A DNA stretch of 39,816 nt from a bacterium (GTDB lineage Bacteria; UBP6; UBA1177). This document shows, in pieces, positions 1 to 39,816 of the stretch. Position numbers and translations under genes: made by a program. Numbering within the stretch: position 1 is the stretch's first letter; each line of letters begins with the position of its first letter. The notes below the pieces were generated by a model, which worked only from the letters and a program-made list of their open reading frames with translations, ran no database searches and was not told the DNA's origin. The stretch covers positions 1-39,816 of the forward strand of contig JAGCNV010000109.1 of assembly GCA_017645765.1 (NCBI GenBank), in the 5' to 3' direction.

Positions 1-563
1 GATTGAGACCCCTAAGAAATAACACTGCTCTCAAACCTGATTTCAAGTTTTCCCGTCTGTTGGTCTGATTGAGACCCCTAAGAAATAACACTGCTCTCAA
101 ACGTTGCGCTTCCTGCCGCCGCCGCCATCTGTGATTGAGACCCCTAAGAAATAACACTGCTCTCAAACGGGCGTGGAAAGACCGGAACCGACAACGGTGA
201 TTGAGACCCCTAAGAAATAACACTGCTCTCAAACTATACGGCCTTAGCGAAAGCGCTGAAAGTGATTGAGACCCCTAAGAAATAACACTGCTCTCAAACA
301 GAATTATCGAGGAAACCCTCAATCAGATCGATTGAGACCCCTAAGAAATAACACTGCTCTCAAACGTCGAAGCTCGAGTTTCTGCAGAGATTTGAGATTG
401 AGACCCCTAAGAAATAACACTGCTCTCAAACTATCGTGCGATTGGGGATAAGTTTTGCGAAGATTGAGACCCCTAAGAAATAACACTGCTCTCAAACCCT
501 TCGGCGATAAAGACCTCACGAAAAAACGATTGAGACCCCTAAGAAATAACACTGCTCTCAAAC
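1..563 (-). CRISPR. Type II-A CRISPR array, 9 repeats and 8 spacers, truncated at the left edge
   Basis: Nine identical 36-bp repeats start at 1, 67, 133, 199, 264, 330, 396, 462 and 528. Spacers are 30 nt, except 235-263 which is 29 nt. On the minus strand each repeat begins GTTTGAGAGC and ends GGGGTCTCAATC, the usual type II-A orientation, so the array reads right to left, away from the leader at 564-635 and in the same direction as the cas genes. No repeat is degenerate and the first starts at base 1, so the array almost certainly continues to the left. The older, trailer end is not in view. No spacer visibly matches another part of the window. Short ORFs on both strands here are artefacts of the repeats. 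Confidence 0.98.
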
Positions 564-635
564 CTCAAATTCTGATCAAAATCAGAAAAAACGGCCTGCA
601 ACCGCTGAGGTAAGAGAGCAAAAGTCTCAATCATT
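564..635 (-). promoter_or_regulatory. CRISPR leader with type II-A leader-anchoring sequence
   Basis: This 72-nt segment lies between the csn2 stop and the first repeat. Its repeat-proximal end, 564-570, reads ATTTGAG on the minus strand. That is the leader-anchoring sequence known from streptococcal type II-A systems, where Cas1-Cas2 uses it to place new spacers at the leader end. Next to it, 570-587 is a perfect 7-bp inverted repeat (TTCTGAT and ATCAGAA, 4-nt loop). Near csn2, 614-632 carries two blocks matching the repeat ends (see findings). I see no convincing promoter in the leader. Confidence 0.85.
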
Positions 636-1304
636 TTAACAAATTTCACAAAGAGCAGAATCTATAATATACCGTTGCTCACTTGTCAGAAGCGGATGTT
701 CTCCACTTTCGATCATCAGCAGATTATAGCCATGTTGAAGCACTGTTTCAATAAATAATTCTATTTCTTTGTCGTTGACATAACTTCTTAAATTTACTGT
801 AAAAAACAGTTTTTTCCTATCAAATTCCGTAACAAGTTCGAAGTAATCGATGATTTTTTCGCATAGAGTGTCGTAATCGTTTTTAAATTCAAACCCTGAC
901 GCTTTGATTATTGAAGCCGCAGAGATTTTGCTGAAACTTATGTCGCATGAGAAGTTCGCCGAAATTTCAAACAAATATGCTTCAAGCTGGCTCAGAATTT
1001 CAGCTGTTTTTTGAAAATATTCTCCTGAAACCGCTACTTGTTCCAAGGCAGAAACTGCTTTATTTACCAACGTTTTCCGGTTTAGATCAAATGGGATAAA
1101 TTGGGTCAAAAGATCGGCATTTTTGGAAAAAGTCAGGATTTTATTTTCTTCTGACAAAACACTTTTGCCGTCAAAACCTTCGATTTGACTGCTGATGTCG
1201 GTAATTACTTCAAAAAACAGCTTTTGGTTTTCAATTATGAGCGAGTTCACTTTACCGATTTCAGTGTCAAAAACATGATTTATGTCAGGACAAACAAATT
1301 TCAT
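636..1304 (-). CDS. csn2: Csn2, type II-A adaptation protein
   Basis: A 222-residue protein in the canonical fourth position of a cas9-cas1-cas2-csn2 operon, directly before the leader and array. Csn2 of type II-A systems forms a tetrameric ring on double-stranded DNA ends and is needed, with Cas9, Cas1 and Cas2, for acquiring spacers. The length matches the short Csn2 subfamily of about 220 residues. The N-terminus (MKFVCPDINHVFD) and the segment near residues 190-205 (HGYNLLMIESGEHPLL) resemble Csn2 proteins. The call rests partly on position, because the family diverges widely. The ATG overlaps the cas2 stop (ATGA), which implies translational coupling. The stop lies 72 nt from the first repeat. 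Confidence 0.85.
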   Translation of the reverse strand: MKFVCPDINHVFDTEIGKVNSLIIENQKLFFEVITDISSQIEGFDGKSVLSEENKILTFSKNADLLTQFIPFDLNRKTLVNKAVSALEQVAVSGEYFQKTAEILSQLEAYLFEISANFSCDISFSKISAASIIKASGFEFKNDYDTLCEKIIDYFELVTEFDRKKLFFTVNLRSYVNDKEIELFIETVLQHGYNLLMIESGEHPLLTSEQRYIIDSALCEIC

Positions 1305-1621
1305 AGTATCACCACATGTTCATTGCTGCTGATAATGTCGCTGCTGTACTCACCGACAACATATTCCATCCTTGAAAACTGCTTTTCTGTTATTGAGAGA
1401 TATTGTACAAGTCCTTTTGGCGGCTTATGTTTGTTTATCAGGTTTTTGATTGAGCTTTCAACTGTCGGAGTTGTTATCAGTTTGCAATAGACAGATTCCT
1501 GCAGCATGATAAAGCCGTTTCTTATAAGAAACTTGTGAAAATGCCTGTAGTTTTTTCTATCTTCAGGTGTCAAAGTAGGCAGGTCAAAGAATATAAAAGC
1601 TCTCATAAATCTGTAACTCAT
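1301..1621 (-). CDS. cas2: Cas2, CRISPR adaptation protein
   Basis: A 106-residue protein of normal Cas2 length. It opens MSYRFMRAFIFFDLP, with the ferredoxin-fold first strand and conserved Asp of Cas2, followed by the family pattern RKNYRHFHKFLIRNGF. Cas2 dimers bridge two Cas1 dimers in the integrase that inserts spacers. The ATG at 1621 overlaps the cas1 stop in an ATGA. An internal Met at codon 6 is a less likely start because the coupled start is ideally placed. The 3' end overlaps the csn2 start by 4 nt. Confidence 0.95.
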   Translation of the reverse strand: MSYRFMRAFIFFDLPTLTPEDRKNYRHFHKFLIRNGFIMLQESVYCKLITTPTVESSIKNLINKHKPPKGLVQYLSITEKQFSRMEYVVGEYSSDIISSNEHVVIL

Positions 1622-2496
1622 AAATTGTAACTATAGAATTTTATTTTGGAAATGTCGTTTTGTTCAATGGCATCAAAAACGCTTTTTGTGTAGATTTTTA
1701 TAGCGTTCAGAAGCGTTTGTTGTGCCGAATCAATATAAACGGTTTTTTCGAGGATGTGCCAAAGTGAATGTTTTATCTCAGTTGTGAATTCCGTCATTTT
1801 TCCAAGGGAACATACGACTCTGTCTGCCGCGATTCTGAAAGGTTCCATGAGATCGCAACCCAAATTGAAGTGATTAAACATATTGTCGTGGCATATTCCA
1901 AGTTGAGTCAGGTATCCGTTTGCTGAGATTTCTCTGTTGAAAGCCGAAAGAATCAGGCTATATCCATAATTTAAAGCCGAATTTACCGGATCGTCACTGC
2001 CGCGGATAAAATCCATTCCGAAAATTGCGTTGAAATAAACTTTTGCCGCATGGCCTTCACGGTTTGAGACATCCATAGGTTCAACCTGTGTTATATATGA
2101 TGCAAGCATTGAGGCTTCGCTTTCTTTGCCTCTGACAAGAAGAAATTCTGCTTGTTTTCGTATCTTTTCTTTGACTATTTCGCGCCACACTTCAGCCTTG
2201 CTTTCAGTATTCCATGCAATTTGAGTCCTTATTTTTGATGAGCTGTCATGGCTGCCGTGGTGCGGAATTAGTTCAGCAGCCGGGTTCCTTTTGGAATCGC
2301 AGAAAATGAGTTTTATTTTTCTTTCGGTTAGGGCTTCAATCAGGCAGCCTGTTATTGCAACAGCCGGATTTTCGATAACAACGGTTGCTATTTCATCAAG
2401 GAATATCCGCTTTGTTTCGTCACTTCGGATGACGAGATAACCCATTTTGGAATCAAGTTTTGCCTGACTTGAAATTATTACGGTTCGCCAGCTCAT
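1618..2496 (-). CDS. cas1: Cas1, CRISPR integrase
   Basis: A 292-residue protein of normal length for type II Cas1. The metal-binding residues are visible: Glu in NREGHAAKVYF, His in LGICHDNMFNHFNLG, and the acidic pair in CDLMEPFR. The N-terminal beta domain (MSWRTVIISSQAKL) is typical of the type II branch. Cas1 with Cas2 cuts and joins protospacer DNA at the leader-repeat junction. The gene overlaps cas9 upstream and cas2 downstream by 4 nt each, so all four cas genes are probably read from one transcript with coupled translation. Confidence 0.97.
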   Translation of the reverse strand: MSWRTVIISSQAKLDSKMGYLVIRSDETKRIFLDEIATVVIENPAVAITGCLIEALTERKIKLIFCDSKRNPAAELIPHHGSHDSSSKIRTQIAWNTESKAEVWREIVKEKIRKQAEFLLVRGKESEASMLASYITQVEPMDVSNREGHAAKVYFNAIFGMDFIRGSDDPVNSALNYGYSLILSAFNREISANGYLTQLGICHDNMFNHFNLGCDLMEPFRIAADRVVCSLGKMTEFTTEIKHSLWHILEKTVYIDSAQQTLLNAIKIYTKSVFDAIEQNDISKIKFYSYNL

Positions 2497-5400
2497 AACA
2501 GGTCAAGAAGGTTTTCTGATTTCTTTTCCCAAAGCCCTGAAGCGGAAGAATCGATTATACGGACATCGGAATAGTTCTTTTTCCAATTTGATATATTTGA
2601 ACTTATCATTGTTCCGGCGGTTCTTCCGAGTCCTCCTATTGATGTCAGGTCACAACCTCGATCCATTCTGCAAAATACCTGATGAATGTTGAGAAGAGTT
2701 TTGACCTGTTCCTTGACATCGAGTGAGATAAATTTTTCTCTTCCTTTCTCTAAAGTTTCAGTCGGAGCATTTAAGCGTTTTGAATAGATGGAATTTTTAA
2801 GTTTTTTGATGTACAGGTCGTAAAGTTCGATATTTTTTTCTACGGAAATTTTGTCGTATTCTTCGCTGTAAATATAGTTGGAATTTTTTGCACATTTTTC
2901 GTCAAACATTTCAAGTTTTTTAAGGTAGAAATGCCAAAACTTGTCAGTAGAGAATTGCACTATTGGCTGAGCTATTAATTTGCTGCCTCCACTGGCACTT
3001 CCTGTGATGCAGATTTTAAAGCCGTCAAGTGACAAAACGGTATTTATTTTCCAAGGTCTCATGCCGAGCGGGAATGAAATTTCATCCACTTCTTTGCCGA
3101 GTATTTGTTTAAGCCTCGAAAGAGAGTATTGATGCGCGAAATCTTTATCTGCAAGGAAATGTTTTCCGTGAAGAAGCTCGACCGACATAATCATAATATC
3201 CTGCTTTTTTCCGATTTTATACTTTACTGGAATAAAGAACATGCTTCCGGCTTTGTTGTAACCACCGTATTTTTCTGTCGGAAGATCTTTCTTTCTCGGA
3301 ATAAGTCCTTCAGCCGCAGGAACAGGCATTTGATCAAATAATCCGCCTTTTTTGAAAAATGCGAATTTTGTAAAGTGAGCATTGTTCTTTACAGCCGTTT
3401 CTTTGACTTTAGCGAGCATTTTTAATCCGTCCCAGACAACCTTTCCGTCGCATATAAGAGGGTGAGTGAAGATAGTTTCTATTTTGATTGAGTAATCTGA
3501 GTTTATGTTAAAGAATTTTTTCGTAAATTTCATGTTGTAAACATTACCAGTTACGATATTCAGATAAGCATCGACGGCATGATGAAGATCATTGAAAAGC
3601 CTTGATTTCCAAATTTTGAATTTATTGCGGAATTCTGAAGCAAGGCTCGCTTTGCAACAAACGATTTCAGTTCCAGTAAACTTTTTCTCAAGAAGTGTCT
3701 TGATTGCTTTTACTGCTTGGGATGTTTCTACGAGCTGCCTGTTTATGAAGCCGAGCTTTTCATCTTCAGTAAATGGAGTCGATCTTGTCAGGCGTTTGAA
3801 TTTTTCTTCGCTTATAAGTTCTTTTTCTTTAAGAATTTCCCAAAATCCTAACATTTTATTTCTTATGTCTGAAGGTATAGGATATTCGTTTTTCTTTACA
3901 TTCTTGTTGATTGGTCCATAGACAAGGACTTTATTGTCTAAACTATCGTCTTTTACATAACTTTGCGGGTAAATATGATCTATGTCATAATTTACACCAA
4001 GAGCATCGATATCATCTATTGCATTCCATGTGTACATACATCTTCCAAGTTGCATGAAATAAAGGAATAGTTTTTCGCTTTGAAGTTCGTTATCGCTCTT
4101 TTTTTCAAGCTGTTGTCGCAGAATTTGAACATCCTCGTCGCTGCATTTTTTGTAAAGCTCAAGTATTTGTTCCCGCCTGCTGTTTGTCCGATTTCCTTTT
4201 TTATCTTTTTTGCCGCCGCGGGTCGTTTCAATGAATATTTTTGCCGGTTTCCCGAATGCTTTAGTGATATCTCTGATGATATCCAAAGCTCGGTAAATTG
4301 GCCTTTTTACGGCATTTGAGATATACATTTCATCGAGCTTCTCTTCCAATGTAGGTTCTTTTTCGGAATAATATTCGTTGCTTAATTTTTCTATTTCTTC
4401 TTTAAAAGTGAATTTGTCACTTTCAATAATTTCCATCAAGTTGTAGTTTGTGTTCCAAAGTGCGCCGAGTATCGTGCATTGTTCGCCGGTTTCCTTATTT
4501 ATTCCTTGTAATTCATCGAGAAATTCGCGGGAAAGTCTGCCGAAATCTTTGATTTTTATTCCGCAGATGTATTTCCTGTCTTTTTCATTAATGTTGGGAA
4601 ATTCTTTCTCAAGCCATACTGAAAGACGCGATTTATCTTCCGCATAAGTCGATCTTTTTATGATTTCTTCGACTTCTTTTTCTGTCAAAGTGTTTGAATC
4701 CATTAGCTTTTTGAAAGCGTGGTGCGGCGCGAGGTCTGATTTTATTGTTATATCGATACCTTCAAGCTCTGATTCGTTTCCTTTTTCCAGAAAATTATTG
4801 GTGACAAGGAAGTTTTCAATATTTTTTCGCGTTACTTTTTTCTTGGACATAAAAAGTTCGTTGAAAATCCTTTGCTTTAATTCAACACTTATCTTTTCTC
4901 CGTTGATCTTTAAATTATTGATTTCATTGAGAACTTCAAACTTGTGGTAGATGAGCGAGTCTTTCGGGAGAACATCAGCGCCCGGAATATATGAGCATTT
5001 GTTTGTTAGTTTTTGAATAAATGCTTCCTCGCTTGCTTCGAGATTGATTATTTTTTCAAAATTCCAGGGATATATTTTTTCTTTCTCCATGTTTTTATGT
5101 CGTTCGAGCCATGCTTTATTTGATCTTTCATTGAGAGGTCCGACAAAGTAGGGTATTTTAAAAAGGAAAATGTCTTCAATCTTTTCTTTGACACTGATGC
5201 CGTCTTCGTCTTTTTCGTTGAGGAAGGGAAGATATTTTGAAGCATTGCGGAGTATTTCTTTGAGCTCGTGAAAATAAAGCTGGTGAGGGATAACACAATT
5301 ATCACCGTCTTTCTGTTTCGGCATGAATTTGCGTATTTCGAGCCGTTTTTTCATATCTTCGAAGCGGATTTTGTCATCTGCGTCAGGTTCTATTTCCTTT

Positions 5401-6569
5401 ATGATTCCAAGGATGAATTTAGAAAATTCCTCTTTGTTTTTTCTCCATTTTCCGGCATGAGGTTCATCGGTGTGATGCGAATATGCAGCATAATTGTCTT
5501 TGTCAGTTCTGCGGAAAACCTCGTTGTATTTTTCAGGAACATAAGTTCTGACAACGTGTTTGAGGAAAGCCAGATCTTTTTTGTGAGTTTTATAAGTTTC
5601 GATTTTTGCTTTAGAAATAGTCTTTTCACCTGCAAGAATGTCTATTAACCGCGCCCAGTCGTAGATGGGGCGCATTGCGGCGATAAGATCGTAATCATCG
5701 CCGATTTCAGATGCTGTTTGTTCAAATTTTTCCTCATCCATGCCGAGAGAAACCGATTTGTTTTCAAGTTCGTCATAGTCATCGTTGCCGAAAAGATCTG
5801 AAAGTTTGCATGTTCCGCCGGCAAGGAGTTTCAAAATTCCTGCCTGACTGAAAGGAAAATCTTCTGAAACATCTTTCGAAGGTTTACCTCTATAAATGAG
5901 TTCACAAAGTTCTTTGTATTTTTGAGTTGCTCCAAAGCTTTTCTTTAATGTTTCAGCCAATTTGTCTCGATTGACGGCATCTTCGCTCCATGGTGTTTTG
6001 TAGTCGTTACATTTAAAATATAGGAAAAAATCATCATAAATTTTGTTGAAATCATTACCTATGTTGTCAACATTCAAATTTGGTGTTAGGAAATGACCTC
6101 TGTGTGCCACAAGCCAAGCACATGCGAGATAAACAAGCCTGACATCGTGAGGCTCTTTGCTTTTCATCAAGTCATCAATAAGGTGGTGGATAGTCGGATA
6201 AAGTTCATGATATTCCTTGTCGGTAAAACCGTTATCGTTGAAAAGTGTGTATTTTTCGTTTTTGTCTTCCGGCCAGAGAGTGCTTTCTTCAAGACGAATG
6301 AAAAAACGCGGGTCGATCTTTCCGATTTCTTTCGCAAAAAGTTCCTGCAGCAGATCTATTCTCTGCTGACGGCGGTCAAGCCTTCTTCTTGCCGTTCTGA
6401 ATGTGCGCCGGTCAGTGTTCAAAGAGGCTGCATCAAAAACAGTCGCACCCCAGACAGGTTCTCCGTGGAATTTGAGCAGATTGTAGTTTTCGTCTGTTGC
6501 CGCGTAGCCGACCGAATCAGTTCCGATGTCGAGAGAAAGAAAATAATTTTTGTTTTGAGTGTTTTTCAT
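2493..6569 (-). CDS. cas9: Cas9, type II-A RNA-guided DNA endonuclease
   Basis: A full-length 1358-residue effector, similar in size to other large type II-A Cas9 proteins. RuvC-I lies at the N-terminus (SLDIGTDSVG, catalytic Asp14). The arginine-rich bridge helix follows at about residues 55-75 (RTARRRLDRRQQRIDLL). RuvC-II has IFIETTRGG with Glu781, the HNH domain has YDIDHIYPQS with His865 and then LDNKVL, and RuvC-III has HHAVDAY with His997 and Asp1000. The remainder is the PAM-interacting C-terminus. All nuclease residues are present, so both strands should be cut. The ATG at 6569 follows a GAGG ribosome site. A tracrRNA promoter diverges from just upstream. The gene reads AT-richer than the housekeeping genes to the right. 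Confidence 0.97.
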   Translation of the reverse strand: MKNTQNKNYFLSLDIGTDSVGYAATDENYNLLKFHGEPVWGATVFDAASLNTDRRTFRTARRRLDRRQQRIDLLQELFAKEIGKIDPRFFIRLEESTLWPEDKNEKYTLFNDNGFTDKEYHELYPTIHHLIDDLMKSKEPHDVRLVYLACAWLVAHRGHFLTPNLNVDNIGNDFNKIYDDFFLYFKCNDYKTPWSEDAVNRDKLAETLKKSFGATQKYKELCELIYRGKPSKDVSEDFPFSQAGILKLLAGGTCKLSDLFGNDDYDELENKSVSLGMDEEKFEQTASEIGDDYDLIAAMRPIYDWARLIDILAGEKTISKAKIETYKTHKKDLAFLKHVVRTYVPEKYNEVFRRTDKDNYAAYSHHTDEPHAGKWRKNKEEFSKFILGIIKEIEPDADDKIRFEDMKKRLEIRKFMPKQKDGDNCVIPHQLYFHELKEILRNASKYLPFLNEKDEDGISVKEKIEDIFLFKIPYFVGPLNERSNKAWLERHKNMEKEKIYPWNFEKIINLEASEEAFIQKLTNKCSYIPGADVLPKDSLIYHKFEVLNEINNLKINGEKISVELKQRIFNELFMSKKKVTRKNIENFLVTNNFLEKGNESELEGIDITIKSDLAPHHAFKKLMDSNTLTEKEVEEIIKRSTYAEDKSRLSVWLEKEFPNINEKDRKYICGIKIKDFGRLSREFLDELQGINKETGEQCTILGALWNTNYNLMEIIESDKFTFKEEIEKLSNEYYSEKEPTLEEKLDEMYISNAVKRPIYRALDIIRDITKAFGKPAKIFIETTRGGKKDKKGNRTNSRREQILELYKKCSDEDVQILRQQLEKKSDNELQSEKLFLYFMQLGRCMYTWNAIDDIDALGVNYDIDHIYPQSYVKDDSLDNKVLVYGPINKNVKKNEYPIPSDIRNKMLGFWEILKEKELISEEKFKRLTRSTPFTEDEKLGFINRQLVETSQAVKAIKTLLEKKFTGTEIVCCKASLASEFRNKFKIWKSRLFNDLHHAVDAYLNIVTGNVYNMKFTKKFFNINSDYSIKIETIFTHPLICDGKVVWDGLKMLAKVKETAVKNNAHFTKFAFFKKGGLFDQMPVPAAEGLIPRKKDLPTEKYGGYNKAGSMFFIPVKYKIGKKQDIMIMSVELLHGKHFLADKDFAHQYSLSRLKQILGKEVDEISFPLGMRPWKINTVLSLDGFKICITGSASGGSKLIAQPIVQFSTDKFWHFYLKKLEMFDEKCAKNSNYIYSEEYDKISVEKNIELYDLYIKKLKNSIYSKRLNAPTETLEKGREKFISLDVKEQVKTLLNIHQVFCRMDRGCDLTSIGGLGRTAGTMISSNISNWKKNYSDVRIIDSSASGLWEKKSENLLDLL

Positions 6570-6570
6570 C

Positions 6571-6599
6571 TTGATTTTTCCTCATTTGTTAAATATATA
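6571..6599 (+). promoter_or_regulatory. Promoter of the tracrRNA
   Basis: TTGATT at 6571-6576 and TATATA at 6594-6599 are separated by 17 nt, a good sigma-70-type match. It points rightward and would start transcription near 6606, just before the anti-repeat. It sits within the untranslated leader of cas9, so the two divergent transcripts share this DNA. Confidence 0.7.
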
Positions 6600-6605
6600 G
6601 CCATC

Positions 6606-6731
6606 GTAATTTTGTAGACCCCTATGGAATTACACTGCGAGTTCAAATAAAAGTTTGACTCACATCGTTGGCTTAACCAACTGCACAGGGTGTGCATTCG
6701 GGACTTCTTGTAAGTCCCGTTTTTTTTATTG
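6606..6731 (+). ncRNA. tracrRNA
   Basis: Positions 6614-6648 are an anti-repeat. They share the core TAGACCCCTA and ACACTGC with the plus-strand repeat, so the RNA pairs with the minus-strand crRNA repeat, leaving mismatches in the middle as in known bulged duplexes. The tail then folds into three hairpins: GTTGG/CCAAC (6667-6681), TGCACA/TGTGCA (6682-6696) and GGGACTT/AAGTCCC (6700-6718), the last followed by a run of T. This is the layout expected of a Cas9 tracrRNA: anti-repeat, nexus-like region, hairpins, terminator. It is upstream of cas9 and divergent from it, as in Streptococcus pyogenes. The 5' end is inferred from the promoter. Confidence 0.92.
6700..6728 (+). terminator. Rho-independent terminator of the tracrRNA
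   Basis: A perfect 7-bp stem (GGGACTT at 6700-6706, AAGTCCC at 6712-6718) with a 5-nt loop is followed by G and eight T residues. It ends the tracrRNA and also forms its last hairpin. Confidence 0.92.
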
Positions 6732-7133
6732 TCTGATATTTGTTTTTTCACTTTTGCAATCCTTCTTCGTTTGAAAACACAGATAATAAGACAGATGTTC
6801 TGCAAATAATCAACAATTTTTCCGAAATTTTTGAAAAAATTTTTATACAACTGTTTCTTTTGAAAAAACTGCGGAAAAAAGCACGAATTTCCTGAACTCA
6901 GGCACTATATGCCGGAGTAGGTGAGTAAAATAAATCCTTTTTGTGGTCGAAATTTTTAACCTCGATAAATCCTGAAAAATGAATGAGCTTCGACTCCTTC
7001 GACAAGCTCAGGAACCGAGGCTCAGGAAGCGGAAGAGGAGACGTGTCAGGTCACGTCTAAAATTTCTTCACAAACAAAACCAAGTGACTATACTCGCCGC
7101 GTTGTCTTTTACGGTTTTTTTATAAATTTATTT
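6732..7133. other. Intergenic region with small palindromes, no gene seen
   Basis: About 400 nt without a credible coding region. A minus-strand ORF crosses it but also runs through the tracrRNA and has no family features. The region holds GGCA-CTATA-TGCC at 6901-6913, TGAGCTT/AAGCTCA at 6984-7010 and AGACGTG/CACGTCT at 7039-7058. The last two look like members of dispersed intergenic repeats. The promoter for the next gene should lie near 7090-7130 but no clear pair of boxes stands out. Confidence 0.6.
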
Positions 7134-7145
7134 AAGGAGTTCACT

Positions 7146-8360
7146 ATGACTACAAAACTGGAAAACGCTCTTAACAATTACGTCAACGACCTCAAGGCTA
7201 AAGGAACGGCTAAAGGCGATGAAATGGTCATCACGAAGATCCTTCCGCCCGAAGGCGCAAACGGTCCGCGTTACGTCGTCGAAGGCTACAAACAGACATT
7301 TATTAAAATGAATTCAAACAGTTATCTCGGTCTTTCGATGAGAGACGAAGTCATCAAGGCTGAGGAAGAGGGAACAAAGGCTTTCGGTGTCGGCCCCGGC
7401 GCAGTCCGTTTCATTTCGGGAACGCACAAGGCTCACGTTGACCTTGAAAAAAGACTTGCGAAGTTCCACGGCAGAGAATCGGCAATGATCTTCTCGAGCG
7501 CTTACGTAACTTCGATGGGCGTTCTTTTCCCGCTTATCACCAACGAAACAGTCATCATCAGCGACGAACTCAACCACAACTGCATCATCAACGCGATGAA
7601 ACTTGCCCGTCCGGCACTCAAACTCATCTACAAGCACAACAATATGGAAGATCTTGAAGCAAAACTTCAGGAAGCTGTCGGCAAAGGCAAGAGATGCATC
7701 ATCGTTACAGACGGCGTTTTCTCGATGAGAGGCGACTTCTGCCCGTTCGACAAATTCACCGCTATCTGCAAAAAATACGACGACAAGTTCGAAGAAGGCG
7801 TAACGACCGCTGCTGACGATTCCCACGGTGTAGGCGCTTACGGCAAGACCGGAAGAGGAACAGAAGAAGTCACAGGCGCGAAAGTCGACATCCTTATCGG
7901 CACGCTCGGCAAGGCTTACGGCGTAAACGGCGGTTATGTCGTCGCTTCGAAATCGGTTACCGAATTCCTTAGACAGTCGGCTCCGATGTACATCTACTCG
8001 AACCCGATCACGGTCGGCGAAGCTTATGCGGTTCTCAAAGTTCTCGACATCCTCGAGAGCGAAGAAGGCGTAAAACGTCTTGCTCACCTTGCATCCATCA
8101 CCGCAAGATTCGAGAAAGGACTCATTGACAACGGCTTCGAGACGATCCCAGGACCGCACCCGGTAACTCCGCTCATGGTCAGAGACACCAAAAAGACCGC
8201 TGACATCGTTGAATGGCTCACGAAGAACGGCGTTCTTGCTACGGGACTCAACTATCCGGTAGTTCCGAAGGGCGACGAAGAGATCCGTTTCCAGATCAAC
8301 GCAGACCACACCGAAGCTGATATCGACTACGTCATCAACGTTCTGAAATCGTTCAAATAA
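7146..8360 (+). CDS. kbl: Pyridoxal-phosphate alpha-oxoamine synthase, probably glycine C-acetyltransferase
   Basis: A 404-residue fold-type I PLP enzyme that condenses an amino acid with an acyl-CoA. Seen: the family opening MNSNSYLGLS, the PLP-contacting Asp and His in ADDSHGVGAYG, the Schiff-base lysine (Lys256) in GTLGKAYGVNGG, and GPHPVTPLMVRDT near the C-terminus. The last motif fits 2-amino-3-ketobutyrate CoA ligase better than BioF, and no biotin or sphingolipid genes are nearby. No threonine dehydrogenase gene is adjacent either, so 8-amino-7-oxononanoate synthase or serine palmitoyltransferase cannot be excluded. An AAGGAG ribosome site at 7134-7139 sets the start. The GC-rich third positions, like those of the M18 gene, suggest high expression. 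Confidence 0.8.
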   Translation: MTTKLENALNNYVNDLKAKGTAKGDEMVITKILPPEGANGPRYVVEGYKQTFIKMNSNSYLGLSMRDEVIKAEEEGTKAFGVGPGAVRFISGTHKAHVDLEKRLAKFHGRESAMIFSSAYVTSMGVLFPLITNETVIISDELNHNCIINAMKLARPALKLIYKHNNMEDLEAKLQEAVGKGKRCIIVTDGVFSMRGDFCPFDKFTAICKKYDDKFEEGVTTAADDSHGVGAYGKTGRGTEEVTGAKVDILIGTLGKAYGVNGGYVVASKSVTEFLRQSAPMYIYSNPITVGEAYAVLKVLDILESEEGVKRLAHLASITARFEKGLIDNGFETIPGPHPVTPLMVRDTKKTADIVEWLTKNGVLATGLNYPVVPKGDEEIRFQINADHTEADIDYVINVLKSFK

Positions 8361-8432
8361 TTCATTCCCTTTCTTGCATTTTCTTCTTTAAACATTAAAA
8401 TCCTTACGTTTTTTGTTTTAATGAGGTGAAAA

Positions 8433-9767
8433 ATGAAGAGATTTTTTATTGTATTTTCGTTTTTCTGTGCATTTTTTCTGGTTTCATGCGGAAGCGGCAG
8501 CTCAAAAAATGATGATGATACGGAGAAATCAGATTCGGAAGAGGGAGAAGTGGCGGCGGATGAAGATACGTCTGACATCGTTCCTGATTCAGATGATATT
8601 GATGATATTTCAGATACGTTACCGGATGATCCGGAACCGGATGATGCCGATGTCATAGAAGGTTCAGACAATGATTCCGAGCTGTCAGATCCTTGTGATC
8701 CGAATCCGTGTGCAGGTTTGCAAAATTCAACAGAAATATGCACTGTGATAGCTCAGAATCTTTATTCCTGCGGCTGTATCGGCGGATATTATTGGTGGGG
8801 AGCGGAGAAGGGCTGTATGAACAAACGATTGTCGCTTGGTAACATCTGCACAGGAAACAATAAATGTTACGATAATAAAAAGGAAATAAACTGTTCGTTG
8901 ACTGAGACCAATTTCTATGGTCAGGATGCGCAGTATGCGGAACTCGGTTCATGCTTGCCGCAGAATTTCACCGTCAAAACCCTTTCTGGACAAAATATCG
9001 TTATGGATAACAACACTGGGCTCGAGTGGCAGCAAACGCTTGACAAAGGCACCTACACTCGGGAAGAGGCGGAAAACTACTGCGACAGTCTGAATGCCTC
9101 GAATTACGCCGGATATAGCAGCGGCTGGCGTCTTCCAGCTCCGCATGAATTTCTCACGATCGTCGATAACAGCAAGTATGATCCGGCAGTTGATACGACA
9201 ATCTTTCCGGATATCCCTGCAGAGAATCCTGCCTATTTCTGGGCTTCAAAGACTTATTATGAGTTCAGTGACGCCAGATGGAGCTTTGATGCTCATTACG
9301 GTCAGATCGAGCTGAAATCCCAAAACGAGAGTTACTATGTAATGTGTGTGCATGGTGAAGAACTTCCGTCAGGGTTGTTTTCCGTTTCCGATGAGACTGA
9401 AGAAGAATCTGTCGTAACCGATTCGACAACCGGACTTGTATGGCAGAAAAACATTATAGCGGAGCCGTATAGATGGCAGGATGCGTTGTCTTATTGCGAG
9501 AATTTGGTTTATGCCGGTTTGAGTGACTGGAGACTGCCTAACAAGAACGAACTTTACTCTCTTGTAAACTTCGATATATCAATTCCTCCGTATTCCGACT
9601 TTCCGGCATCATCAGACGTGGCTTATCATTTTTTCTGGTCTTCATCAACCTCGGTGGATAAATACAATCAGGCTTTGGTCGTTTATTTCAATTATGGTTC
9701 CGGCTTCGACGGACAAAAGAGTAATACTCAGAACTATTATGTCCGTTGTGTCAGAAACGCGGACTGA
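8433..9767 (+). CDS. DUF1566 (Lcl-type) lipoprotein
   Basis: A 444-residue predicted lipoprotein. The signal peptide ends in a lipobox (LVSC-G, Cys about residue 19). An acidic linker rich in Asp, Glu and Ser follows to about residue 85, then a Cys-rich segment (DPCDPNPCAG...SCGC) and two DUF1566-like modules, each with TGLxWQ, a YCxxL helix, WRLPxxxE and a final VMCVHG or VRCVRN strand. DUF1566 is related to lectin-like and formylglycine-enzyme folds; its role here is unknown, but surface display on the outer membrane is likely. It is paralogous to the 693-residue protein at 28759-30840, sharing the GYYWWG, LGNICTG, NFYGQDAQ and FTVKTLS blocks. A GAGGTG ribosome site precedes the ATG. Confidence 0.8.
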   Translation: MKRFFIVFSFFCAFFLVSCGSGSSKNDDDTEKSDSEEGEVAADEDTSDIVPDSDDIDDISDTLPDDPEPDDADVIEGSDNDSELSDPCDPNPCAGLQNSTEICTVIAQNLYSCGCIGGYYWWGAEKGCMNKRLSLGNICTGNNKCYDNKKEINCSLTETNFYGQDAQYAELGSCLPQNFTVKTLSGQNIVMDNNTGLEWQQTLDKGTYTREEAENYCDSLNASNYAGYSSGWRLPAPHEFLTIVDNSKYDPAVDTTIFPDIPAENPAYFWASKTYYEFSDARWSFDAHYGQIELKSQNESYYVMCVHGEELPSGLFSVSDETEEESVVTDSTTGLVWQKNIIAEPYRWQDALSYCENLVYAGLSDWRLPNKNELYSLVNFDISIPPYSDFPASSDVAYHFFWSSSTSVDKYNQALVVYFNYGSGFDGQKSNTQNYYVRCVRNAD

Positions 9768-9806
9768 AGAGAGATATCGGGTTCCGTCCCTACATTTCCA
9801 AAAAAA

Positions 9807-9835
9807 TTAGGTATTTTTTTTAATTCAATTATAAT
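9807..9835 (+). promoter_or_regulatory. Possible promoter of the M18 aminopeptidase gene
   Basis: A perfect TATAAT lies at 9830-9835, 44 nt before the start codon. The matching -35 site 17 nt upstream (TTAGGT, 9807-9812) is weak. The call rests mainly on the -10 box. Confidence 0.45.
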
Positions 9836-9878
9836 GCCGCGTTTGTTTCTTTACTAATTGTTTTTTTAGGAGAGTGAA

Positions 9879-11300
9879 ATGGCAGAAAAGAAGGCGGCAA
9901 AGAAAGCCGAAAAATTCGATCCGAAGACCCTGACCTATTCCAAAAAATCAGGCTGGGACGGCATCAACGAAGCAAAAATGAAAGAGATCATGAACTTCGC
10001 TGAAGGTTACAAAAAATTCCTCACGGATGCCAAGACCGAGCGTGAAGCTGTCAACACGATTTTCGAACTTGCAAAGGCGAAAGGCTACAAAAACATCGAA
10101 AACGCAACAAAGAACGACAAGAAGATTTTCATCAACTTCGACAACGTTGCATGCGTTCTCGCTGAAATCAATCACACCGATTTCGACAAAGGCTGGCTCA
10201 TGGTCGGTTCACACATCGACACGCCGAGACTCGACCTCAAAGGCTATCCGCTTTACGAGAAAGAGGATATGGCTTACTTCAAAACGCACTACTACGGCGG
10301 AATCAAAAAATATCAGTGGGTTACGAGAGCTCTCGCACTTCACGGCGTTGTAATCACCGAAGCAGGCAAAACGGTTAACGTTGTTGTCGGCGAAGACGAA
10401 AACGATCCTGTTTTCACAATTAACGATCTTCTTCCGCACCTTGCTCAGGAGCAGATGGAAAAAGGAGCAAGAAAGGTTATCGAAGGCGAGAACATGAACA
10501 TTCTCATCGGCTCGATTCCTTACTCTTTCAAATATGACAAAGACAGCGTAAAACTCGCTATCCTTGATTTCCTCTACAAAAAATACGGTTTCAAAGAGGA
10601 AGATTTCGTTTCCGCCGAGCTTCAGCTCGTTCCGGCAGGAAAGGCAAGAGATGTCGGCTTCGACAGAAGTTTCGTAGGTGCTCACGGTCAGGACGACAGA
10701 ATCTGTGCTTACAGTGCGCTGCAGGCTATCTTCGATGCAGGCAAAACGAAGGAAAACAAGTTCGCGATGTTCTTCGACAAAGAAGAAATCGGCTCGAAAG
10801 GAAACGCAGGCGCGAACTCCAACATTCTTGAAAGAGCTGTCAACAAACTTATAAACCTTTACGGAAAAGGCGATTACAACACCCTCATCAACTCTCTTGC
10901 AAACAGCAGATTCCTTTCATCCGACGTAAATGCAGGTATCGAACCTGAATGGGCAGGCGCTTTTGAATCGATGAACGCAGGAAAGGTCGGCTGGGGCGTT
11001 TGCCTTACGAAATTCACAGGTGCAGGCGGCAAAGGCAACTCGAATGAAGCACACGCTGAATTCGTTGCAAAATGCAGAGCTGCTTTCAACAAAGACGACG
11101 CACGCTGGCAGACTGCAGAACTCGGAAGAGTCGACCTCGGCGGCGGCGGCACGATCGCTATGTTCATCGCTGAATACGGAATGCAGGTCCTTGATGTCGG
11201 TACTCCGATCCTTTCGATGCACAGCCCGTTCGAAGTTGCTTCGAAGGCAGACCTTTACAACACCTATCTTTCCTACAAAGCATTTTACAAATATCTTTAG
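9879..11300 (+). CDS. M18-family zinc aminopeptidase
   Basis: A 473-residue dinuclear zinc aminopeptidase of family M18 (aspartyl aminopeptidase/aminopeptidase I type), of normal length. Metal and catalytic motifs are in the expected order: SHIDTPRLDLKGYPLYE (first His and Asp), GAHGQDDRICAYSAL (bridging Asp), FFDKEEIGSKGNAG (Glu pair) and SMHSPFEVASKADLY (C-terminal His). There is no signal peptide, so it should act in the cytoplasm on peptides. That would suit a role in finishing products of proteases such as ClpAP, though no link is shown. The N-terminus is Lys/Ala-rich. An AGGAGAG ribosome site precedes the ATG. The exact substrate preference cannot be read from sequence. Confidence 0.92.
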   Translation: MAEKKAAKKAEKFDPKTLTYSKKSGWDGINEAKMKEIMNFAEGYKKFLTDAKTEREAVNTIFELAKAKGYKNIENATKNDKKIFINFDNVACVLAEINHTDFDKGWLMVGSHIDTPRLDLKGYPLYEKEDMAYFKTHYYGGIKKYQWVTRALALHGVVITEAGKTVNVVVGEDENDPVFTINDLLPHLAQEQMEKGARKVIEGENMNILIGSIPYSFKYDKDSVKLAILDFLYKKYGFKEEDFVSAELQLVPAGKARDVGFDRSFVGAHGQDDRICAYSALQAIFDAGKTKENKFAMFFDKEEIGSKGNAGANSNILERAVNKLINLYGKGDYNTLINSLANSRFLSSDVNAGIEPEWAGAFESMNAGKVGWGVCLTKFTGAGGKGNSNEAHAEFVAKCRAAFNKDDARWQTAELGRVDLGGGGTIAMFIAEYGMQVLDVGTPILSMHSPFEVASKADLYNTYLSYKAFYKYL

Positions 11301-11315
11301 GCTAACGGTTTTTTC

Positions 11316-11966
11316 ATGCAAAAAATTCTTATAATTTTCATTGCTTTTCTACAATTTTTCTCTGTTTTTGCGGCAGACGATCCTGCCAAGAAAACCGGGC
11401 AGAATACTGAGAAGTGGAAATTTGTCGGTGAAGAGGACGGGCTGAAACTCTACGAGCGTAACCACGAAGGTTCCGATATCAAAGAGGTCAAGGCGGTCGT
11501 CACTTATCAGGGAACGATTCAGGAAGCTGTCGATATTATGTTCGACAGGCTTAAACATCCGCAGATATTCAAATATATAACATTCTCGGATGTCCTCAAA
11601 AAGAATGACAAGTGCGACTGGTCTTATAACCAGATTTCGGTACCGGTGGCTTCCAACCGCGATTATTACGTCAAATCATGCAGAGTTGACAACAAAGACG
11701 GCTCGGTCTCTGTAACCTGGGTTCCTTTCGACGATCCGAAATATCCTGTGACTGACAAATTTGTCCGCGTGGCTGACAACAAGGGGTTCTACAAATTTAC
11801 ACAGGTAGAGCCGGACAAAATAAAAGTCGATTACTACATTTACAACGATCCGGGCGGCTCTCTTCCCGTTTTTGTCAAGAACATTGCGGCAAGACAGGCC
11901 GTTAAGGATACGTTGTGGACGCTTCACAAAGAAATTATGAAGCGCCGCGCGGCATCGAAAAAATAG
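11316..11966 (+). CDS. Exported START-domain lipid-binding protein
   Basis: A 216-residue protein with an N-terminal signal peptide (MQKILIIFIAFLQFFSVFA, then ADD) and a START domain over most of the rest. Family features are WKFVGEEDGLKLYER at the start of the domain, a central SVPVASNRDYY, and DPGGSLPVFVKNIAARQAV before the long C-terminal helix. START domains bind lipids or sterols in a deep pocket. With a signal peptide it would act in the periplasm, perhaps in lipid handling. The gene begins 16 nt after the M18 stop, so it may be co-transcribed, although no strong ribosome site is visible. Confidence 0.82.
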   Translation: MQKILIIFIAFLQFFSVFAADDPAKKTGQNTEKWKFVGEEDGLKLYERNHEGSDIKEVKAVVTYQGTIQEAVDIMFDRLKHPQIFKYITFSDVLKKNDKCDWSYNQISVPVASNRDYYVKSCRVDNKDGSVSVTWVPFDDPKYPVTDKFVRVADNKGFYKFTQVEPDKIKVDYYIYNDPGGSLPVFVKNIAARQAVKDTLWTLHKEIMKRRAASKK

Positions 11967-12005
11967 TCATCGCTTATTCAATCGTTTTATTAGTTCGGAG
12001 ACGAT

Positions 12006-12320
12006 ATGTCTGATTTTTCAACAAAAAAAACGCCGAAGCGTTCGATTGGAACAAATTTCAAATTTAAAGAACCCGATATGTACAAAGTCGTTATGCTGAA
12101 CGACAATTACACGACGATGGAGTTTGTTGTCGAAATTCTGATCGACATTTTCGGAAAAAGTGAAGCTGAAGCGCGCAAAATCATGCTTGCAGTGCATAAA
12201 CAGGGACGCGGAGTCGCAGGAATTTACGTCTACGACATCGCCGTTTCCAAAATCGCGCAGGTCGACGAAGCGGCGAAAAAGAAAGGTTTCCCGCTCAAAT
12301 GTATCGTTGAAAAGGAGTAA
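12006..12320 (+). CDS. clpS: ClpS adaptor
   Basis: A 104-residue protein of normal ClpS length. The N-degron pocket motif is clear (KVVMLNDNYTTMEFVVEIL), followed by HKQGRGVAGIYVYDIA and a C-terminal KGFPLKCIVEKE. ClpS delivers proteins with N-terminal Leu, Phe, Tyr or Trp to ClpA. The gene ends 2 nt before clpA, the usual arrangement. Aat, which makes such N-degrons, is encoded at 18541-19236. Confidence 0.96.
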   Translation: MSDFSTKKTPKRSIGTNFKFKEPDMYKVVMLNDNYTTMEFVVEILIDIFGKSEAEARKIMLAVHKQGRGVAGIYVYDIAVSKIAQVDEAAKKKGFPLKCIVEKE

Positions 12321-12322
12321 CT

Positions 12323-14575
12323 ATGGCGGAAAAAGATAATATGTCGCTGCCGTTTTCGTTTGAAGTGGCTAAAATTTTCAGCATGGCAATCGAAGATGCA
12401 ACCGACAACAAAGACGAGTTCGTGACTCCGGAACATCTTCTGTTTCAGCTGCTTTTCAACAGGAAAGTAGTCGGACTTCTCGAACATTTTGATGTCGATG
12501 TCTCGGAAATGAGGCAGAATGTCAGGGAATATCTCGAAAAATATGTTCCCAAAAGCTCTAAAAACGGGAGAGTTGTTCCGTCCGAATACCTGAACATGTG
12601 CCTTCTCGATGCGGCGAATAATGTTTTCGGCTCACAGCGGACTCGCGTCGAAGTGACCGATCTGATCGTAGCGATTTACGATCTCGGTGACAAATCGTAT
12701 TCCTCAAGTCTGCTCAAGGCTAACAACATCAAGCGATACGACCTTCTGAGCGCGATTGCACACGGCGGATTTTCCGAAACTGAAAAGCCTGAAGAGACTG
12801 GAAATGTTGAATTAAATCCCGAAGAGGGAGAAAAATCGCCTTCAACGCTTGAACTTTTTACGGTAGATCTTACCGAAAAAGCCCGTTCCGGCGCGCTTGA
12901 TCCGATAATTGGTCGTGAAGAGATCATAGAGCGGACGATTCAGATCCTTCTCAGACGCAAAAAGTGCAATCCTGTTCACATCGGTGATCCCGGAGTCGGC
13001 AAAACGGCGATAACTGAAGGTCTGGCTCAGAGAATTGCGAGGAATGAAGTGCCTGCGCAGCTTTCAGGCTACCGAATTCTTTCGCTCAACATTTCGCGCC
13101 TTATCAGCGAATGCCGCTTTATGGGCGATTTGGAACGGACGATGAACAAACTCGTCTCTGCTTTGAAGCAGGAAGAAAAAATCATTGTTTTTATTGATGA
13201 AATTCACAATCTTGTCGGGGCGGGGAGTGCAGGAAATTCGTCGATTGATGCGGCAAACATCCTGAAACCAGTTCTTGAAGAAGGATTGATAAAATTTATC
13301 GGTGCGACTACCGCAGCAGAATACAGAAAGTTTTTTGAGAAGGATTCGGCTCTTTCGAGAAGATTCCAGAAGGTAAACGTTCCCGAGCCTTCAAAAGAAG
13401 AAACTTTCCTGATTTTAAAGAGTCTTGCTGAAAAATATGAGTCTTTTCACAAGGTTAAATACAGTGACGAGGCTCTCCGTGCGGCTGTGGAACTTTCTTC
13501 GCTTTACATTACCGACCGTTTTCTGCCGGACAAGGCGATAGATCTGATCGATGAGGCGGGAGCAGCCTGCAACATGCAGGCTAAGAAAATAAAGGTTGTA
13601 AAGCCGGAGCATATTGAAAAAGTCACCGCTTTTCTCACAGGAAAGAAGGAAACAGCTGTAAATTCTGACGGAATGAAGCAGCTCAAAGGGCTCGAGGCGG
13701 CTCTTTCAACTGAGATTTTCGGTCAGAACGAGGCAATTTCCGAAATTGTGAGAGCGATAAAAAAGAGTTATGCAGGGTTCAAAAATCCCGAAAAACCTGT
13801 TGCTTCTTTCCTTTTCGTAGGCTCGACCGGAGTAGGTAAAACGGAGCTTGCCCGCGTTTTAGCTGATAAAATGGAAATGCCGCTTATCCGCTTTGATATG
13901 AGCGAATATCAGGAAAAGCACACGGTTTCCAAACTTTTCGGCGCGCCTCCCGGATATGTCGGATATGAAGAGGGCGGACTTCTCACCGAAGCGATAAGAA
14001 AGCAGCCGACTTCGGTTCTTCTTCTTGATGAAATCGAAAAAGCCCATGCAGACATTTACAATTCACTTCTTCAGATCATGGATTATGCGACTCTGACAGA
14101 CAACGCAGGACGTAAGGCTAACTTTAAAAACGTAATAATTATAATGACTTCCAATGCCGGAAGCAAAGACGCTGCAAAAAAACAGGTAGGCTTTGAATCC
14201 CATTCGGAAAACACTTCCGCTTTCAAAGAAGCTGTAAAAAATACGTTTTCGCCTGAGTTTCTGAACAGGCTTGACCACATTGTTTACTTCTCACGCATGA
14301 CGCCTGAAATCGTTAAGAAAATAGTTAAAAAGAATGTTGAAGCCCTTGCAGAAAGGCTCGTTTCCAAAAATATTGAACTTTCAATCACCGAATCCGCTGT
14401 CGCACACTTGGCTGAACTTGGTTTCTCAAATGATTTCGGCGCAAGAGAAACGGCGAGAGTTGTCGATAAAGAGCTTGAAAATCTTCTTCTTGACGAAATT
14501 CTTTTCGGAAAATCGAAAAACGGCGGAAAAATAAAAATCGATTTCAAAAACGGAAAACTTATAACTGTTAAATAG
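12323..14575 (+). CDS. clpA: ClpA, AAA+ unfoldase of the ClpAP protease
   Basis: A 750-residue class I Clp ATPase. The Clp N-domain occupies about residues 1-150. The first AAA+ module has Walker A GDPGVGKTA and Walker B IIVFIDEIHN. The second has GSTGVGKTE and SVLLLDEIEKAH, then the sensor and arginine-finger region FSPEFLNRLDHIV. A KQVGFESH loop before that region matches the position of the ClpP-docking IGL/IGF loop, and there is no long middle domain, so this is ClpA rather than ClpB. It unfolds N-degron substrates brought by ClpS. No clpP lies in the window. Confidence 0.95.
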   Translation: MAEKDNMSLPFSFEVAKIFSMAIEDATDNKDEFVTPEHLLFQLLFNRKVVGLLEHFDVDVSEMRQNVREYLEKYVPKSSKNGRVVPSEYLNMCLLDAANNVFGSQRTRVEVTDLIVAIYDLGDKSYSSSLLKANNIKRYDLLSAIAHGGFSETEKPEETGNVELNPEEGEKSPSTLELFTVDLTEKARSGALDPIIGREEIIERTIQILLRRKKCNPVHIGDPGVGKTAITEGLAQRIARNEVPAQLSGYRILSLNISRLISECRFMGDLERTMNKLVSALKQEEKIIVFIDEIHNLVGAGSAGNSSIDAANILKPVLEEGLIKFIGATTAAEYRKFFEKDSALSRRFQKVNVPEPSKEETFLILKSLAEKYESFHKVKYSDEALRAAVELSSLYITDRFLPDKAIDLIDEAGAACNMQAKKIKVVKPEHIEKVTAFLTGKKETAVNSDGMKQLKGLEAALSTEIFGQNEAISEIVRAIKKSYAGFKNPEKPVASFLFVGSTGVGKTELARVLADKMEMPLIRFDMSEYQEKHTVSKLFGAPPGYVGYEEGGLLTEAIRKQPTSVLLLDEIEKAHADIYNSLLQIMDYATLTDNAGRKANFKNVIIIMTSNAGSKDAAKKQVGFESHSENTSAFKEAVKNTFSPEFLNRLDHIVYFSRMTPEIVKKIVKKNVEALAERLVSKNIELSITESAVAHLAELGFSNDFGARETARVVDKELENLLLDEILFGKSKNGGKIKIDFKNGKLITVK

Positions 14576-14585
14576 AGGTAACATT

Positions 14586-15281
14586 ATGAAATCATTTGCA
14601 AAAATGTTTATTCTAGCACTTTGTGCGCTTATTCTTTTCTCATGCGCTTCGGCTCCGAAAAACGAAGGACACGGAAAGGCTGATGACGGTTCGATGACTG
14701 CTGAGGAACTCAGCTACATCAACGACACAGGAAGAAGGCATCTTCTCCAGAATGATGTCGAAAAGGATAACGAGATTTTGAGAAAAGTTTCGATTCCGGC
14801 AAAACTTGGAGCAGAAGGCTACGATGTTCTTGAAAATTATATGAAAGAAGCTATCGGAACCGGAGTAGGGATCGCGGCTCCGCAAGTCGGAATAAACAGG
14901 CGTCTCATCATGGTTCAGAGATTCGACAAAGAAGGAAAACCTTTTGAATTTTATTACAACGCTGTGATTAAAGAAAAAAGAGGAGAAAAGGTTGTCGGAT
15001 GGGAAGGCTGCCTCTCGATTCCGGCAGGTTACGGACAGGTCGAAAGGTGGCAGGATATCGATGTTGAATACGATGTCATGAACGGTGATAAATTAGAACG
15101 TAAAGTCGAACGTATCCAAGGTTTTACAGCTGTCATTTTTCAACACGAAACGGATCATTTAAACGGAGTTCTATTCATCGATATAAAAACCGCTGATCCT
15201 CTGATGACTGCCGAAGAATACAAAGAAATGAGAATGAAAGAAAAAGCTGAAAAAGAAGCACAGGAAAAGAAAGACGAATAA
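14586..15281 (+). CDS. def: Peptide deformylase with a lipoprotein signal peptide
   Basis: A 231-residue protein with all three deformylase motifs: GVGIAAPQVG, EGCLSIPAG (metal Cys) and QHETDHLNG (HExDH metal and catalytic residues). Deformylases normally remove the formyl group from nascent proteins in the cytoplasm. This one begins MKSFAKMFILALCALILFSC-AS, a clear lipobox (Cys about residue 20), followed by a 35-residue linker. A good GAGGT ribosome site at 14575-14579 supports this start, and no comparable site precedes later Met codons. It is therefore predicted to be membrane-anchored outside the cytoplasm. The C-terminus is a charged Lys/Glu tail. The gene starts 10 nt after clpA and probably shares its transcript. 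Confidence 0.88.
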   Translation: MKSFAKMFILALCALILFSCASAPKNEGHGKADDGSMTAEELSYINDTGRRHLLQNDVEKDNEILRKVSIPAKLGAEGYDVLENYMKEAIGTGVGIAAPQVGINRRLIMVQRFDKEGKPFEFYYNAVIKEKRGEKVVGWEGCLSIPAGYGQVERWQDIDVEYDVMNGDKLERKVERIQGFTAVIFQHETDHLNGVLFIDIKTADPLMTAEEYKEMRMKEKAEKEAQEKKDE

Positions 15282-15301
15282 TTTGCGGTTTTAAAAGTTC
15301 T

Positions 15302-16012
15302 ATGAATCTGCTTTTACTCAATCGAAGCGATCTGATTGCTGAAAACAAAGCCGAGATTTTCGGTGAAAAAGTCAGACACCTTAACGAAATTCTGAAGCTG
15401 AATCCTGGAAATGAAGTCAGAGTCGGAATTTTAAACGGAAAAAAAGGAAAAGCCGTAATCGAAAAAATTGAAACAGAAAAAGCAGTTCTTTCTTTTGAAT
15501 TAAATGAAGATCCGCTTCCCAAAATCCCGCTTTTTGTCATCGTTGCGCTTGCCCGGCCGAAGGTTCTTTCACGCCTTGTTTCAGACCTTGTTTCCTACGG
15601 AGTCGAAGGGATAGAAATTATCCAGACATATTTCGGAGACAAAGGTTATTGGGAAAACGAACTGTTTACAGAATCAGGACTTGCTGAAGCTGTTGCAAAA
15701 GGACTTGAACAGAGTATGGACACAATCCCGCCGAAAATAAGTCTGGTTAAGCGTTTTGGCCCGTATTCAAACGATATTTTACCTGAATATTCAGCAAAAT
15801 CAAACTGTTACATCGCTTTGCCCGGAGATTTTCCTAAAATCGGCGAAATTGAAAAAGGAAAATCGAACATTGTTGCTGTAGGACCCGAAAGAGGCTGGAC
15901 AAAATACGAAGCCGCGCAGTTTTTGAAAGCCGGCTTCAAACCTGTTTCGTTAGGGAGCAGGATAATAAGGACCGAAGCGGCAGTCCATGTTTGTGCTGCG
16001 CATTTTATTTAA
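15302..16012 (+). CDS. rsmE: 16S rRNA m3U1498 methyltransferase
   Basis: A 236-residue SPOUT-family methyltransferase. An N-terminal PUA-like part (MNLLLLNRSDL, VRHLNEILKLNPG) precedes the knotted domain, with VVALARPKVLSRLVSDLVSYGVEGI, then VAVGPERGW and the hallmark C-terminal PVSLGSRIIRTEAAVHV. RsmE methylates U1498 in the decoding centre. The GPERGW block replaces the common GPEGGF, a small change in the cofactor loop. The gene follows the deformylase by 20 nt. Confidence 0.93.
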   Translation: MNLLLLNRSDLIAENKAEIFGEKVRHLNEILKLNPGNEVRVGILNGKKGKAVIEKIETEKAVLSFELNEDPLPKIPLFVIVALARPKVLSRLVSDLVSYGVEGIEIIQTYFGDKGYWENELFTESGLAEAVAKGLEQSMDTIPPKISLVKRFGPYSNDILPEYSAKSNCYIALPGDFPKIGEIEKGKSNIVAVGPERGWTKYEAAQFLKAGFKPVSLGSRIIRTEAAVHVCAAHFI

Positions 16013-16030
16013 TAATTCCGGAGGTGAGTG

Positions 16031-16570
16031 ATGGCTGTTTACGATTTTACGGTAAAAGACAGGAAAGGTAATGATGTCCCGATGTCAAATTTCAAAGGCA
16101 AAGTGCTCCTTATCGTGAACACGGCAACGGGCTGTGGTTTTACTCCGCAGTATGAAGGGCTTGAGAAACTTTGGCAGGAATATCACGACAAAGGCTTGGA
16201 AATATTGGATTTTCCATGTGACCAATTTGGTCATCAGGCTCCAGGAACAGATGATGAGATCCATCAGTTCTGCATGGCAAGATACGCCACGAGCTTTGAC
16301 AACTTCAAAAAGATCGAAGTCAACGGCGAAAATGCTGAACCGCTCTACGAATATCTCAAAAGCCAGAGAGGTTTTGCGGGTTTTACCGGCAGAAAAGGGT
16401 GGCTGATGGGACTTTTCAGCATGATAAGAGACCGCAAATACAAAACCAGTGCCGATATCAAATGGAATTTCACAAAATTTCTCGTGAACCGTGAAGGCGA
16501 AGTCGTGGAACGTTTTGAACCGACAGTGGAACCGGCTGAAATCGCTGATAAAATCGCAGCACTGCTGTAA
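16031..16570 (+). CDS. Glutathione peroxidase family thiol peroxidase (Cys type)
   Basis: A 179-residue protein of the glutathione peroxidase family. Visible motifs are VNTATGCGFTPQYEGL with a Cys (TGT, not TGA) at the peroxidatic position, LDFPCDQFGHQAPG with the second Cys, and IKWNFTKFLVNREGEVV. Cys-type members usually use thioredoxin and reduce peroxides in the cytoplasm. GGAGG at 16020-16024 favours the ATG at 16031 over the adjacent in-frame GTG at 16028. It is the last gene of the rightward run and ends 26 nt from the convergent NapH-like gene. Confidence 0.93.
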   Translation: MAVYDFTVKDRKGNDVPMSNFKGKVLLIVNTATGCGFTPQYEGLEKLWQEYHDKGLEILDFPCDQFGHQAPGTDDEIHQFCMARYATSFDNFKKIEVNGENAEPLYEYLKSQRGFAGFTGRKGWLMGLFSMIRDRKYKTSADIKWNFTKFLVNREGEVVERFEPTVEPAEIADKIAALL

Positions 16571-16596
16571 GTGACGACACTTTTCCAAGGGAGTTT

Positions 16597-17433
16597 TTAT
16601 TTTTCCCTGTTTACCGGACACACTCTGACGCAGTCGCCGCACTTGATACATTCGATGGAATTGACTTCTTTTACGGGGTCAATTCCCATTGGACAGTGTT
16701 TTTTGCATGCGGAACATGAGATGCATTTATTTTGATTCAATTTGATTTGCAAAAGTGAAATGCGGTTGAAAAATCCCAAAATGAGTCCGAGAGGGCAGAT
16801 GTAGCGGCAGAAGGCTCTTTTTTCTTTCATAAAATAAATTACGAAGAAAATCGTGAGAGCTGTTTTCCACCAGAAAGTGAGTCCGATCGAAGCCCGCAAA
16901 CCGGAATTTGCGGCGATTATCGGGATGCCTGCGACGATAAGTCCGGAGGGGCAGACGTATGCGCAGAAGCCCTGAGCGAGCCCGAAAACGGGAATTAAGA
17001 GAACGAAGAAGAAAAGGTTAAACCATTTTATATAACGGAATTTCTTCAGTAATTTTGCTTCTATATTTTTCCACGGCGAAATCGAATAAAGAATTTCCTG
17101 AAAAAATCCGAACGGACAGACGTAAGCACAGGTCGCTCTTCCGAGTATCGCACCTGCTGCGGAGAGTGTTCCGAGTGCGAAAAACGGGATCATGGAGGCA
17201 TATTTTATGACATACTGCAAAGTTCCGAGCGGACATCCGAAAGCCATCGACGGACAGCTGTAACAGTGGAGCCCCGGAGCACAGAAAGTCTTGGTCGGGC
17301 CGTTGTATGGTTTCCCTGAAAGGAAGTTGGATATAAACGGGTTCTGTATTATAAGAAAGAATAATTGTATCAAATTGCGTTTTAAACCTGTGTTTTTTAA
17401 TTTGTTTAAAAAAGAAGACGTGTTTTTTGTCAT
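16597..17433 (-). CDS. NapH-like membrane 4Fe-4S protein
   Basis: A 278-residue polytopic protein of the NapH/CcoG/YccM type. Several hydrophobic segments alternate with cysteine motifs in the membrane part (CYSCPSMAFGCPLG, CAYVCPFG, CAYVCPSG, CRYICPLG). Two classical ferredoxin clusters follow at the C-terminus (CISCSACKKHCP and CIKCGDCVRVCP). Such proteins pass electrons between quinol or ferredoxin pools and a partner reductase. The ATG overlaps the stop of the upstream small gene (ATGA) and has a strong AAAGGAGG site. It is the last gene of a three-gene operon with an ATPase activator. The final acceptor is unknown. Confidence 0.88.
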   Translation of the reverse strand: MTKNTSSFLNKLKNTGLKRNLIQLFFLIIQNPFISNFLSGKPYNGPTKTFCAPGLHCYSCPSMAFGCPLGTLQYVIKYASMIPFFALGTLSAAGAILGRATCAYVCPFGFFQEILYSISPWKNIEAKLLKKFRYIKWFNLFFFVLLIPVFGLAQGFCAYVCPSGLIVAGIPIIAANSGLRASIGLTFWWKTALTIFFVIYFMKEKRAFCRYICPLGLILGFFNRISLLQIKLNQNKCISCSACKKHCPMGIDPVKEVNSIECIKCGDCVRVCPVNREK

Positions 17434-17654
17434 TCTGCCTCCTTTTTCTCTTTAATGCCGAATTTTTCGAGGATCTTTTCAAAGATGTTTTCATCGTATA
17501 AACCGATGCAGCTCATGCAGATATTTTTCCCTGCAGCTTTGACAAGATCGGTCTCTTTTGTCCCGTATTCATCGATTTCGGCGGTAAAAGTACGGGCGAT
17601 GAAAAGTGCCGAAACAATGAGAATTATGAGAACAGCGAGGATTCTTTTTTTCAT
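17430..17654 (-). CDS. Small membrane-anchored CxxC protein
   Basis: A 74-residue protein I cannot assign to a family. Residues 5-22 are a hydrophobic signal anchor. The rest is soluble, charged and includes CMSCIGLYDENIFEKILEKFG, a CxxC that could bind metal or act as a redox pair. It overlaps the upstream activator and the downstream NapH-like gene by 4 nt each, so it should be made with them. A role as a small electron-transfer or assembly partner of the membrane ferredoxin is inference. Confidence 0.75.
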   Translation of the reverse strand: MKKRILAVLIILIVSALFIARTFTAEIDEYGTKETDLVKAAGKNICMSCIGLYDENIFEKILEKFGIKEKKEAE

Positions 17655-18439
17655 TTTTTCTCCGTTTCCTTCATTGCAAAGAGCGCAGCGCCGAGAGCGC
17701 CCATAAGTTGTGAAAATTTATCAGTTTTTATTTCGTTTCCGAAAAGTTTTTCGAGGTGGAATCTCACCGGTTTCAGCCTTGAGACACCGCCTGACATGAA
17801 AAAAGGTGCTTCGGGGCGTGTTTTGCGTGCCATGAAAAATGTGTTTGCTGCGACCATTCTTGCAAGTGAAGAGGCGATGACTTCCTGCGGAACATCGCGT
17901 GAAACCATTGAAATTACTTCGCTTTCAGCAAAAACCGTGCAGGTAGAATTGATTTTTACAGGTTCCACTTCTGAAATGTCGAGATTTGCGAATTCTTCAA
18001 TCGAAAAACCGATCCGCTCCATCATGACTTCCAGGAATCTTCCGGTTCCGGCAGCGCAGCGGTCATTCATCGCAAAATCTTTGATTCTTCCGTAATTATC
18101 GATAGTTATAACTTTGCTGTCCTGCCCGCCGATATCGATTATGGTTTTGATTTCAGGGTGCGCGTGAAGAACGCCGAGATAATGGCATGTGATCTCGGTC
18201 GCCGAAAAATCGGTCATCGTTTTAGTGCTTTCCCTGCCGTAGCCTGTGACTGCCGAAGCCGTAATATTTTTAAGATTTTCCGGTATCAGTTCAATCAGCC
18301 TGGCGTAAGTTTTGGCCGCGGATGCGACAGTTTTTATGATTTCAGAAAAAATTATCTCTTTTTTGTTGTTGATAAGAACGATTTTGCCTGTTCTCGATCC
18401 GATATCGATTCCGCAGAAAATTTTGTCTGAACTTTCCAT
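17651..18439 (-). CDS. BcrA/HgdC-type ATPase, dehydratase or reductase activator
   Basis: A 262-residue ASKHA-fold ATPase of the CoA-substrate-specific enzyme activase family. Seen: the phosphate-binding start GIDIGSRTGKIVL, TIIDIGGQDSKVI, the cluster Cys in CAAGTGRFLEVM, and a second Cys in STCTVFAESEVISM. Dimers hold one 4Fe-4S cluster and use ATP to drive a low-potential electron into a partner such as 2-hydroxyacyl-CoA dehydratase or benzoyl-CoA reductase. No partner gene lies nearby. The ATG at 18439 is chosen because GGAGGG sits 4 nt upstream; a longer reading from a TTG at 18460 would place that site inside the gene. First gene of the operon. Confidence 0.9.
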   Translation of the reverse strand: MESSDKIFCGIDIGSRTGKIVLINNKKEIIFSEIIKTVASAAKTYARLIELIPENLKNITASAVTGYGRESTKTMTDFSATEITCHYLGVLHAHPEIKTIIDIGGQDSKVITIDNYGRIKDFAMNDRCAAGTGRFLEVMMERIGFSIEEFANLDISEVEPVKINSTCTVFAESEVISMVSRDVPQEVIASSLARMVAANTFFMARKTRPEAPFFMSGGVSRLKPVRFHLEKLFGNEIKTDKFSQLMGALGAALFAMKETEKK

Positions 18440-18487
18440 TTTCCCTCCAAAAACGAACAAATATACACAAAAAAATTAAAATAACAA

Positions 18488-18516
18488 TTGCAGAAAAGGC
18501 GTTCTTCTGATAAATT
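18488..18516 (+). promoter_or_regulatory. Possible aat promoter
   Basis: TTGCAG at 18488-18493 and TAAATT at 18511-18516 are 17 nt apart, in the gap between the divergent activator gene and aat. Each box matches the consensus at four of six positions. Confidence 0.4.
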
Positions 18517-18540
18517 GCGCCGTTTTTTGTGCGGGGATAA

Positions 18541-19236
18541 ATGATTTACTATCTTTCGAAAAGTTCAATCGGTTTTCCTCCTGTCGAGAATGCCGAGCCT
18601 GACGGTTTTCTGGCGATCGGCGGTGATCTGAGGCCGGAAAGGCTTCTTCTTGCCTACAAATCGGGGATTTTTCCGTGGTATTCGGAAGAAAGCAGAATTT
18701 CATATCAAGGAAGCAAGATCCTCTGGTGGTCGCCCGATCCGCGCTTTGTCCTTTTTCCCGAAAAACTTCATGTTTCGAAAAGCATGAAAAAAGTTCTCAA
18801 ATCGGGGGAATTCACGGTGACTATTAACACCGCTTTCCCGCAGGTCATAAGCCGCTGCCGCCACGAAGTCAGAGTTCATCAGGAAGGGACCTGGCTCACT
18901 GACGACATGGAAAAAGCTTACAACCGCCTTCACGTTCTGGGTTATGCAATTAGCGTCGAAAGCTGGCTTGCCGGCACGGATATCCTCGCCGGAGGGCTTT
19001 ACGGCGTGATGATAGGAAAGGCGTTTTTCGGAGAAAGCATGTTTTCGACTTATCCGAACGCATCGAAAGCCGCTTTCATCACTTTTGTGGGCAAACTTCG
19101 CGAGATCGGCTGCCCCGTAATCGACTGCCAGGTCGAAACCGAGCATCTGAAATCGCTCGGAGCCGAATTTATCCCGAGAAAAGAGTTCCTCAAAATAGTA
19201 GGCAGTGCGGCAGAGGCGGGGAAAGTGGATTTTTAG
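18541..19236 (+). CDS. aat: Leucyl/phenylalanyl-tRNA-protein transferase
   Basis: A 231-residue protein of normal Aat length. Motifs in order: FPPVENAEPDGFLAIGGDL, YKSGIFPWYSEE, WWSPDPRFVLFPEKLHVS, QEGTWLTDDMEKAYNRLH, GGLYGVMIGKAFFGESMFS with NASKAA, and CQVETEHLKSLGAEFIPR. The enzyme transfers Leu or Phe from tRNA to proteins with N-terminal Lys or Arg, creating N-degrons for ClpS-ClpA, both encoded about 4 kb upstream. A weak GGGG site precedes the ATG. Transcribed divergently from the activator operon. Confidence 0.96.
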   Translation: MIYYLSKSSIGFPPVENAEPDGFLAIGGDLRPERLLLAYKSGIFPWYSEESRISYQGSKILWWSPDPRFVLFPEKLHVSKSMKKVLKSGEFTVTINTAFPQVISRCRHEVRVHQEGTWLTDDMEKAYNRLHVLGYAISVESWLAGTDILAGGLYGVMIGKAFFGESMFSTYPNASKAAFITFVGKLREIGCPVIDCQVETEHLKSLGAEFIPRKEFLKIVGSAAEAGKVDF

Positions 19237-19321
19237 CCCTTAAAATTGATTTTTGTGAAATAAAATCGTCTTATTTAGTGTTGTTTACGCGGTTTTTTGG
19301 TCTGTTTCGCGTGAGGATGCT

Positions 19322-20170
19322 GTGAAAAAGCTGATTTTTGTTATAGTTTTTCTGAGTTTTTCAGTTTTTGCCGAAAGTTTTGCGCCTGAAATTCCAGGCG
19401 GCGATGTTTTTTTAGGCGATGAAATTGCCGTCAAAGTCAAAATCCAGCCCTCTGAAAACATTTCTGCGGTTTTCAGTGAAAAATTTGCCGATGCAAAAAT
19501 CAGAAAAGTCGAGGCAACGCCTGAAAAGGATGCGGTTCTGCTGAAGATCGTCGTTTTCAAAAGCGGTGAAATCGAAATCCCCGAAATAAATATCGTTTCG
19601 GGCGGCGTTTCGGGAACGGTCGAGCCTTTCAAAATCACAGTTCAGACGAGAACTGAAGAGAGCGACACGGAACTCCGCGGGCTAAGGGAAAATGCCGAGA
19701 TCCGCGAAAAAGACTACACTCTGCTTTATGTCGCAGCCGCTTTACTACTTGCCGCCGCGCTTGTTTTCGCGTTTATAAAACTCAAAAAGAAATTTGCGAA
19801 AAAGGCGGTAGAAAAAGTGCCTGTTGTCGTTCCGGCGGATGTCGCGAAAGACTTCATCAAAAAGGCCGAAGCAAAGAGAAAAGATGGCGATTTCGAGAGT
19901 TTTACAGACCTTGTCACGCTCGGGATAAAAACTTATATGTCTCTGAAAACACACAAGAATTATGTCGAAATGACAACTTTTGAAGTCAAACGCGCTTTAA
20001 AACGCGACCATATTTTTTCGGAAAATACAGACGAAATCCTTGCAATCCTCAACCTTGCCGACAGATACAAATTCGCCGACGAACCGCTTAAACCTGAAGA
20101 TTTCGATTCTCTGATCGACGGTTTCCGCACTTTTCTGAAGAAAAAGGAGGCGAACAATGTTTCCGCTTGA
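19322..20170 (+). CDS. Bat-cluster membrane protein (DUF4381/BatD-like)
   Basis: A 282-residue protein with a signal peptide (about residues 1-16), an extracytoplasmic beta-rich domain, one membrane helix at about 138-157 (LLYVAAALLLAAALVFAFI) followed by a basic stretch, and a helical cytoplasmic domain. This order and its place directly before batA match the small membrane proteins of MoxR-Bat operons, and the periplasmic part resembles a short BatD. The start is GTG at 19322. It overlaps batA by 14 nt. The function is unknown beyond association with the Bat complex. Confidence 0.7.
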   Translation: MKKLIFVIVFLSFSVFAESFAPEIPGGDVFLGDEIAVKVKIQPSENISAVFSEKFADAKIRKVEATPEKDAVLLKIVVFKSGEIEIPEINIVSGGVSGTVEPFKITVQTRTEESDTELRGLRENAEIREKDYTLLYVAAALLLAAALVFAFIKLKKKFAKKAVEKVPVVVPADVAKDFIKKAEAKRKDGDFESFTDLVTLGIKTYMSLKTHKNYVEMTTFEVKRALKRDHIFSENTDEILAILNLADRYKFADEPLKPEDFDSLIDGFRTFLKKKEANNVSA

Positions 20171-21143
20171 GCCTCTTTTTCTCCTTTTGTGGATCCCGCT
20201 CGTTCTTCTTGCGGTTTTGCTGATTAAATCAAAAACAACAAGAAATTCTGTCGCTTTCACCAATTTTAATTTTCTGCGCAGTAAAGCAAACGCAAAATAT
20301 TTTCTTCCGCAGTTTTTCGATTTTCTCGCACTCTTCATCCTTGTTTTAGCCCTTGCGAGACCTGTTACGCTTGAAAAAACGGTGACCCCGCCGGTTGAAG
20401 GAAAGGATATAATGATTGCGCTCGATGTTTCGGGTTCGATGGAAGCTCTTGATTTCCAGCCGAAGAACAGGATCACGGCGGCAAAAAATATAATCGAAGA
20501 ATTCGTCAAAGGGAGAAAAAGCGATAGGCTCGGTCTTGTTTTCTTCGCGAAAGAGAGTTTCCTTCAGGTTCCGCTTACGACTGATTATGATATTTTCAAC
20601 GAACTTCTTGCGAGAGTTACGACCGGAGTCATCGAAGACGGAACGGCTATTGGAAATGGTCTCGGACTTGCTCTGTCACGGTTGGAGAGCAGCAAAGCAA
20701 AAAGCAAAGTGATAATTCTTCTCACCGACGGCGACAACAATTCGGGCAACATAAGCCCAGAAACTGCGGCAAATCTCGCTGCCGAACAAGGAGTAAAAGT
20801 TTATTCGATCCTCATCGGAACGAACGGTTTGGTTCCTTTCCCGGCAGGCAAGGACTTTTTCGGGCGCGACACTTTCCAGAAAGTGCAGATGAAAGTAAAT
20901 CCTGAACTTCTGCGGAATATTTCGGATAAATCGGGCGGAAAGTTCTATCAGTCGATATCAACTGAAGAGCTTCAAAAAGCGTTCAAAGACATCGATGAGC
21001 TTGAGAAAAGCCCGATCCCGGCGAGAAAACTCAAAATCTACAACGAATACGCTCCCGATTTCATAATCCTTGCAATGATTTTCATTCTTCTTGCCAGGAT
21101 TTTCTCAATGATATTCAAAATTTATCCGGAGGTTGAAAGATGA
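20157..21143 (+). CDS. batA: BatA, von Willebrand A-domain membrane protein
   Basis: A 328-residue protein with two N-terminal membrane helices (about residues 5-25 and 55-75), a VWA domain opening with the metal-binding motif ALDVSGSME, and a C-terminal helix (FIILAMIFILLARIF). Bat proteins were named for aerotolerance in Bacteroides and are thought to form an envelope complex related to stress tolerance. AAGGAGG lies 6 nt before the ATG, inside the previous gene. The stop overlaps the batB start (ATGA). Confidence 0.9.
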   Translation: MFPLEPLFLLLWIPLVLLAVLLIKSKTTRNSVAFTNFNFLRSKANAKYFLPQFFDFLALFILVLALARPVTLEKTVTPPVEGKDIMIALDVSGSMEALDFQPKNRITAAKNIIEEFVKGRKSDRLGLVFFAKESFLQVPLTTDYDIFNELLARVTTGVIEDGTAIGNGLGLALSRLESSKAKSKVIILLTDGDNNSGNISPETAANLAAEQGVKVYSILIGTNGLVPFPAGKDFFGRDTFQKVQMKVNPELLRNISDKSGGKFYQSISTEELQKAFKDIDELEKSPIPARKLKIYNEYAPDFIILAMIFILLARIFSMIFKIYPEVER

Positions 21144-22123
21144 GGTTCTATGACTGGAAAATTCTTCTTTCTGCCGTCGTGTGGATCCCTCTTCTTGTTT
21201 TCTGGATCGTTTATTGCACCAAAAAACGCAATGATTTCAAAAAGTTCTTCGCAAAATCCCAATTAAAGAAAGCTGTTGTGGCAGGAAGTAAAAACCTTGT
21301 CTTGAAACGGATCCTTATGTTTACGGCTCTTTCGCTTTTCACTGTTGCGGCGGCGCGTCCGATGACGGGAGGAGAGGAGATAAACACAAACTCCACCGGT
21401 ATCGATATAGCCGTTGTTTTTGACGTGAGCCTCAGTATGTTCGCCGAGGACGAGAACGGACCGCGTTTTGAAAAAGGAAAAATGATGCTCATCGATGTTC
21501 TGAATTCGCTCGGAGGCGACCGCGTCGCGATAATTCCTTTTGCCGGAGCCGCTTTCCTGCAGCTGCCGCTGACCGACGACTATGAAACGCTGCAGACTGT
21601 CGTTTCGGTGCTTGAACCGGGAATGATCGAACGTCAGGGGACCGCACTCGGAACGGCGATGGAACTTGCCGCCGACACTTTGAAGTCTTCTCCCGAAACT
21701 TCTGACAAAATGATAATCATAATTTCTGACGGCGAAGATCCCTCTCTTGATTTCGGGAAAATGAAGGATTTGGTCGAAAAAGAGCATATCCATCTGGCAT
21801 TGCTTCCGCTCGGAACCGAAGACGGGGCACCGGTGAAGATTGGTAACAGCTATCTGAAAGACAAAAGAAATCAGACAGTTATCTCAAAAATAGACAAAGG
21901 TTTCTTCGACAAGTGCATCTCGGTTTTGGGTGCAGTCGAAATCAAAAAAGGGGACACTCTGAGCTCTTACATCAAAAATTTCAAAAAGAGTTCGCGCGGC
22001 GAAAGCAGGATCGTTAACATCTACAAGGAACGGTTCCAGATCCCGCTTCTTTTCGGAATAATCGTATTTTTTGTCTACTATCTTCTCTCTTTTGCGGGAC
22101 GTGAAGGCAAACATGAAAAATAG
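21140..22123 (+). CDS. batB: BatB, von Willebrand A-domain membrane protein
   Basis: A 327-residue paralogue of BatA with the same plan: two N-terminal helices, the VWA metal motif VFDVSLSMFAED, IIIISDGEDPS later in the domain, and a C-terminal helix (IPLLFGIIVFFVYYLLSF). BatA and BatB are normally adjacent and probably form a pair. Its ATG overlaps batA by 4 nt, and its 3' end overlaps batC by 11 nt. Confidence 0.9.
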   Translation: MRFYDWKILLSAVVWIPLLVFWIVYCTKKRNDFKKFFAKSQLKKAVVAGSKNLVLKRILMFTALSLFTVAAARPMTGGEEINTNSTGIDIAVVFDVSLSMFAEDENGPRFEKGKMMLIDVLNSLGGDRVAIIPFAGAAFLQLPLTDDYETLQTVVSVLEPGMIERQGTALGTAMELAADTLKSSPETSDKMIIIISDGEDPSLDFGKMKDLVEKEHIHLALLPLGTEDGAPVKIGNSYLKDKRNQTVISKIDKGFFDKCISVLGAVEIKKGDTLSSYIKNFKKSSRGESRIVNIYKERFQIPLLFGIIVFFVYYLLSFAGREGKHEK

Positions 22124-22991
22124 ATTCTCAATTCTCTTGATTTTTGTGTTTATGCCATTGTTTTTACAGGCATTTTCTCTTTTTGAAAAAGAGGCTCCTG
22201 AAAGCCGAGAAGGGAGAAAAAAATATGCTGTAGGCGAGATGGCGGAAGCCGAAAATGAGTTCGATAAGGCTGCAAAACGGCTTGAAAACAACGCTGAAGC
22301 ATATTACGATCTTGGAAACGCGCTGCAGAGCCAGCAGAAATTCGAAGAGGCTTTGAACGCATACCAGAAGTCGCTTGAAACGGGAAAAACGACTGAAAAT
22401 CTCCGCTCTAAAATATTCCACAACATGGGAAACTCCTTTGCCGGACTCGGAAAGTATCAGGATGCCGAAAAATTCTACATGAAGTCGCTCGAAGAGGAAC
22501 CGAGCAAAGAATCTGCCGAAAATCTTGAAATTGTGCGCAGAATAATCGAGCAGCAGCAAGAGCAGGAAGAACAGCAGAAACAGCAGCAGGAAAAGCAGGA
22601 CAAACAGGAAAATCAGGATCAGCAGGATCAAGAGAATCAGGAGCAGAATCAGGAAGAAAAGGAAAAACAGGACGAAAAAGAACAGAATGAAAATCCTGAT
22701 GATGAGCAAAAAGATGAACAAAATCAAGAGTCTGCTGAACAAAATGATGAAAACAACGAAGGCAATGACGACGAGCAGAATTCCGGCATGAACGACGAAG
22801 ACAGCGAAACTCAGGACGAGGAAAACCAGAGCTCAGCTGCAGAAGCCGAAGAACAGGATGACGAGCAGCAAAGCGAAGACAAACCAAAAGAAAGCTCCGT
22901 TCTGAAGCAGTTCAAACAGCGGAAAAATTTGCAAATATCTCCTTTCATGCTAAAGAAGGAGCAAAAGTCGGATAGTGATCAGACTTGGTGA
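22113..22991 (+). CDS. batC: BatC, TPR protein with a long low-complexity acidic region
   Basis: A 292-residue protein. A signal peptide or anchor (MKNRFSILLIFVFMPLFLQA) is followed by TPR repeats at about residues 45-145 (EAYYDLGNALQSQQKFEEAL). A long stretch rich in Gln, Glu, Asp and Asn spans about residues 150-265, and the C-terminus is basic (LKQFKQRKNLQISPFML). TPR proteins with Gln-rich tails are typical BatC members. The ATG at 22113, inside the batB end, is preferred to an upstream in-frame TTG because it has a GAAGG site and begins a clean signal sequence. Confidence 0.85.
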   Translation: MKNRFSILLIFVFMPLFLQAFSLFEKEAPESREGRKKYAVGEMAEAENEFDKAAKRLENNAEAYYDLGNALQSQQKFEEALNAYQKSLETGKTTENLRSKIFHNMGNSFAGLGKYQDAEKFYMKSLEEEPSKESAENLEIVRRIIEQQQEQEEQQKQQQEKQDKQENQDQQDQENQEQNQEEKEKQDEKEQNENPDDEQKDEQNQESAEQNDENNEGNDDEQNSGMNDEDSETQDEENQSSAAEAEEQDDEQQSEDKPKESSVLKQFKQRKNLQISPFMLKKEQKSDSDQTW

Positions 22992-23005
22992 TTTTTGAGG
23001 GAAAA

Positions 23006-24772
23006 TTGAGTGATTTTATTATAAAAAAACTGGTTTTTGCGGCACTTGTTCTCTTGCCGTTTTTCGCTTTTTCGCAGACTATAACTCTTTCTGCCGACAG
23101 CGAAATCGTTCAGACAGACGCTCTTTTCGGATTTGTTCTCACGGCGGAAGGCTCGTTCGATTCGATCGAAGAACCCGATTTTGCCAATTTTACGGTAGAA
23201 AACCGCTCGCAGTCGCAGTCAAATTCGATAACCATAATCAATGGAAAGTTCGAGAAAAAAAGTTCGATCACTTATTCCTATGCTTTGAGAGCCAACAAAG
23301 CCGGTGTTTTCGAGATCGGCCCGGCCTCGCTCAAAGTGAAAGGCAAAACGATAAAGTCGAACAAAGTTACTATTACCGTAACAGGGCAGGGCGGAGGCAG
23401 TGCGCAGGCAAATTCAAATAGTGCTCAGAATGCGCCTCGAAACGAAGCAAAGCCCGACGATGCAACGAATGAAAATTACTACGAAAAACGTGCGAACTCG
23501 CTAATGTCACCTTTAAGTGAATGGGAAAAGAAAACGCCTGATTATTTTATCCGGACAGTCATAAATCCCGCGAACGATCTTTATGCAGGCGAGCCGCTGA
23601 ATGTCAGTTACTATCTTTTTGTAAAACCAAATTCGATAAGCGACGTCAATTTCTACAAACTTCCCGTTTTCGAGAACTGCTGGAAGGACGAAAAAGCGGA
23701 AACACGGCTTAATTTTAAGAGAATAAGCATTGACGGCAAGGTTTATGACTATGCGCCGATAAAAACCTACATTCTGATTCCTGACGGAACAACCGATACG
23801 ATAGAAGGAACTCAGATGATAATGGATGTCATCACAGGCTCTTTTTTCTCGACAAGAAAAGCGACGATTTCATCTGTCGGCGTGAAAGTTCCACTTAAGC
23901 CTATGCCTGAAAAAGAGATGCATAAAAACGGTGTCTTCGGTGATTTTGCTGTTTCAGTAGATAAGAAAAATCTTACGCTCGATAAAGACAATATGCTGGA
24001 AACACTGACTTTTTCTATCAGAGGATGCGGAAACTTCCAGGATGCGGAAATAGCGCTTGAAAGCAATCCTAATCTCAAAATATTCTCACCCGAAATAACC
24101 TCTTCAGTTTCGGTGACTCCGAAAGGTTATTGCGGAACAAAAACCTACAAGTTTATGGTCAAAGGTCTGAAAAAAGGGGAAACTTCGATAAAAGTGAAAG
24201 CATTCGAGTTCTTCAGCCGCGAAAACGGCTGGCGAGATCCCGGTCTTTCCGAAATAAGAGTGAATGTAAAAGAAACTTCAGGCGCAGAGGATGTTCGGGA
24301 AGAGGAAAGGGAAGCAGTTTCCTTCGAGCTTCTGAAGGAACTTCCGGCAAATGTCAAAAAGTATGAGATCAGCCCGCTCACCGAAAAAACATGGTTCAGA
24401 ATTTTTATTGTAATTCCGTTCCTGATGGTTTTTGTCTCGTTTTTCATCTGGGTCATGAAAAATATCAGTGCAAAACATGCCGCTTCCAATGGTGCAAAAA
24501 TGGGAAAATGGAGGGAAAAAATCAATAAATCCAATGATTGCACTGAGCTGCTTAATAATTTTTACGACGCTCTCGAAGAACTTTACAACATAAGACTAAA
24601 AGGTGAACGTATCAATGCAATGAAGCAGAAATACAATGGTAAAATTGATGAAATAACCGATTTTATTAGAAAAATAGAGCAACTTTCATACTCGGGAACG
24701 TCTGGAATCGATATTTCGTCTTTAAAAGATGAAGCTGTAAAACTGCTTGATCCGAGAGGTCTGAAAAAATGA
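23006..24772 (+). CDS. batD: BatD, oxygen-tolerance family protein
   Basis: About 588 residues. A signal peptide (LVFAALVLLPFFAFS) is followed by several immunoglobulin-like beta domains (about residues 20-430) and one membrane helix near residues 460-485 (FRIFIVIPFLMVFVSFFIW), with a helical cytoplasmic end. This is the BatD plan. The start is uncertain: a TTG at 23006 sits just after GAGGG, while in-frame TTG and GTG codons at 22985 and 22988 lie within the batC end and lack a site. The gene ends in an ATGA overlap with batE. Confidence 0.85.
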   Translation: MSDFIIKKLVFAALVLLPFFAFSQTITLSADSEIVQTDALFGFVLTAEGSFDSIEEPDFANFTVENRSQSQSNSITIINGKFEKKSSITYSYALRANKAGVFEIGPASLKVKGKTIKSNKVTITVTGQGGGSAQANSNSAQNAPRNEAKPDDATNENYYEKRANSLMSPLSEWEKKTPDYFIRTVINPANDLYAGEPLNVSYYLFVKPNSISDVNFYKLPVFENCWKDEKAETRLNFKRISIDGKVYDYAPIKTYILIPDGTTDTIEGTQMIMDVITGSFFSTRKATISSVGVKVPLKPMPEKEMHKNGVFGDFAVSVDKKNLTLDKDNMLETLTFSIRGCGNFQDAEIALESNPNLKIFSPEITSSVSVTPKGYCGTKTYKFMVKGLKKGETSIKVKAFEFFSRENGWRDPGLSEIRVNVKETSGAEDVREEEREAVSFELLKELPANVKKYEISPLTEKTWFRIFIVIPFLMVFVSFFIWVMKNISAKHAASNGAKMGKWREKINKSNDCTELLNNFYDALEELYNIRLKGERINAMKQKYNGKIDEITDFIRKIEQLSYSGTSGIDISSLKDEAVKLLDPRGLKK

Positions 24773-25476
24773 TGAAAAAAATCATATTCTTTTGTCTGTT
24801 AGTTTTTTCGTCGCTTCTTTTTGCCGAAGACGGATTTTCGCTTTACATAAAAAATGATTATACCGGCGCATACAACGCTTTTTACTCGAAATTTGCCGAA
24901 AACAGCAACGATCCGCTTTATTCATATAATCTCGGAGTAACATCAGAAGCTTTGGGCAGAAAAGGTGAGGCTCTTTATTTTTACTTGCAGGCTCTCCAGA
25001 ATGCACCGGATTTTGCCGAAGCAAAAAACAATCTGGACATAGTTGTCTCAGACCTTGGAATCGCCGTTCCGAAAATGCTGACAACTCCTGTTTTTGCGGC
25101 AGACGGATTGCTTATACTCTTTTTTGTTTCGCTTTACGCATTTGCTGTTCTCATTGTTCTGATATGCTTCAAAAGCGACTGGCGGCTTAAAATCATGCTT
25201 CTGCCCGTTTTTCTGGTCATGTGCGTCAGCGCGACGCTATACTATATGAATTACAACGAAAATCTTAAAGAAAACTGGGCAGTTGCTGTAAAAGGAGAAA
25301 TCCTCAGAAGCGGTCCCGACTCATCACTCAAGGAAATAGGAAAAATCAAGGAAGGTGAGATTGTAAATGTCGTTTCATCAAGCGGCCAGTGGTATAAAAT
25401 CAAAGGTTTTCAGGACAATGTCGAAGGATGGGTCGAACTAAGCTCGATCCGCGCAGTCAAGAGAGGAACTTTATGA
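24769..25476 (+). CDS. batE: BatE, TPR and SH3 membrane protein
   Basis: A 235-residue protein with a signal peptide (to about residue 19), TPR repeats at about residues 20-90 (DPLYSYNLGVTSEALGRKGEALYFY), two membrane helices at about residues 112-155, and a C-terminal bacterial SH3 domain (VKGEILRSGPDSSLKEIGKIKEGE ... GWVELSSI). This combination is specific to BatE. It overlaps batD and the following bamD-like gene by 4 nt at each side. Confidence 0.9.
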   Translation: MMKKIIFFCLLVFSSLLFAEDGFSLYIKNDYTGAYNAFYSKFAENSNDPLYSYNLGVTSEALGRKGEALYFYLQALQNAPDFAEAKNNLDIVVSDLGIAVPKMLTTPVFAADGLLILFFVSLYAFAVLIVLICFKSDWRLKIMLLPVFLVMCVSATLYYMNYNENLKENWAVAVKGEILRSGPDSSLKEIGKIKEGEIVNVVSSSGQWYKIKGFQDNVEGWVELSSIRAVKRGTL

Positions 25477-26234
25477 TGAAAAAAATATCGTTTTTTATTG
25501 TTCTGGCGAATATTCTGCTTCTTTTTTCGTGCAGCAAGACTCCGGTAATACGAAGCACCGAATCTGACGCCGACAAAATCTATCAGGAAGGTTTGTTTTA
25601 TCTCGAAAAAGGTGATCTGACCAATGCAGAAAACCGCTTCATGAAAGTCATTTCAGATTTCAGCTACAGTAAATACGAGCCTTTCGCGACGGTTGCTCTC
25701 GGCAAAACATATTATCAAAAAGAAGAATATATGTCAGCAATTACCGTTTTTGAGACGTTTCTGAAGCGTCACCCGAACCACGAATTGGCGCCGGAGGCTC
25801 TTCTTTACAAGGCGCACAGTTATCTTGCACAAAAACCTTCTGACTTTTTCGTTCTGCCTAATCCTGCTGAACGTGACATCACTGTTGTCGAAAAATCTGT
25901 CGTGATCTATAGAGAGTATCTCGAAAAATATCCCGAAGACAAAAACAGATCTGAAGGTGAAAAAAAGCTGGAAGAGGCTGAAAGTATTCTCATTGAAAAG
26001 GATTTGAGAGTCGCCGAATTTTATGCGAAAAAGAAAAAATGCGCAGGGGTTTTTCTGAGACTTCAGCATATTGAAGGCAACTTTAAAGTTACGACTGACA
26101 AAAATCTGAAAAGGATAGAAGAACTTAATAAAAAATGTCCTCCGAAATCGAAAGAAGAATACTTCAAAATAGAAAACAACGAAGAAAAAACGGAAACTTC
26201 GGATGAAGAAACGGAAAACAAGAATGATGAATAA
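25473..26234 (+). CDS. bamD: BamD-like outer-membrane assembly lipoprotein
   Basis: A 253-residue lipoprotein (lipobox LLFSC-S, Cys about residue 19) with TPR-type repeats of the BamD/YfiO family: DADKIYQEGLFYLEKGDLTNAENRF, then PFATVALGKTYYQKEEYMSAITVF and RHPNHELAPEALLYKAHSY. The loop NPAERDITVVEKSVVIYREYLEKYP matches the conserved BamD region after the second repeat. BamD helps BamA fold outer-membrane beta-barrels. The tail is acidic (EEKTETSDEETENKNDE). The double ATG at 25473 is chosen over an upstream reading because GAGAGGA precedes it and a signal peptide begins there. A generic TPR lipoprotein is the alternative. Confidence 0.8.
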   Translation: MMKKISFFIVLANILLLFSCSKTPVIRSTESDADKIYQEGLFYLEKGDLTNAENRFMKVISDFSYSKYEPFATVALGKTYYQKEEYMSAITVFETFLKRHPNHELAPEALLYKAHSYLAQKPSDFFVLPNPAERDITVVEKSVVIYREYLEKYPEDKNRSEGEKKLEEAESILIEKDLRVAEFYAKKKKCAGVFLRLQHIEGNFKVTTDKNLKRIEELNKKCPPKSKEEYFKIENNEEKTETSDEETENKNDE

Positions 26235-27033
26235 AATCAGCTATTTGTTCTTGACGATATTGTTCACGTCACTTCTTTTTACTGCTTGTTCGCTGCCTGA
26301 CGAAGAGAAAAAGGATGTCCTTAAAATCCTCGAAATAAGGGAAGATCTTTCGAATAAAGGACAGACAAACAAACTGGCAGTAATATTTACAGACAGTTTC
26401 CCCAACCGCAATGAATATCTTGATCAGCTCAAATACAGACATTTTTATTTTACCGAATACGATTACTCAATAAATTCAATAAATTTCACATCTTACAATC
26501 CGTTAACGAAAAAAGCCTCAGCTTTAATCGATTTCGATCTTTTGTTCAAAACGCCCGAAGATCCCGCACCTGCGATGCTTTTGGGAAGGCTTGAAAAAGT
26601 GACGCTTTTAAAAGAAAAAATCGGTTGGAAAATAGATAATATCGAAGAAATGAAGGATAGCGGCAGAAAAATCGCTCCTCAGCTTGTTCACGATATTTTT
26701 TACCCTCTCGACACGAGAAAAACGGCACTCTCAAACAATGATTTTCAGCTTTTTGAAAGTGTGATCCACGCCGATTTTGCTTCAAGAGACGAACTTTTGT
26801 CAGATTTCAAAGAAAACGCCGAAGTCTTTTCAGAAATAAATTACGCTATTAAAGAAAGAAAACTTCTTTCAGTCTCTACTGATGAAAAAAATGCCGAAGT
26901 CATGCAGTCATTTGATCTTGCTTTCAAAACGAAAGAGGGCGGGATTTCAGAAAAATTAGAAAATCAGAAAGAAGTTATTTCACTGAAAAAATCTGATGAC
27001 GGGAATTGGAAAATAATCGGCGGACTCAGATAG
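26224..27033 (+). CDS. Lipoprotein with two NTF2-like repeats
   Basis: A 269-residue predicted lipoprotein (lipobox LFTAC-S, Cys about residue 22). The mature part looks like two copies of an NTF2-like fold. Each has a helix, a set of beta strands and an ending of the same kind: VTLLKEKIGWKIDNIE near residue 135 and VISLKKSDDGNWKIIGGLR at the C-terminus. No catalytic residues stand out and I do not recognise a named family. It overlaps the bamD-like gene by 11 nt and is the last gene of the Bat-BamD run. Its stop (27031-27033) directly abuts the stop of the convergent TetR gene. Confidence 0.7.
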   Translation: MMNKISYLFLTILFTSLLFTACSLPDEEKKDVLKILEIREDLSNKGQTNKLAVIFTDSFPNRNEYLDQLKYRHFYFTEYDYSINSINFTSYNPLTKKASALIDFDLLFKTPEDPAPAMLLGRLEKVTLLKEKIGWKIDNIEEMKDSGRKIAPQLVHDIFYPLDTRKTALSNNDFQLFESVIHADFASRDELLSDFKENAEVFSEINYAIKERKLLSVSTDEKNAEVMQSFDLAFKTKEGGISEKLENQKEVISLKKSDDGNWKIIGGLR

Positions 27034-27570
27034 TTAGTTGTTGAAAACTATTCCGAAAATAATTTCTGCGAAATCTTCAGGAAGTTTTGAACCGGTGCTT
27101 TTGCAGTTGAGAATGTCTGCTGCCATGAGACCAAGATAACGGTACATAGCGTGCTGGGAAGAAAGTTTGAATCCTTTCTTTGTTTTTACATAAGCATCGA
27201 ACATTACGGAGAATTTATCTCTGAACTCTTTAAGAAGAACAGGTCTGTCCTTCGGATCTTCGATAAGATAGAAAGGCGGAATGTCAGTTTTCATGAAGTA
27301 TTCCGCAATCTGACCGGTTGTTGTCAAAATTTTCATTTCAGCCGGAATTGAAGGCGGGAATTTAAGAGAAATGATAGCGTTGACTTCGGTCGTTACGAGA
27401 GACTGTGCAGCGGCGATGAGTTCTTCTTTACCTTTAAAATAGTGGTAAAGCGTCGGAGCGGTGATACCGAGCTCTTTTGCGATGAGATTCATTGTGATGT
27501 CCTCTTCAGAAGATCTGAAAAGAAGGTCTCTTGCCTTTTCGACGATTCTGTTTTTGATGCTTTCTTTCAT
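27034..27570 (-). CDS. TetR-family transcriptional regulator
   Basis: A 178-residue repressor. The N-terminal helix-turn-helix is typical (ITMNLIAKELGITAPTLYHYFKGKEELIAAA). The C-terminal ligand domain is divergent and gives no hint of the effector. The ATG at 27570 (MKESIKNRIVEKAR) is preferred over longer in-frame readings because GGGGGT precedes it and the family usually begins just before the first helix. Likely targets are itself and perhaps the glycosyltransferase gene across the 347-nt gap, which holds inverted repeats. Confidence 0.9.
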   Translation of the reverse strand: MKESIKNRIVEKARDLLFRSSEEDITMNLIAKELGITAPTLYHYFKGKEELIAAAQSLVTTEVNAIISLKFPPSIPAEMKILTTTGQIAEYFMKTDIPPFYLIEDPKDRPVLLKEFRDKFSVMFDAYVKTKKGFKLSSQHAMYRYLGLMAADILNCKSTGSKLPEDFAEIIFGIVFNN

Positions 27571-27917
27571 TGTTACCCCCATGGTTAATAAAACTAAAAC
27601 CTGTTCGACATTATTGTTACCAAAAATTCTTTTTTGTAAAGAACAATAAATTATGCCAAACCAAAACGACGGGAATCTAATATAAAAAATATAAAAAGTA
27701 AACAAAAATTTAGTATAGTAATTTTTTTTCTAATCTGAGAAATCTTAGATGACTTATGGAAAGCATATAAAAGGCATTATTTTATGTTTCGTGAAAATAC
27801 GTTTGTATAAATTTAGAGGATAATGCCTTGTTGATTATTGACGAATCGAGCGATAAAATTTGACTCTTTTAAGCATTAAAATATATTTCCGCAGTATGTT
27901 TTTCAGGAGGTTGAAAA
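27571..27917. other. Regulatory gap between tetR and the glycosyltransferase gene
   Basis: No coding region is credible here. Visible elements are ATTGTTACC twice (27569-27577 and 27613-27621), an 8-bp inverted repeat TTATTGTT/AACAATAA (27611-27618 and 27642-27649) and a perfect 10-bp inverted repeat AAGGCATTAT/ATAATGCCTT (27771-27780 and 27820-27829). The first two are upstream of tetR and could be operators. The third encloses 39 nt and could form a long-armed RNA stem. Confidence 0.45.
27860..27887 (+). promoter_or_regulatory. Promoter of the glycosyltransferase gene
   Basis: TTGACT at 27860-27865 and TATATT at 27882-27887 are 16 nt apart. The start codon lies 30 nt downstream with an AGGAGG ribosome site at 27905-27910. 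Confidence 0.65.
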
Positions 27918-28637
27918 ATGTCAAAAAAACTGGTTTCAATCGTAATTCCTGTTTACAACGAAGAAAAAATTCTCGAATCGGCTGTTAAAAATCTGAAGGA
28001 AACTCTTTCCGAGTTCTCGGAAGATTTTGATTTTGAGCTGATTTTGGCTGAAAACGGAAGTAAAGACAATACCGTGGCAAAAGGTGAAGAACTTTCGAAA
28101 CAGGATTCTTTTGTCTCGATATTTCATCATCCGGTACCGGATTACGGACTTGCGCTTCAGGCCGGGATACGACGAGCAAAAGGGGAGATTGTCGTCTGCG
28201 ATGAGATAGATCTGTGTTTGCCGGAGTTTTACAGAGACGCGCTTAAAATTTTCAAAGAGGGCGGGGCAGAGATGGTTGTCGGCTCGAAAAGGGCAAAAGG
28301 TGCCAACGACCAGAGGCCTCTCGGACGCAGGTTCGCGACATTCATTTTGAATATGATGCTCAAAATACTTCTCGGACTCAAAGGAACAGACACACACGGC
28401 GTTAAGGCCTTTGTTAAAGAACCGTTAATGCCGGTTATGGACAAATGCCTTGTCGGCAAAGACATTTTCGCAAGTGAATTCGTTATCAGGGCCGAGCGCG
28501 CAGGAATAAAAATCGCCGAAGTTCCCGTTTCTCTCGATGAAAAACGCGCGCCCTCGATAAATTTGATCAAAAGAGTTCCGAAAGTTCTCTCGAACTTAGC
28601 TTATCTTTTCTGGAATATCAGAATCAAAAGGGACTGA
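27918..28637 (+). CDS. Family 2 glycosyltransferase
   Basis: A 239-residue GT-A fold enzyme like dolichol/polyprenyl-phosphate sugar transferases. It begins VSIVIPVYNEEKILESAV, followed by LILAENGSKDNTVAKGEEL and a conserved VGSKRAKGANDQRPLGRRF block. The usual DxD segment reads VVCDEIDLCLPEFY, which is unusual although it keeps acidic residues. No C-terminal membrane helices are present, unlike many DPM1/GtrB relatives. It would move a sugar from a nucleotide donor to a lipid or protein. No polysaccharide genes surround it, and it appears to be a single-gene unit with its own promoter. Confidence 0.85.
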   Translation: MSKKLVSIVIPVYNEEKILESAVKNLKETLSEFSEDFDFELILAENGSKDNTVAKGEELSKQDSFVSIFHHPVPDYGLALQAGIRRAKGEIVVCDEIDLCLPEFYRDALKIFKEGGAEMVVGSKRAKGANDQRPLGRRFATFILNMMLKILLGLKGTDTHGVKAFVKEPLMPVMDKCLVGKDIFASEFVIRAERAGIKIAEVPVSLDEKRAPSINLIKRVPKVLSNLAYLFWNIRIKRD

Positions 28638-28688
28638 TTATCTTCTCTTCATAATAGCGACGACTGCGAAAACTCTTTTTTTCTGCAT
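28638..28688 (-). pseudogene. Orphan copy of the PotD C-terminal tail
   Basis: Read on the minus strand, this stretch ends VFAVVAIMKRR-stop, almost the same as the last residues of the PotD-like protein (VFAIVAIMKRR-stop at 31945). The two DNA segments, 28638-28673 and 31945-31980, match at 32 of 36 bases, and the differences are mostly synonymous or Val/Ile. An in-frame ATG at 28688 would give a 16-residue peptide with no visible ribosome site. It is more likely the end of a lost gene with the same tail. Confidence 0.5.
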
Positions 28689-28758
28689 AAGGAAGTTGTA
28701 TGTGTTATTTACAAGTTTTGTTGAAAAATGTTGCGGAAAATTAAGAAGTTAAAGTGAA

Positions 28759-30840
28759 TTACCTTACACAACGGACATTGTGGTTGGGTTTGTAAGTCTT
28801 AGCGCCGGAGCCCATACTTCCGTCATGGAAAACCACGACCCATGAGTGTTGCGTATCACGGACGTTGTTAGAGGAAGACCAAAAAATGCCGCTCGGCATA
28901 TCCGGAAAATCGGAATATGGAGCAACGGATTTGTTGTAATTAAGCAATGATGCAACCTCATTCCTGTTCGGCAGTCTCCAATCCGTATAACCGGCGTAAC
29001 TCAAATCCTCGCAGTATTTAAGTGCCTGCTGCCATTTTTTGTCTATTACATACTCCTTCTGCCACATAAGATCGGTTGTCGAGTCTATGACAACAACTTC
29101 GCCGTTTATTGTCTGAGTCGTGAAAACAGGCTCGGGCAACTCGTCTCCGCGGACGCACATTACATTGAATTCATAGGTTTTTGCCACAGGACTGGAATAA
29201 TCATCACGATATTCGACACAATACGCATTTGAGGTGTTTGATTTCCTTTCCTGTGATGTCCATCCATAATAATATGAATCAGAATTTGGGATGCTCGGGA
29301 AATAGGTTGTGTTGAAAGCTGGCGCGTATCTGCTGTTATCTGAAATAGTGTGAAATTCTTTCGGACTCGGAAGACGCCAATCACTGTATCCTGCATAAGT
29401 CAAACCGTCGCAGTATGAAACAGCGTTTTCCCAGGTGTATTTATCAGACGGCATTGTCTGCTGCCACATAAGACCTGTGTTGTTGTCAAAAACCACTTTC
29501 TGACTTGAAAGCGTCTTAACAGTGAAACTCTGAGGCGTGCATTCGTTAGTGTGCTGCGCATCCTGACCGTAGAAGTTATACTCGTCATCTGTTCCTGACG
29601 GGCTTGCCGGGCAAGTAATTTCTTCTTCGTTGTTGTAACATTTGTTCTGACCTGTGCAGATGTTGCCGAGAGTCAGGCGGCGTTTGTCTATGCAGCCTAT
29701 TTCTGTTCCCCACCAGTAATATCCGCTGTCGCACTTGAAGCGGCAGGCACCGGAATCTGTGCTGTAACTCGAAGCATAACTTGTAGGATTCCAGCCTGAT
29801 TCAGTCGAAATCTGTGTGAATTTGCCGTTTCTACCGTCGTCATTCCATTCGGTGTTTTTGGGTTTATCAGAGCAACTTTCGGTTCTTGTATTTAGTTCAC
29901 CTCTCACGCAACGGGCATTGTGAACTCCACCAACAACATTGCCAGATACTAATCCATTCAAGAATAAGACAAGCCAAGGTTCGTTTGAAAGGTTTTGGAT
30001 AAGAGAAGAAGACCATAACCACTCTGTATCCCCCAATTTGCTGAATCTACCGTCATCATATTCATTGCAGTTAATGTTGCTATCTTCATTGTCGAAACAA
30101 TTCTCTGCGCAATGATTATCCCAACATGTTTCGGCAAGGCAGTTATTTGCCTCAGAAACCAGACAGGAAGCTGTTTTAGGGATGCCGTTAGGAACGGTAA
30201 TCAGCGTTTTCAGTTCGTCAATATTCGGTAATCTCCAGTCTGTGGAACCTCCTTCCGATAAACCGTCGCAGTATACTTTTGCAGTTTCCCAATCCATTGT
30301 GTTTGGCGATTTCGATGACCATGTAATACCGGTTGCGGGATCTGTGTACGGGAAAATGATTTCATCTGAGTCATCATCCGTGTCATTATCTGTGTCATTA
30401 TCTGTGTCATTATCTGTGTCATTATCTGTGTCATTATCCGTGATATCAGCTGGATCGTCGTCATCGTCTGTCGGATCAGTTGGATCGTAATCTGTCGGTT
30501 CATCAGTCGGAGGTTCATCCGTCGGATCTGTCGGCTCGTCTGTCGGATCAGTCGGTTCATCAGTCGGATCGGTTATGCCTGATTCACCCGTTTTTTCGCA
30601 TTTGTTGGTTTCCTTAATGCATTCGTAGCCGTTTCCGCACTCGCCGCAGAAAATTTTTCGTGTTTTGCCTTCAAATTCGTAATCGATCTGGCCGCATTCA
30701 GCCCCTTTCGATGAGCAGAATCCTGAAATTTCAGATGTGTCGGCTTTCGGGTCGTACGGGTTTACCCATTTCATTTCCTTTTCGCATGAAACAAGCAACA
30801 TCAAGAATATCGCCAATAAAATCAATGAGTTGATTTTCAT
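28759..30840 (-). CDS. Large DUF1566 (Lcl-type) lipoprotein with Asp/Thr repeat linker
   Basis: A 693-residue lipoprotein (lipobox LLVSC-E). After a Cys-rich segment (CSSKGAECGQI ... CGECGNGYECI) comes a spacer of DPTDEPT and then DNDT repeats at about residues 85-160, then three DUF1566-like modules. Each module has TGxxW, YCxxL, WRLPxxxE and WSSS elements. A second Cys-rich block (GYYWWGTEIGCIDKRRLTLGNICTG) separates the first from the last two. The C-terminal half is paralogous to the protein at 8433-9767. It is probably displayed at the surface; binding or adhesion is a guess. GGAGGT lies 5 nt before the ATG. It follows the small two-helix gene by 44 nt. Confidence 0.8.
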   Translation of the reverse strand: MKINSLILLAIFLMLLVSCEKEMKWVNPYDPKADTSEISGFCSSKGAECGQIDYEFEGKTRKIFCGECGNGYECIKETNKCEKTGESGITDPTDEPTDPTDEPTDPTDEPPTDEPTDYDPTDPTDDDDDPADITDNDTDNDTDNDTDNDTDNDTDDDSDEIIFPYTDPATGITWSSKSPNTMDWETAKVYCDGLSEGGSTDWRLPNIDELKTLITVPNGIPKTASCLVSEANNCLAETCWDNHCAENCFDNEDSNINCNEYDDGRFSKLGDTEWLWSSSLIQNLSNEPWLVLFLNGLVSGNVVGGVHNARCVRGELNTRTESCSDKPKNTEWNDDGRNGKFTQISTESGWNPTSYASSYSTDSGACRFKCDSGYYWWGTEIGCIDKRRLTLGNICTGQNKCYNNEEEITCPASPSGTDDEYNFYGQDAQHTNECTPQSFTVKTLSSQKVVFDNNTGLMWQQTMPSDKYTWENAVSYCDGLTYAGYSDWRLPSPKEFHTISDNSRYAPAFNTTYFPSIPNSDSYYYGWTSQERKSNTSNAYCVEYRDDYSSPVAKTYEFNVMCVRGDELPEPVFTTQTINGEVVVIDSTTDLMWQKEYVIDKKWQQALKYCEDLSYAGYTDWRLPNRNEVASLLNYNKSVAPYSDFPDMPSGIFWSSSNNVRDTQHSWVVVFHDGSMGSGAKTYKPNHNVRCVR
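30381..30440 (-). repeat. 12-bp tandem repeat, five units, encoding DNDT
   Basis: Five consecutive copies of TGTCATTATCTG (plus strand), the last with one change, lie inside the lipoprotein gene. Because 12 is a multiple of three, gain or loss of units would change linker length without breaking the frame. A less regular block encoding DPTDEPT repeats lies next to it at about 30470-30573. Confidence 0.9.
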
Positions 30841-30865
30841 TTATACCTCCGTGAAATCATAAATC

Positions 30866-30884
30866 AGACGTTTCGGAAACGTCT
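30866..30884. repeat. Perfect 9-bp palindrome in the operon gap
   Basis: AGACGTTTC at 30866-30874 and GAAACGTCT at 30876-30884 flank a single base and abut the stop of the upstream small gene. No T run follows on either strand, so it does not look like a simple terminator. It resembles the AGACGTG/CACGTCT palindrome at 7039-7058. Confidence 0.6.
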
Positions 30885-31244
30885 CTACCACCTCAATGCG
30901 AATTGCAGGGTTCCATCCATCGGGCTTGCACCAAAAGAGAGGTCGTATTTTTTCTTAACCTCTTTTTCGCCTTCAAATTCTATGCAGTAGAATGTGATTC
31001 CGGTAGCAATCAGAGCGACTCCGAGACCGGCGCCGGCAATTCCCAGTCCAAGGTATGTTTTACGCTTTTTGTCGGCATCCTCCGCTTTTTTGCGGTAAAG
31101 CACGGCATCATCCTTGTTTTCACCGAAAAAATATTTGTCATAGTTGCTTTTGCGGTCGTTTTCTGCTTTGTTCATGCCATAAAACGAAACTCCGCCGAGA
31201 GCGCCGATAACAACACCGGCCACAAGGGTCGAAGTCGCGATCAC
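30885..31244 (-). CDS. Small protein with two membrane segments
   Basis: A 119-residue protein I do not recognise. Hydrophobic segments lie at about residues 2-22 (TSTLVAGVVIGALGGVSFYG) and 67-88 (LGLGIAGAGLGVALIATGITFY), separated by a charged helix. The final SFGASPMDGTLQFALRW ends in an aromatic residue as outer-membrane proteins do, but it is too short to be a barrel by itself. The GTG start overlaps the stop of the CsgG-like gene (GTGA), so the two are coupled. Confidence 0.65.
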   Translation of the reverse strand: MIATSTLVAGVVIGALGGVSFYGMNKAENDRKSNYDKYFFGENKDDAVLYRKKAEDADKKRKTYLGLGIAGAGLGVALIATGITFYCIEFEGEKEVKKKYDLSFGASPMDGTLQFALRW

Positions 31245-31816
31245 GATTCTTTTTTTCTTCCAGCCTGGTTGAGTTCGTTTGTCATTTTCTCTTTTTCAGC
31301 CTTGTTTTTATCTACTACCTCAGCATTGCCGGCAGCATGAACTACGGCAATCTGAGCCACGATTTTGTCGAGTGCCTGCATAAGCGAGTGCTCGGTTCCG
31401 TCGAAATTCTGCTTGGCACCGCTGACTGTTGCCTCTTTCGCGAGGTCGATGAGCTCGGCAGTGATCGTGTAGATCCCGCCGAAAAAGTTGATAGTCGTTC
31501 TCAAAATCGTGTCTGCGGAAAGCGCCTGACCGAGCGGGATCTGACAGTTTTTGTTGTTGCAGGCTTTGTAGGATTCCTTTTTCATTTCGGCGATCATCGC
31601 CTTTTCCTGCCGTTCTTTTGCGATAACGACATACTTGTTTGTGCTGACAAACGCGCCACGGATGTATTCAGTCGCACCTGCAAGCATCTCTTTCGGCAGT
31701 TTGCCGCTTAAATCCTCAAATTCCATAACGGCGAGCTTCAACTTGTCGTCATCGTCTTCGGCGAAAAGAGCGAATGCAAACAAAAGTATACAAAAAATAA
31801 GGGAGATTCTTTTCAT
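31241..31816 (-). CDS. CsgG/FlgO-like exported protein
   Basis: A 191-residue protein with a signal peptide (MKRISLIFCILLFAFALFA, then EDDDD). The core resembles CsgG/TolB-N-like proteins: LKLAVMEFEDLSGKLPKEMLAGATEYIRGAF, then YVVIAKERQEKAMIAEMKKES and LGQALSADTILRTTINFFGGIYTITAELID. Such domains are often found in envelope lipoproteins, but this one has no lipobox. The C-terminus is Lys/Glu-rich. The ATG at 31816 is chosen for its GGAGG site and the signal peptide; the longer open frame upstream runs through intergenic hairpins. First gene of the leftward run that ends with the large DUF1566 lipoprotein. Confidence 0.7.
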   Translation of the reverse strand: MKRISLIFCILLFAFALFAEDDDDKLKLAVMEFEDLSGKLPKEMLAGATEYIRGAFVSTNKYVVIAKERQEKAMIAEMKKESYKACNNKNCQIPLGQALSADTILRTTINFFGGIYTITAELIDLAKEATVSGAKQNFDGTEHSLMQALDKIVAQIAVVHAAGNAEVVDKNKAEKEKMTNELNQAGRKKES

Positions 31817-31877
31817 TTTTCCTCCATCAAAAAAACTGCGATATTTTAAGGAAAATTGGTGGAAATGCAAGACTTTG

Positions 31878-31929
31878 CGGGCAAGCAGCCCGTGCTCCGA
31901 CAAGAAGTCCCTCTCCACACTGGAGAGGG
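31878..31929. terminator. Two hairpins after the potABCD operon
   Basis: CGGGC/GCCCG (31878-31892, 5-nt loop) and the perfect CCCTCTCCA/TGGAGAGGG (31909-31929, 3-nt loop) lie between potD and the CsgG-like gene. Neither has a clean T run. They may end pot transcription or be members of a dispersed repeat family. Confidence 0.4.
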
Positions 31930-31944
31930 ATTTAGGTGAGGTTT

Positions 31945-33642
31945 CTATCTTCTCTTCATAATCGCGACTATTGCGAAAACAAGGCAGGTGAGAACTACGA
32001 TGATGACGGGGATGACCATCGACATTCCCGATGAGGAGACTTTTACTTCGTCCCACATGTCGTTGAGGCGGCGCATTTCGGTGTCATCGAAATATTTCAT
32101 GATTGCGCAGCGTGAAACGATGTCTTCGGTCGGATACTGAGCAGAGCACTGCCTGCCGATTACGTCGGTGATGACTGTGAAATCCTTCTTTTCTTCCGCA
32201 GCATCGGTCGTTTTGTTAGCAAAGAAGTAGTTGAGGTCGTTCTTGTAAAGGGTGACGTTCTCTTCCTTGTGCATTCCCGTTACGTTGTCGTCCTTGTCGT
32301 AGTCGGGGTAGAGGAAGTTGTAGGTTCCGTCAGCGTTTTTGAATTTGTTGAGTTCTTCTTCGCTGAGTTCTCCGACATATTTGTCGCAGTAGTATTTGCC
32401 GCTTTCTTTGTCGAGGAAGGGTTTTGCTTCTTCTTCCTCTTCTTCGCCTTCGGCTTTTTCAGCTTCGCCTTCTTTCGGAGCATCGCATTCTACCATGATG
32501 TAGGTTCCATAGTTCTCTACGCAGTTTTCAAACATCTCTTCGCCGCCGATCGCGCTGGTGTAGCCGATGAAATCCATGTTTGCTTTAGCGTTTTCAGGCT
32601 GCGCGAGGAAATTGATGAACTCCTGTGCAAGGGGAACGTTAGCGCCTTTGGGCATTACCCAGCCGTCGAACCAAATGTTGCTGCCTTCTTCGGGAACAGC
32701 GTAGTAGAGTTCCGCGCCGTTTTCGTCTTCGTCAGCGGTGTCAAGCGTGTAAACCGCGTCTCCGCTCCATGCGAAGTTGATCGCGATCTTACCGGTAGCC
32801 ATGTCTTTCTTGCCGCTGTCAACTTCGAATCCGTAGATGTTTTCCTTGAGGACCGAAAGTGCCTCTTCGACTTTGTTTACCGATTCTTCGTCAGCTCTGT
32901 TGAAAAGGGCGACGATCTTGTCGGCATACTGGTCTTTCGTGAGCGAGCCTGATTTGTAGCTTTTTGCAAGTTCGGCGAGTTCGTCTCTGTAGACGTATCC
33001 GAGTGCGAGAGCGTATGTGTCGCGGATCGAATCCTTGATCGTTCCGAGGTTCTTCGCGTATTCCTTCCAGATGAAATCCCAGTGATTTTCGTCACCTTTT
33101 TTGTAGCCGGGAAGTTTCTCGAAAACTGCGGGATTGTAGACGTAACCCATCGTTCCCCACATGTAAACGGTCGCATAATCCTGCCAGCCGTATTTTTTGA
33201 AGAGATCGACGATGAATTTCGAAGCGTTGTCGTAGTAACCGTTAACGTGGCCGAGTTTTCCTTCTTCGATGGTGTAGTCGTATTTTTCGACCATTCCTTC
33301 GATTATCATCTTCTGAAGCATGTAGTCGGACGGGCATACGAGGTCGTAAGCGTAGGTGTATGAACCGTCTTTTGCCTGGGTTCTTGTGAGCATGAGCTCG
33401 TTGTACATATTTTCAAGCGTTCCGAAAGTGGAGTATTTGACTTTGACGTCAAGATTGAACTTCTCTTTGCAGTGCTGTTCAAATTTCTTAATCAAATCAA
33501 CGCTTTCGCCGCTGCCGTCATCGATAGAAATGTAATCTTCCCAGTTATAGACCTTGAGCTCTATAACTTCGCCTTCACCGTAGAGCGATAAAAGGCTGAA
33601 CAAAAGTGAAAAAGAAACAAAAAATTTGAAAAATCTTTTCAT
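31945..33642 (-). CDS. potD: PotD-like polyamine-binding protein with C-terminal anchor
   Basis: A 565-residue substrate-binding protein, far longer than the usual 350 or so. A signal peptide (to about residue 22) is followed by the polyamine-binding fold (LKVYNWEDYISIDDGSGESVDLIKKFEQ ... NFAWSGDAVYTLD ... YAVPEEGSNIWFDGWVMPKGA). Extra features are an acidic insertion (EKAEGEEEEEEAKP, near residue 395) with about 120 further residues, and a C-terminal Ser/Gly stretch, a hydrophobic helix (VIPVIIVVLTCLVFAIVAI) and MKRR. There is no lipobox, so the tail probably holds the protein in the membrane. The ATG overlaps the potC stop by 4 nt. Confidence 0.87.
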   Translation of the reverse strand: MKRFFKFFVSFSLLFSLLSLYGEGEVIELKVYNWEDYISIDDGSGESVDLIKKFEQHCKEKFNLDVKVKYSTFGTLENMYNELMLTRTQAKDGSYTYAYDLVCPSDYMLQKMIIEGMVEKYDYTIEEGKLGHVNGYYDNASKFIVDLFKKYGWQDYATVYMWGTMGYVYNPAVFEKLPGYKKGDENHWDFIWKEYAKNLGTIKDSIRDTYALALGYVYRDELAELAKSYKSGSLTKDQYADKIVALFNRADEESVNKVEEALSVLKENIYGFEVDSGKKDMATGKIAINFAWSGDAVYTLDTADEDENGAELYYAVPEEGSNIWFDGWVMPKGANVPLAQEFINFLAQPENAKANMDFIGYTSAIGGEEMFENCVENYGTYIMVECDAPKEGEAEKAEGEEEEEEAKPFLDKESGKYYCDKYVGELSEEELNKFKNADGTYNFLYPDYDKDDNVTGMHKEENVTLYKNDLNYFFANKTTDAAEEKKDFTVITDVIGRQCSAQYPTEDIVSRCAIMKYFDDTEMRRLNDMWDEVKVSSSGMSMVIPVIIVVLTCLVFAIVAIMKRR

Positions 33643-34442
33643 CTAGATCCCTCCCGTTTAGATTTTCTGTTTTGTATAAACGAATAAATGACCACGTATG
33701 CGATCATTACAACAAAAATTATAGCGAAAAGAGCCCTGAGCGCAGGGACGGACGAACTTTTACCGCCCTTTGCGTAAGCATCATAGACATAAGTCGAAAT
33801 CGTCTTGAAAGTCGAAGGTTTCGTGAAACTCGTGATGATGTAGTCGTCAAGCGAAATGTTTATCGCAAGAAGGAAACCCGAAATGATTCCGGGGAGAATT
33901 TCAGGAATAACGATGAGGAAAATCGCCTTCGTCGGTGTTGCACCGAGGTCAAGGACAGCTTCGTAAAGGTTGTTGTCCATCTGTTTGAGCTTCGGGATTA
34001 CCGAAAGGACGACAAACGGGATCGTGAGGACTACATGCCCGATGAGAAGGGACGCGTAAGTTCTCCCGAAACCGAACATCGTGCAGATAAGTGCGATCGA
34101 AATAGCGGTGACGACTTCGGCGTTTATCATCGGGATTTTCGTGAGCTCATTCATTGCCTTGTTCACGCGGTGATTCGAGTAGTAAATGCCGATCGCGCCC
34201 ATTGTTCCGAGAATTGTCGCGATAAATCCGGCGACGAGTGCGAGAACGAGCGTGTTGACGACCGTTTCCATGAGGTCGGAATTGTTCCAGAGCTTGACAT
34301 AAAGGTCAAAACCCCAGTCAGGCGACCAGATCCCGATTTCACGCGACATGTTGAAACTGTAGACAAAAAGCAGGAGGATCGGCGCGTAGAGAAGGAAAAG
34401 TACTAAAGTTATGTAGCTTCCGCTGAGTATTTTCTTTACCAT
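33639..34442 (-). CDS. potC: PotC-like polyamine ABC permease
   Basis: A 267-residue inner-membrane permease with about six helices and the EAA coupling motif EAVLDLGATPTKAIFLIVIPEILPGI, by which it contacts the ATPase. PotC pairs with PotB to form the channel for spermidine or putrescine. It overlaps potB by 7 nt and potD by 4 nt, in the usual A-B-C-D gene order. Confidence 0.93.
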   Translation of the reverse strand: MVKKILSGSYITLVLFLLYAPILLLFVYSFNMSREIGIWSPDWGFDLYVKLWNNSDLMETVVNTLVLALVAGFIATILGTMGAIGIYYSNHRVNKAMNELTKIPMINAEVVTAISIALICTMFGFGRTYASLLIGHVVLTIPFVVLSVIPKLKQMDNNLYEAVLDLGATPTKAIFLIVIPEILPGIISGFLLAINISLDDYIITSFTKPSTFKTISTYVYDAYAKGGKSSSVPALRALFAIIFVVMIAYVVIYSFIQNRKSKREGSR

Positions 34443-35287
34443 AAGTTAGCCCTCCCTGCGCTTTCGTCCTTTTCCTCGGTGAATTTGCCGCTGAGGAACA
34501 TCGAAATGAAGATTATTACAAGGAGAACAAGCGCGATCGTGCTTCCCGCATGCCAGTTGTGCATCGTGAGGAACTGCGTCTCGATAAGTTTTCCGACGAT
34601 TGTGACGTTGCCGTTTCCGAGCGTATCACTGATGACATAGCTTGTCGTCGTCGGAAGAAGGACCATCGAAACCGCGCTGACAATGCCGGGCATCGAAAGG
34701 GGAAGGGTGACCGAAACAAAGGTCTTCCACGGTTTTGCGCCAAGGTCCGCGCTCGCTTCGGCATAGCTTTTGTCGATCTTCAGAATGACCGAGTAAAGCG
34801 GCATGATGACGAACGGAAGATAGTCATAAACCATGCCGATAAGGGTGTTGACAAAGCTGAAACTGTTCGATTTGTACATACCGATGAAGTAAAGCAGCTC
34901 TTTCATCGCGGCCGTTCTTAAAACGAAGTTGATCCAAAGCGGAAGAATAAAGAGAATGAGGAGAACTCCGCCTTTGTTGAACTTCGATTTGGCGAGGATG
35001 TATGCAACCGGATATGCGATAAGAAGGCTTATGACAGTCGTGATTATCGCGAGACCGAAACTTACGAAAAGGACTCTGATATTCGCCTGTTTCGAGAAGA
35101 AATCCGAGAAGTTGGAGACCGCGAACGAGACCGGTTCTCCCGCGATCGTGAAAGTCTCGCTCCCTGCCGGAACTTTCTTCGTGAAAGCATACAAAATTAT
35201 AAGCAGAAGCGGTATGACGACGAACGCGATGAGAAAAACCGCGTAGGGGATACCCAGCTGCTTTCTTGAAAATTTAAGTCCGCTCAT
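34436..35287 (-). CDS. potB: PotB-like polyamine ABC permease
   Basis: A 283-residue permease with about six helices. The EAA motif reads [28 protein letters not shown]. The large periplasmic loop after the first helix (about residues 30-60) is typical of PotB. The ATG overlaps the potA stop (ATGA). Confidence 0.93.
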
Positions 35288-36786
35288 TTCTTTTCCACCG
35301 CCTTCAAAGTAAGTTTGATCTTATCTTTCGGGATCTTGACGCTGACACGGTCGTTCTCGTTCCAGAGGTATTCGGTGTCGCAGACGATCTCTTCCTCTTC
35401 TTCATCGGTGCAGATTATGATTTGGTAGTGATCGCCTTTGTAAACTATTGAAATTATTGAACCTCTTGCATCACCGTCAACATCGTTGTCGATGATTTCG
35501 ATGTCTTTGAGGCCGACTTCGACTTTGACTTCGACGTTGGTAAGGTCGAGTTTTTCGCCGGTTGCTGTGATGACATAGCCTTCGGAATCAAGGTGAGAAC
35601 CGGGGTAGAGCTGGGTGACATCACACTCGAAAGCGCCTTCCGCGAAGTGGACTTTGTTGATTTTGTCGATATAGCCGTCGTAAACGTTCGAAACGAAGTC
35701 TCGTTTCATGATGTGAATGTTGTCCGGGCTTACGCGGATCCCGATCGTTTCTCCGATTTTAGCCTCTTTCGTCGACTGGATCATGACTTCGCTTTTGCCG
35801 ACCATCATGATCATTTCGTAGTGGACGCCTTTAAAAATAGAGGATACGATCTGGCCTGAAACGATTCCCTGCTCTGGCGGAACAACTTCGACGTCCTCGG
35901 GTCTGACGACGACATCGACTTTCGCGTTGATCTCGAAATCATCGACGCAGTCAAAGACCTTGTTGATGAATTTTACCTTTCTGTCGCCGACGATCGTGCC
36001 GTTGTAGATGTTGCTCTCGCCGATAAAGTCGGCTACAAAAGCGTTTGCGGGCTCGTTGTAGATATCCTGCGGAGTTCCGACCTGCTGGATCTCGCCGTCC
36101 TTCATAACGACGATCCTGTCGCTCATCGTGAGGGCTTCTTCCTGGTCGTGCGTGACGTAGATGAAGGTTATTCCGAGTTTTCTCTGCATATCTTTGAGCT
36201 CGAGCTGCATGTCCTTTCTCATTTTGAGGTCAAGCGCACCCAGCGGCTCGTCAAGGAGGATGATTTCTGGTTCGTTGACGATAGCGCGGGCGATTGCGAT
36301 TCTCTGCTGCTGACCGCCGGAAAGGGTGGTGACTTTTCTTTTCTCGAATTCCTCGAGGTCAACCATCTGGAGTGCCTTGCTGACTTTTTTGTCGATTTCC
36401 GACTTCTTGAGATGTTCCATTCTTTCGACCATGTTCCCGTTTTTGTCCCTGAACGAAGTTTTCACTTTCTTGAGTTTGAGACCGAAAGCGATGTTGTCGT
36501 AAACATTGAGATGCGGGAAAAGGGCGTATCTCTGGAAAACTGTGTTTACCGGTCTGAGATAGGGCGGAAGGTTCGTTATATCCTTGCCGTCAAGCAGGAT
36601 CTTTCCCTTCGTGGGAAGCTCGAAACCAGCTATCATCCTCAGCGTTGTCGTCTTTCCGCAGCCGGACGGGCCTAAAAACGTGACAAATTCGCCACGGTTT
36701 ACATGAAGATTGAAGTCAGAAACAGCCAAAGTGCCGCCGTCGAATTCTTTCGAAATTCCGACAAGTTCAATAATTTTGTCACTCAT
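35284..36786 (-). CDS. potA: PotA-like polyamine ABC ATPase with extended C-terminus
   Basis: A 500-residue ATPase; PotA is usually near 370. The nucleotide-binding domain is complete: Walker [14 protein letters not shown], signature [14 protein letters not shown], Walker [18 protein letters not shown] and the switch His in [14 protein letters not shown]. About 20 extra residues lie in the helical region ([20 protein letters not shown]). The C-terminal half carries two similar TOBE-like units, one with [16 protein letters not shown] and one with [17 protein letters not shown], each ending in a PDNIH or PKDKI type strand. First gene of the operon, 92 nt after metG on the same strand, with GGAGG before the ATG. 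Confidence 0.92.
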
Positions 36787-36878
36787 AATTTTTCCTCCAC
36801 AAAAAATGTGAGCAAAGCAAAAATACCCCCATAAGTGCAGTTCAGCCTTACAAAAAAATAAAAATGTGAGCTATGGTA

Positions 36879-38552
36879 TCAATGATTGGTGCCTAATCTC
36901 GATTTCTCGGCGGCGATAGTTTCGTCGTCGATCATCCCGAAAAGTATCTCAACTTCACCAAGCTTTATGCCGTTCTTAATGGCGTGTTCAAAAAGTTCAG
37001 TAAAATCAAACACTTCAGGCAGATTAAGCATTCGTTTGACTTTTCTGCTTGCGGCAGGAGTTATCGGCTCCATGACCGTTGCGATAGTGTTGATAAGGTT
37101 AAGGCAGTTGACAAATACGCCGTTGCAGCGCGCCGGATCGCTCTTTCTGAGAGCCCACGGAGCCATTGCGTCGAAGTATTTGTTCGCGATTCTTCCTATT
37201 TCCATAATGTGGAAAGCTGCGTCTCTCACGCGGAAAGTTTCGTAGCAGTCGAGAACTTCCTTAAGTTCCTTGTTGACTTCTTCCCACATTTTGTCGTCTT
37301 CTTCGGAGAACTTGATATCTCCCTCGATTTTTCCACCGAAAAATTTGTTGATGAAGGCGAGGTTTCTGTTTACGAAATTGCCGTAGATCGCGGCAAGCAT
37401 GCCGTTGTTCGCATCCTGAAAACCTTTGAACGAGAAGTCGGAGTCTTTGGTTTCAGGAGCGATCGTCGCAAGGTAGAATCTGACCGAGTCGGGGTTGAAT
37501 CTTTCAAGGAAGTCGTGGACCCAGATCGCCCAGTTTCTGCTTGTCGAGATTTTCTGACCTTCGAGATTGAGGAATTCGTTTGCCGGGATTTCGTCGGGAA
37601 GTTTCCAGCCGTCCTCCTGACCCATTAGCATAGCGGGCCAGATTATCGAATGGAAAACGATGTTGTCCTTTCCGATGAAGTGGATGAGTTTGACATCGTC
37701 TCCGCCTTTCCACCATTTTTCCCATTCGTTTTCGTCGAGTCCTCTCTTCGCGAAGAGTTCTTTCGTGAATGCGATGTAACCGATAGGCGCATCAAACCAT
37801 ACGTAAAGGACTTTTCCTTCAGCTCCTTCGACCGGAACGGGAACGCCCCACGAAATATCGCGGGTGATACCTCTCGGCTCAAGACCTCTTTCAAACCACT
37901 GCTTGCAGAAAGCCTTGACGTTGCTTTTCCAGTTTTCCTTAGTTTCAAGCCACGCATCGAGCCTTTTTTCGAATTTGTCGAGGTCAAGGAACCAGTGCTT
38001 CGAGCTTTTCTTCACCGGAGTCTCACCGCAGATTTTGCATTTAGGATTGATGAGATCGAGCGAATTAAGTGCGTTTCCGCATTTATCGCACTGGTCTCCG
38101 CGTGCTCCCGGATCCTTGCATATCGGGCATGTTCCTTCGACATAGCGGTCGGGGAGGAACATCTTGTCATGCTCGCAGTAGAACTGCTCGACGTCTTTCA
38201 CCGAAATGAAGCCGTTTTTATCGAGCCTTTTGAAGAAATCCTGCGAAAGTTCCTTCTCGATATCGTTGTGCGTACCTGAAAATATATCAAAAGACATTTC
38301 AGCCATTTCGAAACCGCGTGCGATAAGCTCGTGATTTTCTTTTACGACGTCTTCAGGTGTGATCCCGCGCGATTCCGCATTGATCGTGATCGGGACGCCG
38401 TGTTCATCCGTTCCGCAGACGTAGACGACATCTCTCTTCATGTTGCGGAGATAGCGCACGAAAACATCGGCGGGAAGGTAAGCCCCTGCAAGGTGACCGA
38501 GGTGGATCGGTCCGTTCGCATAAGGCAAAGCTGATGTAACCAAATACTTCAA
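36879..38552 (-). CDS. metG: Methionyl-tRNA synthetase
   Basis: A 557-residue class I synthetase. The N-terminus (YLVTSALPYANGPIHLGHLAGAYLPAD) carries the HIGH signature as HLGH. A zinc knuckle with CPIC, CDKC and CKIC pairs lies at about residues 140-175, and the KMSKS loop reads GQKISTS. It lacks the C-terminal tRNA-binding OB domain of longer forms. The start is TTG at 38552, supported by AGGAG 6 nt upstream and by the family N-terminus; no better ATG exists. It may be co-transcribed with pot downstream, but that link is unproven. Confidence 0.96.
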   Translation of the reverse strand: MKYLVTSALPYANGPIHLGHLAGAYLPADVFVRYLRNMKRDVVYVCGTDEHGVPITINAESRGITPEDVVKENHELIARGFEMAEMSFDIFSGTHNDIEKELSQDFFKRLDKNGFISVKDVEQFYCEHDKMFLPDRYVEGTCPICKDPGARGDQCDKCGNALNSLDLINPKCKICGETPVKKSSKHWFLDLDKFEKRLDAWLETKENWKSNVKAFCKQWFERGLEPRGITRDISWGVPVPVEGAEGKVLYVWFDAPIGYIAFTKELFAKRGLDENEWEKWWKGGDDVKLIHFIGKDNIVFHSIIWPAMLMGQEDGWKLPDEIPANEFLNLEGQKISTSRNWAIWVHDFLERFNPDSVRFYLATIAPETKDSDFSFKGFQDANNGMLAAIYGNFVNRNLAFINKFFGGKIEGDIKFSEEDDKMWEEVNKELKEVLDCYETFRVRDAAFHIMEIGRIANKYFDAMAPWALRKSDPARCNGVFVNCLNLINTIATVMEPITPAASRKVKRMLNLPEVFDFTELFEHAIKNGIKLGEVEILFGMIDDETIAAEKSRLGTNH

Positions 38553-38882
38553 TTTTTTCTCCTAAAAAAAATTCAAATTTTAAAAGGCCGGCAAATTCCG
38601 GAAAAGTAGAGCGCACAATAATTATTTTTTTGGAAAAATCAATAAATATTTTTAAGGGGTTTTGCAGGTTTTCAGCGAAAAATTTTTGTGATTCCTAAAA
38701 AGGTTTCTAATTTAATGCGTTTTTTGTGATTCAGCGCTCGTTTTTCACACTGATAAAAAGAAGTCGAGCATGCTTGCAACTGTAAATTCCAGCATAATTT
38801 GCAGTTTTATTGATAAATACAAAAAAAAGAGTGATAAAGCACCGCTGCGTAATCGCAGGAGATTTGATCGTTAGGAGGAAAG
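38553..38882. other. Divergent metG-thiG intergenic region
   Basis: No coding region is seen in these 330 nt. They hold a direct repeat TTTTTGTGATTC (38683-38694 and 38721-38732), a near-perfect 11-bp stem AACTGTAAATT/AATTTGCAGTT with a 7-nt loop (38778-38806, followed by TTTTATT) and CTGCG/CGCAG at 38845-38858 just before the thiG ribosome site. I looked for the conserved parts of a TPP riboswitch and did not find them. Confidence 0.5.
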
Positions 38883-39656
38883 ATGGATAAAAGTGACAAA
38901 CTCGTTATTGCGGGGCATGAGTTTTCGTCCCGTTTCATTTTGGGTTCGGGCAAGTATTCGATGAAACTTATCGAAGCTGCGGTGAAGTATGCCGGTGCTG
39001 AAATCATCACGCTTGCCGTCAGACGCGCTAATTCCAAGGAGCACGAAAGCATTCTCGACTACATTCCGAAAGGGGTAACGCTTCTTCCGAACACTTCTGG
39101 AGCGAGAAACGCCGAGGAGGCTGTGCGCATCGCGAGACTTGCAAGAGAGCTCGGCTGCGGCGATTTTGTCAAAATAGAGATCATGCGTGACACAAAATAC
39201 CTGCTTCCAGATAACGCCGAAACGGTAAAAGCGACTGAAATCCTTGCAAAAGAAGGTTTTGTCGTAATGCCTTACATGTATCCTGACCTCAACACGGCGC
39301 GCGACCTTGTGAATGCAGGTGCCGCTTCCGTCATGCCGCTCGCTTCTCCCATAGGCTCCAACAAAGGGCTCTGCACACGCGATTTCATCCAGATCCTGAT
39401 CGATGAGATCGACCTGCCGATAATCGTCGATGCAGGGATCGGCCGCCCGTCACAGGCATGCGAGGCAATGGAAATGGGGGCCGCGGCTATAATGTCGAAC
39501 ACCGCTCTTGCGACTGCCGGAGATCTTCCGATGATGGCCGATGCTTTCAGAAAGGCGATAGAAGCTGGCAGAAAGGCATATCTTTCGGGGCTTGGACGAG
39601 TCCTTTCGCGCGGCGGCGCACCCTCTGACACTCTTATCGGATTTTTGCACGATTAG
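38883..39656 (+). CDS. thiG: Thiazole synthase
   Basis: A 257-residue TIM-barrel enzyme of normal length that builds the thiazole phosphate of thiamine from deoxyxylulose phosphate, a glycine imine and ThiS thiocarboxylate. Motifs: [13 protein letters not shown], the Schiff-base Lys in [56 protein letters not shown] and [23 protein letters not shown] precedes the ATG. No thiS or other thiamine gene precedes it. thiH could lie past the right edge. Confidence 0.96.
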
Positions 39657-39682
39657 AAGTTTGTTGGATTGTAATCCGATAA
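39634..39682. repeat. 9-bp inverted repeat across the thiG stop
   Basis: TTATCGGAT at 39634-39642 and ATCCGATAA at 39674-39682 are perfect inverted copies 31 nt apart, and the second overlaps a smaller palindrome (GGATT-GT-AATCC, 39666-39677). It could fold after thiG translation ends, but there is no T run. Confidence 0.45.
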
Positions 39683-39720
39683 ACTCGGCATCAATCGGAA
39701 ATATATAATACGCTTAAAAA

Positions 39721-39748
39721 TTGCCTTGCCTTTAATAATACCTATAAT
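39721..39748 (+). promoter_or_regulatory. Promoter of the ORF at the right edge
   Basis: TTGCCT at 39721-39726 and a perfect TATAAT at 39743-39748 are separated by 16 nt. Transcription would begin near 39755, about 18 nt before the ATG at 39773. Confidence 0.6.
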
Positions 39749-39769
39749 TTTGCGGTTTTTTCGGGGTTA

Positions 39770-39816
39770 GTGATGACGAGATCAGGGCTGACAAACAAAC
39801 AAACAAACAAACAAAC
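39770..39816 (+). CDS. Truncated ORF running into a tetranucleotide tract
   Basis: Start codons GTG (39770) and ATG (39773) lie in frame after CGGGG and a good promoter. The reading from ATG is MTRSGLTNKQTNKQ and is cut off at the window edge. From codon 7 onward it is encoded entirely by the AAAC repeat, so nothing can be said of its function. It may not be a gene, but promoter, weak ribosome site and start are correctly spaced. Confidence 0.4.
   Translation, partial: MMTRSGLTNKQTNKQ
39791..39816. repeat. AAAC tetranucleotide tract, at least 6.5 units
   Basis: The final 26 nt are uninterrupted ACAA units and reach the edge of the window, so the true length is unknown. Such tracts mutate by slippage and also break assemblies. 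Confidence 0.95.

Follow-up and report, generated by a model that had tools for sequence, protein, structure and literature searches.

The gene at positions 14586 to 15281 of the window (the whole stretch of 39,816 nucleotides that was analysed, from a UBP6 bacterium) encodes a peptide deformylase that appears to be exported as a lipoprotein, in a genome that also encodes an ordinary cytoplasmic deformylase. Export and the deformylase fold are both well supported; the probable substrate we infer from the chemistry of the family. The features of the gene, with the evidence for each, are as follows.

14586..15281, + strand: gene for the predicted exported lipoprotein peptide deformylase, 231 aa (open reading frame from ATG; PF01327, 111.5 bits; orthologues)
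14574..14578, + strand: Shine-Dalgarno-like AGAGG, 7 nt 5′ of the ATG, overlapping the clpA stop codon (sequence)
14586..14642, + strand: predicted signal peptide, residues 1-19, with lipobox LFS-C (lipobox in 24/24 carriers; pN/pS <1)
14643..14645, + strand: Cys20, predicted lipidated +1 residue (orthologue alignment)
14697..14768, + strand: N-terminal extension, residues 38-61, between the signal/linker and the deformylase domain (alignments, model)
14769..15182, + strand: peptide deformylase domain, residues 62-199 (PF01327, AlphaFold2, Foldseek)
14862..14885, + strand: motif I, GVGIAAPQ, residues 93-100 (sequence)
15003..15017, + strand: motif II, EGCLS, residues 140-144, with metal ligand Cys142 (sequence)
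15141..15167, + strand: motif III, QHETDHLNG, residues 186-194, with His187, Glu188 and His191 (sequence)
15210..15275, + strand: charged C-terminal helix, residues 209-230 (AlphaFold2 model)

Residues 1-20 of the protein, MKSFAKMFILALCALILFSC, comprise an n-region containing K, a hydrophobic stretch and the lipobox L-F-S-C20, and read as a textbook signal for signal peptidase II. The initial annotation, which had proposed an exported lipoprotein with intact catalytic motifs preceded by a good ribosome site, is thus borne out by the letters themselves: the LFSC-A signal is present, motifs I to III are complete, and AGAGG stands before the ATG, with a similar site at the equivalent position in most orthologues. 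A scan for promoters and terminators returned counts close to shuffled expectation and is uninformative.

The signal is conserved across the order. An orthologue is present in 24 of its 25 genomes (G018 is without one, and the copy in G017, a fragment at a contig end, is counted among the carriers), and all 24 carriers, i.e. this genome and 23 others, keep an N-terminal lipobox, as the initial annotation had proposed to check. The Cys lies at residue 16-21 from the probable start (in L016 it is at 33 from the first in-frame ATG, and the second ATG fits the range); it is usually followed by Ala-Ser/Thr, with Ala at +2 in nearly all orthologues. Because residues outside the lipobox diverge widely among the UBP6 orthologues, its retention in every carrier exceeds what chance would give. 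In two groups of close relatives, pN/pS over codons 1-20 is 0.47 and 0.18, compared with 0.16 and 0.08 in the mature part; as both signal values are below 1, the region is translated and selected as protein, and its codons are, on this measure, under purifying selection. Of the 68 exported rows (gathered by similarity and including some duplicates), 65 have a hydrophobic N-terminal segment and 34 a lipobox; among 39 cytoplasmic and 72 viral deformylases, the segment occurs once in each set and the lipobox in neither. Three same-phylum genomes outside the order contain only deformylases that lack this signal.

An annotation error, in which translation would begin 3′ of the lipobox and the enzyme would be cytoplasmic, is in our judgement extremely improbable. 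The protein and its close relatives do carry a Met at residue 37, but this Met is missing from more distant members, and a search of the sequence for a good ribosome site serving it found none, so we rejected a start at this position; the conserved lipobox, the selection on the signal codons and the AGAGG before the annotated ATG argue against the error as well. The initial annotation had stated that export would be contradicted if the genome held no other deformylase and translation started near Met38; in fact, a second deformylase, cytoplasmic and without a signal, was found at G000:C78:39590-40081 of the same assembly (2.65 Mb, 99% complete), which likewise counts against the error.

The same genome has an Fmt match (245 bits), the lipoprotein signal peptidase LspA (PF01252, 116.7 bits) and an outer-membrane Omp85 protein (187 bits); we conclude that the bacterium formylates Met and processes lipoproteins, and that an outer membrane is probable. 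A canonical deformylase was also detected in 21 of the 24 UBP6 carriers (it was not seen in G013, G015 and G024, which are 97, 92 and 65% complete) and in all nine Bacteroidota carriers checked, so that the exported deformylase is an additional enzyme. With its export signal and a second, cytoplasmic copy beside it, the protein falls outside the definition of the canonical co-translational deformylase, which is cytoplasmic and the sole essential copy. The relatives that bear names are metagenome bins from the ruminant gut, two of which carry the label UBP6. One bin, G002, holds three lipoprotein deformylase loci on separate contigs (L035, L037 and L038; contigs C100, C25 and C39), which probably represent strain redundancy in the bin.

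The protein belongs to the deformylase family by domain, fold and motifs. Residues 62-199 match PF01327 (E 3.8e-32, 111.5 bits; curated cut-off 22.8), and the NCBIfam equivalog model TIGR00079 gives 100.9, slightly under its cut-off of 103.95, as expected for a divergent accessory copy. The AlphaFold2 model has a deformylase core with pLDDT mostly 93-98, a disordered signal and linker, two short helices in the N-terminal extension and the charged C-terminal helix (net charge −2 over residues 201-231). Its best Foldseek matches in the PDB are class I type b deformylases (6jes, E 2.2e-12, TMt 0.77), and the predicted structure therefore has the deformylase fold. Cys142 is equivalent to E. coli Cys90, and His187, Glu188 and His191 to His132, Glu133 and His136. 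The GVG.A.PQ of motif I and the EGCLS of motif II are invariant across the UBP6 orthologue alignment, and the His, Glu and His of motif III are unchanged in 60 of 60 exported rows. All three motifs are identical to the published deformylase motifs, G-hydrophobic-G-hydrophobic-AAXQ, EGCXS and QHEXDHLXG (PMC12690207).

Exported proteins differ from other deformylases around the active site: R112 and D114 are fixed, P119 is nearly so, K115 and E121 are mostly kept, and the pocket differs at G138, F180, V183 and I184. In the E. coli enzyme, G138, Y149, F180, V183 and I184 correspond to I86, R97, L125, I128 and C129; position 97 is Tyr in our protein and Phe in many UBP6 orthologues. Vibrio cholerae Def2 has Gly86, Tyr97 and Phe125 and supports growth without Def1 (PMC12690207). 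All three of these residues are found in our protein, as G138, Y149 and F180; these pocket changes are compatible with activity and predict weak actinonin binding. They also bear on a decoy function, in which the protein would bind deformylase inhibitors such as actinonin outside the cytoplasm. Accessory deformylases can give actinonin tolerance, and environmental inhibitors have been proposed (PMC12690207), but the residues at 86, 97 and 125 are those that lower actinonin binding, which makes a decoy highly improbable.

Comparison with known deformylases places the protein close to, yet apart from, several groups. The class I type b enzymes of Acinetobacter baumannii (6jes), Thermotoga maritima (1lme), Bacillus cereus (1ws0) and cyanophage S-SSM7 (3uwa) are its best matches in sequence and structure and share its fold, three motifs and metal ligands; they are short, without an export signal or N-terminal extension, whereas our protein is a predicted lipoprotein with the clade-specific R112, D114, K115, P119 and E121. 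V. cholerae Def2 and the integron deformylases are likewise accessory to a canonical copy and have the same three residues in the inhibitor/substrate pocket; unlike the exported form, however, Def2 works in the cytoplasm, as its support of growth as the only deformylase indicates. The organelle deformylases (chloroplast PDF1B, mitochondrial PDF1A, apicoplast PDF) are also among the sequence and structure matches and bear an N-terminal targeting sequence, much as the exported form bears a signal, but they are sent to compartments that make formyl-Met protein, and the bacterial envelope makes none.

The closest counterparts are exported homologues in Bacteroidota. A profile of 21 orthologues searched against 386 genomes from across bacteria gave only one match below 1e-40 outside the order, in genome G360. 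GldN is present in the family of G360 and was found in none of the control genomes, which identifies that family as Bacteroidota; a second genome, G646, came from the search of the same phylum. Follow-up searches of the phylum, and then of the respective family or order, found the exported form in 43 of 100 genomes of the G360 family and in 8 of 164 genomes of the G646 order. Those of the G646 order are lipoproteins with EGCLS (L065, L071-L077), whereas those of the G360 family mostly carry an ordinary Sec signal, e.g. MKKISFLFVFLMSLLNAQ followed by KL (L058, L066-L069, L078-L107). An outlier in the latter family, L228 (G900:C1:1680700-1682400), does have a lipobox; it is a divergent lipoprotein deformylase with LTSCGSC, DGCLS and an insertion before motif III, and in our tree it forms the earliest branch of the exported clade, on a long branch.

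The Bacteroidota forms share the N-terminal extension and the clade-specific residues with the UBP6 form. In a tree built on core columns without the signal, 60 exported proteins lie on one side of a branch (support 98/89), with 39 cytoplasmic and 30 viral deformylases on the other; by sequence, one exported clade thus spans two phyla, UBP6 and Bacteroidota. Within this set, a single origin of export is probable, or else a few origins, with later loss or transfer; because we collected sequences by their similarity to the UBP6 proteins, there could be further exported deformylases of independent origin. A viral origin was rejected, as the 30 viral deformylases fall outside the exported clade, and so was an origin from a mobile element or plasmid, as no match in plasmid records covers 80% of the protein and all plasmid matches are below 60% identity.

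Within one Bacteroidota family, motif II reads EGDLS rather than EGCLS in many members (L058:1456-2082, L066-L069, L078-L091, L093-L096, L098-L101): the metal-ligand Cys is replaced by Asp, and motif III retains its His, Glu and His. This applies to 20 of the 60 non-redundant exported rows, all of them in that family. The EGDLS branch suggests that the metal site was remodelled at least once, and we speculate that this may avoid an oxidisable Cys ligand; the loss of the Cys ligand in many members suggests that the clade as a whole is not tied to classical deformylase chemistry, which counts against the explanation that we prefer below.

It is against this background that a repurposed metallohydrolase has to be weighed, i.e. 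an enzyme that keeps the fold and cuts another amide or peptide bond in the envelope. Consistent with such a change are the clade-specific residues near the active site (R112, D114, K115, P119, E121, and G138 in the pocket) and the Asp substitution; thermolysin-type HExxH enzymes have an acidic third ligand, which the Asp of EGDLS resembles. The UBP6 proteins and the Bacteroidota lipoproteins, however, have intact metal ligands and an intact motif II, and their pocket matches that of the active V. cholerae Def2, and we regard repurposing as rather unlikely overall. Retention of all metal ligands and the catalytic Glu together with the Def2-like pocket favours genuine deformylase chemistry in the UBP6 clade; repurposing gains plausibility in those Bacteroidota members whose catalytic Cys is replaced by Asp.

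The neighbourhood of the gene is not informative about its function. At this locus the order is a gene for a START-domain protein, clpS, clpA, the deformylase gene and rsmE, all adjacent, and the initial annotation had placed the enzyme in a protein-turnover setting on account of ClpSA. That setting does not hold up: clpA lies 5′ of the deformylase gene in part of the genus only (L007, L009-L011, L015-L017, L036-L040, L045), it is absent from the upstream sequence examined in L041-L044 of the same genus, and in f2 and f3, the other two families of the order, neither ClpS-ClpA nor rsmE is near the gene; rsmE follows it in most members of family f1. The exported deformylase is without a constant partner gene, and we rejected a functional link to ClpSA because the arrangement is not conserved. 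Elsewhere in the window, a glutathione-peroxidase-like protein is encoded right after rsmE (16028-16570), a position it has in only some genus members. The START-domain protein encoded 5′ of clpS (11316-11966) looks secreted; to our knowledge, few bacterial START proteins have an export signal. A further predicted lipoprotein (FLVSC), encoded at positions 8433-9767, has a long linker rich in Asp, Glu and Ser, a Cys-rich stretch and two stretches of Lcl_C (PF07603).

Our preferred explanation, which we hold at about even confidence, is that the protein is an accessory deformylase resembling class I type b enzymes, whose place of action is the envelope and whose targets are N-formyl termini missed by the cytoplasmic enzyme. 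After secretion through Sec and lipidation at Cys20, the mature enzyme would be anchored to the envelope, its catalytic domain lying outside the cytoplasm. The cytoplasmic copy would carry out ordinary co-translational deformylation; the exported copy would most likely hydrolyse the N-formyl group of formyl-Met termini out of that enzyme's reach. Candidate substrates are inner-membrane proteins of N-out topology, signal peptides after their release and formyl peptides from neighbouring cells that have lysed. Nascent chains that bear a signal are shielded from deformylation by bound SRP, and it has been proposed that N-out membrane proteins retain fMet, being out of reach of PDF (PMC5454389); a supply of substrate for the exported copy is therefore plausible in principle. 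A more specific version is tentative: an envelope-anchored second deformylation of SRP-shielded signal peptides and N-out termini, with the change of Cys to Asp in some Bacteroidota yielding either a novel metalloenzyme or a form adapted to an oxidising compartment.

Two further considerations qualify the preferred explanation. The iron of native deformylase is sensitive to oxidation, and the enzyme may therefore depend on anoxia or a different metal to be active outside the cytoplasm. The Ala at +2 would predict sorting to the outer membrane (by the E. coli rule, which may not hold in UBP6), a location not ideal for acting on inner-membrane N-termini, and this counts against our explanation. 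Outer-membrane sorting is in line with scavenging, in which the enzyme would deformylate exogenous bacterial formyl peptides and exopeptidases would then use these as food in the protein-rich rumen; such peptides need deformylation first, as exopeptidases are blocked by the formyl group. The gut habitat of the relatives and the secreted or lipoprotein forms of the Bacteroidota carriers agree with scavenging, but peptidase or transporter genes are not consistently linked to the deformylase gene (one for an M18 aminopeptidase lies 5′ in only part of the genus). We consider scavenging unlikely; together with a changed substrate, it is the chief alternative to our explanation.

It is also conceivable, although very unlikely, that the enzyme removes formyl-peptide alarm signals and thereby spares host formyl-peptide receptors a trigger. 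The genus is host-associated, and N-formyl peptides are immune signals for which membrane proteins are a proposed source (PMC5454389); the clade, however, also occurs in many Bacteroidota genera without a shown host link, and a literature search gave no precedent.

No exported deformylase turned up in the open-access literature, which was what the search covered, and "unreported" is accordingly provisional. A 2025 survey of accessory deformylases describes no exported form and does not contain the word lipoprotein; it brings up signal peptides solely to explain how exported proteins evade deformylation (PMC12690207). The deformylase domain of our protein is already known, and what is new is its compartment and the partial remodelling of the active site.

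The usual teaching is that deformylation is confined to the cytoplasm and linked to the ribosome. The protein described here indicates that bacteria may also deformylate outside the cytoplasm, and the conservation of a predicted exported clade in two phyla implies that envelope N-formyl groups are important enough to be taken off. The fate of formyl-Met on exported N-termini thereby becomes a testable question, and the branch in which Cys has changed to Asp would serve as an experiment of nature on the metal site in an enzyme that is a drug target.
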